Source of the DNA: Tetragonia tetragonoides
Lineage: Eukaryota; Streptophyta; Magnoliopsida; Caryophyllales; Aizoaceae
Length of the DNA stretch: 64,000 nucleotides
NCBI GenBank assembly: GCA_038025085.1
Contig: CM076147.1
Span: forward strand, 4,321,501 to 4,385,500
Direction of reading: 5' to 3'
How positions within the stretch are numbered: the stretch's first letter is position 1; each line of letters begins with the position of its first letter. Below, piece after piece: positions 1-64,000 of this stretch. A model generated the notes under the pieces. That model did not search any database. It was not told the DNA's origin and saw nothing but the letters and a program-made list of their open reading frames with translations. Both the position numbers and the translations under genes were made by a program.

Positions 1-130
1 TTTAAGCATGTAACCATGGTCAATGGATAATACAAAAGAACAATTCTCTTCATTTGTACATAATAGCTACTCCTATATTGGAAGCTCTTGGCTATTCTAC
101 TATACGTCTATACTGCATCATACAGAGACC

Positions 131-524
131 TTTTTTTGAGTGAAAGTGAGGGCTAAGCCCATTACATAATAATCATCCTCGAAAAGAAAAGACCTATTGC
201 ATTATCAATTAAGATTTGTGCAACTCCATCTGTTGGAGCTTCAAAAACATGAAGGCCTAGTGGTAGAAGAATCCTGTAGTTAGGGAACAAATCGACGGCT
301 TGGTTTTCTTCCCTACAAGCATGAACAACCTTTACTTCCCACTCTCTTAGAAATAGTTCCTTGCAACGCTCAATAAACGCATATTGTGGGTTGGATGCGC
401 TTATTGCCTTGTTGATCAAAAGAATTGCCCTACCGAGTCCGTCTCCACCCAAACCCGTCTTATGTCCCTTGTCCCAAGGAATAGTCAAGTCCTTCAAAAT
501 TGCTAGTAACTTCACACGAACCAA
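131..524 (-). pseudogene. LINE 3' end: RNase H-like C-terminal fragment
   Basis: The minus strand reads a 120-residue open frame whose second half has the layout of the RNase H-like domain that ends many plant LINE polyproteins. The segment EWEVKVVHACREENQAVD matches the usual 'VKVVHxxREANQxAD' pattern, and a later LHVFEAPTDG...D..G.FFSR stretch matches the usual tail. The final catalytic-type Asp is kept (NQAVD) but the rest of the domain is short. The frame is followed on the minus strand by a short spacer and an A7 tract (plus-strand T-run at 131-137), as expected of a LINE 3' end. I see no upstream reverse transcriptase, so the copy is 5'-truncated; I did not find a convincing target-site duplication. 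Confidence 0.6.
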
Positions 525-2997
525 AGTACAATCACCCAGATTAATTGAGAAGCAAAAAACAAAGGCTATATTATCTGACCGAGCTACTCCTTTTCCTGCT
601 CCAATGCCCGGATTTGATTTAGCCGATTATGGCTAAACTTCAACTCATAGCTATACATTAAAGGTGCCTGCAGTAAAATTTTAGAAAACAAAACTCAAAC
701 TTCAGCAGAAAATAAAGTCAACTGACCTATAGCCTGTAGATCAGTAGAGGAAAACTTAATATTATGAACATATCTTGTAGATGTTGCATAGTCAGCAAAA
801 TGAATACAAACAGAAGAATACAGTGGATCAAAAAATAGATTATACTCCTTACCTCCCTAAATGATTGACCAATCTATTCTTTGTCCACAACAAAATGAAT
901 ATAAACAGAAGAATACAGTGGATCAGAAAATAGATTATACTCCTTACCTCCTTAAATGCTTGACCCTTTCTTAGTCCATTTTTGTTTTTCTCTAAGGTAG
1001 TTGCAATTTTTGGAGAGCCAAGCGAGTAAATTAGTAGTCTGCAAAAGCACACACCACAAGCTTAGAATAATGTGCTTAAGGCCAAGCCAAAGATACACCC
1101 ATAGAACTTACTCCATTCCTCCATTGAAAATCAATCTCCCACTAACCGTACATCTCATTTCTAAGTCACCATATGAAATCATAGGCTCCTTTTTCTGTAC
1201 CCCATTCCTCCTTTGTACACGTACGACACCTAAAACAAATTCAGAATAATTGAACTGACATTGGCACCCCCAGGTTATGATACTACATTCATCACCATTG
1301 ACAAAGCCCTTTTAGAATTTAATTCAATGATCAGATGGCGATGTATGAAGTTCATTGACTTGTTAATTCTCCAAGCTGTCATATGGGGTTGATTTGAAAC
1401 TCTTCTATACAGAGATGGGCATCTTAACTAAGAATTTTTTTTTTCTAATGCAATGAATCATCTATATCAAGCATACTGTAACTCTAGCAGCTTTACATTG
1501 TCTTGTAACTCTACAACTCATGAAGTCATGTTTCTGTTTAACTTTTTTTGTTCATCATTTTTCTGGTTAACTTGAGAAAGACTACGAATCTATTCAATTG
1601 AAAGCACACTGGCTCCGAAACATATTCAGAGGCAATTTCAGGATCTCCTATTTCCATTAAAAATCTCTATAAAACATTTGTTGTAGTACTGCAAAGAATA
1701 TAAACTTAATTAGAAAAACTGAATCCATAGAAGATCATAGCATTAACTTGTCAAATAATATAATGTTGAAAATTTAATAATAGTACATAGGGTAGACCAT
1801 TTAAACAACAAAGCTATTTTTATGCCTCATAATACACGAATTAGAAATACCTCTATTGCATTCTTCCGCCCAAGCATATCAATAAAAGGAATTTATAGTC
1901 TGTGTTGCTTAGTAGACACACAAATGATAACATTTGGCAACTAGTTCAAACCCAATTCACATGTTTAAAGAATGGGGTACAAATATCAAATTACACAAAG
2001 GAGCCCGAGCACAGTATCTAGTGCATATGATGAGACATAGTGTAATTGAGTGATAATGGTTGTTTAATATATACGGAATGAATTATAGATGAAAGAGTCA
2101 TTCTTTAGCTTCTACTGTCTCGGAAATAAGTATTTTAATTTAAACTGTGAGAATCTAAATATCAACATAAATAACGTATTTGAGTCGATTAACTGTTGAT
2201 TAGTAGCATATGTACCATGTAGTTTGGTATATATAAATAAAATCTAAATAACCCCTCAAAAGTGGAGAAAAGAAGAAAAAATTAAATCTATAGCAAAACA
2301 TTGAGTAGAATAGCCCCCTTTTTTTTTTGGCTCCTAAATTGAGTTAATAAATTTGACTCATTTCATGTAAAGCACACAGGATTGGATGACTGATCATTGG
2401 TGCCAACAAATTAAATGAATTCTTACCAATGAAATTTCCAAATTAGTAATGATAATCAATACAGTGAAAATCATGGAACTCAATGCAGAGATACTCAAAA
2501 GAATAGTAGCCTTTACAAAGTTTGAAACTTTACCTTCAATAAATCTTGTCATCTCCAAACACGACAAATACATTGATGTAGTGGGATAAAACTTGAATTC
2601 TTAGGGCAGGAACACCTGCAACCAAAAAATAAAATAAAAAAGTATTTTACCTTTAAATTTGTGTTTAATTGGCTGGATTAAGAAATGACGGTGAAAATAC
2701 CAAGAAAAGCAAAAAAGGATAAGAGCACAAAAAGTAATAAGTAGTATATCCTCATATGAAGAAGATGAATCCAATAGTAGTAAATTAGCGATGGGTTAGT
2801 GCCTATGTTTCTATGAACACAAAAATCAGAAATTAGCTTTCATTTCGAAAACAAATTGAGGCAAATTGAAACATATTGCACCTTTGTAAAGTTTCGATGA
2901 CTTGGGTAGCCATGAGTGAGTTGCTCTGGTGAGTCTTCTTCATTTTTGAGCTTTACAAACGCCTTCATTAAGATGGGCGATTGATGGAAATGGTCAG
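525..2997. other. AT-rich stretch without a recognised gene
   Basis: No open frame here resembles a known protein. It holds a 95-bp direct duplication (797-966). On the minus strand there are two exon-like blocks with plausible splice signals (2882-2990 and 2534-2615), but joining them gives an early stop, so I do not call a gene. It may be intron or flank of a gene beyond the left edge. Confidence 0.5.
797..966. repeat. Direct duplication, 95-bp period, two copies
   Basis: The block beginning AAAATGAATACAAACAG at 797 recurs at 892 with a few substitutions; both copies contain CAGTGGATCA and end near CTCCTTACCTCC. It is a simple local tandem duplication. Confidence 0.85.
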
Positions 2998-6953
<3,956 letters not shown>

Positions 6954-6958
6954 TAGAT

Positions 6959-8101
6959 TGTAAACCATAAAAAAAATTCAAACCTGCAAATAAGAGGAAA
7001 GAAAATATGGAATAAGATAATTTATTGATAATTTGTGGGTTATAATTTTTGTGGATTTTTTGATTCAAATCTAAGGGAGCGGAGATAAGTTTAGATCAAG
7101 GGTTTGGGAGCTTTTTCTTGAATCTAGCAGAATGAGGGTCTTGTCGACTTGTTCCCGAACTGCGGACCTACTATTTTGTGCTAGGAAGGTGATGGGGCCT
7201 TTATTGTATGGCTTGTTCCATCGTGTCTGGCGGAGCCTTTGTGGCTTGTTCCGTCTCGCCTTTGATGGGGCCTTTGTGGCTTGATCTCCCTTTTATAGAG
7301 GTTAGAGTAGTGGTTGAGATGACCTAGTTCTCTATGCAATCTTATCTTTTTGGAATAAAAGATAATAAATATGCCTAAAGATAATTATCATATCTTTTCA
7401 GATGATTATGCCATCTTTTGGGGAATTACTGTTTGACGCAAGTTTGGTGTCTACAGATGCCCCCTCGAGACTAGTTGTAGAGACTTCAATGTCGGATGCA
7501 ACTTGGTCTCGAAATTTGAATTTGGTTGCCCCCTTGGAAATTGGAGATGAAGAGCAAAAATTGTCCCACTGAGCGTGCCAATTTGTAAACCATAAAAAAA
7601 ATTCAAACCTGCAAATAAGAGGAAAGAAAATATGGAACAAGATAATTTATTGATAATTTGTGGATTACAACTTTTGTTGATCTCTTGATTCCAATCTAAG
7701 GGAACGGGGGTATGTTTAGATTCAAGGGCTTGGAAGCGTTTTCTTGAATCTAGCAGAGCGAGGGTCTGGTCGACTTGTTCCCGTACTGCGGACCTACTAT
7801 TTTGTGGTAGGAAGGTGACGATGCCTTTGTTTGTGTGGCTTGTTCCATCGTGTCTGACGGCGCCTTGGTGGCTTGTTCCGTCTCGCCCCCTTTTTCAACC
7901 TTGGGATGATCTCCCTTTCATAGAGGTTGGATCAGTTGTTGAGATAAGCTAGATCTCCTCTGCAATCTTATCTTTTTGGAATAAAAAATATATTATTATC
8001 CCATAAGATAATTATCATATCTTTTGAGATAATTACCAAATTTTTTGGATAAAATAATATCTTTTCAAGAGTCACTGGTTGACGTAATTTTGGTGTTTAC
8101 A
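6959..8101 (-). mobile_element. Complete TRIM (miniature LTR retrotransposon), TSD TAGAT
   Basis: Two direct repeats, 6959-7455 and 7584-8101, each begin TGTAAACC and end GGTGT(C/T)TACA on the plus strand and enclose only 128 bp. TAGAT stands immediately outside both ends (6954-6958 and 8102-8106), a clean 5-bp target-site duplication. Read on the minus strand, the internal segment opens with AATTGGCACGCTCAGTGGGA next to the 5' LTR, a primer-binding-site position and style seen in plant LTR elements. It closes with a purine-rich CGAGGGGGCATC before the 3' LTR. No protein can fit, so it must be mobilised by another element. LTR divergence is visible (substitutions plus a 21-bp length difference), so it is not a recent insertion. 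Confidence 0.92.
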
Positions 8102-8494
8102 TAGATATTTTAAGCGTGATTTTTGGTAAATAGTGTTGGGAAACAGCTTCAAAGTAGTGGGTATCAGACTTCAGGAGTCCCACAGGAAAAAAACTGAAAG
8201 TATTTTAGCTTTATATATGAAACTAATCCATTTTTCTTAGAGTTGATGAATTATGCAATCGATTAACGCATCTTGCCACACATGGTTTAGTATCCCCTGT
8301 CCATTAGTTGTTGAGGGTCGTACATTTTGGATCCGTAGAAAATGCATACTATCACATTAGCCATATTAGAAAATAAATGTAGGGGTTACTTATAGTGTGA
8401 CCAGTGATCCTTGTTTTATTGAAAAGTGACCATCGTCTCACTAAAAGTTATGAAAAGACTGTTTTATAGAAGTTTTGTGTCTAACCAGGTAGTT

Positions 8495-10641
8495 TTTTTT
8501 CTTTTTTCCGGGAAAATGGTTAAGTATATTTCCATTTGCCAAAGGTATACGAATGCGGTACCCCCGGAGAAAACATCACAACAAATAGTGCAGGACATAC
8601 AACCATACACACTCCTATACAGTGTCCTCTACTTACATGTATTTCAATACTCTCTTAGCGTCATCCTTTTACAAGCTGTAAAATCTAGCACAGATGCACT
8701 GCTGAATTTGGTACACAACTTTCTGTACAGACCTATGGTGTTCTCTGAAAATCCTCGCATTACTTTCACTCGAAATCTCATATATCGTGGTAACTAACGC
8801 AGCTCGTCTCGTCTAATTCTGCTGATCATAGCTTTGCCTCTGCATTTCCTGTCAAACTAGCGCAGTTCATGTCCGAAGCTGAGAGGAGCTCTATGAATAT
8901 CGAGCCACTGAAGAACCCGACGCCATACAACTGAAGCAAACTCACAGTTGAAAAATAAGTGATCACAGTCCTCATTTGTAGTGCCACAAATTCCACACTT
9001 ATTTTCAATATTCAACCCCTTCGAGACAAGCAAAGATCTAGTCAGCAACTTTTTATGGCATGCTAACCAGGCAATGAAACAATGCCTCGGCCTAGCACCA
9101 CGATCCCACACAATCTTGTGCCACCAGACCAAGTTCCTCCTATCATCAAATCTATCATAGGCTTCCTGGATTTTAAACCTGCTAGTTGGTGCCATGGCCT
9201 GCAGTAAACCCATAGCTCTAGATCTAGATCTAGATCCACCATTCTCAATAAGTCTATCACGAATATGCAGAACTCTTTTCCAACGCCCATGAGCTTCCAG
9301 CATCTGCTTTTGCTTCCCAGATTGAGCTACCTCTCAAAGCATAAGCCTGAATCCACCTAATCCAGCAACCCCCACTCCCATTTTCAATCCACCAAATATT
9401 CTTACAGATTGTAGCAATGTTCCAGTATTCAATATTTCTAATATGCAGCTCCCCATACTTCTTGGCACAGCAAAGCTTCCCCCATCCCACAGGGACAACA
9501 ACACGAGTTTTATGTAGATGCCCCCATAAGAATTTTCTCCCCAGTTGGTGAATTTCATAAATCACTTGTTTCAGAAGCAGGAACACTGCACACCAGAAAT
9601 TTAAAGTGGAAAAAATTACAGAGTTCCACAACTGAATTTTTCCAGCATAGCTAAGGAAATGGGTAGACCAATGGTAAATATGCCTAGAGATCCTACTGAG
9701 CAAAGGCTGGCACAGAGCATGAGTTAACCTTGTTGAAGCCAAGGGGACACCAAGGTACCTAAAAGGCATCACACCCTTATGGAAGCCTGTAGCAGCAAGG
9801 ATTTCATCCCTAATTCCCCTCTCCACACCCCCAAAGTATAAGCAACTTTTAGTATCATTTGCCTCCAAACCAGAGAACTTAGCAAAAGAATTTAAAGTTT
9901 CAATAGCAATGTCTACTGACCTCTTATCCCCTCTCGTGAAGACAAGTAAGTCATCTTCAAATATGAGGTGGGTAAACCCAATTCTGCTATACTTAGGGTG
10001 AGAGCTGAACCTAGCTTTATGCACCATTTGTCTCATCAACCTCGAGAGCCCTTCCATACACATTACAAAGAGATACGGAGACATAGGGTCCCCTGTCTCA
10101 AACCACGACTTCCTGAAAAGAGCCCTGTCAGGCTCCCATTGATATTAACAGAAAAGGAGGATGAAGTCACGCAGACCATGATCCTTTGAATCATCCATCC
10201 AGGCAAACCCAATACCCCCAGCATGCCTTCAAGAAAATTCCAAGCCACAGAATCGTAGGCTTTGCGAACATCAACTTTTAACATTGCACGGGGTGAGAGT
10301 TGTTTTCTTGCATATTTGTAAACTAGCTCATGCGCTAACAGAATATTATCTTGAATTCTCCTACCAGGAACAAAAGCAGATTGCTCCATTCCCACTAGCT
10401 GAGGCACAACAGACTTCATCTTCTCAGTACTCAGCTTGGTGATGGTCTTATACAGCACATTGCAGCATGCTATCGACCTATAATCACTTACAGTCGAGGG
10501 GTTATCACACTTGGGAACAAGTGTAATAGCTGTAGTGTTCAAGGATTTCAGTAGCTTGCCACTAAAAAACAAATCACGTACTGCAGCACACACATCCTTG
10601 CCAATAATACTCCAAGCTTGCTTGAAAAACACAGAGCTTCC
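8495..10641 (-). mobile_element. 5'-truncated LINE with 12-bp TSD
   Basis: AACCAGGTAGTT occurs at 8483-8494 and again at 10642-10653, directly flanking the element. On the plus strand the left end is a T-run (8495-8507), which is the poly(A) tail of a minus-strand LINE. The body carries reverse transcriptase and zinc-binding (zf-RVT) segments but no endonuclease, so reverse transcription stopped early on insertion. Confidence 0.93.
8857..10632 (-). pseudogene. LINE reverse transcriptase plus zf-RVT, frameshifted
   Basis: Read from 10632 downward, the first frame holds DYRSIACCNVLYK, FVPGRRIQDNILLAHELV, the motif-A block LKVDVRKAYDSVAW and the motif-B GLRQG. At about 10090 one base is missing from a G-run, so GLRQG should continue as DPMSPYLF, which is found in the next frame (9257-10084). 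That frame holds the catalytic motif as FEDD (9950-9961) where plant LINEs normally have F/YADD, followed by LGVPLAS. A second one-base shift near 9280 moves the zinc-binding region into the frame 8857-9303, with ARPRHCFIAWLA and CGICGTTNEDCDHLFFNC. The family makes cDNA at a nicked target; this copy cannot make an intact enzyme. Confidence 0.9.
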
Positions 10642-10653
10642 AACCAGGTAGTT

Positions 10654-12335
10654 GTTATTATTACTTAGTTGATTTCATATCAGTTGTCATGACCAAATTG
10701 ATATATTGCCTACTAATTAATTTGACATAATAAAATCAATTATTGAGTGAGTCTCCACTCCCCAACTATACAACCTAAATATTTGGTTAAATTGGTTATT
10801 TCTTGTGATATTTGAGCCAGTATAGGTAGGAATGTGTATCATCTCCACTTCAACCCTGATAGACATTTAAGTGATGAGGTGTAATAGGACATTGGACTAT
10901 TAACAATTATCAGGTCAAACTTTATGTCGAATTGATTCAATTAACACATACGTCTGTCGCGATTTAGTTTTGCACAGAGAAATTAATTTGCCTCTCAAAA
11001 CGTTTTCTTTTCAAATTGTGATCATTGAGTTTGCATTGTTACTCCATTCGATCATATGTGGTGCATCTAGTTGATTCAAACTGTGTTAATTTTTTGGAGG
11101 GTCTAGATACAATGAAATTATGAAAATATGATGAAATCACTTTTTAGGACAGTAGTACTACCACAATGTAGTGCCTGGTGTTTTGTTGTTTAGCAATAAT
11201 AAAAGCGATATAACAAAAAGTAAAATCTTTCATAGATTTTTGAAGGGCCAAAAGCTTTAGAAAGTGATATTAAGTGTTTGAAGACTATTGATGAACATGT
11301 GTGATTCATCTCTCTCCCCACCCTCATGAACCATAAGAGAATCCTTATTAACTAACAAGTTTTTTTTGCAAGGTGATCGAGAGAAGAATGACATTTTTGT
11401 TAAAAGTTTAAAATAATGAAAGTTTGTTCACCCATAAACTTCAAGAGTCCAAAAAGTGGTGAATAGTAAGAGATATGTAAACAAAACTTATACATCGATA
11501 ACAACTAGCAAGCAAAAAAAAAAAAAACAACATGTTCACGAGGTTAGTTTGAGGTGGAGGAGTGAATAGGCAAGAGAAAAAGTGATGAACAAACCAAATG
11601 TGTTAATCAAATATTCATTCACGCTTAGGTAGTATTTTTATTATTTTTTTTTTATTATTATTATTTTTTTGTGGTTACAGCTTAGGTAGTAGTTTAGTTC
11701 TAATGCATTTAGATTATTTCAAATACAAAACTGTCGGTACAAATGATATTACGTTAGTACTCAAATGAGTCAAATCTGCATACAACTATTGCACCAAAAA
11801 AAATCTGCATATATTTAGTAGTACTTTTTCTTTTTTCATTTTTTAGTTATTTTTTTTGAGTGAATATATTTATATTAGTTTAGAAAAGTAGATAGTACAT
11901 AGAGTCGCCTAATAATTGCGGATTAGTATTATTTGCTCCCACCAAAAGAGGAAAAAGAGAAAGAGTTGTGGATCTTTAATGAGGAGAGAGAGAGAGAGAA
12001 AAATGAGAAAACCCGGTAGCGCGCGAAAGCGAGAGAAAAGGCGTGTTAAGGGATTATAAAAATCGTAATAATTAAAAATCAATGTGCTTCTAGACGAATT
12101 GCGCCGAATTTCCACACAATACGGAGGGCTTTGATTTCTATTTCTCTATTTTTCCAGCCAATAGAATTTCCCACAGAAATAATACCGACACTCCGCTGAC
12201 TCAGCTTAATTCTCTCACCGGCCCACGCATTATCCAACGGATAAGAAGTATTTAACTCTTCTTAAGAATCTTAACCCCACCCTTCAACTAACCATAGTTA
12301 ATTATCTCACTCTAGTGACCCCACCCTCTCAAATC
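10654..12335. other. Intergenic, AT-rich, upstream of the J-protein gene
   Basis: No coding region recognised. It holds A- and T-homopolymers (about 11505-11527 and 11638-11670) and a short GA run (about 11980-11998). The last few hundred bases probably include the promoter of the J-protein gene. Confidence 0.5.
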
Positions 12336-12339
12336 TCTT

Positions 12340-12346
12340 TATAAAC
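12340..12346 (+). promoter_or_regulatory. Candidate TATA box of the J-protein gene
   Basis: CTTTATAAACCC lies about 115 bp upstream of the chosen ATG. This is a good plant TATA context and would place transcription start near 12370, leaving a leader of roughly 90 bases. Position and sequence only. Confidence 0.6.
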
Positions 12347-12458
12347 CCAAATACCCAACCAATCCCTCCACAAGTCAATCTCATAAATCTCATAAACCAA
12401 AAAAAAAACCCACTTGACATAATTTCTAACTCGAACATTGTTGCATTCTGAAGTTCTA

Positions 12459-12995
12459 ATGGCATCAACAATATCATCAACCTCTTTTCAGCCTTTTGCA
12501 TCCACATTCACCCCCACGCGCCACCGTCTATCACCACACGCGCCACCGTCTTCCGTCACGTTTCGACGGACCGTCCCTTCCATCTCCGCCGTGTACGCCA
12601 CCGCCAGCGAAATTTCTCTCACCACCACCGCCACCGTCGCGGTATCCCTCTACGAGGTCCTCGGCCTCCAGGATTACGCCACGTGTCACGAGATCAAGGC
12701 GGCTTACAGGAAGCTAGCTAGAGTCCTACACCCAGACGCAGCTATATCCAAGGGCCAGAAAGACGCCACGTCAGCAGCTGATGACTTCATCCGGGTCCAC
12801 GAGGCGTATTCCACGCTATCTGATCCACGTAAGAGAGCTGATTATGATCGGATGTTGTTGTTTAAACGCCGTCGTATTGCGTACGCGCCTAGTTACGCGG
12901 TGTCGATGGCTAATAATAATATGTATGCTACGACGTCGTCTTCGGGGTTTTCGGGTTACACGCGCCGTAGATGGGAGACTGATCAGTGCTGGTAG
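12459..12995 (+). CDS. J11: Chloroplast J-domain co-chaperone, DnaJ11-like
   Basis: A single-exon 178-residue protein. J-domain proteins stimulate the ATPase of Hsp70; this small class (Arabidopsis dnaJ 11) is plastid-targeted. I start at the ATG at 12459 (context TCTAATGGC); seven more codons are open upstream but no ATG precedes. Residues 1-55 are rich in Ser, Thr, Pro and Arg with almost no acidic residues, as in a chloroplast transit peptide. The J domain spans about residues 63-132: SLYEVLGL, then AAYRKLARVLHPDA with the essential HPD at 91-93, then HEAYSTLSDPRKRADYD. There is no G/F-rich or zinc-finger region, so it is a type III J protein. The C-terminus RRWETDQCW is typical of this class. 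No intron, frameshift or odd residue is seen, and the gene looks functional. Confidence 0.93.
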   Translation: MASTISSTSFQPFASTFTPTRHRLSPHAPPSSVTFRRTVPSISAVYATASEISLTTTATVAVSLYEVLGLQDYATCHEIKAAYRKLARVLHPDAAISKGQKDATSAADDFIRVHEAYSTLSDPRKRADYDRMLLFKRRRIAYAPSYAVSMANNNMYATTSSSGFSGYTRRRWETDQCW

Positions 12996-14113
12996 ATTTA
13001 TTTAATTAAAATATTTAGAAAAAGTTAGAAAACAGATCATAGCCGCATATGTACATATGGTTTGCTGTTTTAACGGCTATAACGGCCTATATATTAGTCA
13101 CATCATTATTATGATTATATTATGTAATTAGTCGTAGTACAAGTACATATGTTAGGCTAAAAGAAAGTGCAATTGTTTGTGCTACTGCTACCAGGCTGGT
13201 ATTTTAATCAACAGTCTTGAAATTTTCGGTATATATGTTTCTTTTCCATTTTCTCGATAATTAGTCCGATTTGACTCAGTTCACTAGAATGCAAGTAGAA
13301 TTTAGTTTAGTTCAATTTAATGATATATTTTTTCTTTCACATATTACTATTTAGTTCAATACTTGTCACTTCAATTTAAAAGAACGCACTTGTACTTGTC
13401 TTAATCAAGCTCTTGGGTGTCTTTCTCTTTCGAATGAAAGTGCGGTTAAAGACTTCACTAAGCATTTTTTTTTGTTGTATTAGTTTGCTAATTGCTGTTA
13501 TTTGCAGCCAGCCGTGCACGAAATCATTTTTCTGTTCATCGAACTTTATCATTTAGGAGTTAAATTCATGGATCATGACCAATGAACCAAAATCTTTGGA
13601 TAAACATTGAATTAAAAGATTGCTAATCCAATCTATTGTAGTGACGCAGTCCACTATCATTACTACCATATATAGAAAGTTATATATATAGCCAATAGCC
13701 CATTATGTGGAGCCGAAAATAAGTTTAAATATTTTATTTTATTTATGAAAGATAAATACTAAAATATTATTAAAGTATCAGCCAGTGAATGCAGTGATGC
13801 AATGACAATCCACTGCTTTGCCTTTACCTAATAGGGTAAGAAGTAAGAACACTTATAAAGTTAATTTGATAGATGATGAAATTTCAAGATTTGCCGTAGC
13901 ATTTTAAATTTTTAATGCTATTATCTCAAGTACACCTTATTGTAATAGCAGCTAAGCCTTTTGTGAAGCTCAAGGGCCAAAACCCAAAGCTCTCTCAGTC
14001 TCCCTTGGTTTTTGAGTACCACATTGGTAGAATTAGGAACTTTGTAAGGGTTGACATATCTATGAGTAACGCTTTGAGTTGAGCTATTATCATTAAGTTT
14101 GTCACATTGAATA
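12996..14113. other. 3' flank of the J-protein gene and intergenic DNA
   Basis: The first 200-300 bases should hold the 3' UTR, but I cannot fix a poly(A) site. Nothing else recognised. Confidence 0.5.
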
Positions 14114-14319
14114 CTCTCTTTGTTTCGAAAAAAAATTAATATTTATTTTTTGAAGGTCAAGGTTTACAAACTTTGACTATTGATTTATGAAAAATAATTT
14201 TTATAATTTATATTTTGTGGCACCCTTTGAGTAAATACAAATATTTAATGTCAAAGTGGTGCATTGAAAAGCATAAAAAAGTAAATGTTACTCGTATGGT
14301 TTTTCTAAAACGGAGGGAG
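14114..14319. mobile_element. Stowaway-like MITE, 206 bp
   Basis: The left end CTCTCTTTGTTTCGAAAAA and the reverse complement of the right end (CTCCCTCCGTTTTAGAAAAA) form a terminal inverted repeat. TA lies on each side (14112-14113 and 14320-14321), the target duplication of the Tc1/mariner group. The interior is AT-rich and non-coding. Confidence 0.8.
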
Positions 14320-15339
14320 TAGTAAGAATTTTCACATATACTGCTTCTCTTTCAACTTGTGCATTCATTTTGTTTTAGTTAACATTATTCTATAATAATA
14401 TCGTCTTTATTTATTTTCATTAGACTTAATTTCATTCACTACAGTATTTTCTAAAAAAAAACCCTTTTATTTTACTAGTGGTTAACATTTATCTAATAAC
14501 CCGTTTTTATTTATTTTCATTAGACTTAATTTAATTCACTACAATATCTTCTAAAAGAAATTCCTTTTATATTACTAGCAAAACTCATAAAATTGTCACC
14601 TGATAAACGATATTGTGTGCATAAACTCACCATTTTCTAGCAAAAGTCTACCCTTATTTTATCTTCTTTTTTTATTTATTATCATGTCACACTGTTGATC
14701 GTGCAAGATGATATACCATAAAAAGGTGTTTGCTCCTTATATTATACTTTTTGAACATATAGTTTGGGCACATAGATCGCAATGTCCCCCTAAATTGTTA
14801 GGTTTGAATATTATCAATAAAAGAAAAAAGTGTTAAGCATACACATTAATATAGATTTAGATTATATGTCACTTTAGAATTTTTCTATAATAATGTCGTT
14901 TATAAAAAAAGTGTTAACATTATTCTATAATAATACTGTTTTTATTTATTTTCATTAGACTTAATTGAATTCATTACAATATTTTCTAAAAAAAAGCACC
15001 TTTTATTTTACTAACGAAACTCACCTTTTTGTAAGCTACACGTGAAACTGTTACCTGAACGATATTGTGCATAAGCTCACCATATTCTAGCAAAAGTCTA
15101 CCTATGTTTTATCTTCTTTTCTTTTTTTAATTTTTTTTTTATCATGTCTCATTGTTGTATTAGTTACCAAATCGTGGAGATGATATACCATAAAAATGTG
15201 TTCAATCCTTACATTATACTTTTTGAACATATAGTTTGGGCACATAGATTGATATGTCCTCCTAAATTGATAGGTTCAAATATTATCAATAAAAGAAAAA
15301 AGTGTTAAGCATACACATTACTATAGATATAGATCAATA

Positions 15340-15439
15340 CTCCCTCCGTCCCAAATTATATAATAATTTTGGGAGTTGTGACTCACAATGTTGTGAGTCA
15401 CAATTTCCAAAATTGTCATATAATTTGCGACGGAGGGAG
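15340..15439. mobile_element. Stowaway-like MITE, 100 bp near-perfect hairpin
   Basis: CTCCCTCCGTCCCAAATTAT at the left is mirrored at the right end by ATAATTTGCGACGGAGGGAG, and the centre (GTGACTCACAATGTTGTGAGTCAC) is also an inverted repeat, so the whole element folds. TA duplicates flank it (15338-15339, 15440-15441). It sits inside the degenerate repeat array. Confidence 0.92.
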
Positions 15440-16169
15440 TACCACTTTATTAGCTAGCTATAGAGTATAACACTTTCCTAAAATATTGATTCTACCCTGT
15501 AGTGTATTTACATCATTGCCAAATATTGATTTGACCACATTTATGTTATGTACGATGAAGTGACATAATAATTTGTTAATTTACTCAGGCAAACATGAAG
15601 TGTAACGCATATTGGGTTGAATTTCATGTGCATTACTACTTTTCAACTCATTCATAGACCTTTTTTTATTGTAATATTATTATTAATCATAATCCACCTA
15701 TAGAATATCACCATAAAAAGGTGTTTGCTCTTTATATTATAAGGTTTTCAAACATTGTTGTTGTTGTTGTGAACTTGAACATAGATAGTTTGAGTACATA
15801 GATTGATATGTCCTCCTAAATTGTTAGGTTCAAATACAATCAATAAAAGAAAAAGGTATTTAACATTTGCATGAATGTAGATAATTTAGATTATGGATCA
15901 CTTTATTTGCTAAATAGAAGTGTTGTCCAATCAACAGTATTGTGCTTAATCTTACATTTTCTAGCAAAACCTAACCTTATTTTTCTTTATTTTATTACTC
16001 TCAATGTTATATTAGTTAATGCCAAATTATGCAAGATGATTTCCCATAAAAAGGTGTTTGCTCTTTACATTACACTTTTTTGAACATACTAGTTTGGGCA
16101 CATAGATTGATAAGTCCTTTTATTGTGTTAGGTTTAGATATTATTACTAGAAGACATGAAAAATTGTTA

Positions 16170-16172
<3 letters not shown>

Positions 16173-16223
<51 letters not shown>
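16173..16223. repeat. (AT)n microsatellite
   Basis: About 25 TA units inside one copy of the degenerate array. Confidence 0.97.
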
Positions 16224-16225
<2 letters not shown>

Positions 16226-17304
16226 TCACTTTATTAGTTATGGAGCATAACTCTTTTCTAAATATTGACTCATCCAGCATGTAAAATATCTACGTTATTG
16301 TCAACAATTGGTTTGACCACACTTAAGTTATGTATGATAAAATGACATAAATTTATTGATTTACTCTGACAGACATAAAGTAGTGTAATGCTTGTTGGGT
16401 TTAATTTCATGTGCATTACTATTTTCAGCTTGTTCATAAGCTTTTTTATTACATTATTATAATCATAATTCACCTAGAGTATATGTTTGCTCTTTATATT
16501 TTAATTGTTTGAATATAGGTTGTTTTGGCACACACATAAATGGATATGTCCTCCTAAATTATTAGGTTAAAATATTATCAATAAAAGGAAAAAGTGTTAA
16601 TTATAGACATGAATATAGGTTTATATTACAATTCACTTTATTAGCTAAATGGACTATAACTTTTTCCTAAAAGTTGACTCGACCATGTAACTTATGTACG
16701 TTATTGCCCACTATTGATTTGATCACACATATGTCATGTACGACAAAGTGACATAGCAGATATGGAGTGTAGCGCTTGTTGGGTTAAAATTCATGTGCAT
16801 TACTATTCTTTCAGCTTGTTCATAGACGATACATATATCATGATAAAAGGTATTTCCTCTTTATACTATACTTTTTTGAACATAGATAATTTGAGCACAT
16901 AGATTGATATGTCCTCCTAAATAGTTAGGTATAAGTATTATCAATAAAAGGAAATTGTGTTAAGTATAGTGATGAATATAGATATCTATATACTGTAGAT
17001 CACATTATTAGCTATGGAGTATACTCTTTCCTAAATGTTGACTCAACCCCGTAACTTATGTACGTTATTGTCAATTATTGATCCGACCACACTTAATTAT
17101 GTCATGTACGATAAAAGTAACATAAACTTGTTAACTTATTCTGATACACATGGAGTGTAACGTTTGTTAAGCTTAAATTTCATGCGCATTACTATTCTTT
17201 CAACTTGTTCATAGACTTTTTTACATTTTCCTACGAAGGGGGATATTTGTTTTTCTGTAGCAGTTTCGTATAATATATTTATACGCACGGATAAGGCAAA
17301 ATTA

Positions 17305-17377
17305 GGGGATGTAGCTCAGATGGTAGAGCGCTCGCTTAGCATGCGAGAGGTACGGGGATCGATACCCCGCATCTCCA
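17305..17377 (+). tRNA. tRNA-Ala (anticodon AGC)
   Basis: A 73-base cloverleaf can be drawn: acceptor GGGGATG with CATCTCC, D stem GCTC/GAGC, anticodon stem CTCGC/GCGAG around TTAGCAT (anticodon AGC at 17338-17340), and T stem CGGGG/CCCCG. Discriminator A, no intron, and no encoded CCA, as in nuclear genes. A T-rich Pol III stop (TTTTTATTTT) begins at the next base. Confidence 0.97.
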
Positions 17378-17446
17378 TTTTTATTTTCCCAATTTCTTTT
17401 GTAAATTTAAAGTTAAATAATTAAAGTTTTTTAAAGAAGACATAAA

Positions 17447-17520
17447 GGTGTCGTGGTGTAGTTGGTTATCACGTCAGTCTAACACACTGAAGGTCTCCGG
17501 TTCGAACCCGGGCGACGCCA
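17447..17520 (+). tRNA. tRNA-Val (anticodon AAC)
   Basis: A 74-base cloverleaf: acceptor GGTGTCG with CGACGCC (one T-G wobble), D region TGGTGTAGTTGGTTATCA, anticodon stem/loop TCAGTCTAACACACTGA with AAC at 17481-17483, and T arm CCGGTTCGAACCCGG. Discriminator A, no intron, no CCA. A T-rich tract follows. It lies 69 bp after tRNA-Ala and ends 123 bp before the ATG of the DarP-like gene on the same strand. Confidence 0.97.
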
Positions 17521-17643
17521 TTCTTTATCTTTTCTTTTTTTTTTCCCCCTCTCTCCTCCATTTTTGACCCTCTGTCCCTCTCTTTCACCTTTCAACTTAA
17601 CACCAAACTTCGAGTCTTTTGCTACTCATCCATTATTATTCCA

Positions 17644-20600
17644 ATGGCTTCCCATGTCATAAGAGCAGCACTCAACCCCCTTTACCGTCGCCAAATCCTC
17701 CATTTTCTCTCTCCTCAAACCACCACAACCACTACAATCACTATCCTTTCATCTCCACATTCATTTTCTCTCTCCTCAAACCACCGCTCTGCCCATTCGG
17801 CCCCACCACCGCCACGTGGGCTCCGCCTTCCCCGAGAAACTGACCGAGATGAAGAGAAAATAATCGACGAGACGGTATCCGAGACCAAGAGAAGGAACCG
17901 TAACGAGATGAAACGAGATGCTAGACGAGCTGTTCGTTGGGGGATGGAACTCGCTTCTTTTACCACTCCCCAAATCAAACGTATTCTCAAGTTGAGTTTT
18001 TTCTTTTTTTAAATTTTGAAAAAAGTTTCAATCTTTCTTACATTTAGGTGAAAATTAGAGCATATAATTAAGTGTGAATGGATTAATTTTAGCTGACATG
18101 TTTGTTTTGTTGTCTTTGGTGGGAAATTGCAGAGCAGCTTCGTTGGAACCAGAGGTATTTGAAGCTCTAATGCTTGTTAAGGTGTGTACAATGTTTTGTT
18201 TTGTGATACCAAGTTTTGATTTTTGGTTGATTTTTGGTGGTTTTTTGGGATTGGGTAAGGTGGGTTGAAATGTAGCTAAGGTGTTTGTTTTAATGTCGCA
18301 GAGACTAGGACCTGATGTTCGTGAAGGGAAAAGAAGGCAATTCAATTATATTGGTAGAATTTGTTTCCTAACTTACTTGTTCTTGGGTTTTGGGCTCTTG
18401 CTTGCTGGTTGTTGTTGTTGTTGTTGTTGTTGTTGTAGACTTGTAGTGATGCACTGATGCAAATGTATAAACTTGGTATTGTTGTAGTTTAGCAGTTGTG
18501 ATTGTATTAGTTAGTTACGAAGAGGGTTTGTTGTTTTAAACGATTGCATGATGTTTTGAGGTTTATGAGCTGTGCAGTAAATTGATGTACGCGTTTGTGT
18601 ATGTATGGTGTTCTTAGTAAATAGTAATCATAGGTTGAGGGAAATTGCTGCTTTGTTTTTTGCTTAAGATTGCATTATGTTTTCAGGTTCATGAACTTTG
18701 CAGTTGATTGATGTATGCATTATGGTGTTACTGGTAATGATAGGTTGAATGGGTTTCTGTAGGGAAACTGTTGCGGGATGTGCAGCCAGATTTGTTGGCA
18801 GCTTTGATTCAAGCCACTAAAGAGGGTGATAACAGTAGGATTCAGGCCTTAGCTGGTTCTGACTCTGTGGAATCGATCGATGAAGCTGCTGAAGAAGAGT
18901 TTCATGAATCTGAATCCGAGCAGGAAGTTGAGGTATTTCCTTACAGTACCAGTGAATTACTTGTGAAGTATTGTGTATTCAGCTCTAACTTCTTAGTTCC
19001 TTGTGCATATGGCTTTTTTTTTTTTATTATTATTTTATTATTGTTATTATCATTTTCCAGTCCTCATGAATCCATTAATAGCTAGGGTAATTGAAAGCTC
19101 ACTAAGATGTTCCACTGTAGGTTGAATGCATGATAACAGCGACTTCTGTTAGCCATTGATAAATGTATTGAAGGAAAAGTAGCATCCATTGCAATCCTAA
19201 TTTGATGCTAAACACACCATGAAGCGAGAGATAAATAGGCTATTTCTGAAATTAAGGAATGAGAAATATTTCGTGGATTAACAAAGATTCTATTAGATGT
19301 TTAAGAGTAACAACCTTCAGAAAGATTTAGAACTTGAGGTCTGAGAGGAAATGAAACTCTGGATGTGTCACTGGGGAGGCTTATGTACAAAGAATCTTTT
19401 CTGCAACTCTCTAACAAAATATCATAAAACTTGTTAGCCTGCAATGTGGCTGACATGACAAGATTGTAACTAATCAAACTTTGGAGGTGACCAACTATCT
19501 TCAGTATTCCCCTTTGTGGCAGCCTCTGTTGGACCCACCATTCCGGACAAAATATTGAGATTTACCCGAAGTGTTCATAATAGCACTATAGCAGCCAACT
19601 ACAGTCTTGAGGGAGCATGATCTGAAAGAGATCTTCTTAAATCTTTTCTGTGGCTAGTGAAAAACGACAAACATGTTGTCTTTTCATGGAAGGATGGATT
19701 AGTAGCTGAGCTATTGTGTTGTCACAGTACAATGCAATGGGATGCTTCAGTGGTACATTTAGGAGACTATTTCCCCCCCGATGATTTTATCTGCTAGGTA
19801 AAAATAGGCCTTTAGGAGCTGTGTCTTGAAATATATCAAGACGTGCAAAGTAACCTTGAAATGAGATTCTCTCGCAGAAGATAAGCTTACTTAAGTGCTA
19901 AACAGACGACGAGATATCTAGTCTGTCAAATTCTTGAGTTATAGAATAAATCCATCAGTAGTAGAAAGCTCCAGCCCTTGTTACATATGGGATCAGGTGT
20001 ATCTGGCCTGCAATTAAACCAGTATATTTGAGAACGTCCGTAATGTCTTTGCATTTGTTGAGCATAGTGCCTTTTGGACATCTAGCAATCTCAACGTAGG
20101 AACTACCTCCTGAGTCCTGATCTAAATCCTTGATAGCAAAAGCGATCTGAGGCTTTCTTAGCACAAGATATCTAGTTCAACATTCCCGTGATCTTAGAGA
20201 TCATCAACGTGACTGATGCTGCAATGTTAATGTTAGTTTTAATGCATACTTGGGGTAATGTAATGTTGAGGCATAGTTGCACTGGCTGGAGGTTTGACTG
20301 AGACCATGAAAGGATCTCTTCAGCTTGCAAACTTGGCTAGGAGAGCTTTTATATTGGCTTTAGGTGGCTTCATGTGCACATCCTCTTCCAAGTACCCACG
20401 TAAAGGCGCAATATTGACTACAAATTCTTGTAGTGTTAAAAGAATTTGTAATCCCTTGTTAATAGCAATAACCCAATCCTTGTTGTCTTGGGCTTGTGAG
20501 TAACAAGCAGGCTCATAGATAGTGAACACATTACCGAGATACAAAACAAAACATAACCATGAAATAAAGTGGTAAATTGGTCAGTTCAGATAAAGGATGA

Positions 20601-23600
20601 AGAGATTTGCTAGTGATTCGATTAGGTGTGGCACTTGCAAGATTAGCATTAGAACAAGTATGAACAGAAAAAATGAATTCCTGTTGTCACGAAGGTTGTT
20701 TAGAACCAGATAATCTCCTAATGTGGGTAGATCAAAGAGAACAAAGGGTAAATCATCATAGGTGTTGCTAGTTTCATTTCGTAACTGAGGGTTTTCTTCA
20801 TTCTACTTTCCAAAAGGGGGGTGTTTCTTCCTTGTATTTGAAAAACTTAGGGGGTGATACTTTGGCATAGGGGTTCTTTGGCTTAAAGGTGTTTTGATAT
20901 TTCATAGGGGGTTTCTCTTGGGTGTTTGTCTCTTTAGCTCCTTGGTCATGTGTTGGCACAGCCGCACGGGTTCTTTTTCAGAAATTAAGTACTCTTGTTA
21001 TTGGAAAAAAAATAAAAAAATCAGAGAGAACATTGGACTGAGTTGATAAGAGAAGTATAGGATTCTGTAGCTTGAGAAAACAAACCAGACATTAAGAACA
21101 AAAGAAATATAAAAATCTGATTTACTCTCAGTAAGCAAAGATTTAGGAAAACATTTCAGAGTTAACTCATGTTGAGGGAACATAGCATTAGGTATAGGAG
21201 GATGAAGCTGCAATTTGAAATGATTTTTTTTTTCTTGAAGGGCAACAAAATTACACACTAGGATCTGTTTTTCATTGTCTAATTTAAATATTCTACTCTG
21301 TATGCCTTTTGTTTATATGCCTTTGTGAGACCCGTTGACATGAGACATTGGCGAGACACAGGAGCTACCGAGTATTGGTCGGACAAGCTTAAGAGCAAAG
21401 CCAATGTACGCGGTTAAGCTGGGACAGTGCTATGACAATGTTGAGCTTAGGTGCTTACCAAGCATCATCACCCTACTCTAAACTGAGTGCATTATGACAA
21501 AGCACGGCCAGGCCCTTGTTAGGCACAACAAGGCATGGTGATGGGAGGAATCTGTTATGTGCCAGCGTGTCCCTATATTCGGAGGACCCTAAGCTGACCA
21601 GGTTGTCAAGGCTTAGGGATATTTGGAGATGGAAGTCCTGTCGTTGCAGCTGAACCGCTTCTTCGAATGTGGTCCTCGACCTGCGCTTCCCTTCTCTATC
21701 CTGGGGGTTGGACCAAACTCTCACATGTTTTTCTTTTTTCTTTTCTTTTTCTTTGTCTCTTATGCTTGAGACCAAGACTATAGCCCTGTGTCAGCGTCTA
21801 GGTTAACTAGACTGCTGGCCTTTTTTGAGGTTAGGGACTACGAAATAGGATGGGTGAGTGCTCACTAGCACAGCTTAGTGGGATGAGTACAAGGAACAGA
21901 GAGAGAAAGAGGCCAAGTGTGTGTGAGATGTCCAACACTCCACTCTACTGCGTGCTCCCTCCAAGAGCTTGGGGAGGATCATTGGAGAGTTCATGTAGTC
22001 CAGTCCGGCAGTCGGGGTTCATTGCACAGGATTGGAGGCAATGTAGTCTTAGTGGGTCGTTAATGGCCTCTCAAGGCTGGAAGTTTCAGGTAGCGCCTTG
22101 TCTGTTAACCGCTTGATAATTACTGCTTGGGTAGTGGCCCAATTGGAGCACAATTTATAAAATCATTGGGACGTGACCTATTTTCTCGGTCACATCTAAG
22201 CCGTGTAAGCACCACTTGGTAACCGAGCAAGGTGCTTCCAGAATCTTGGTTGTGGTCTACTCTCACCTAGTAATTAGCACTTAGTGGGCTGAGAGCCAGT
22301 AACAGCCCACCATGCGCTCGTGCTGTTCGTAGGTACCCGCCACGCACTCGTTTGATCATGTCCTTGGGTCTTCGCAAAATACTGGGATACATTCACATTA
22401 CATTCACATTACCCCAGTGCCTTCAAAGAGGCTCCCGCCTAGGCAGGGTAAAGGGGGGTCGGTTGTACGCAGCCTTACCCCTATGAGAACAGAGCCTCAC
22501 AGAGAGGTTGTTTCCGTGTGACCCGAGATCCAAGGTGCGATGACTATCGGCAACTTCACAATACATAAGAAGTGCTGACAGTTTTATGAGCCATTTTGCT
22601 TTAGTCCATTAAAATACTGGGATACGTTAGCACATAACTACCCATATGCCTAGGAGCAGTCCATGTAGGGGTGTGGCTCTAAGTAACTGCCCACTTAGTA
22701 GCGAGTAGCTCGAACACACTCCCATACGTGCTTATAGAAATGTGGAGAGTGGCCCGACTTAGCCACTCAATCTTCCACAGCCGTCTATGACCATCAAGTG
22801 ACGTGGGGTAACTTCCCAGTCTGGGTTGACAACTCCCTACTCAGTGAAGCCACCCATTAGCTTGAGTTAAGGCTCATCCACCCTTGGTCACAGGTGACCG
22901 CTAGTCAACGCAGTAACCATCGGTCAACCCTTACCCTTAACAGCCCGCTACTCTGGTTTTCTAGCGCTGTGCCGATCATGACCATCTCATGGGTCTCTTT
23001 ATAATAACCGATATTCCTGCGTCCACACAAAAGCACCTAAGGTGAACACTAGTGATATGGTGCAACGGCGGAGGCCGCATATGTGTCTTCTTCCCAGCAT
23101 GTGTGTGATGTGTCGACAAGACGGAGAGAGTTGTTTGCACTTGTTTGTTATGTGTAATTTTGTGAGGGCCTTGTGGGATAGGTTGTTGTGGGGGGAGCCT
23201 TTTGTGTGCCCTGCTACTGTGGGGCAATTCCTACAGATGCGGTTCTCTGCTATGCGGAGGGGGAAGGAGGGTAGGATGTTGTGGCGGTGTGCCTGTGTAG
23301 CTATCCTTTGGTGCACTTGGTTAGAGAGGAACTCGAGGATCTTCTCTGACGCGGGGAAGAGTATCGATTTAGTTTGGGAACATATAGTCTATTTGGCATC
23401 CCTTTGGGCGAAGGCGGCTGGTGCCTTCAAGGGGGTGCCATTGACGGTCATTCAACGCCATTGGCGTGATTTGTAGATACTCTATTGTTGTTCTTTGAGG
23501 ATACCTTATCCTCCATTTTGTATTATTCCACTATTTGATTAATAAAAATTTTCTCTTATCTAAAAAAAAAATAACCGATATTCCTGCCAAAACTAGTTTA

Positions 23601-26600
23601 GCTTTATGCAGTCTAAGCTTTGACATGCTATGTACGTGGGCCGAGCCCGTCGCAAATTGTTACTGTCATGCCATGTGGGCCCATTCCAAAAATTATCCTT
23701 GGTGTCCCAGGCGACTCCCTGTAGCATAGCTACACCCAGGAGTATCCTCTAGCAACATCACCATTATCCCAGTGCAAATGAGGAGTCAAAGAACTGCTGA
23801 TTGCCGAACTCTTTTCCGCTTGGTAAAATAGACTGAGAGAACTGTTATCTTTTTTTTTTTGAGTGAAGAGAGAACTGTTATCTTGAAAGGAGAAACAATT
23901 TGTCGGTGTGTTGATAGATCAAAGGACAAAGCTCTTGTCTTTGTCTTATGAAAATCTCATCCCATAGATCTTTAGTCAATGGAGCACAAGTGAATGTTTA
24001 GGGAAGTTCTTCAATGATATATATTAGCTACCAGTACTTCAACATGCAATCATATCTGATCCGTCAGTGGTGATCAATTGATGTCCGTCTGGCTTTAAAC
24101 AAGCTTTGCTTTGCGACCTAAATTTAAGCTTTGCTGCTAAGGCCATCCTCTCCGTTCTACTCCAGTGTAGGTGACTGTTTCCAGTGGAAGGAGTATTCGT
24201 AAGCACCTTGTGGGGGTGATCTAATTTGGTAAGAGGGGCCTTGATGCGGATGACAAGAAAGGGAAATAAAAGATTTAAAATGAATGGCATGTACTTATTA
24301 CTTTTAGGAAATAACTGTATTTTTGATAGTTTGTTATTTTCGGATTTATTTGAAGGGGTATTTTATTAGGGTAGTAGATCTTAGAATATAGCATTATTAG
24401 TGTTAGGAAAGTAGTCTTTAGTTATATTAGGGTGTTAGGTAGTTTCTTATTCTCCAAGCATATGTTTTAGCTTATAAATAGGGCCTTAATGTATTGTCCT
24501 CCTTAGTTTTGGTTTATGAATTTAATGAGAATTAGTTGAGTTGTGGGAGGATTCCCGTTCGCCATCAGTTTGGTATCAGAGCCAGCCGCTTCGTCGCTGT
24601 CAACGCCGCCGTAAGGCTGAAACCCTAGTTTCCTTGCCCATCCAACACTCATCTACACTCGCAGCCACCCTTGCATAAACCCTAAATTCGTATACCTCAC
24701 AAACCAGTAGCCTAAATCCATCACATTGATCTCAAGACCACTTTTCTTCAAAGTTACTCCTACCCAGCAACCTAAACACATCACCAGATTTTTCAGAATA
24801 TGTTTTAAGTCAATCTCCATGGATGCTTCCTATTGGGATGAGTTCTATACTTTCCAATTTCTAGTGTATCGGTTGAAGAAGCACTTAGGGTTATCATCTA
24901 CTCAAGGTATTATTGGTCCATGTCCTACCAATTACTTTGGGGATTATCAATTGTCGCACTATAGTTTTTACGATGGAGTTACACGAGGATATTATGGAGT
25001 TCCTTTCCGGTTTATTACTCGTCCCTTTTTCGAGTTAGAGCATGAGACTTATGAGCAAGTAAAGGAAAATTTCCATCTATTCAAGCATGAACAACATCTT
25101 CGCAAAAGCAAGGAAGGAGAATCCCGACTTGTGGAACGTTTTGAAGAATTCAAGGCAAGTTTAGAGGAACTCAAGAGCTTAATGGCAAAACGTCGGGAAG
25201 ATGATGCACCAGAAGAAGTTGAAAACAGCACCGGAGCCACTGTAGCTGTTGCTGTACAGGAGGAAGGAACACAAGAAAATGAGCAGCAATTAATTCATCA
25301 CACTACTCAGGAAGAAGATACTGATCAGAATGAACTGGACACCTCAGAAGTATTTGAGAAGACCATTACTGATAAGAGCCCCATCCCTAGGGTAGAAGAG
25401 TACATATTTCAAACTGGGTCTTTTGTAGGTTCACCTCCAATAGCTTCAATATTCGCTCCCTACATATTGGTGACACCTCCCTCGTGCTTTGAATGGCGTG
25501 TTGCTATGTGGCCCCTGATTCTTCTCCACTTCAAAACTCGTGGTCGAGTTTTTTCTAAGAGGGGGAGAATGATGCGGATGACAAGAAAGGGAAATAAAAG
25601 ATTTAAAATGAATGGCATGTACTTATTAGTTTTAGGAAATAACTGTATTTTTGATAGTTTGTTATTTTCGGATTTATTTGAAGGGGTATTTTATTAGGGT
25701 AGTAGATCTTAGAATATAGCATTATTAGTGTTAGGAAAGCAGTCTTTAGTTATATTAGGGTGTTAGGTAGTTTCTTATTCTCCAAGCATATGTTTTAGCT
25801 TATAAATAGGGCCTTAATGTATTTTCCTCCTTAGTTTTGGTTTATGAATTTAATGAGAATTAGTTGAGTTGTGGGAGGATTCCCCGTTCGCCATCAGGCC
25901 TCCATGGGAATGCCCAGTCAATTTTATTCTCTATTTCATCTGCCGATGACCGGAGATCCGAAGTTCAGAATTAAAAGAATAAAAGGTCTCAGTCAAGATT
26001 GAGAAAGCCAAAAACACCATTTCAAACACATTCTCGTGAATGAAATTGAAAACGTCATCAAGTTGCTCAATTACAGCTGAAATTTCTGCACCTATGGCTC
26101 AGATACTACATGTAATCAAGGCAAAAGAGATGAATATAAAGAAAGGTTCCATGAGTGGTTGATAGCTGCAACGTAGAGCAAATTGTCATCGTCTCAGGAG
26201 AAGATGAAGCTCCTAATCTGAATGTACCACAGAGGAGGCTTATATAGATACTCTCTCTCAACCTTTTGACAAACTATCAAAATATATACAACTTACTAAC
26301 TTAACCAGCTATTAACATAGGTGATTATATCTAATCAAGCTGATGTGGATTAAACATTAAAAAGTTTTTTTTAGTCACGAAGTTGTGGGGCAACCATATA
26401 CAACTCTAGGACATGTTTATATTTTGATTTTCTGCCGCTGTAAGCTCTTGAATCCTTTAAGTTACCACGGGTTGGGTGAATCTAAAATTCCTAAGTTGCT
26501 TTTTGCAGGATTCTGGCGAGCACATTGTCCTAGCAAACAAATGGTATGAAGGTCTTATCAACAAGGATATTGAGATAAGCAATGAAGTTTATTCAGTTGA

Positions 26601-28480
26601 CGACGTGGAATTTGACCGCCAGGTATGCTTTAGTTATCACATTTTTTTTTGAATTTTTATAAATAAGAGCCTAAAGATTTAGAGAGTATGTGTTCACCAC
26701 TAGCATTTGAAGCTCATCTACTAGACAAAACAAGATATTTTCTTGTGGATGAGTCCTTACGCCAGAGCTTCAAGCAATCCCTCCATTGTTTTCGTGCTAT
26801 CTTTTCCTGAGGGGCATGAGACAGAGGAAGGGAATCAATTTCTAGTTTGTCCAAAAGTTTTCTGACGCGACGCTGTCAGTTTTCTGAGTTGTGAACTTGT
26901 GATGGTTCAGTCCAGTAGCTGAAAACCTACCTATGTAATCTTCGAGTGGATCCTTTAGCCAAGCCAACAACCTTCTGTCTTTTTTCATTTTCTCTATCCT
27001 TTTTTTTTGTGTGTGTGTGGGGGGGGGGGGGGTTTACTGGGGGAAATTTTGTATCCATACTTTAGAAAAAATTGTAATGCTCATCACATTAAGCATTTAA
27101 TCCTATTACCTGATATCCCTGCCTCCAAAAATAAAAATAAAAATTTTTATCACCGAAAAGACATTAAAGAAAAAAAATCAATGAGGAAACGAGGGAGGAA
27201 AATCTAGGGAACGAATAATAGAAAGAAAAATATAAAGCATCTACCAAGTCATTAAATTTGGGTGTCCAGTACATGAATGGATGGCCTTATAACATTAATA
27301 AAATGCTATGGGTAACGTAAGTTCTAAACTTAAATGAGGAAAAAAGAAATAGAAGGAAGTTGTGACAAATCGAATATTGTCTCTGTAAAAATTATAGTAC
27401 CCGCGAAAAGAAGCTATCAAAAAAAATGCATGAAGTTCTCAAAAAATGGAAGCCAGACCTTCTAGGATTGGTAAAAATTATCAAGCTTATATCTACGGTA
27501 GCACTAATGCTTGTTTGTTTGCATGATTACACTCACAATTTGTATATATTTATTAAGTGGGATAAGAGGGAAGAACACCAAACAAAGGGAAAAAGCAACA
27601 AGAGAGGCCCTGTTGTGCCCCTGCCCCTGGCTCTGTCCATGGGTGGATTCGAATTTTGCTTGCTGCAAATTAATCAGATTTTGACATTGTCTAGAGAGAC
27701 AAGTATGAGCTTAAGTGTCCTAACCTAAACCATGAATGGTTATGGAAGGTTGGTAACTAGGATACGGAGTATCTGAATGGAGTTTAAATCTCCTTTCGTT
27801 TTTTTTTGTCCTTGAAAAAGGTTAATTCCATTGAAAATCCTGAGGGGGTAGCTCAGTTGGTTAGACCTCTGAGCTCAGTAAATGATTTATGTGCCATAAT
27901 ACATATCTTCCAAGCCAAAACAGATTCCTCTTTAAAATCCTTGTGGTTGGGTAAGTTCGGATAGGGTTAAACATAGTGTAGAGAAAGACAAATAGATATT
28001 GTTAATATTTTAGGCCAGATTTGAAGGGATCTATTGTGGATCTCAAGCCAGATTTGAAGGAATATGTTGTGGGTGTTATATCGTTCAATCTGATTCCTTT
28101 TTTATTTTATTTTTATATTTAATTGTTGCCGTTGCAGTTCAATATCTATTGTATTACAATTCACAAAGGACCTACTTCCCCCCAGACCCCAGTTGTCTAT
28201 TCTGTTGTAGATTGTAGTTTGACGAGTAGTTGCAAATTCTGCAATGTTCATTTCTATTACTCTTTGTTTTTATTTGGTTGTGTATACTGTGTGTATACAG
28301 GAGTTGCGGAGACTTGTCCGGAAAGTCCACTATGTGCTAGAGCGCCAAAGTAGCAATGAAGAAGACACAAGTGCTGAATTGACGGCTGCTAAAAAGACAC
28401 TTAACCAATTCCTCTGTTCTCTGGCAAAACGCGTGTCTGTGTCAAATACCCAGAATGTAACGATCTTTAACTCTTGCTGA
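17644..28480 (+). CDS. DarP/YjgA-like (DUF615) ribosome-assembly protein, six exons
   Basis: Exons by splice signals and frame: 17644-17990, 18133-18181, 18302-18353, 18763-18932, 26509-26622, 28301-28480, giving 303 residues. All introns are GT-AG and the frame stays open across every junction. Residues 1-25 (Met, Arg-rich, no acids) look like an organelle targeting peptide, mitochondrial or plastid. The DUF615 core begins near residue 80: KRDARRAVRWGMELASF, QIKRILK, EVFEALMLVK, then GKRRQFNYIGKLLRD (about 141-155), the signature of bacterial YjgA/DarP, which binds the pre-50S subunit. An acidic linker (about 185-206) separates it from a C-terminal helical part with ELRRLVRKVHYVLE and KKTLNQFLCSL that matches the family's end. 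Bacterial members are about 180 residues. A role in organelle large-subunit assembly is inference. The last few residues (after VSNTQ) could change if another intron exists. Confidence 0.88.
20320..20544 (-). pseudogene. Copia reverse-transcriptase N-terminal scrap
   Basis: The minus-strand peptide contains EPACYSQAQDNKDWVIAINK, close to the 'EPxxYxQAxxxxxWxxAMxKE' block that opens Copia reverse transcriptases. The following residues no longer match the family, so it is a decayed scrap. No LTRs could be tied to it. Confidence 0.5.
22428..22536 (-). mobile_element. SINE-like fragment (Au-type words)
   Basis: Read on the minus strand it contains GGTAAGGCTGCGTACAACCG followed by a CCTGCCTAGGCGGGAG segment, and upstream GGAAACAACCTCTCTGTGAG. 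These are in the order found in plant Au-type SINEs. No clean tRNA-like head or target duplication was seen, so it is a fragment. Confidence 0.5.
23021..23570 (+). mobile_element. 5'-truncated LINE with 17-bp TSD
   Basis: ATAACCGATATTCCTGC is present at 23004-23020 and again at 23571-23587, exactly flanking the insert, and the insert ends in an A9 tail. It encodes only the last part of a LINE protein (to the TAG at 23474-23476). This is the zinc-binding region with CVMCRQDGESCLHLFVMC (Cys-x2-Cys ... His-x4-Cys), then LWRCACVAILWCTWLERNSR and IFSDAGKSID, blocks typical of plant zf-RVT domains. The frame is open but enters without its own start, so it is a dead copy. It sits in intron 4 in the host gene's sense orientation. 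Confidence 0.93.
24242..25896 (+). mobile_element. Young non-autonomous LTR element with one ORF, TSD GGCCT
   Basis: LTRs 24242-24567 and 25570-25896 begin TGATGCGGATGA and end TTCGCCATCA. By eye they differ at about three bases and one indel, so the insertion is recent. GGCCT flanks both ends (24237-24241, 25897-25901). TGGTATCAGAGC (24571-24582), the initiator-Met tRNA primer site, follows the 5' LTR, and a purine tract AAGAGGGGGAGAA precedes the 3' LTR. The internal region is only about 1 kb and has no protease, integrase, reverse transcriptase or RNase H, so the element depends on a partner. It lies in sense orientation inside intron 4 of the DarP-like gene. Confidence 0.95.
24819..25697 (+). 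CDS. Unrecognised protein of the small LTR element
   Basis: From the ATG at 24819 the frame is open for 292 residues. The first part (MDASYWDEFYTFQFLVYRLK ... YYGVPFRFITRPFFELEHE) is aromatic-rich. Residues about 85-130 are charged and probably helical or coiled-coil (VERFEEFKASLEELKSLMAK), followed by a Glu/Gln/Thr-rich stretch. The last 40 or so residues are read from the purine tract and the 3' LTR, so the biological end may be earlier. I see no zinc knuckle, no Retrotrans_gag block and no catalytic motif. It occupies the gag position, so a gag-like structural protein or a captured fragment is possible; function unknown. The intact frame fits the young age of the insertion. Confidence 0.5.
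   Translation: MDASYWDEFYTFQFLVYRLKKHLGLSSTQGIIGPCPTNYFGDYQLSHYSFYDGVTRGYYGVPFRFITRPFFELEHETYEQVKENFHLFKHEQHLRKSKEGESRLVERFEEFKASLEELKSLMAKRREDDAPEEVENSTGATVAVAVQEEGTQENEQQLIHHTTQEEDTDQNELDTSEVFEKTITDKSPIPRVEEYIFQTGSFVGSPPIASIFAPYILVTPPSCFEWRVAMWPLILLHFKTRGRVFSKRGRMMRMTRKGNKRFKMNGMYLLVLGNNCIFDSLLFSDLFEGVFY
26623..28300 (+). other. Intron 5 of the DarP-like gene
   Basis: From CAG|GTATGC to GTATACAG|GAG. It contains a poly(G) run (about 27017-27032) and at 27843-27875 a tRNA-like head, GGGGGTAGCTCAGTTGGTTA, with a good box A but no box B or cloverleaf, so not a tRNA gene. Confidence 0.75.
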
Positions 28481-31400
28481 TTTATTCTCTCAAGTCTTCT
28501 GGATTATTATAAAGTGTGATTTTTTTGGTCTGCAGATTTTAGAGTCAGATTTTCTCGTGATATGATACTGAGCCTCATTGGAGCACAAAGTAGCAGCTGC
28601 TGAAAAGTTATATGAAGTTCTGTACAAATTACTGAAGGAGCAATGAAAATTGTTCATTAAGGCAAGATTCTCTAACTCTTGCTGTGCTTAATATGGTGTT
28701 TTTTGACATATATGGTGTTTTAGTTATATTCCCCTCCAATCTCTCATTGCAAATGAAACAGAAAACAGAAAAAACCAGTTGAGGGAATAGAAAAGCTCTA
28801 TTCTGCATCAATTTTATCTATCTACAGAGAATTTGTCCTTCTTGGCTTCTAGAGAGATCTGTTATACTTTATCTAGAGCCTTTAGTCGATCCTTAGATTA
28901 TCTCTACATGTCGTTTGATACTTAGTTAAGGTACATTTGTCCTAGTTTTCAGGAGTTTCAGCTTCTCCCATGTCACTGTCTTATTTACCAAGCTCAAGAG
29001 TAGAAGAGCGTATAGGAGAAAAGGCCGGCTCGCTTCAATTTTGTGTTTGGCCTAGTTTCTAGGATTTTCAGTGTGTTCCTCATTCACTTCCTCCATCTCC
29101 AGTTGCTAGTAAACTAAAATGGGGTTGATAATCTACGGGTATGTGTTTGGCCTAGCTTTCTAGGATTTTCAGTGTGTCCCTCTTACATCCGGTAGCAGTA
29201 ATTCTGATGATGCAGTATTGCACATTGCTATATATTCAGGTTGGTAACAAGGAAATAGCTCTGGTCCTGCTGAATCTTGTTTCTTCGCAGTCTGGATTAC
29301 TGTTCCTTGCAAAACTTCAACTGAAAGGCTGTCTGAATTCATCAGTTCGGGGATGAATTGACGAAATGTACTACTAATTCTTTTTTTTTGAACAATAAAG
29401 AGTGACATTTTTGGGAGTCATTTATATTAGTTGATTGCTGGAGGTTATTTTTGATGCTCCAGATTAGGATGCTTTTGGATATGTAATATATTCGTAGACC
29501 TTGTATATCTTCAGTTTGATTTAGAATCAGATGTCAAGCTAATAACGAATCCCTCCTCCCCCATGTATATGAGCGCGTTAGTGGTCAAAACGCCGCCATC
29601 ATATTTGTGCAGGTGATACATACGTGCAGATGAGTTCAATATACAGGGCCAAAGCTGTAGCATTAACGTTAAAGGAACATATAAGAATCCCTCAAGCAAA
29701 AACCTGCCGAGATGAGTTCAATTAGTCATATGGAGTATATAATATGTAATCTCCTTATCCTAATTGTTTTAGTGTCCCGTCTTTTTGCACTATAGCTTTC
29801 TTTGTTGCATCAGCTGACGTTTTCTGACATTGCCTTGTTCTGTTACCTGGTGCCAACCTTGCTTAAAATATGATTCCTTTTCCGTCGAAGGATTTGAGAG
29901 GTAAGGTATCTTTCCTAATCCGTCACCATGATATTGATTTGTTTTCCCACTACAAATAATATCAATTTTTGTGTGATATTCATTTAATTTTTAGTTATTT
30001 GTTGTAGGAGTAATAAGATAGATGATGGGGTCTTATTGTTACATGTACTTTACTAACTAAGCTAGTTGATGTACCATTATGTGAGTATAATTTACATTGT
30101 GACATGATGATTATGCGTTGCTGTCCTCCCATGGGGGCTAACTTGTAAGGCTGATCAAACTATAGAGGCACGAACATTGAAAAACTCGGAACGGTTAAAA
30201 TTGTGTTCTTTTTCATTGAACTTAATTGAATAGTAATATGTGAGAGAGAGTAGATTATTGTACTGAACTGAACACTATTAAAATTAACCACTTACAGAGT
30301 AAGTGGAGAAGTACACATTGCTAACCCTAAATGTCATTTACAGAGGGTTAAAGTTTAGTGTAAAGTTTAATATGATGGCCAATTATGTGTTGTGTCTAAC
30401 ACGATACCTATTTGGGATATCAGTACTTATTGATGCAATGCAATATGTTATTGTCGCTCCATAATGGTGGAACATTGCGGTGTAAGGTGATGAGATCATC
30501 TTCCCAATCAAATAGAGATTTTGCTTTCTAGTGGTCGACCAAGTAGTAGCACATTCTATCTTCTTACGATGTAGAGTGGTCTTAGAATAATCGGGTGATG
30601 ACTAATGAACATTGATAACAAACAAATTGATGTCCAATGCATTTTTATACGACACGCATGATTTAGATTACGCTTCAATGTGAAATCTTTTTAGGACTAC
30701 ATTTTGGCAGAAATTTCTATATTTTTGAGCCAATCTTGTGTGAGACCAACTCACAGAAAAATAGGGTTATTATTCACAAATCCAAGGGTCACTTACTATG
30801 AGACGTAAACCTTGTTGCACTAAAAAGTAGAAAGTACCATCATTTTACCAAAAGTTAGAGTAAGATCGTGTCAAACAAGTTTTGTGCTTCTTATACACTA
30901 GTATGATTTTTCGTACCTTAATTTTGCCACGAGAATAATATCATACGAGTATATCATACTTGTATTTCCTTATTATATTTCAACATGTGGTGGTTGTTGT
31001 TTTGGCATCGTAGAGTCATACTAATAACCATTAATGACCGACTTTCTTGCCTTTTAAAAAAATAATATAATCAACGTATACCGATTGTTCTTCTCATTTC
31101 TCTTTTGTTCCTATTTGCCGCCATGATGACCTCATTATATTTTTCTTTGTTTTTTCCCATGATGGAGATCGGACTGATCTTATTCTTATTTGTGCGCAAA
31201 AATTTACTTGATTTTCATCCTTTGAGTACATGCATGGATCAATTAGAACATGTTGCCCTTTCATGGTCCAAGACGGAGTGCACAGTCCTTTCAAAAGGGG
31301 TCATATTCTTTGGGTCATCTTGATTCTTGATGACATGTTTGACAATATGCATGTTTTTCATTTGTTTTTCTTTTTCCCCTTCTTTTTGGCCCTACTTGAT

Positions 31401-31537
31401 GGGGTTGAAATTTGGCAGTCGTTTTCTGCTAAAAATTATGAGGCCAGCTGTTCAAAATTAACTTTCGTTTTCCCTTAGAAACATAATGATAATGAAAAGA
31501 AAGGTTCATAAGTTCATGACATTCATTTTTGGGTTGT
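28481..31537. other. 3' flank and intergenic DNA
   Basis: The first few hundred bases probably hold the 3' UTR of the DarP-like gene. A block GTTTGGCCTAG(T/C)TTTCTAGG is present twice (about 29045 and 29148). No other gene or element recognised. Confidence 0.5.
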
Positions 31538-31943
31538 TGATTAGGGGCCTGTAAATGATCCCCATGTGGCCACACAACACAGGCCCAACAAGACATGTCA
31601 AGTGAAGGGCCCAACCACTATGACCTAGAGACAAACAACACTTGCCTATAAATACCAAGGGAGAGCACAAAGGTAAGAGACTCATCTCTACACACCATAT
31701 ACCCTACTCATCCCCAAGATATCTAACTTCACCATTGGAGGGGGGATTCCTCACCCACCCCCGAGGGTAGTCTGATCTGTCTTGCAGGTGACGTGGAGGG
31801 ACCTACCGAGATGGACCCACCGGCATTGCTGACTGCAGCCCACCGAAACATTTGGTGAACCCGACATGAACTTTGCCTACGTGTGGGAATGTCCGGACAG
31901 GAAACGAAGGGGTTACCCCATGGGGTACTGGTGGAACCTTTGA

Positions 31944-33050
31944 ATGAGGATGGCTCAACACCCTCCGAAAAATCGACAGAGGCGGAAGGAAGCGGCTGCA
32001 GAAGACCGCAACCAAGAAACACGACCGCGATCGACTTTGCGATCCCAGCTGCGGCCACCCCCCACCCAGAAGACTGCAGCCCAAGCGGCGGCCGAAAGAG
32101 AGACCCAAATAACAGCCCTGAAAGAAGCGTTAGCAATCCTGGAAGGTGGGACACCACAAGTACAAGATGGCTCTGCAGGCGTCGTGACAGAGGTCATTAA
32201 AAGAAAGGACGAGGTCGTGAGAAAACTGGAGATGTCCGAAGAGGATGAAGAGGAGAGGCCGATAGTGAAACAAAAAAACACTACGAGTCGACTCCCGAAT
32301 CATCAAGGCCAACTCAACAAGGGGCAAGGGCCGAGGAATATGCAGACAAGCCCGTTGGCAGCTGCAGTAAAAAGAAGAAGAGAGGAGTTGGAGGAACTCC
32401 TCGAGGCCGAAAAGGCTTGGGAAAGAGGTGATTGGAAAGACCAAGAACAACCACCGAATGCCGGAGTAACAGAGGAAGCAAGGCCCACCCCGGAAAGGCG
32501 GCAAGCAAAGTCCAGAGCCATGGTCCTCAAATTCCCTATAAATTCCCATTCACAGCCACCGTGTTGGCAGCTCCACTTCCAAAAAACCTTAAAAGTCCCT
32601 GACCTCTCATATAACGGATCGAAAGACCCCAACGACCACATCAGCAACTTCAAGTCAAAGATGTGGCTGAATGAGGCAGATGATGGAGCATGGTGTAAAG
32701 TCTTTCCAGCCACCCTAGAGGGTACAGCTCTAGAGTGGTTCAATAACTTACCTTCGGAGTCCATATCCAGCTTTAACGAACTGTCAGACTTGCTGACAGA
32801 ACGATTTATAAGTAGCAAAAAGAGGGAGAGGATCTCGATGGAATTAATGGAGGTTAAACAGGGCAAAAGCGAAAGTCTCAAGGATTTCCTTGGAAGGTTC
32901 AACACGGAAGCTGAAAGCATACCCAACATCCAACAAGAGGTAGCGGTGTTTGCTCTAATGAACGGGCTAGAGGAAGGAGAATACAGAGGAGCCCTTGCAA
33001 AAAGGATGCCTGCAACCTTGGGAAAGGCGATGGCAAAGGTAGCAGGATAA
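31944..33050 (+). CDS. Gypsy-type gag protein (Retrotrans_gag)
   Basis: A 368-residue frame from the ATG at 31944. Gag forms the particle in which reverse transcription occurs. Residues 1-190 are basic and charged, including a Glu/Lys-rich helical part (RRREELEELLEAEKAWE). From about residue 205 the gag core is clear: KVPDLSYNGSKDPNDHISNF, WCKVFPATLEGTALEWFNNL, LTERFISSKK, LMEVKQGKSESLKDFLGRFN. The frame stops at TAA 33048-33050, but the same frame continues as IQKEEFDRI, a typical continuation, so the stop is probably a mutation. A displaced NKWCEYHEEHGHTMD (about 33325-33370) is what remains of the Cys/His stretch that normally follows. The frame is long, yet the particle may lack its C-terminus. 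Confidence 0.85.
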   Translation: MRMAQHPPKNRQRRKEAAAEDRNQETRPRSTLRSQLRPPPTQKTAAQAAAERETQITALKEALAILEGGTPQVQDGSAGVVTEVIKRKDEVVRKLEMSEEDEEERPIVKQKNTTSRLPNHQGQLNKGQGPRNMQTSPLAAAVKRRREELEELLEAEKAWERGDWKDQEQPPNAGVTEEARPTPERRQAKSRAMVLKFPINSHSQPPCWQLHFQKTLKVPDLSYNGSKDPNDHISNFKSKMWLNEADDGAWCKVFPATLEGTALEWFNNLPSESISSFNELSDLLTERFISSKKRERISMELMEVKQGKSESLKDFLGRFNTEAESIPNIQQEVAVFALMNGLEEGEYRGALAKRMPATLGKAMAKVAG

Positions 33051-33429
33051 ATCCAAAAAGAAGAATTTGACCGTATCGCGGGAAAGCTATAACAAATAGA
33101 GAGTCACCCCGGCCGCGGCCAAGGCAGTGGTGGTCCAGACCGCCATCCTAGACGGGGTCATAAACAATGGAAGCTCGAGAGGCTAAAACAGAGAAATACT
33201 CAGTTCGAGCACTATGCACCACTTACAGAGAACAAGGTTACCATATTCGCCACACACTGAAGGGAACCGTTCTGGACAAAGTCGAGAATGCTCCAAACAT
33301 CAAAAGTTGAGAGAGACCGCAACAAATGGTGCGAGTATCACGAAGAACATGGTCACACAATGGATCTAGGAGATCTCCTTCAGGCTTATATCTCGTATTG
33401 CTAAGCCGCGGCCGCGAGGCTGATTACGG

Positions 33430-34445
33430 CGAAACAATGATGTTGCCTTAACAATTGATGTTGAACATAACACGGTCATTGCCGCAATCAAAGACGACCA
33501 AGGTCGCACATAAGACGGTCAAGGCCGCGATTAAAGAAGACCAATGTCGCATATAAGACGGCCAAGGCCGCGATTAAAGACGACCAATGTCGCATGTAAG
33601 ACGTCTAAGGTCGCGGTTAAAGACGACCATGGTCGCGGTTAAAGACGACCAATGTCGCATATAAGACGGCCATGGCCGCGATTAAAGACGACAAAGGTCG
33701 CATGTAAGACGGCCATGACCGCGATTAAAGACGACCAAGGTCGCATGTAAGACGGCAAAGGCCGCGTTTAAAGACGACCAAGGTTGCATGTAAGACGGTC
33801 AAGGCTGCGATTAAAGACGACCAAAGCCGCGATTAAAGACGACCAAAGCCGCGATTAAAGACGACCAAGGTCGCATGTAAGACGGTCAAGGCCGCGATTA
33901 AAGGCGACCAAGATGGCATATAAGACGGCCAATGCCGCGATTAAAGATGATCAAGGTCGCATGTAAGACGGCCAAGGTCACGATTAAAGACGACCATTGT
34001 CGTGGTTAAAGACGACCAAGGACGCGTATAAGACTACCAAGGCCGCGACTGAAGACAACTAAGGTCGCGTATAAGACGACCAAGGCCGCAATCAAAGACC
34101 AAGGTCGTGTATGAGATAGTCAAGGTCGCGATTCAAGACGACCAAGGTCGCGTATAAGACAGCCAATGTCGCATATAAGACGGCCAAGGCCGCGTATAAG
34201 ACGGCCAAGGTCGTGATTAAAGACGAGTTAGGTCACATATAAGATGGCCAAGGCCGCGATTCAAGACGACCAAGGTCACGTATCAGACGGCTAAAATCGC
34301 GTATAAGACGGTCAAGGCCGCAACTAAGGACGACCAAAATCGCGTATAAGACGGTCAAGGCCGCAACTAAAGACGACCAAAATCGCGTATAAGACGGTCA
34401 AGGCCGCGATCAAACACGACCAAGGTCGCATATAAGAAGGCCAAG
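33430..34445 (+). repeat. 43-bp tandem repeat, block 1
   Basis: The unit is made of two related halves: AAGACGACCAAGGTCGCATA (+TA, about 22 bp) and AGACGGCCAAGGCCGCGATT (+A, about 21 bp). I count about 23 units with substitutions and a few missing halves. The period is not a multiple of three and units contain in-frame stops, so the array is not coding. Each half has a central dyad, GACC-AA-GGTC or GGCC-AA-GGCC. A possible seed, GGCCGCGGCCAAGGCAG, lies upstream at about 33111. Confidence 0.97.
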
Positions 34446-35276
34446 ACTGTGATTGTGTGGCAACTAAGGTCGTATGAAATGGTCAAAGCAAGGTACGAAG
34501 ATGATAACTATGACAAAAATGTCAGGATGATACAACAAAAGAACATAGCTAAGCTAAAAGTGATGAAAAAAAAAAAACCACGACATGTCTGAGGAACACA
34601 ACGTAACACAAAAACAAAGGTGACATGCAATAATCATATGAGACAGACGCAACCATAACCTCCTCAATCTAAACACAAGCAGCGAGGGGGGATAAATGCA
34701 CCCAACGCGGAGAAGCAAGGGGAGAGTGGTCTCGCGCGCACCCAGCCTGGACACCACAGATCGGGGAGATTTCCCAGGCTTTGAGCCTCAGCAACCCTAA
34801 ATGCGTAAATAACATAATCCTAGTTACCTTGATGATATTGTGTTAAGAAAATGGCCATGAGTAGAAACCAAAGCCCTTTACTAGGCGCATTCCTAATCCG
34901 CACGACGATGCGAATCCCAGGCGCGAAAATCAGTGAACTCCGCCTGGGCGGCAGCCAACCGGGTCTCAACATTCAACATCCTTTCATTATAGCGCGACAC
35001 TACTTATAGGGACAAGGAGGGTAGACCCTAGGGGCAAAACCCGAACGTTATGGGGCCCTACAAATATTATCGGGCCCTACACATAGTGCGTATAGAAAAC
35101 ACAACGAGAGGTACGACCCATTTATGATATGGATAGTGGTTGGGCCCAACACATTCCAGACGTCACCAAATTATAAACGGTCACCGCCGCAGAAACACAT
35201 GTCAAATGTGAAGGTGGACAAAAGGAAACGTAAAAGGAAACACCATCAAATTATAAACGGTCACTGCCACGGAAAC
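34446..35276 (+). other. Unique spacer between repeat blocks 1 and 2
   Basis: No coding seen. A short word ATTATAAACGGTCAC is present twice (about 35171 and 35251), the second copy running straight into repeat block 2. Confidence 0.7.
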
Positions 35277-35462
35277 TAAGACGGCCAAGGCCGCGATTAA
35301 AGACGATCAATGTCGCATGTAACACGGTCAAACCCGCATTTAAAGACGACCAAGTCGCATGTAAGATGGTCAAGGACGCGATTAAAGACGACCAAGGTCG
35401 CATATAAGACGGCCAAGGCCGCAATTAAAGACGACCAAGGTCGCATTTAAGACGGCCAAGGA
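35277..35462 (+). repeat. 43-bp tandem repeat, block 2
   Basis: About four units of the same 43-bp repeat, including GGCCAAGGCCGCGATTAAAG, inside otherwise unique element sequence. Confidence 0.95.
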
Positions 35463-35789
35463 AACACAAAACACTTGAAAAGTACCTTACACACTGCGGT
35501 CATACAAGTGCCACCATAATACTACAAAGACTTTAAATACACAGCGAGATATCAATTGCCAACCGTACAAAAACTACCAACACGCGCGACCAAAACCGGA
35601 AAAGGAATAGGGAGAAATTGGTGAAAAGAGCACCACTAAAGGCTGCTAAATAAGACGCCAGAAAACAAAACAAATACCACAACCCCCCTACAAAAGGGTG
35701 AAGTTGACCGCGAAACCTGCTAATCGATAGCTTCAAGGGGAGACACAGTCGCGTCCATCTGTGCAACCGGAGAAACTGCCTGCTTAAGA

Positions 35790-36111
35790 CTTGGTTGTAG
35801 ATAGTTCGGCCTTACCCCACTATCATAAGCAGCAACAACAGCTGACCAATCAAAGACCGGCTGAACGGAACAGACGCAAACCATTCCTCACCATTCTTAT
35901 AACCCTCGATCGCGGCTTGGGTTGCCAACTCTAAGTCCCTCTACTTATGGTCCAGTTCCAGCTACACACTGAAAACCCGTGACTGCAAGCTCTCAACCTC
36001 AGATTGTGCAGCAGCAAGGGACAACCCTTGTTGAGCATGCAACTTCGAAAAATCAGCCAAATATTTCGCAGTTAGTCCCTCTCGGCTGCAACTGAGGCAA
36101 CCTCAGCCCTG
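35790..36111 (-). pseudogene. Degenerate antisense ORF fragment of the Gypsy-like element
   Basis: On the minus strand a frame reads KYLADFSKLHAQQGLSLAAA, QSEVESLQSRVF, then after stops RDLELATQAAIEGYKNGEEW. The first part has coiled-coil character. It contains several stops. Antisense frames downstream of pol are known for some Tat-lineage Gypsy elements; homology to those is inference. Repeat block 3 adjoins its upstream (N-terminal) side. Confidence 0.4.
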
Positions 36112-36640
36112 ACCGCGATCGCGTATAAGACGGCCAAGGCCGCGGTTAAAGACGACCAAGGTTGCATATAAACGGCCAAGGCCGCGATCAAAGACGACCA
36201 AGCATTTAAGACTGGCCAGGACCGCGATTAAAGACGACCAATATCGCATTTAAGACGGCCAAGGCCGCGATCAAAGACGACCAAGGTCGCATATAAGACG
36301 GCCAAGGCCACGATCAAAGACGATCAAGGTTGCATTTAAGACGGCCAACGCCGCGATCAAAGACGACCAAGGTCGCGTATCAAACGCCCAAGGCCGCGAT
36401 CAAAGACGACTAAGGTCGCGTATAAGATGGCCAAGGCCGCGGTTAAAAACGACCAATGTTGCATATAAGACGGCCAAGGCCTCGATTAAAGACGACCAAT
36501 GACGCATTTAAGAAGGTCAGGATCGCGATTAAAGACGACCAAGGTCGCATTTAAGACGGCCAAGGCCGCGATCAAAGACGGCCAAGGTCGCATATAAGAC
36601 GGCCATGGCCGCGATCAAAGACAATCAAGGTCATATATTG
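36112..36640 (+). repeat. 43-bp tandem repeat, block 3
   Basis: About twelve units of the same repeat. On the minus strand it separates two antisense coding remnants (36644-36850 and 35790-36111). Confidence 0.96.
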
Positions 36641-36643
36641 AAA

Positions 36644-36850
36644 TCAGCCAACTAGTTGCTCCTTTACATACAAAGCCCGCGACTTATCAATGGAAAATAG
36701 ATGACCAAAGCAGTCGGAGAGGTTGCGACCATCAGAGGATGTCTTCCCGCCACCAGAAGGTTTAACTACCCGTCTAGGAAGGACGTCATCACCACCACCT
36801 CGCTTCCAGTTGGAAGTTATCTCCTTGTCAGGAGAAGAAGGAGAAACCAA
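36644..36850 (-). pseudogene. N-terminal antisense ORF fragment
   Basis: A 68-residue minus-strand frame, MVSPSSPDKEITSNWKRGGG onward to DCFGHLFSIDKSRALYVKEQ, stops at the edge of repeat block 3. It has no domain I can name. Its position and strand fit the start of the antisense frame whose later part lies beyond the block. Confidence 0.35.
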
Positions 36851-37089
36851 ACCCGGCCAGAGTCCATCTAGCTAAACGAAGCAGCAGACAGGGATGAGCG
36901 CCTCCGAAACCGCCAGATAGCATTCGGTTGAAAGATAAGGATGGAAGAGTGGGGAGAAAGAGAAATTAAAAGATCACCAACTAAAGACAAGGGAAAGCGT
37001 GAAGTAATAAACACCTAGGCCCACTGAGGACACGCCTGTCAACATGACATCAGCCAACGCCACAAAAAGCGCAATCTTCCTTAAGTTCT

Positions 37090-37259
37090 TAAACCTGTCC
37101 GCTTCAGCCAGGCTTGAAACTTGGGGACTAATGATTGGGAGCCTGTAAATGACCCACGTGGCTATACGGCGTGGGCTCTATAAGCCAACATAAGACACAC
37201 TACCTTGCTTAAGTTCCTAAACCTGTCCGCTTCTGCCAGGCTTGAAACTCGGGGACTAA
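37090..37259 (+). repeat. Duplicated internal/3' LTR junction
   Basis: CCTGTCCGCTTC(A/T)GCCAGG, then GGGGACTAATGATTGGG, occurs at about 37095-37140 and again at about 37215-37268, about 120 bp apart. The first copy carries the purine tract and a short piece of LTR start before the true 3' LTR begins. Confidence 0.85.
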
Positions 37260-37844
37260 TGATTGGGGGCCTGTAAATGATCCCCATGTGGTCACACAAC
37301 ACAGGCCCAACAAGACATGGTAAGTGAAGGGGCCCAACCACTATGACCTAGAGACAAGCAACACTTTCCTATAAATACCAAAGGAGAGCACAAAGGTAAG
37401 GGACTCATCTCTAAATACCACAGACCCTACACATACCTTATTCATCCCCAAGATATCTAACTTCACCATTGGAGGGGGGATTCCTCACCCACCCTCGAGG
37501 GTAGTCTGATCTGTATTGGAGGTGACGTGGAGGGACCCACAGAGACGGACCCATCGACATTGCTGACTGAGCCCCCCGAAACAGTTGTGAAAACCACGGC
37601 TTGTCCCTGAAAGCAAGTAGCGAGTTCCTGGAGTTGCTCCCAACGTTGATCTTGTGAACCAATAGCCACCCATTGGGAATCTGGGATGTATGTTCACAAC
37701 AAAAGAGAGGGGTTGCCCGGTTGGATAGAAAATAGTTGCTGGATAGAAATTTTCGTTTGTTAAAGACTCCTACTTCACATGTTATTGATTGTACGACAAC
37801 ATTTTAGAGTAGTGTGTGAAATAACAGTACTACACTTATAAGTA

Positions 37845-38370
37845 AGGATGTACATGGATCGGATTCGGTATGGATGACCAATCATCCACTCCATCCACGA
37901 AGTTGATCTACTCCATCCGTCACCCGCTAATCATCCAACCCTAATCCGCTCCATTCGTTATCCGCGGATTAACGGATGGAACGGATGATAAACGGATCAT
38001 TAATTGGTGATATTTAATAACATGTATTATTTGTAAAATATCTTCTAAATTAATATTTTTTCTCCAAATATCATGTTTAAAAAGTCGATACAACAAAAGT
38101 ACAAAATAAATAACTATTAAATACTAAAGTCATATATCAAAACCTTACAAATCACATAAAATATAGATGTTTTTTAATATTTTATATTATATTTACTAAA
38201 CAGATGGTAAATGGGTTCGCGGATGAGAAATTTTCACCCGAATTCAACCCGATCAGTCCGTCATCCGCTTCATCCATCATCCGCGAAAGAATTTATTTAT
38301 TCGGATTTTTATCCATATAGTTAGTTTGGGTGAGTTGGATATCCGCGGGTGATGACCCATTTACATCCTG
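37845..38370. mobile_element. Non-autonomous hAT-like TIR element
   Basis: The ends AGGATGTACATGGATC and CCATTTACATCCTG are inverted repeats, and subterminal GGATNANC/ATCCGC words are dense at both ends. ACTTATAAGTA lies on each side (37834-37844, 38371-38381). Because this word is itself palindromic, the true duplication length is uncertain (8-11 bp). No transposase. The class is inferred from the ends. Confidence 0.7.
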
Positions 38371-38692
38371 ACTTATAAGTATCTAAAATAATTAACTCCT
38401 AAACCCATAACATATAAGTTTACCCAAACATAGCCAAATAAACGCATATAACTCTTGTTATGACCCGTGCATCTACGAGGCAAAACAACTAGGTTATACT
38501 TTAATTTCATGAATATATAATAGAATTTTTTGACAATTATACTTTAATTTCATGAATATATAATAGAATTTTTTGTTTGTCAAAAGTGCAGCAAGCTTGG
38601 AACCCAGGACGTGCCTGGGAATAAGTGAAGCCGGTGCCATTGCACCAAAGCTTCGCACTTATTATCCCCCCTCCCCTTCCCCCTATGCTTAG

Positions 38693-39240
38693 GATCTGTT
38701 TCATTCAACTTAAATTCACTTAAATTAAATTCAGTTCAGTCCAGTCTAGTTCATGTGTAACATTATTACTCGAATAATTTTTTATTCTAAAATAATTTCA
38801 TAATGATAACTATGTCATCGGAAAACCAATAAGTGGTTAGTGTGGTTGGTTTGACACTCTCATCCCTTAAGCAAGGTCGAGGGTTTGAATCTTGTAAATG
38901 GAGAAACTATTTAGTGCGAGCACTTTACTCTTTCGTGGGCTGACCCAATGCGAACAAAATTAGTCTTGTCCCAAAGGGATTGATAGAATATAATTAAATA
39001 TGTAAATATTTAGTATATTCTATCAAGTATATTCTATCAGGGCTCAGAGGAACCCGTGGTTAAACAAAAAAAAAAAAAAACTATGTTATCGGAAATATCT
39101 CAAGACATATATTTAAATGATGAGTCCAATAATGAATATATTTGGACGAATTTTAAATAGTTAATGGTCAAACTAAAAAAAATAATTCAATTCATTTCAA
39201 TTTAATTTTGTTCAGATGAATCAAACGAAACTTTTGTACA
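38693..39240. mobile_element. MITE-like repeat, copy 1, split by a SINE
   Basis: This AT-rich block contains AATTCAGTTCAGTCCAG near its left end and CAATTCATTTCAATTTAATT near its right. It shares GAATATATTTGGACGA and GGTCAA(A)C-TAAAAAAA with a second copy at 56396-56635. Removing the SINE (38825-39079) and one target copy restores a continuous unit. Confidence 0.65.
38825..39079 (+). mobile_element. SINE with tRNA-like promoter and 16-bp TSD
   Basis: ACTATGTCATCGGAAA (38809-38824) and ACTATGTTATCGGAAA (39080-39095) flank an insert that ends in a run of about 14 A. Near its start are a box A-like TGGTTAGTGTGG and a box B-like GGGTTTGAATC (38881-38891), the arrangement of a tRNA-derived SINE. 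Non-coding; mobilised by LINE enzymes. Confidence 0.88.
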
Positions 39241-40034
39241 GACCTAAAGCAGAAGGGATTCTCAAACCACCCCAAAAAAAACTACAACTACATACATGTT
39301 ATTGATTGTACGACAACATATATTATTACGGTTACATGATGATACGGCGGTTGATTTAAGTTCATTGGATAGTGTCAATGGACGGCCGAACAAGTAGGCC
39401 ATTCAAAACTCATCACAAGCCATAATTTTGCTGGGACAAATATCTACGAAAAGGCAGCTACAGATGATTAATTTGGCTTCTTGCACACAAAATATCTCTC
39501 TTTATATGCTTCTTCTGAGATCTTTTGATCAGAAATATCTGGCACCGGCACGATCAGAGAAATAAACACGATCCTGTGCCAAATATGGGACTTCACTGTT
39601 AAGCCTCTTGCTGGAAATTTCACTGCTAAACTTTTTTGATTAGGAGTATAGAATCATCATGATTGTCAAAAGCACACCAGAACTTAGGTTTAGAGTATTT
39701 CTTGTCTAATTGTCTGATTAATAACTCTTATGTGGTCAAAATTTCCAGGACTCTACAATGGGGGACCCCATGGCTTTATATAATTCCAAATGGACAGAAA
39801 CTAAACCAAAAAAAAGAAAATGGAGAGAAACTTGCGTCACAATATTTGGCTGATTTTTGTTTGTTTAGATTTAGGCTTTGTTCGTTCTTTTCGTCGTTTT
39901 CAAATTGCACTTTATTTGGTACATTTCAATCTGTTTTGGATCATTTCGTTTCTTCTCATGCATGTTGTATATCATTTATATATTTCATTTGGTCTCATAT
40001 TACAACATTTCAGTTTAAAGACGGTATTTTAAAA
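39241..40034. other. No recognised feature
   Basis: The open frames here (39663-40046) have no recognisable domain and run into the CACTA terminus. Confidence 0.5.
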
Positions 40035-40254
40035 TGCCTTATTTAGTCAAAAAAATGCCCTAATACGCTAAGAAAATGCCCTATTAGAAAATACACAATT
40101 AAATAGGAGGGCAATTTTTTTAGAAATGCCCTACTTGATGTATACAAAGAGGAAAAATTTAAATTGCCCTAATTAAAATGAACAAATAAGGCAAGTTCAA
40201 AATGTCCTCTTTGATTGACACAAAATACCCTATTTGGCGCTATTTCTTGTAGTG
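40035..40254 (-). mobile_element. CACTA (En/Spm-like) terminus
   Basis: On the minus strand the sequence starting at 40254 reads CACTACAAGAAATAGCGCC, the canonical CACTA terminal word. It is followed by subterminal repeats that on the plus strand read AAATGCCCTA or AAATGTCCTC in several copies. No matching opposite end was found within the window, so this is a lone terminus or the rest is decayed. Confidence 0.65.
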
Positions 40255-43200
40255 ACTATGGAGAACTTATTCCTTGGGTTCCATTTCTCATCTTTTCCTT
40301 GGATTATTGAAACTAGTTTTTCAGCCTCCAGTTATGGATAGTTGGATACAATTTCATAAACTTGGGTTCTGTTCTCCCTGAAAAATGTTTATATTTATTG
40401 CTGAAAATTTATTTTTGTTAAACTTTGTTGATTGTTGTTGAACTTCATAAAGAGGACATCTGATATAACATTTAAATTTGTAAAATTATTTAAAGTAGTT
40501 TTGGCTTCTTTTGAAAATGTAAAACTGCGTGCATTCTCTTCCTACACAAGGTCTAAACTACCTCATCTAATAATCTAGTCACACAGCCATCATGCTTAAG
40601 TTTTCTAACGTATAAAATTCAAGAAGGTACAACGTCCGTTTAACTAGCTAGCCACCAAACCACATCCCTCCAAAAAAATATATAAGAAATGAAAACTGGA
40701 AAAATCAAATAAGAAAGCCACAAGAGAAAATTAAAAGAAAAACAGCGCAAGAGGTAGTACAGCCTTTGAAGTGTATATATATGTTACACCGATCGATTGA
40801 AGGTGAAAGAAGCTGTCAAAATGATACTATTATCATACAACTACCATCATTGGACTGGTGGTTGAGACTTCAACTTCTGTCCACTTGATCCAAGCTTCGA
40901 AAACTGGTATCTTAAGTGCAAAATCAATTTAGTTTTCTTATCAATAATTGATATATGCTGGTGGAGATACTTATATATATAGTCGTATACTCATCGTATG
41001 TAATTCATGCTAAATTTTTATTCATTTAAAAACTTTTTCCTAGCCATTAATTACTTGTACTAGTTTTAAAGCCCGTGCGATATACGAAATTAGGTTAATA
41101 CTCTTATATATGATATTTAATACACAAATTCTTATATGAGGTGGTCTTAATGAATATGGTCATCGCACTTGACGTAATAATGATCTGATTATTACAAAAA
41201 TCAGCTTACCTGCATTTGCATTTATTTTTCTTATTGATCTACACTTCTGCTATTGGTTGATTAAAATAAGAGATTAGAACACTCAAACACACACACACAC
41301 ACACAAATACTAATAATAAACGCAACAATAATCATATGATTGATAATCAATCACAAAAGAAAGGGGAATGGGTGACTACACAGATTGAAACGAAAAAGAA
41401 GGAAACGGAGAATGATGCAACATTGGAGGAGAATTTGCTACTTAAGCGATATTTATTTTATCACTTTTTATTAAAGGTTTTTTAGATGAAAGAATTAGCT
41501 AATATCAAAATGCACTAAGACTTCCACTCTATCTTGATAACTAAACTTCTATCTATGTCCTACATTGAAAATTGAAAAGTACATTTTTCTCCTCAACTTA
41601 TAATGTTTCATAAAATACATTTTTCTCCTCAACTTATAATGTTTCATAAAATACTCCTAAATAGGTGATCAATAGGGTTTTTTTTCCTATGTACACTGGA
41701 CACAATAATTTAAAATATTCCAATTTCTTGTCCTTCTAACTAAACGCGTCTAAGACTCCGATCCAAAACCTTCCCAGTTCTTGTATCACTTGTTCAAGAA
41801 TATCCCTATAACCCTATAACCATAATTAGACTTTTCCTATGCACATCACATTTTCCGTAATTTTTATTGTTGGCCTACTTCCACAGAAGACACTGAATCC
41901 CGTTGAACACTAAACATGTTTTCCATGGACCTTCATTAGCTTCATTACACGGACCATTAAGCACCACACACTTTTTGAAATCTTAAACACATAAGTCCTT
42001 TTAAGAGATTAGTGGAAGGAAGCTTGGGTTTTTTGAAGGTGTGATCAACCAATTTTATATTTGACAATGTCTCTAATAAGTTGGGGGAATATTAAGGTAA
42101 TCAATTGTTCATAGGAGTATAAATAATAGATGACTATCAAATAACATTAGAGACCAGAAAGTCTAAAAACTTGTCGTCAATTAGATGGGGGAGTAATGAA
42201 CGTGTTCTAAGGGGGAAGGGGGAGTAATGAACGTGTTCTAAGGGGGAAGGGGAAGGGGAAGAGAAAGTGGGTAAATCCAAACTCTCTAGTTGTCTAGTTT
42301 TGTATATATTAATTATTTTTGTGATTATACAATTTAAATAAGACTCATCATACAATCCAATTACTAACAATTTTTTTTACCAATAAAATAAAATAAAATT
42401 CTATTATCTTAGCCGTTAGCCGGTTGTAAAGATGAACGTTCACATTATTTTCTTTTCTCTTCAACCTTTTTTTTTTTTGTAGCTTAATTTATCTTCTTTT
42501 AAAAATGCATTTTTATTAATTTATCTTCTTAAGCCTTACAAAACGTATGATTGCTGCATATAAGTTGGTCACCTATATATTGGGCCTTCAAATAGGTTTT
42601 GAGTCATTAGCTTCGTTCTTCTTGTTTGCCAGCTGGAATTGATTCACAACACAATAATACGTGGCGCATATCCAAACGTTCTTCTTCGTTCTTCTTCTTG
42701 TTTTCCAACTCTATTTTATAGTGTTTTTATTTATTTATTTTATAATCATCTTTATTTTGTTATTTGCTTAGGTGGCTCATCCTGTTGCTCCCACATTTTA
42801 TTATTAATTATTTCTACTTTATCTTAATTCATCTCACCAAAAAAGAAGTATTTGGCTAGTATTCTAATTCCAACGTAATTTATCTACACTATTATATCAT
42901 TTATCATTTTCTTGTATATTTTTTATATTATACTACGTGTTTAAATCAAAAATTGAGAAGGAAAAATGTAGTTGAAGGTTAGTATTCCTTGATCAAGCAC
43001 GAACTATATAAATTATATTAATACACAAAGATTAATAAAATCACAAATCGATTGGAGAATAAACATCAAAAAATCTTACTTGAAGTTTTCTATTTCATCA
43101 TTTGAACATTTAAATAATCTCATGACCTGCAAAGGTAAATAGTCAAATTAATACATTTGCAATACATATAGAACTTTAACACAAATTGAATAAAAACAAA

Positions 43201-44378
43201 ATAAGATAAACTAATGAAAGGAGAAATACGTTGAAAACAAAGACAAAAAATAAAAAAGAGGAATAATAAACGTACGATGATGCCTCAAGTAGCTAGTCAT
43301 AAACCGTGAGAATATGACATGTGTAAATTTAAATTAAGATCCTTCTTAGACCACCATTACTTGAACTCTCAATCAAAAATTGATCCAAAACCCTGATATG
43401 TAAGAGGCTAAGAAAGACTCATCCAATCAAAAAGTGCTTTGATCAAGAAATATAATAGTAAAAAAAACAACCGGATTAATATCACTATAAATTGATTGGA
43501 GGGAGAATAAACAAACTTACTTTTACATGTCGACTTGGCCATTATTAATAATCTAATCGTCAAAACGTGCAAAAGATGATTTTCAAGTATATTATTTTCT
43601 TAATCTAATTTGAGTGCAAAGTAAACTAACAAAAAAACAAAAACTAAGAAGACATATATTGAAGCAGGGGGGGAACCAAAACACACAACAACGTTTAAAA
43701 AGAGAGGGGGGGGGGGGGTAAGGAACCTGGGCGACTATTTTGCTTCATTGGAGGTTTGATAATTATAGTTTCCTATTAGAACTATAACTGTTGTAGACAT
43801 ACATTTTGCTGGTTCGGATAGATGACCCTAAGAGCTTTTTATTCTCATAGACGTTTTGCTACATTGGGTTACGGGTAGATGACACTCCTAGAGCTTTTTA
43901 TTCTCATTCTAACTCTATCAAATATATTAACTTTTAGAATTTATTTATTTTTTTAATTGATCGATCATGTGGTTTATCCCTATGCTCTTTACTTAGGTGA
44001 CACGCCTCTTTGCTTATATGTTCTAAACATATTGTAAATGCATCTTGTTTTAAAGTATTTTTCGAACTGAATCCGATGGTGTAGTTTTTGTGATTTTTTG
44101 AAATGTCTAGAAAATATTATATATGATTTTGAATATTTGATGAAGATCAGTTATAACCCTTTTAAAATTTTAGTGGTTTATCCATATCTAATTTTACTCC
44201 GGTAAGGATGCTTAGACTCCTAAACGTTTTACACTAATTTTTTTTTGTCTTTATCCTCGCTTAGGTGACGCGCTCTTAAAATTCTCGCCTACGTGGCACG
44301 CCTCATTGCGCCCGAAATATGCCTCCTTTATATATATATTGATTGATAATTCGTGGCCAATTGCCACTATTTAACTGA
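40255..44378. other. Intergenic AT-rich stretch with small tandem duplications
   Basis: A perfect 36-bp duplication (41581-41652, starting ACATTTTTCTCC), a 31-bp duplication (42187-42251, GAGTAATGAACGTG), a CA run (41288-41306) and a poly(G) run (about 43706-43718). No gene recognised. Confidence 0.5.
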
Positions 44379-44811
44379 AAAAGTATGAGCGGATATTCAT
44401 ATTGTTAGTTGTTTACTTTGACTAGGTAATTGTTTGTTAGTCTCCTATTTTTTAGGAGTTACCTAGTCTTTAGGATTCCTATAATCTAGGTGTGAATAAC
44501 TACTGTATATATATGTACGCCTTATATATGGGCTAATCCCTGATCAATAAAAATTAACACAGTTAACTTCATAGCTACATATTTCTATATGGTATCAAAG
44601 CCTATGGTGAAGATTCTGGCCCATTATTTGCCTCAGGAGGGGGCCCATTGACCAAGCAACTGGAGGAGAATTTGATTTGTTGTGTGGAGTCAAGAAGGCC
44701 CAGCAGTGTTTATGTACCCATGTTAAGGGTAGCCCAAGAAGGGCATGTTGAACCTCATATTGAGGATGTTAACCTACCTCTAGATTGCCGAATCTCACAT
44801 GTGAGGGTGAG

Positions 44812-45001
44812 TGTTAAGAGAATAACCCACATGTAAGTGTCCCACATCGAAAGAATGGAAGAGATGAGACTAGCATATAAGTTAGTGGGTTACTCTACCT
44901 AACACCAATTGGTTTTAGGATGGAACCCCATTGGGCTTATGTGCAGTCTACTCTCCTCCACGTACAGGCCTGCAGGCGGTAGGCACGTTGAATATTTAAT
45001 A
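44812..45001 (+). mobile_element. TRIM-like LTR within the Copia leader
   Basis: A block TGTTAAGAGAATAACC...TTGAATATTTAATA follows a purine-rich GTGAGGGTGAG and contains GTCCCACATCGAAAG and CCAATTGGTTTTAGGATGGA, words I know from plant TRIM LTRs. TAGTATCAAAGCG follows at 45002, a second primer-site-like word 412 bp after the first one at 44590. It appears to be a TRIM internal segment plus LTR spliced into the leader. Confidence 0.55.
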
Positions 45002-45079
45002 TAGTATCAAAGCGACTTTTCTGAGGACCCAATATTCCGCACCATAACCACAAACACAAATACAACAATAACCACAAAA

Positions 45080-46432
45080 ATGATTGGCGGAGATAAACCC
45101 CCAAACACGGATGAAAAGAAGAGGAAGATTAATGATCCTTCTTCTCCGTATTTTCTTCCCACAAATGACATACCTGGATTAAATATCTGTGTCATCCCCC
45201 TTAAGGGTAAGAGTAATTATCGTGATTGAGCTACGACTCTAAAAAATGCTTTTCGTGCTAAAAGAAAGAAATGTTTTCTTGACGGAACCATCTCAAAACC
45301 AACCTCTGATACCGATGATTTGGATGATTGGTACAATGTTAATTCAATGTTGGTTGGATGGGTGATGAACTCAATCGAAAGAGGGGTACGATCTAACCTT
45401 ACTTACCTCGATTCAGTACATGATTTATGGGAAGATATAAAAGAACGCTTCAGCACTCCGGATGCGTTGCGTTTTCATGGACTTAAGGACGCCATTAACA
45501 ACTGTAAACAAGGTGGTCAATCTGCCACTAGTTGTTATGGTCGACTTAATAAACTATGGGAGGAATTTGCAGGGTATCGAATTATGCCTATTTGCAAGTG
45601 CAATAAATGTGAATGTGATATTCACAAACAATTTCTTGCTGCTATTGAAGTTGAGAATACCCATGAGTTCTTAATGGGATTGGACGAGACGTAAACCGAT
45701 TTGCGTAGCCATGCTCTTAGCCTTGATATTTTGCCTTCACTAAGCAAAGCATATCAGATGGTAGTTAAAGAGGAACGCCACAAGAACATTGTTCGTTCCA
45801 AAGATGCACGAGGGGAGGTGGTTGCCTTTGCTGTCACTTCAAGTCGTTCGAAGCAGTCCGACGATTGTTCTCGACCATATTGCACTCATTGCAAACATAA
45901 GGGTCATGATGTTGCTGGCTGTTTCAAGCTTACTGGAAACTATCCTGAGTGGTGGTTCACACAAGGAAAAGGCAAGGGGTGTGGTGGTATTCGAGGCGGA
46001 TCCACGACCAGCAAGAAGGCCCTGTCACTGCGTCTGCACGATCTACACGCTGTCACAGCCGAGGGCTGCACTGAGCAGCAGCCAGCCCAATCCTCGCCTA
46101 TACCGCAACTCACGGCTGATCAGTGGGGTGTCGTACTTCTTCTCACACTAAAAAAATTAAGTGGTAAGTTGGTTGGTTTAGATTGGCTACTCGATAGCGG
46201 AGCTTCTTATCATATGACAGGGAATTTAGCATGTTTGTCTAATGTCTCTAAACTTCCTAATTCTCCTGTCAATCTTTCGAATGGAGTCGTAACTCTTGCT
46301 ACTCATGAAGGGAGTACAAATGTCCATGGACTTCAATTGGATAATGTGCTTTACGTACCTACTTTGGAGTGCAATTTAATTTCCGTAGCTCGCCTTATCG
46401 ATGATATACGATGTATTGTCATATTCCATTGA
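45080..46432 (+). pseudogene. Copia gag and protease, two in-frame stops
   Basis: From the ATG at 45080 one frame runs to 46432 with stops at TGA 45227 (a Trp position in NYRDW) and TAA 45692 (before TDLRSHALSLDILPSL). Gag blocks include WVMNSIERGVRSNLTYLDSV and SCYGRLNKLWEEFAGYR. The zinc knuckle CTHCKHKGHDVAGC (C-x2-C-x4-H-x4-C) is intact, and the aspartic protease motif is LDSGASYHMTG. After NLISVARLI the frame shifts by one base near 46425, and the wild-type continuation (CVIQDRH) appears in another frame just before the inserted element at 46504. Confidence 0.92.
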
Positions 46433-46503
46433 TTATCTATGTGTGATACAGGACCGACATTCAAATATGGTGATTGGCATGGGTAAGCGAAGGGGAGGGG
46501 TCT

Positions 46504-48811
46504 TGTAACACCCCGGATTTTCTAAATAATAAATAAATAAAAATGAATAAACTCAAGCCGAAAATCGGGCAGAGCTTCCTTTGTAAATAGACATCCCAAG
46601 TTATGGACATTCTATAAACCTGCTTAAATAGAAAAATACAACAAAATAATCCAATTTGACATTCGAAGACTTCTAACCAAATCCGGAGCATAACTGCCAC
46701 ACTCACTCATAGAATGAGTGCAAGGCAAACCTTACAAAACTCAACACAGACCAACAAACTTTAAAGATTTACAACTTACAACTGAATCAATCCAACTAAT
46801 ATAACCAGAAGCAAAAAGACTAATCTTCTGGTCAGCTCACAACGATCATCCAGTAGTGATCTTCAATAAACCTGTAAGACATACTGCAATCTACTCCCCC
46901 ATGCAATCGAATATCACATAGGTTCATCATAGGCCCACCATTGAAGAAAAATGGACGCACACACACGTAACACAAAAAGCAACCAATCAGCTTTTGTTGA
47001 GTAACCAAGCATTCTATCGAAGCATATAATCATGAGTTAATATATACATTAATGAACTAAAAACAACGAGTTTTCAACTCAGCTCATAAGACCTTCACAT
47101 ATCATAGACCTTCCTAGGCTCTATAAGTATTATCCCATAAGTTCGTCATACTAGCTCAAAACCCAACAAATGTGCCATTGCTCTCAGTCACTAGCTCCTA
47201 TCCTCGACAATGTGGGAAGTGAATTGGCGGTAAACCCGCAGAAACAAAACCATTCTCATAACTCGACCATAGGCCCCATAACTCATAACATATAGCCCGC
47301 AGGCTCTCAAAAGTCCACTCTCGGACCAATTCTCATAACCATGTAACCATTTTCATAAAATAATGCTCATCACCTAAGAATCAATCTTAGGTTACTTGCC
47401 CACATGTCTAGAACTAAGGAACTAACAACGTCTGAGCCTCAATACCAAGATATCAATTCACATTCATTGCTCATAATCATATTCTGATCATTCTATCTCA
47501 AATACCCATCTCGGATCAATAGTAGTACAATTCTCAGTATGGCACGGGTTCCCAAGAAGTCATGGTGTTCTCGGTTTAGCTCAACTACTCTCGTCATTCA
47601 TACAGTACATTATTGAAGCATTTAATCTAGTTGTAACTTTTCTGGCTTCTAACAAGCCCTTAACCCAATAAAAATAAATGTACACTGAGTACACATATCT
47701 ATTGCAAGTAGTATAGATAATTCAGGAGCTAGCACCATTGCAAATCAAGCAACAACAATTATAGAATTGCCAAATTCAGAATTATAACATCTAAGCATTT
47801 TTAAACAAATAATCATCCAATTCACATATAAAAGAAAAATTAACATTCATCTCCAACCGAATAGAAAGGGTTACCTCTTGTCAATTTCCAAAGCAACTAC
47901 GCACCACAATACCTCCAATTCAACCCTCAAATATCTAGCAAATAGGCATAGAAAAAGAATTCATATATTTCAAAACCCAAAACAGAATTAAATCAACAAA
48001 TACCCAAAACTAATTTAGGGTTTACAGCAATTACCCATAACCAAAACGACATGGAAAAGAGGAGGAAAACGAATTGGGTCATCGTTTAAGCTCTCCTACG
48101 ACCTGCTATCATTGGGGCAACACCACGAAGTGGTGGTGGACAGCGGCAGCAACACATCTCGAGCAGAGGAGAGAGAAACAGAGAACTCGACCCTTTAACA
48201 GCAACGTACCAGCACCCGCAGGACAGTTCACAGACAAGCAGTAAAGTTTCCGGATTCGAAGAAATTTAGAGACGATGGTGGTGATGGTGTCGGGTGAGAT
48301 AGAGAGCAAAAGAGAAGGAGAAGGAGAAGGAGAAGGATGGTGGTGTCGTGGGGTTTAGAGCAAGGAGAAGAACAACAAGGGTTTGGGTAAATAACTGATC
48401 AGGAGAATAAAAGGTAGAGGTGAGGCGGTGAAGTAGTACTAGCAAACTTAAACTCTAATTCTTTTCCTTTTTTTTTTCTAAAAGCAAATAATAAATACAA
48501 AGACACATTAAAATAATTAAATCACTTTATATAATAATAGATCAATTTCGGAAAACACTTTAAATATACGGGGTATTACATTCTACCCCCCTTAAAAAGA
48601 TTTTTGTCCCCAAAAATTACTCGCAACTAAAGAAGTAAGCATAAACAAGCAACGATCAAGACCTGTGGGTTATGGACCCACTAATACCATCCATAACAAG
48701 CAAGGCACGCAGCACGTAAACATATGAGTACATGTAGCACATATAGCACTTTCTACTAAAATAAATAAATAAAAATAGATAAAACTCTAGCCAAAATTTC
48801 GGGGTGTTACA
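46504..48811. mobile_element. TGTAACACC-ended element, copy 1
   Basis: It begins TGTAACACCCCGGATTTT and ends AAATTTCGGGGTGTTACA. The flanks GGTCT (46499-46503) and AGTCT (48812-48816) look like a 5-bp duplication with one change. Removing it restores the Copia frame GGVYYSTGT. An internal ACGGGGTATTACA at about 48568-48580, followed by TTCTACCCCCCTTAAAAAG, looks like the end of an LTR-length unit plus about 230 bp that ends in an inverted copy of the start. Either an LTR-derived unit with a rearranged end or a TIR element would fit. No protein recognised. Confidence 0.75.
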
Positions 48812-49808
48812 AGTCTACTACTCTACTGGTACACCACAAGCTCAAGCGCATCGGGTGACGACAGTCGACTCCTACAGTTTATGGCATCAACGATTGGGTC
48901 ATCCGTCGTCTACGGTTATTCATTCCCTTAGTCATGTCCCTAGTTTCAGTATTTCTGATGTTAAGAATAATGTGTGTGATGCGTGTTTACGCGCTAAACA
49001 AACTCGTTCAGTTTTTGGTATTAGCCATAGTCGTGCGAATGAATCTTTTTCTTTAATTCATTGTGATGTGTGGGGACCTTATCGGGTTGCATCTTCGTCA
49101 GGGGCTCATTGTTTTTTAACCATTGTTGATGATTTTTCCCGAGATGTGTGGGTTTATTCACTGAAGGAAAAGAGTGAGGTTAATGACATGTTCCGCACAT
49201 TATTTGTTATGATCCACAATCAATTTGGTAAAAAAGTAAAGGTTGTACGGAGTGATAATGGCACTGAGTTTAAATCCTTACAATCTTATTTTGATGCCCA
49301 TGGAATTTTATTCCAAACATCTAATGTGGATACACCGCAACAAAATGGTCGTGTGGAAAGGAAGCACTGTCACATTCTTGAGGTTGGTAGGGCTCTTCAC
49401 TTTCATGCTAACCTTCCTATTGAGTTTTGCGGTGAGTGTATTTTAGGGGCGAGTTATTTAATAAATTGAACACCTACTCCTCTTAATGATGGTCAAACGC
49501 CATTTGAGAAAATATTTGGAAAACCACCTAATTATGATCATCTTAGAGTGTTTGGTTGCTTGTGCTATGCTCTTCAGCGACCCTGTAACTCGGATAAGTT
49601 TGCGGCTCGTGGGAGGCGTTGTGTTTTTCTTGGGTATTCTACTGTAAAAAAGGGGTGGAAGGTTTATGATATCGATACAGGGGATCATTTTGTGTCCCGT
49701 GACGTTAAATTTATGGAACATGTCTTTCCTTATGCTTCTCCGGTTGATAACTCCCTTGATAGCCATTCTGATCTTCACTCTCCTCTCACCTATAACACCT
49801 ATGTCTAA
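48812..49808 (+). pseudogene. Copia gag_pre-integrase and integrase
   Basis: The frame resumes after the insertion. LWHQRLGHPS is the pre-integrase His block and CDACLRAKQTR the Cys pair of the zinc finger. The integrase core keeps all three acidic residues: HCDVWGP, VVRSDNGTEF and QNGRVERKH. An in-frame TGA at 49467 (LIN*TPTPLN, probably an old CGA) interrupts it. Then PFEKIFGKPPNYDHLRVFGC continues to CVFLGYS and ends at TAA 49806-49808, beyond which the frame shifts. Confidence 0.92.
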
Positions 49809-49924
49809 CCGACCCAGCTCCTCAAAATATCCCACAAAATCGTTTAGCTCCTATTCTAGAACCTACTCCACAAAATACTTCAGCACCTACTCCACAAAAT
49901 ACTCCACTTAGATCCCCTATAGTC

Positions 49925-51680
49925 ATGCCTCCTATCCTTGACCAAACTCCTCCAACTAACCTGGCTTTTATTTCTCAACCTGATACTGCCACAACTTCAC
50001 AGCCCAACTCCACCACAACACATGCTCAGCCTGAACCCAGCTCCCCGCCTCATGCTACGCCCGACCCTGAACCCGTCTCTCCGCCCCACTCCGACATCCA
50101 CATAGCCGAGCCCGTTTCACCTCCACCGACTGATTTGGGTGCTGATCAGAACTTGGGTCGCGGCCAAAGAATGAAACGCACGTCTGTTCGTCTTCATGGC
50201 TATATATGCAGTAACACCATACAGGCTTATGCTCCTCCCCCTAAGTCTCCCTCGCTCCCCACTGCTACATCATCATCTTCAGGTACTCCGTATCCCATAG
50301 CTTATTTTGTGAATTATGATAAGTTTTCTCCGAAACATCGTATTTTTCTAGCTGCCATTTCTGCTTATCAGGAAACTTCTCTTGACTCTGGTTGGCGCCA
50401 AGCTATGCAATTCGAGATTGATGCTTTAGAACAGAATGGTACTTGGACAATTGAAGATTTACCCCCGGGCAAAAAGGCTCTTGGTTGCAAGTGGGTATAT
50501 AAAAATAAGTACAATTCTGACGGCACTCTCGAAAGGAAGAATGCCCGTGTGGTTGTTTTTGGAAATAACCAAGTTGAGGGTATCGACTACAATGAGACAT
50601 TTGCTCCAATTGCTAAGATGGTTACCGTTCGCATGCTTCTTGCCGTAGCTGCATCTAAAAATTGGGAGCTTCATCAAATGGATGTGCACAATGCCTTTAT
50701 TCACGGTGACCTTGATGAGGAGGTATACATGCGTCTTCCCCCTGGTTTTAATGCCACTCATCTGGGCAAGGTTTGTCGGCTTCGCAAATCCTTATATGGT
50801 TTGCGTCAGGCTCCACGCAATTGGTTCGCAAAATTGACTTCGTGTCTCCGAGCTTATGGTTTTACTCAGGCGTATGCTGACTATTCACTATTTACCATGC
50901 ACCATGGGACTGATTCACTTTGTGCTCTTGTCTATGTGGACGATTTGATTATCTCAGGTAATAATTTTGCTGCAATTGGGGCTTTGAAAGCTTATCTCAG
51001 TGGGTGTTTTCGTATGAAAGATCATGGGGCCTTAAAATATTTTCTCGGTGTAGAGGTGGCACGTAATTCTCTGAGGGAATTTTCCTTTGCCGACGCAAGT
51101 ACGCCATGGACATCATTACTGAGGCTGGTCTCATTGGTGCTCGTCCGGCTCGTGTTCCCATTGAGCAAAATCATAAGCTTGCTCTTTCGTCTAGTTGTCT
51201 TCTTTCGGACCCGGCTCCGTATCGACGTCTCATTGGTCGGTTGATTTATCTTACGATTACTAGGCCGGAAATTAGTTATTATGTTCACACATTGGCTCAG
51301 TTTATGCAGACTCCGAGGGTTGATCATTGGGATGCCGCGCTCCATATCCTTCGATACTTAAAAGGAAACCCGGGTAAGGGCATCCTTCTTCCTTTTACTT
51401 GTGATTTGCAATTGACTGGTTTTTGTGACTCCGATTGGGCCAGTTGCCCAATTAGTAGATGGTCTATCACAAGATATTTTATTCTGTTTGGTTGGTCTCC
51501 TATTTCTTGGCGCACGAAGAAACAACCGACGGTATCACGTTCTCAAGCCTGAGTATAGGTCTATGTCTACTACGGCATGTGAGCTAACGTGGTTGAAGGC
51601 GTTGCTCCGAGCACTTGGTCTAGTTCATCCACAACCCATGCGCCTTATTTGTGATAATACGACTGCACTTCATATTGCTT
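49925..51680 (+). pseudogene. Copia reverse transcriptase and RNase H (N-terminal part)
   Basis: A Pro/Ser/Thr-rich linker leads to WRQAMQFEIDALEQNGTW, GCKWVYKNKYNSDG, the motif-A block HQMDVHNAFIHGDL, SLYGLRQAPRNWF and the catalytic YVDD (50933-50944). After DHGALKYFLGVEVARNS a one-base shift near 51075 moves to the frame with YAMDIITEAGLIGARP and RRLIGRLIYLTITRPEI. RNase H follows (FCDSDWASCP). Another small deletion near 51540 breaks SRSQA/PEYRSMSTTACELTWL. The frame ends at LICDNTTALHIA, where the solo LTR is inserted; the remainder is at 55931-56136. Confidence 0.93.
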
Positions 51681-54600
51681 TGGTACGTGTCGTTAGGCGT
51701 TGTAATAACCCAAGTATTTATCATATTTTCATAAGTTAGTTTTATGTTTTGTTACTTTCCTTTTTAAAGTTGGGTGGTGATTAAATTAGCTAATATGTAA
51801 ATGTGGACTTGTATTGCTAATTGGGTTTTCCTTAGAACTGACTACATTAGCCTCCACCGCCTTTGTAGTGCTATGTGTTATATCTCAACATGCTCTTTCT
51901 GTCTCTCCATTCTCACGCTCAAACCCTCACTCCTAATTCTCTCTGCATCTAAACCGCGACACACCACCATCACCACGACTCTCTTTCACGTCTCACCACC
52001 AGCTACTTCACTTCTCTCCCTCTCTTAAAACTTTACTGTTGGTGTTGCTAGTTTGCTGGTGAAGGTCGAAGTTTTCTCTCTCCTCTCAGTTCTGTATCAC
52101 GCGAGGCTTTCTCTATCCTCTGTTATGTTTTTGCGTGTTGTTGTTGCTGTTGTGTGCCATGGATTCCGGCGAGTCAAGCACCCAAACGCCACCTAGACGC
52201 CACCCAAGTCGATGCCTAGTTCACCCTTTAAGTTGGTTTGTGTCCATAAACCCTAAGCCCTAAATTGATTTGGGTAATTAGTGATTAAATTATGAATTGG
52301 GTTTTAATTTATCTATTTTGTTGGTTTGCATATATGATGGATGGTTGAGAATTGAAATGGAGGATTTATGGTGCGTAATTATTTTCGGTGGTTTGATTAG
52401 AGGTAACTTACATCTACTACGTACGTTCTGTTTTAGATTTATTTTGAGTATACTATGTGTATGGGTGAATTGGTTGAGTTAGACGTGAAATTAAGGTAGA
52501 GTAGTAACTATATAAATTTTAGCTAGTATTGTAGAATTATAGTGAAGGCTAATGTTCCGTATAAATTAAATGGGTTGTTATATGGTTATAGGAATTGAAC
52601 GATTATGGTGTTCTGCTGTAATTTCACATGCTAGTATACACGAATTAGTTTCTATTTGGTTGTTTGAGAACTATACACCCTTTACATGAGTCCCTTGTTA
52701 TTGCTATGCTTGTTCGAAAACAAAGTTAGGCTTTTAGTGTCTTGCTTGTTATGTTAAAAGGTGGGGAATTGGTTACTAAGTGAACTGAACAACTATCTGT
52801 CCAGAACTGATTACTTATTTGTATGAGCAAAAGAGGATGTGAGGTATTGTGGATGTTCTGGCATGATAGTTTATTTGAATTGTATGAAATTATGCAAGAA
52901 ACATAGAATTGCTAATTGGCTATCAATTGCTGAGAAATGACATGCTAGTAAATACGTGTGGCATATGTGATGTATTAGAACACATGAATGATTATGGTGA
53001 GTCCTTTTTCTCAAGTTGTGTACTGATACAAGTGATCTAGTGAATCATGAGCAAAGAAATGATATATGGTGTGCTAGAATGCCACAAGCCAGCTATGATT
53101 GTTATGAGAAAGTATATGACGTATTGTGCAAACGTCATAAGAGATAAAGGAAAGAAAAAGTTAAATAAAAGTTACTAATCATTTAAAGTGAAAGATGGCA
53201 CCTGGTAGTTTAGGAACTTGTGGGTAACAAAAGAGAAGTTCGGGAGACGTCCCATACATATGTGTATTGAACTGGGACCCTAGATGTGTCCTAGCCCCCC
53301 AGATGTGGCTATTGACCCCCAGATGTGGTCAACAGTTCCAAGAGCCCCCAGATGTGGCTAAGTGACCCCCAGATGTGGTCAAAAGTTATAAAGAGCCCCC
53401 AGATGTGGCTAAGCGACCCTCAGATGTGGTCGGATGGTTTTAAATGCCCCCAATTGTGGCAGCCCTAGGATTCTAACCTCCCTTGTGCCAAGTTAAAAGT
53501 GTGAAACTACCAAACTAAAGTTAAAGAAGAACAATTGAGCTAACAAGAGTATAAGACACGAGAAAGATGGAAATGACAAGCTATTTATGTTTCCCGGGTG
53601 GTTCTTCTTGGTGCTTTCTTTATTGTGACTGCCATATTATAAGTCAAAGCAGATATACTGGAACATATAGTTGTTTGTGTTTTATCTACTATAGTTGTAA
53701 TGAATTATAGCTTCAGTAGGATTCATGTGAGGGTTTTATGTGAATTATGCATATACGTGTATATCTTGAAGTGAATTTAAGATGGTCTTTACGTGATTGA
53801 TGTGAGTTACTCAGTTCACGCTGACCCGTTTTGGGGCTGTCACCCACGATGTGAATCGTGTCTTTCCTTGGTGGCAGATTATTTGTATGCAGGTTGTTTT
53901 GTGGTGAGGATGCTCCAGATAGTAGCTCAATAGAGTCTTGGCAAGAGGAGTTTACTTTTAGATTTTCATTATGTTTCTAGCTTTGAGATCAAGTTGTAAT
54001 AAAAGGACCACCTAGAATTATTTTGACATTATTATTAATAGTTCAAGTCAAAGAGCCTTACACTCATTCGTATGAGTGAGTGTGGCGGTAGCACCCGGAT
54101 TTTATTAGAGTCTTCCGCTAGGTTGATTGGATTTCGTTTTAATATTCTGTTTAAGCAGGTTTTGTAAAGTCGATAACTTGGGATGCCTACTTACAAAGGA
54201 AACTCTGCCAAACTTTTGGCTCGAGTTTTATCTATTTTTTATTTATTTATTTTAGACGAAAATTCGGGGTGTTACAGGCGTACTAAATTAAACCTTATTT
54301 CTACAACCTAAATATAGATAACAAATAATATAGGGCAAATAAGGATTGATCCCACGAGGAGATAGTCTAATTCCTAATTCAAAAGTCTAATCTACTATAC
54401 AATATTCACAATAATTTGGGGGATTTTTAATGAGTGATATCTAAACTTAAAGAACTAAATTAACTAATACTAGTAGTAACCGACGAAACAAGCACCACAG
54501 TAATAAGCAAAAATACCCTCAGAATACCTTCGTTCTCAACTAATCAATCTAGAACCCTTCTTTAATAATTTCATTGGGATTAATGATAGATAATCTGTAA

Positions 54601-55925
54601 AGCTCCTAGTAACAGGACCTCCCTATCTTTCCGTACTTATAATCAATCTTGAACTAAGCCGAAGTTGATTCTAAACTAATTTAATCATGACAAATATATC
54701 ACAACTTACAAAGATTAAACTAGAAGCATTAATCTTTAGAAAGACATCAATTACCTTGTCATTTAAACTTAGCACATAAATGCTAAAATTTGAATAGATC
54801 AAAATACATCACTAGCCTAAATCTTACCATATCGCAGGTTCAACTTATACTAGTTCCACTTATATTGCATAATTCAAACTAAGCCGAACCATACAATTAG
54901 TAAAAGCTAACAATATATAACAAGAGAGATAACACATCAAGTATAAGCTGTAACTTGGAATTAAAATCTGATGTAAATTGTAATCTGAATACCACTAAAA
55001 CTGGAAATTATCAAAGTAAATTCAACCCTCGTTGAATGAGTTCAAAACTAATACTGAAAATAAATAATTCTAAGGACACAAGATAATAAGTAAAAATCTA
55101 AAATTGCTAAAGGAATCAATTGGGAAGAGAAGAACTTATGAATTGTAACCTAGAACGTTTCACTTGCTTCGGATTCGACTCCTTGGACAGGTTCTGATTC
55201 TCCACCCCTTGGTTGTATAGACTAAGCTTCACTTCAAGGCTGTCTTCAACTTCCAATTGACCCTTTCGCTCCTCTCGATCTCACAAACGCTCAAGTGTTT
55301 ATGTCGCAATTCTGAATTGTAGGTTGCTTGGATATCTGAATTGAGGGCTGAAACAAAGCTTTTATACTAGCTAAACCCTAACTGTTTTGGAATTGGGATA
55401 GACTTTGTTCCCTTGAAATACTGAAGAAGATGGAACCAATTGGCTATCCTCAGTTCCCTGATAGTATACGACATCTTCAATTGGAAGGGAGATGAAGTCC
55501 GAGTTGGTGTAGGATTCTTGTGCTATGCTCGTGCTCTGTGTCGTGCTTTCCTCTTGAGTGTTTGCTAGTGTTTTTCTCTTAATCGATTTAGTCTGTTGCC
55601 TCTTGTTTTATCGTCTTGCTTCTCTGATCAAAGAAAAGGGAAAGTGTGATAAAACTTCGACCTGCTCCCTAATTGGTCATATGGCCAATCAAAACTCTAG
55701 TTCACGTAATAAAGGATTTAACTCAAAGAAAAAGCTCCCCATTATTAGATCAAACTTACATAATGAAAAGCTGAGGAAAATTCAGCTATTAAAACTATTA
55801 AAATAAGAAAACAAAAATAATATTAGAAAAGTGTAAAAACACTATAACTCTAATTAAATATGTCCAAAGACAAACTAAACAACTAAATATAAAGGGTAAA
55901 AACATATTAAATATTGCACTTATCA
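51681..55925 (-). mobile_element. Solo LTR, TSD TGCTT, itself interrupted
   Basis: TGCTT at 51676-51680 and 55926-55930 flanks the insert, and the Copia RNase H frame rejoins across it (ALHIA then SNPVFHDRTKHIE). On the minus strand it begins TGATAAGTGCAATATTT and ends GACACGTACCA, the TG...CA ends of an LTR. After removing the nested element at 51701-54276 it is about 1.66 kb. I see no internal region or protein, so it is best read as a solo LTR left by recombination. The parent family is not identified. Confidence 0.78.
51701..54276. mobile_element. TGTAACACC-ended element, copy 2, TSD GGCGT
   Basis: GGCGT flanks it exactly (51696-51700, 54277-54281). It begins TGTAATAACCCAAG and ends ATTCGGGGTGTTACA. 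Its last 250 bp are the reverse complement of the start of copy 1: both hold a run with TTTGTAA(A/G)TAG(A/G)CATCCCA and CCACACTCACTCAT in that orientation. So the two copies are the same family in opposite orientation. It contains a short irregular repeat of CCCCCAGATGTGG(C/T) (about 53295-53463). A 5-bp duplication and TG...CA ends favour a solo LTR of a Gypsy family; no coding seen. Confidence 0.75.
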
Positions 55926-55930
55926 TGCTT

Positions 55931-56136
55931 CTAATCCCGTGTTTCATGACCGAACCAAACATATTGAAGTTGACTGTCATTTTGTCCGTGATAAGATCGA
56001 AGCTGGCAATATTGTCACTTCTCATACTCGTTCGTGTGATCAACTTGCTGATGTGCTCACTAAAGCCCTTGGTCCAACTCAGTTTCTCGTTCTTCTTCGC
56101 AAGTTGGGCATTTTTGATTTACATGCTCCAACTTGA
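55931..56136 (+). pseudogene. Copia RNase H C-terminal end
   Basis: Continues the RNase H of 49925-51680 after the solo LTR: PVFHDRTKHIEVDCHFVRDK, then TSHTRSCDQLADVLTKAL and LLRKLGIFDLHAPT before the stop. This is the standard end of plant Copia polyproteins, a few bases before the polypurine tract. Confidence 0.93.
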
Positions 56137-56395
56137 GGGGGAGTATGAGCGGATATTCATTTTGTATAGCATATTGTTAGTTTTTACTTTGACTAGGTAA
56201 TTGTTTGTTAGTCTCCTATCTTTTAGGAGTTACATATTCTTTAGGATTCCTATAATCTAGCTGTGAATAACTACTGTATATGTACGCTTATATATGGGCT
56301 AATCCCTGATCAATAAAAATTAAAATAGTTAACTCCATAGCTACATATTTCTATAAAAAGGATTGATAAAGTTAGGTGACCATGCATGTATTCTT

Positions 56396-56635
56396 AGTTC
56401 AACTCAGTTTAATTCAGTTCAGTTTATATGAGAACTGTTATAACTTAAATAATCTTTTATTTTTGAAATAATTTTCGTGTCATTTGACAAAATTGCAACA
56501 CATACTTTTAGATGAATCTAGTGTTGAATATGTTTGGACGATTTTTTTAAATGGTTAAAAGTCAAGCATAAAAAAAAAACCAATTCAATTCAGTTAATTG
56601 TTTTTTCAAGTGAAAAGAAGTAAAGAACATACCTC
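56396..56635. mobile_element. MITE-like repeat, copy 2
   Basis: Starts with TTTAATTCAGTTCAGTTT and contains GAATATGTTTGGACGA and AAGTCAAGCATAAAAAAA, like the copy at 38693-39240. It lies just after the Copia element. Confidence 0.55.
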
Positions 56636-57569
<934 letters not shown>

Positions 57570-59165
57570 TAAAAGTGGATGTTGTTACTTGCTAGATTGA
57601 CAAGTAGACATCGCCAAGTAAGCAAAATTGCTACGTAAGCTTATGATTCAATATTTATGCATGGAACTAATTAACAGGAACAATAATCTTTTTTGGCTTC
57701 TAATTCGTTCCAATCTTTAGTGGACATTCATTGTATTGGATTAAATGATTAAGATGCATTAATGCACTATTGCTCTATAGTTTTACGTGATTATCCAAAT
57801 ACATGTATGTATTTAATTAGATTAAATGTATTCAAACAATGTACATGCTGTTATGAAATATATTATATGTGGATGTACAATATATTGTAAAGATCCCGTA
57901 CTTAGATACTTACCATATACTCTAGGGTCCTTGCTTTCCAAGCAAAACCCTAGCTCCTCTTGTACTCTATATAACACTCATGTGAATAATACAGACAACT
58001 CTGGCTCCCTTTTACTCTCTATTCTCTATCTCTCTAATTGTTTCACAACACGTTATGAGCACCAGTTTCTAACCCTACCCTAATATATCTACTCATATCT
58101 TATTTCGATCAATTGCCTAGCCGCAGCGGAAGAAGCGAGTATTACTGCCATATGAGCAACGCCATATCTCCGCAAGCATACAATTTTCAATTGGTACTAG
58201 TATTCTAACAGTGGCACAAAATCCAACTTCTAAGGTACTGTAAATTTATGATTTGAACTTAATAGTCAAGGACTGCAAATAATACTAGCGCCTGCTATAG
58301 AATTTTCTCTTGGTGATGAAGCTATCGTTGATTAATTAGTTCTATTAAATTTGTTACTAAACACCTTCTGTAGATGGCACCTATAGTTGTTTTCCATATT
58401 AAATTCTTCATGATGATTATATTATTAGACTTGTCTTGACCATTTAATGTGAAGCACTATCAAACAAAGATATTATACTTGGAAATTTTCGTTGTTGTAT
58501 TCCGGGCTTATTGCGGAACTAGATATACTCGATCACCGTTGTCTTTGATCCATTGATATGTTAGTTCCTGATGCTTCTTATGACCATATTTATGCTTTTC
58601 TTGGTGAAACTCCATTATTATATTATGCTTTTAATTTACAGTAGTTTTTCTTCATGGAAAAGGTATTGACTTTTAATATATGGGTATGTTTTTATTGGTT
58701 GACAATACATGTATTTGTATGAGATTAATTTAGTTGTGCCTTAGCTTGTTCATAATTTATCACTTTCGTAAGCATGATTATAAATTTTACAAAAGAAACT
58801 CATATATGTTGATTTGCGTATATGATCATGTATATACTTGTCTTGTACATATATCATGTTTGGAACATATGTTATATTTGTGTTCCTCAGTTCTTAAATA
58901 TATGTTATTTGATGTTAAAGTGTAGATTATGATTGGCAATAAAAAGCTTATCTATTTCCTTGGCATGCCCCTGGTGGATTATTTGAGGCACTTCATTAAT
59001 TTGTCTTTTAGATTCTTTTTTTTGACCGAGGAATTTTATTGGCTACATTTGATTAATTGTGTTCATATCTATCACTATTTGAATGCTTTTATTATTATGT
59101 GTTGTGTTAGGTTCCGCCCTTTACACCTTGTAATTTACTGCTTTCCTTTACTGTCCTTGTAATGT

Positions 59166-59299
59166 AACATGTCTCTAAGGCGCTTCCTGCGTGTTGACCC
59201 TTGGATATGTCTTTAAGCTTTCTAGTTCTTTCCTAACATGTCTCTAAGGCGCTTCCTGCGTGTCGACCCTTGGACTTGTCTTTAAGCTTTCTAGTCTTT
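59166..59299 (+). repeat. 69-bp tandem duplication
   Basis: Two copies beginning AACATGTCTCTAAGGCGCTT at 59166 and 59235, differing at a few bases. Non-coding. Confidence 0.95.
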
Positions 59300-59454
59300 T
59301 TACTTTTAGGAGTAGATGTTGAGTATGAAAGTTATGCACTTTTGATGTCTACTCTTGTCAGAATTAATAAAGCTCTAAGGACTCTTTATGGGGGAATCAG
59401 TCCTCCATATTGATGTATTGATGTCAATGCTTGTTGTTGTTAAACTGTATTGAT

Positions 59455-59630
59455 TGCTTTCATCATCCAACCCCTCTCTCAAACTCCGTCCCTCCCTCAC
59501 TCTCTTGTGTCCACGGACACCCCGAAGGCGTTCCTTGTGTACGGCTGACACTCTTGCCACTAGGAGACAAGAGCGCGCCGCACATCCCGCAACTTGAAAA
59601 GGCGGACCGTGACACGTTGGGTGCTATGGA
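59455..59630 (+). other. GC-rich island inside the LTR element
   Basis: A 175-bp stretch much richer in G+C than its surroundings. One frame reads VRLTLLPLGDKSAPHIPQLE, which I cannot assign. It could be a captured host fragment or foreign insertion. Confidence 0.35.
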
Positions 59631-59822
59631 TTACATTAGACTTGTATTTCATAAATTACATTGCAATAGATTGCAGATTGATTATATAGCTATCAATGTA
59701 ATATTATTAATGCGTCATGTGTTCATGTGCATAGTGAGGAAGTCTTTATTTGGTAGAATGTTTTATCCATTCTATCATTGTTTATATGAAGCTCTGATGC
59801 CTTGCAAATTGGGACAATAAGA

Positions 59823-62800
59823 AATAGCTGTGAGCTATTACAAGTCATATCCTAGAAGTGCTACCCATTGATAGAAGCCCCATGTATGAAAGTAATTATT
59901 TATAGTGATCATCTGAATCACAAAAGAGGTATCTCTATTGAGGCAGAAATTGGATGATGACAATTAATCATGACCAGAAGCTCATGTTTATAGTGGTAAT
60001 ATATTGAATACATGAACCAACAATTCATGAAATTTTGGGTTATAAGTACCATAAAAATGTTTGAAGTTTCGTAAATATTTACAACAACGAAACAATCCTT
60101 TGGCCCGAAGTCCAAAGTTGAATAAAGGAGATATTATTTGATGGAACAATTGTCATGACCTGAAATTCATAGATTGAAATCGTACCCACTTGAGTCAACA
60201 ATTTAAAAAAGGGTCAGAAGTCCCTTAAAGTTGCAAGTTTAACTTTGTTAATACAACGATGCAACAAATTAATCTTTGGCCTGAAGTCCAAAATTAAGTG
60301 GAAAAATGCGTATTTTCAATATGCATATGAAATTAGAAACTTGTACCTCCTATATAATTATTGTTGGGGCAATAATTTTGATTGTGTTTTGGATGATTTA
60401 TTTCCTACTACGAATGTACGGAAAAGGGGGAGATAGAATGTGAACTGAAATTATATTCGCATTCAAACATGAGATAAACAATGTCATATGATTTTTGCAA
60501 GAAACACAAAGTGTTAATTATATTGATGACCTTGTACTATGATAATGGACTTATGCATAAACAAAGAAATCTATCCAATCGATAGATAATGTCCATGGAT
60601 ATTTATATGAATAAGTTGAGAACATGCTCTAGAAGAGCATCAACTATCTTCCTCGAAAGAATCAATGAGATAGTCTTGCTATTATTAAATAGACATAAGT
60701 TATGTCTTTGTCACATCATACATTGTCTGGCCAGAATGACGCGTAAATGACCACGTCAAAGTTTATTATTATTGAGCAAAAACTAACCAGAAGTTAGTTA
60801 CGTGAAATATTTTATTGATGTGACAGTTTAGGCCATCCGGGTATGAAGACACCCGTTGCGAGAACCTGAAGTTTCTTTTGAATGAATATATGATAACGTG
60901 CTCATACTCTCTCGTGTTTTATTACTATGATGTTTAAAGGCAAGACTAACAACGAGATGGAGTATATATATAGTTTCGAACAATAAATAGTTTGATTCGA
61001 AAAGAGACAAGAGATATTGATAGCAAATTGTATAAATTGAGATTAAGTGGCCAGAAGATCACTGAAAAGATGAGTTGCATTGCATTATGCAAGTTCGTTA
61101 TAAAGTATGTTTTGAGCATTTTTATCAATATTTAATCTCTTGTAATGGGCAAATTATATGAGCACAGAAATAACCAACTGCAAATTACATGACTCCCTAA
61201 AATTATCGTTCTCCACCAGAGAATTAAGTGACACTCATCGAGAGAAGATGAGAAAGTGGTTGATCTAAGCTGAATTTCAATAAAGTGAATGCTCATTTAT
61301 AACTGTCTATGAGAGATAGTTTTTCCAGCTTAGGGGGAGAATAATAGAGGAAAGCTGAAGAAAACAAAGACATACATTAAGTATGTACAATGTTGATCCC
61401 CATCTGAACTAGAAGTTCAGAATATGATATAAATTTGAGGTTCATATACATTTACATATATACCAGCTTTATCTCAAACCTCTATATTTCAAGCATGAAA
61501 CTCTATGATTTGACTGTCGCACAACTATGACCCTTTGCGAGGCATATCGAGGCATAGATTGGTTGTAGAGATTCATGTTGTGAGAATTGAGATATCTTGC
61601 CCGTCATGTTAAAATTGATACACGTGAAGTGTAGTCTATTGAGTTTACTTTCATTCAAATCAATTTGAGATTGGTTCCTAATGAAAGTTTATTATACAAA
61701 CATGGCAAGATCGTGCAGTTTGGCTGATACTCTTGAAGAGTTATGAAACATAAACAAGCTTAATAGCTTATAAATACCCCTGAAAAGGTATGGATATTTG
61801 AATCACAAATAGATGGCCTATATGGAAAAAGAAAAAGGTACCCCAAAGAAAATATTCAGATATCATTTACCAGTACTGATGGATAAATAAAGTTGATTAT
61901 GGGATTTCAACGTTTAAAATTTTATTACCGGTATATGAAGGAACCAATATGCATATGCAAGATGTGGTGGACATATGAATGAGGATCATATATGTAAAGT
62001 CCATCTAAATGTCGACATGTTGAAATTTGAAATGAGCTCATGGACCTGCAGTCCAACTGAATTATGGATTTGATATCCAAACTGTACAGTTTACATTATC
62101 GAGTCATACATTGTGTGCATATAGATTATAAGTCATACATCATGCATGTCACTGTATTTTATACCTTATTTCTATTTATTTAACATTTACTAATTTATTA
62201 ATTTTATCTCAATGCATGCACACATTTTCATTGAAATGTAGTTGTGTAAGTTACTACATATTTTATAGGCGGAAACCTATAAAAGGAGATGTTTACTCCT
62301 ATGATATGTCAATCCCAGAAGGATTAAAGATATAGTCCCTGAAGGACTCTAAATGCCTTGTTGGATATGTATAATGACATATATGACCTTTGAAAAAGTG
62401 GCTCCTGAAGAGCATATTTTGAAATTATATGAACCTCTGATATTCAAAGTTACAAAGGTCTATGAATCAATGACATACATGAATTATTTGTCTCAAATAA
62501 GTTGAATGAGAATGAGACAAAATATATTATTGTTAGAAAGCATTCACGATTTGGATACGACGTGATGCAAGATACAAAAACCTCTTTAAAAGAGTATTGA
62601 ATCAATTCATTATTGTCTCAACCAGAAGATTGAGCATGCTATGAGATTATCGATCACAAAATAATTAGAACATTCTTAAAGGTAGAGAGTTTATGTGAAG
62701 ATCACATTTGTGATGACCTATTGGTGATATTTAATATTGAGATTGTTATGGTCTTGAAGTACCATGATTATGAAATAGGTGAATCTTATGGTCCTGAAGT

Positions 62801-62925
62801 GCCATAGAATATTTCCTCCCATTCCCAAAATTACAAATATTTTGTGATGGTATGAAAATATGAGCAGTGAAAGATATTTCAAATTGGATATTATTATGTT
62901 TCATTATTGACCTCCTGTAGAAGGT
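59823..62925 (+). repeat. Series of short hairpins sharing a YWGAA apical loop
   Basis: About 18 inverted repeats with unrelated 4-7 bp stems close on the same pentaloop type on the sense strand. Examples: ATGCTC-TAGAA-GAGCAT (60624), AACTAAC-CAGAA-GTTAGTT (60781), TCTGAAC-TAGAA-GTTCAGA (61403), AATCC-CAGAA-GGATT (62311), AGTCC-CTGAA-GGACT (62334), GCTC-CTGAA-GAGC (62401). Another subgroup has a C:G closing pair and one bulged base on the 3' side: 59969, 60098, 60275, 60861, 62617, 62748, 62787. TGGAC-CTGCA-GTCCA (62041) is a variant. No protein frame runs through them. Confidence 0.8.
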
Positions 62926-63060
62926 TTATATTTGTATTACTAAAGACCTCCCGGAGCTTGTGTATGTTAAATGGCTTGGAATTATGAAAATTGCTCATAT
63001 ATTGTGAAGTTCTATTAAAGGATGAGACTTTTCGCACTTCACGTTTTTCTCCTATTGCAT

Positions 63061-63596
63061 AGGTTTTTCCCATCGGGTTTTCCTAGCAAAGGTTTTGGTG
63101 AAGTAGTGGTTGTACTCTTTTTTCCTTCGTTGAGGTTTTTATCCCATTAGGTTTTACCTAACAAGGTTTTTAACGAGGCAGCATAACAAGGATATTATGG
63201 AATTTAGAGAGTTCCATATTAATGTCTCCCTTTGTTGGATATATAATTGTTTGAAATGATATTGATACGAATGAAAGTTATGTACATCAAATTCAAGGAA
63301 AATATGAAGATTGTTGGAATCATATTTTAAACATGCAGGACTCAATACAAGTAAGAAGACATTTCCTACTGAAGATCACAATTCATCAACTTGAAGATCT
63401 AGACGGATATTGTCATGAGGGGGAGAAAATACGGGCTGCACTCCTTTTCCCTTAGCCATGGTTTTGTCCCACTGGGTTTTCCAGGCAAGGTTTTTAATGA
63501 GACAACATCTCACGCGTATTGAAGAATAATGTACACTTTTTCCTTCACTAGGTTTTTGTCCCAGTGGGTTTTCCTAGTAAGGTTTTAACGAGGCAT
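63061..63596 (+). repeat. Four-copy 3' motif of the LTR element
   Basis: A block of about 48 bp, AGGTTTTTGTCCCA-TGGGTTTTCCTAG-AAGGTTTTTAACGAGGCA, occurs at about 63061, 63133, 63458 and 63550 with substitutions. Preceding words (ACTCTTTTTCCTT) are shared too. Similar words stand before the 3' LTR of many plant Copia elements. A purine tract GAGGGGGAGAAAA (about 63418) lies between copies 2 and 3. Confidence 0.9.
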
Positions 63597-63838
63597 ATTC
63601 TTTAGGGATGTACATCCAAGGGGGAGTGTTATGAAATATATTATATGTGGATGTACAATATATTGTAGAGATACCGTACTTAGATACTTACCATATACTG
63701 AACTAGGGTCCTTGCTCTCCAAGCAAAACCCTAGCCCCTCTTGTACCCTATATATATCACTCATGTGAATAATACAAACAACTCTTGCTCCCTTTTACTC
63801 TCTACTCTCTATCTCTCTAATTGTTTCACAACACATGC

Positions 63839-64000
63839 ACTCTTTTACATTAGTCACCCTCTCTCTTTAGATACTCTTGCCCTCCCTTCATATTTCCCAC
63901 AACGGAATTGTACAGATTCTATTTATTTATTTTAAGTTTTACCCGCATCATATTCTCCCTACAAGTGATTTAACGACTACCAGATTGTGTTCGTTTCTTC
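63839..64000. other. Right flank
   Basis: No feature recognised before the window ends. Confidence 0.5.

What the first reader, a model, noticed from the sequence alone, without database searches (positions are those of the whole stretch)
59823..62925. Many different short hairpins with one shared YWGAA loop inside an LTR element that lacks gag-pol
Seen directly: at 59969, 60098, 60209, 60275, 60624, 60781, 60861, 61046, 61403, 61729, 61774, 62041, 62311, 62334, 62401, 62617, 62748 and 62787 an inverted repeat of 4-7 bp closes on CAGAA, CTGAA, TAGAA, TTGAA, CCGAA or CTGCA, always on the sense strand. Stem sequences are unrelated, so this is not a copied repeat. Several stems share the same irregularity: a C:G closing pair then one unpaired base on the 3' side. 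Stems alone would be common by chance in AT-rich DNA, but one fixed five-base loop in so many is not: my rough estimate is well under one expected. Inference: the element's RNA may carry an array of protein- or RNA-binding hairpins (packaging, dimerisation), or a mutational process builds palindromes around CWGAAG. I know of no described system like this.
Basis: partly seen in the sequence, partly recalled or inferred. Interest (0 to 1): 0.88.

Follow-up and report, generated by a model that had tools for sequence, protein, structure and literature searches.

The report
Hairpin array in a gag-pol-less retrotransposon
A jumping element of a plant-sized genome that seems to make no protein of its own carries about twenty tiny RNA hairpins that share one loop, and evolution seems to have kept them folded, which suggests they are handles by which a protein, perhaps a helper element's coat protein, grips the RNA.

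Summary
The host is a 6-kb LTR element (LTRs 57849-58050, 63627-63833) without recognisable gag-pol. In 40 copies, 394 of 469 sense CCWGAAG sites lie in hairpins; the antisense has 1 site, in none. The hairpins fill a constant 3' domain and are nearly absent from the 5' segment, which falls into 12 unrelated clusters in 22 copies. Changes that break a pair in these hairpins are depleted, most on internal branches, while G-U-making changes are not; the pattern is much weaker in other local hairpins and distant complementary 5-mers. So the sense-RNA fold is probably under selection. Classical covariation, global folding energy and context-matched loop conservation gave no clear support. Best reading: dispersed protein-binding hairpins, most likely helper-Gag packaging sites; the binding partner is inferred, not shown. 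A mutational origin is disfavoured.

The parts
57844..57848 (.). 5-bp target-site duplication CATGC, left copy
   Evidence: sequence
57849..58050 (+). 5' LTR, TGTTATG...CACAACA
58051..58076 (+). leader CGTTATGAGCACCAG..., similar in most copies; primer-binding site by its place
   Evidence: function inferred
58110..59779 (+). variable 5' segment (minus the nested LTR); unrelated among most copies, shared with L013
59105..59615 (.). nested LTR of another high-copy element, absent from copy L013
59875..63000 (+). hairpin domain, part of the stretch shared by the copies (which runs on to the 3' LTR)
59969..59986 (+). hairpin catga-C[CAGAA]G-c-tcatg
60098..60117 (+). hairpin ctttgg-C[CCGAA]G-t-ccaaag
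60155..60170 (+). hairpin atga-C[CTGAA]A-t-tcat (no closing pair here)
60209..60226 (+). hairpin aaggg-T[CAGAA]G-t-ccctt
60275..60292 (+). hairpin tttgg-C[CTGAA]G-t-ccaaa
60624..60640 (+). hairpin atgct-C[TAGAA]G-agcat
60781..60799 (+). hairpin aactaa-C[CAGAA]G-ttagtt
60861..60876 (+). hairpin agaa-C[CTGAA]G-t-ttct
61046..61063 (+). hairpin agtgg-C[CAGAA]G-a-tcact (one G-U pair)
61403..61421 (+). hairpin tctgaa-C[TAGAA]G-ttcaga
61619..61633 (+). hairpin tacac[GTGAA]gtgta; loop CTGAA in most other copies listed
61729..61741 (+). hairpin act-C[TTGAA]G-agt
61774..61791 (+). hairpin atacc-C[CTGAA]A-a-ggtat; GAAG in most other copies listed
62041..62055 (+). hairpin tgga-C[CTGCA]G-tcca
62311..62325 (+). 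hairpin aatc-C[CAGAA]G-gatt
62334..62348 (+). hairpin agtc-C[CTGAA]G-gact
62401..62413 (+). hairpin gct-C[CTGAA]G-agc
62617..62634 (+). hairpin ctcaa-C[CAGAA]G-a-ttgag
62748..62765 (+). hairpin atggt-C[TTGAA]G-t-accat
62787..62806 (+). hairpin tatggt-C[CTGAA]G-t-gccata (one G-U pair)
63618..63626 (+). polypurine tract AAGGGGGAG directly before the 3' LTR
63627..63833 (+). 3' LTR
63834..63838 (.). target-site duplication CATGC, right copy
   Evidence: sequence

Best explanation
[quoted passage not shown] Its 3' internal domain, about 3 kb, is a string of about 20 small hairpins whose sense-RNA fold is under selection: a free stem of about 3-10 pairs, a nearly fixed C:G pair, the loop CWGAA and, in half of them, one unpaired base on the 3' side. 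I think they are multiple binding sites for one protein. The most likely one is the Gag (zinc-knuckle) protein of an autonomous helper element, so that the RNA is taken into helper particles, reverse transcribed and reinserted although it encodes nothing. Shown: the array, its single-strandedness, its restriction to the constant domain, avoidance of pair-breaking changes. Inferred: that the ligand is a protein, that the protein is Gag, that the result is packaging.
For: 17 hairpins against 0.7-1.1 expected, 0 antisense. 40 copies: 394 of 469 sense CCWGAAG sites in hairpins; antisense 1 site, 0 in hairpins. 38 copies, closing letters free: 462 hairpins sense, 1 antisense; 368 closed C..G. 5' segments of 34 copies (72 kb): 10 sense hairpins, all within 180 nt of the constant domain, so the array belongs to the constant module. 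Parsimony events on internal branches, stem pairs of the GAA hairpins: G-U-making 44 (expected 43), A-C-making 20 (37), other mismatches 22 (58); kept against broken 46:42, against 56:116 in other local hairpins (p=0.003) and 76:174 in one draw of distant complementary 5-mers (p=0.0003); weaker on terminal branches. Tolerance of G-U but not A-C points to the sense strand (p=0.02-0.05 over all and internal branches, not significant on terminal ones). Changes at the two loop A's: 9 on internal branches against 21.5 expected. Modular body: leader, PPT and hairpin domain around 5' segments that fall into 12 unrelated clusters in 22 copies, with a median LTR divergence of 4.1% (16 copies), so elements without a shared coding sequence were moved recently. 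Precedents read as passages: multiple dispersed stem-loops with a shared coat-protein motif, in MS2 a loop motif plus a bulged A (PMC6281560); the single zinc knuckle of MoMuLV NC binds UCUG in a linker (PMC7599994), and these loops present C-C-W-G; BARE2, which makes no Gag, is packaged in particles (PMC3735527).
Against: No binding data, no expression data, and no autonomous helper identified (the PF07727 search, scored 150 of 6804 candidates; I compared its places with the LTR places by eye only). Covariation proper is weak: 21 compensatory cells, 20 of them CG to TA or GC to AT as deamination makes; seven slid controls give 4-8, one gives 20. One edge hairpin is not above shuffles. In an alignment-wide scan 6 of the top 60 pairs are mostly canonical with two pair types (1231 of 160188 overall), but I did not check that they lie in these hairpins and the top ones look phylogenetic. 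Folding energy of 200-nt windows is only mildly low (mean z -1.0 sense, -1.4 antisense, control -0.5), so the array is not a stable global fold and not sense-biased by energy. Compared only with GAA elsewhere in the alignment, loop A's are not significantly conserved (p=0.07 and 0.29). Loop C and G change at background rate. The permutation overstates expected mismatches: for other mismatches on internal branches the controls reach 0.68-1.00 of expectation, and other local hairpins are there also below all 150 permutations. Retroviral packaging determinants lie near the 5' end (PMC2951377, abstract start); here the array is 3'.
Confidence: 0.5

Rival explanations
1. The hairpins bind a host RNA-binding protein (stability, export, translational repression, granule targeting), not Gag; packaging follows indirectly or not at all.
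For: Everything that shows selected sense-RNA hairpins with a fixed loop fits any sequence-specific loop binder; a review of plant LTR elements describes host granule proteins that shift element RNA from translation to a state fit for packaging (PMC12786077, passages).
Against: An RNA without coding capacity has little to gain from translational control; a free-riding element needs capture by a helper. Neither point is a test.
Confidence: 0.27
2. RNA-RNA contacts: loops CAG and CUG pair with one another within or between RNAs (dimerisation, compaction).
For: Loops CAGAA and CTGAA are about equally common in hairpins (181 and 213), and CAG is complementary to CUG.
Against: Only three pairs, and it does not explain fewer changes at the two A's, the nearly fixed C:G pair or the 3' bulge.
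Confidence: 0.08
3. A mutational or copying process builds palindromes around CWGAAG and nobody selects them.
For: Short perfect palindromes of other kinds are also in excess here (all hairpins 60 against 30; 32 of 44 conserved clusters are not of the GAA class); three hairpins have a tandem duplicate.
Against: One strand only; the 5' segments copied by the same enzyme nearly lack them; pair-breaking changes depleted on internal branches, beyond the other local hairpins and the distant controls; loop A's change less than expected (but).
Confidence: 0.07
4. Chance in AT-rich sequence.
For: Single hairpins of this size do occur elsewhere (0.14-0.17 per kb).
Against: 17 against about 1 expected, 0 antisense.
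Confidence: 0.01

Closest known systems
Dispersed packaging signals of single-stranded RNA viruses (MS2 type; PMC6281560, passages)
   Same: Many small stem-loops along one RNA, stems free, loop motif and an unpaired base shared; sense strand.
   Different: There the coat-protein contact is known and the RNA is a viral genome; here the ligand is unknown, the RNA seems to code for nothing, and the motif is C-C-W-G-A-A-G with a 3' bulge in half (MS2: loop (x)xYA with an A in the 5' bulge).
LARDs (large retrotransposon derivatives)
   Same: LTRs, TSD, PBS-like leader, PPT, several kb of internal sequence without coding capacity.
   Different: No hairpin array or shared loop among the papers listed (titles and abstract starts); LTRs of about 205 bp are short for the type (recalled); 5' half differs between subfamilies.
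BARE2 of barley (PMC3735527, passages)
   Same: Copia-type element that makes no Gag and is found packaged; conserved dimerisation and packaging signals are mentioned.
   Different: BARE2 may still translate the rest of its frame; no array is described in the passages seen.
MoMuLV packaging region (PMC7599994, passages)
   Same: Several copies of a short motif (UCUG) recognised by a single zinc knuckle; here each loop offers CCUG or CCAG.
   Different: There the bound site is a linker exposed on dimerisation in the 5' leader, not an apical loop in a 3-kb array.
Retrozymes (PMC4918200, search listing) and Cassandra (named in a listed abstract, otherwise recalled)
   Same: Non-autonomous LTR elements whose function lies in RNA structure.
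   Different: They carry a hammerhead ribozyme or a 5S-like unit; Rfam finds neither here.
WGNN-type tetraloops (AGAA, UGAA; recalled)
   Same: If the second C pairs with the G, the loop is a C:G-closed WGAA tetraloop with a C-N mismatch or a bulged C below.
   Different: The two pairings cannot be told apart from sequence; no link to an RNase III of that type is shown.
TGTT and AACA subfamilies of Rosaceae (PMC5659011, abstract and passages)
   Same: TGTT: Copia/Ale elements of about 5 kb with LTRs of about 180 bp and 5-bp TSDs.
   Different: Those LTRs end TG..TT or AA..CA; this one ends TG..CA and is non-coding.

Membership tests
LARD | two LTRs with target-site duplication | tested here: met
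   window copy; of 16 copies with both LTRs, 12 show a 5-bp match at or within 3 bases of the ends
LARD | no gag-pol; several kb long | tested here: met
   about 5,985 bp; longest stop-free sense stretch of the internal part 132 aa (maximum 112 in 50 shuffles), about half of it in the nested LTR; 10 of the 11 internal sense stretches of 52 aa or more scanned against Pfam: none above its cut-off, one chance-level hit at E 0.18 (the one left out lies in the nested LTR)
LARD | PBS and PPT present | tested here: inconclusive
   22 rows: PPT exactly AAGGGGGAG in 16, with one or two changes in 6; leader similar in 20 (L025 and L040 differ); tRNA match not tested
Copia superfamily member | order of integrase and reverse transcriptase in pol | not testable with these tools
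   no pol in the element; Copia-like 3' end motif is recalled
TRIM | element well under 1 kb or so (recalled) | tested here: not met
   3.7-6.0 kb
Retrozyme | hammerhead ribozyme | tested here: not met
   no Rfam family up to E=1 in 57800-64000
Cassandra | 5S rRNA-like stretch in the LTR | tested here: not met
Dispersed packaging-signal RNA | several stem-loops with a shared loop motif and free stems | tested here: met
Dispersed packaging-signal RNA | selection for the fold | tested here: met
   with covariation proper inconclusive and a simpler count at p=0.12
Dispersed packaging-signal RNA | binding of coat or Gag protein | not testable with these tools
   needs a bench test

The most novel reading that the evidence does not exclude
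A retrotransposon family has turned into a self-contained mobilisation cassette: leader and PPT at the ends, and in between an MS2-like array of about twenty Gag-binding hairpins, so that almost any 5' sequence placed beside it can be moved by a helper. It would be the first dispersed packaging-signal array in a retroelement that I know of, and a ready-made affinity tag for plant Gag proteins.
Probability: 0.35. Interest if true: 0.9.

Novelty: new variant of a known kind. Interest (0 to 1): 0.74.

Why it matters
How plant retrotransposon RNA is chosen for packaging, and how protein-less elements thrive on their helpers, is largely open (my judgement; a 2025 review of the plant LTR-element life cycle has no occurrence of 'stem-loop' or 'hairpin' in its text, PMC12786077). 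A natural array of about twenty variants of one hairpin, already filtered by selection, gives a concrete RNA ligand with built-in controls and makes the question testable by simple binding assays.

Tried and rejected
Within-family covariation: 21 compensatory cells on 143 pairs, 18 of them CG to TA, 2 GC to AT, 1 TA to CG; slid controls 4-8 in seven cases, 20 in one. Alignment-wide G-test with product correction: top pairs look phylogenetic; 6 of the top 60 have canonical make-up, their place not checked. The count of structure pairs on one edge hairpin no better than shuffles (24 of 28 rows used: two with gaps dropped, two identical pairs merged). The first private/shared count looked strong for pairing, but a tree-based count gave p=0.12 for kept against broken and p=0.02 for the two A's (3 internal changes there, 9 with another alignment and tree); I rely, which permute events by context and carry controls. 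(hairpins intact 500 against 322 permuted; pair-breaking changes 247 against 460; pair-keeping 242 against 237) counts shared changes many times and is only supporting.

Global folding energy: no strong signal. Rfam: nothing. Autonomous helper: one reverse-transcriptase hit lies beside L045; by my reading of its sequence that element ends in its own LTR, so it is a neighbour. A pol stretch in the flank of L034 was not followed. Host origin of the 5' segment: matches only L013 and one further place (C5) besides the nested LTR; no host gene seen, but the nested LTR filled most of the 40 scored places. tRNA-Phe anticodon mimicry (loop CUGAAGA, recalled): loop register differs by one.
Full report
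What the element is. The window lies in a 752.8-Mb genome of 27 contigs, at C9:4321501-4385500. The finding sits inside an LTR retrotransposon with LTRs 57849-58050 and 63627-63833, ends TG..CA, target-site duplication CATGC, a leader CGTTATGAGCACCAG where a primer-binding site belongs, and the polypurine tract AAGGGGGAG before the 3' LTR. The longest stop-free sense stretch of the internal part is 132 aa, about half of it in a nested LTR of another high-copy element at 59105-59615, which copy L013 lacks. Ten of the eleven internal sense stretches of 52 aa or more gave no Pfam family above its cut-off.

The observation. With a fixed descriptor, 17 hairpins lie on the sense strand of 59823-62925, none on the antisense; shuffles that keep 2-, 3- or 5-letter words give 0.72, 0.75 and 1.09 (1000 each, maximum 6). 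The window upstream of the element has 0.14-0.17 per kb per strand. Another descriptor gives 14 against 0.8-1.0. Hairpins of all kinds are also in twofold excess (60 against 30).

Copies. One search gave 84 matches from 40 scored places; I fetched 39 further copies and one more. The 3' 417 bp alone scored 40 places, 30 of them new by my comparison, and one exact hairpin occurs 71 times in the genome against 0 for the reversed control, so the family is larger than my sample. In 40 copies (three of them near-identical, from one segment triplicated on C9) the sense strand has 469 CCWGAAG, 394 in hairpins; the antisense 1, in none. With the three counted once and the closing letters free, 38 copies have 462 hairpins with loop YNGAA or CTGCA and at least 4 pairs on the sense strand, 368 closed C..G, and 1 on the antisense. 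The commonest letters per column show 23 hairpins (the sets differ slightly with alignment and pattern); 12 of 23 have one extra base 3' of the closing G (T 8, A 3, C 1). Three pairs of hairpins are duplicates through a ~180-bp tandem duplication and 62748/62787 share a stem, which leaves about 19 stems by my count.

Two modules. Copies share the LTRs, most of them the leader, and the 3' domain, but 5' segments of 22 copies (649-1420 bp) fall into 12 clusters without detectable similarity to each other. The stretches upstream of the domain in 34 copies (72,049 bases, LTR and flank included) hold 38 sense sites of C[CT]NGAAG, 10 in hairpins, all 10 within 180 nt of the constant domain, and 15 antisense sites, 1 in a hairpin. 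The array therefore belongs to the constant module. The two LTRs of one copy differ by a median of 4.1% (16 copies), about 1.6 million years at 1.3e-8 per site per year (a rate quoted in PMC5659011), while the domains of other copies differ from the window's by 5-18%: the lineages stayed active while they diverged, so selection can be looked for.

Selection. I mapped changes on a tree by parsimony and moved them at random among sites of equal base and methylation context. Internal branches, GAA-hairpin stems: changes that make G-U 44 (expected 43.2), that make A-C 20 (37.3; none of 150 permutations as low), other mismatches 22 (57.6; none of 150). Other local hairpins: 54 (63.1), 49 (57.7), 67 (98.3; none of 150). 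Kept against broken: 46:42 in GAA hairpins, 56:116 in other hairpins (Fisher p=0.003), 76:174 in one of three draws of distant complementary 5-mers (p=0.0003). Terminal branches, which include the time after insertion, show less: 88:133 against 118:269 (p=0.02) (all). Tolerance of G-U but not of A-C, which would be the wobble of the other strand, points to the sense RNA: p=0.02-0.03 on all branches, 0.045-0.052 on internal, 0.16-0.23 on terminal ones (the pooled distant draws overlap). The two loop A's: 9 internal changes against 21.5 expected, 26 terminal against 41.3. The controls fall below their own expectation too (0.68-1.00 for other mismatches on internal branches), so the contrast, not the raw ratio, is the evidence.

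Results against. Classical covariation is not shown. A simpler tree count gave p=0.12 for kept against broken. Compared with GAA elsewhere in the same alignment the loop A's are not significantly conserved (p=0.07, 0.29), and the loop's C and G change at the background rate (CWG is a plant methylation site, recalled). Predicted folding energy in 200-nt windows is only mildly low and lower for the antisense.

How it may work. A free stem with a fixed loop, a nearly fixed closing pair and a strand-specific fold is what a loop-binding protein selects. Two pairings fit the letters: C:G closing a CWGAA loop with a 3' bulge, or the second C with G closing a WGAA tetraloop over a C-N mismatch or a bulged C. 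For an RNA that seems to code for nothing yet moved recently with many different 5' halves, the most economical ligand is the Gag of a helper. The precedents are dispersed packaging signals (PMC6281560, passages), the single zinc knuckle of MoMuLV bound to UCUG (PMC7599994, passages) and BARE2 (PMC3735527, passages). I put about 0.85 on selected sense-RNA hairpins and 0.5 on helper-Gag packaging. A host protein is the main rival.

Novelty. Searches of 5.39 million open papers (I saw titles and abstract starts of those listed) showed no retroelement with such an array; most subscription papers are not held. I file it as a new variant of a known kind: a LARD-like element whose RNA is built like a dispersed packaging-signal genome.

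Noticed in passing
59105-59615: Nested LTR of another high-copy retrotransposon (95-97% to 37 listed places, several in pairs about 5 kb apart); absent from copy L013, so it probably entered after the two copies split.
   Followed up: partly
58110-59779 and the same place in L009-L047: 5' segments of the family are unrelated between subfamilies (12 clusters in 22 copies), as if the element exchanges or captures cargo; source not found.
   Followed up: partly
63045-63586: Four diverged copies of a 51-nt GGTTTT-rich unit before the PPT; such motifs are also at the ends of other Copia-type elements (recalled).
   Followed up: no
centres near 60020, 60578, 60699, 61378, 62492, 62700 and others: 32 of 44 hairpin clusters present in at least 6 copies have other loops (CAACA, CAACC, AGT, ATTAA, TCT, AGA); in excess over chance, with a much weaker selection signal than the GAA class.
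   Followed up: partly
59895-60300: Ancient tandem duplication of about 180 bp, 70-81% identical within copies; hairpin positions (broad loop pattern) 0.815 alike, the rest 0.718 (copies not independent).
   Followed up: partly
46818-46837 (-): The only window match to the hairpin model outside the element (weak, E 1.2).
   Followed up: no
L018, L046, L047 (C9 about 33.86-33.91 Mb): Three near-identical copies spaced about 24.6 kb apart: looks like a segmental triplication carrying the element.
   Followed up: no
57420-57573: Long inverted repeat just upstream of the element; the window tile from 55855 has the most hairpins of all (132).
   Followed up: no
L034 and L045, 5' flanks: Copia pol stretches next to element copies; by reading, L045's ends in its own LTR; L034's not followed.
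   Followed up: partly
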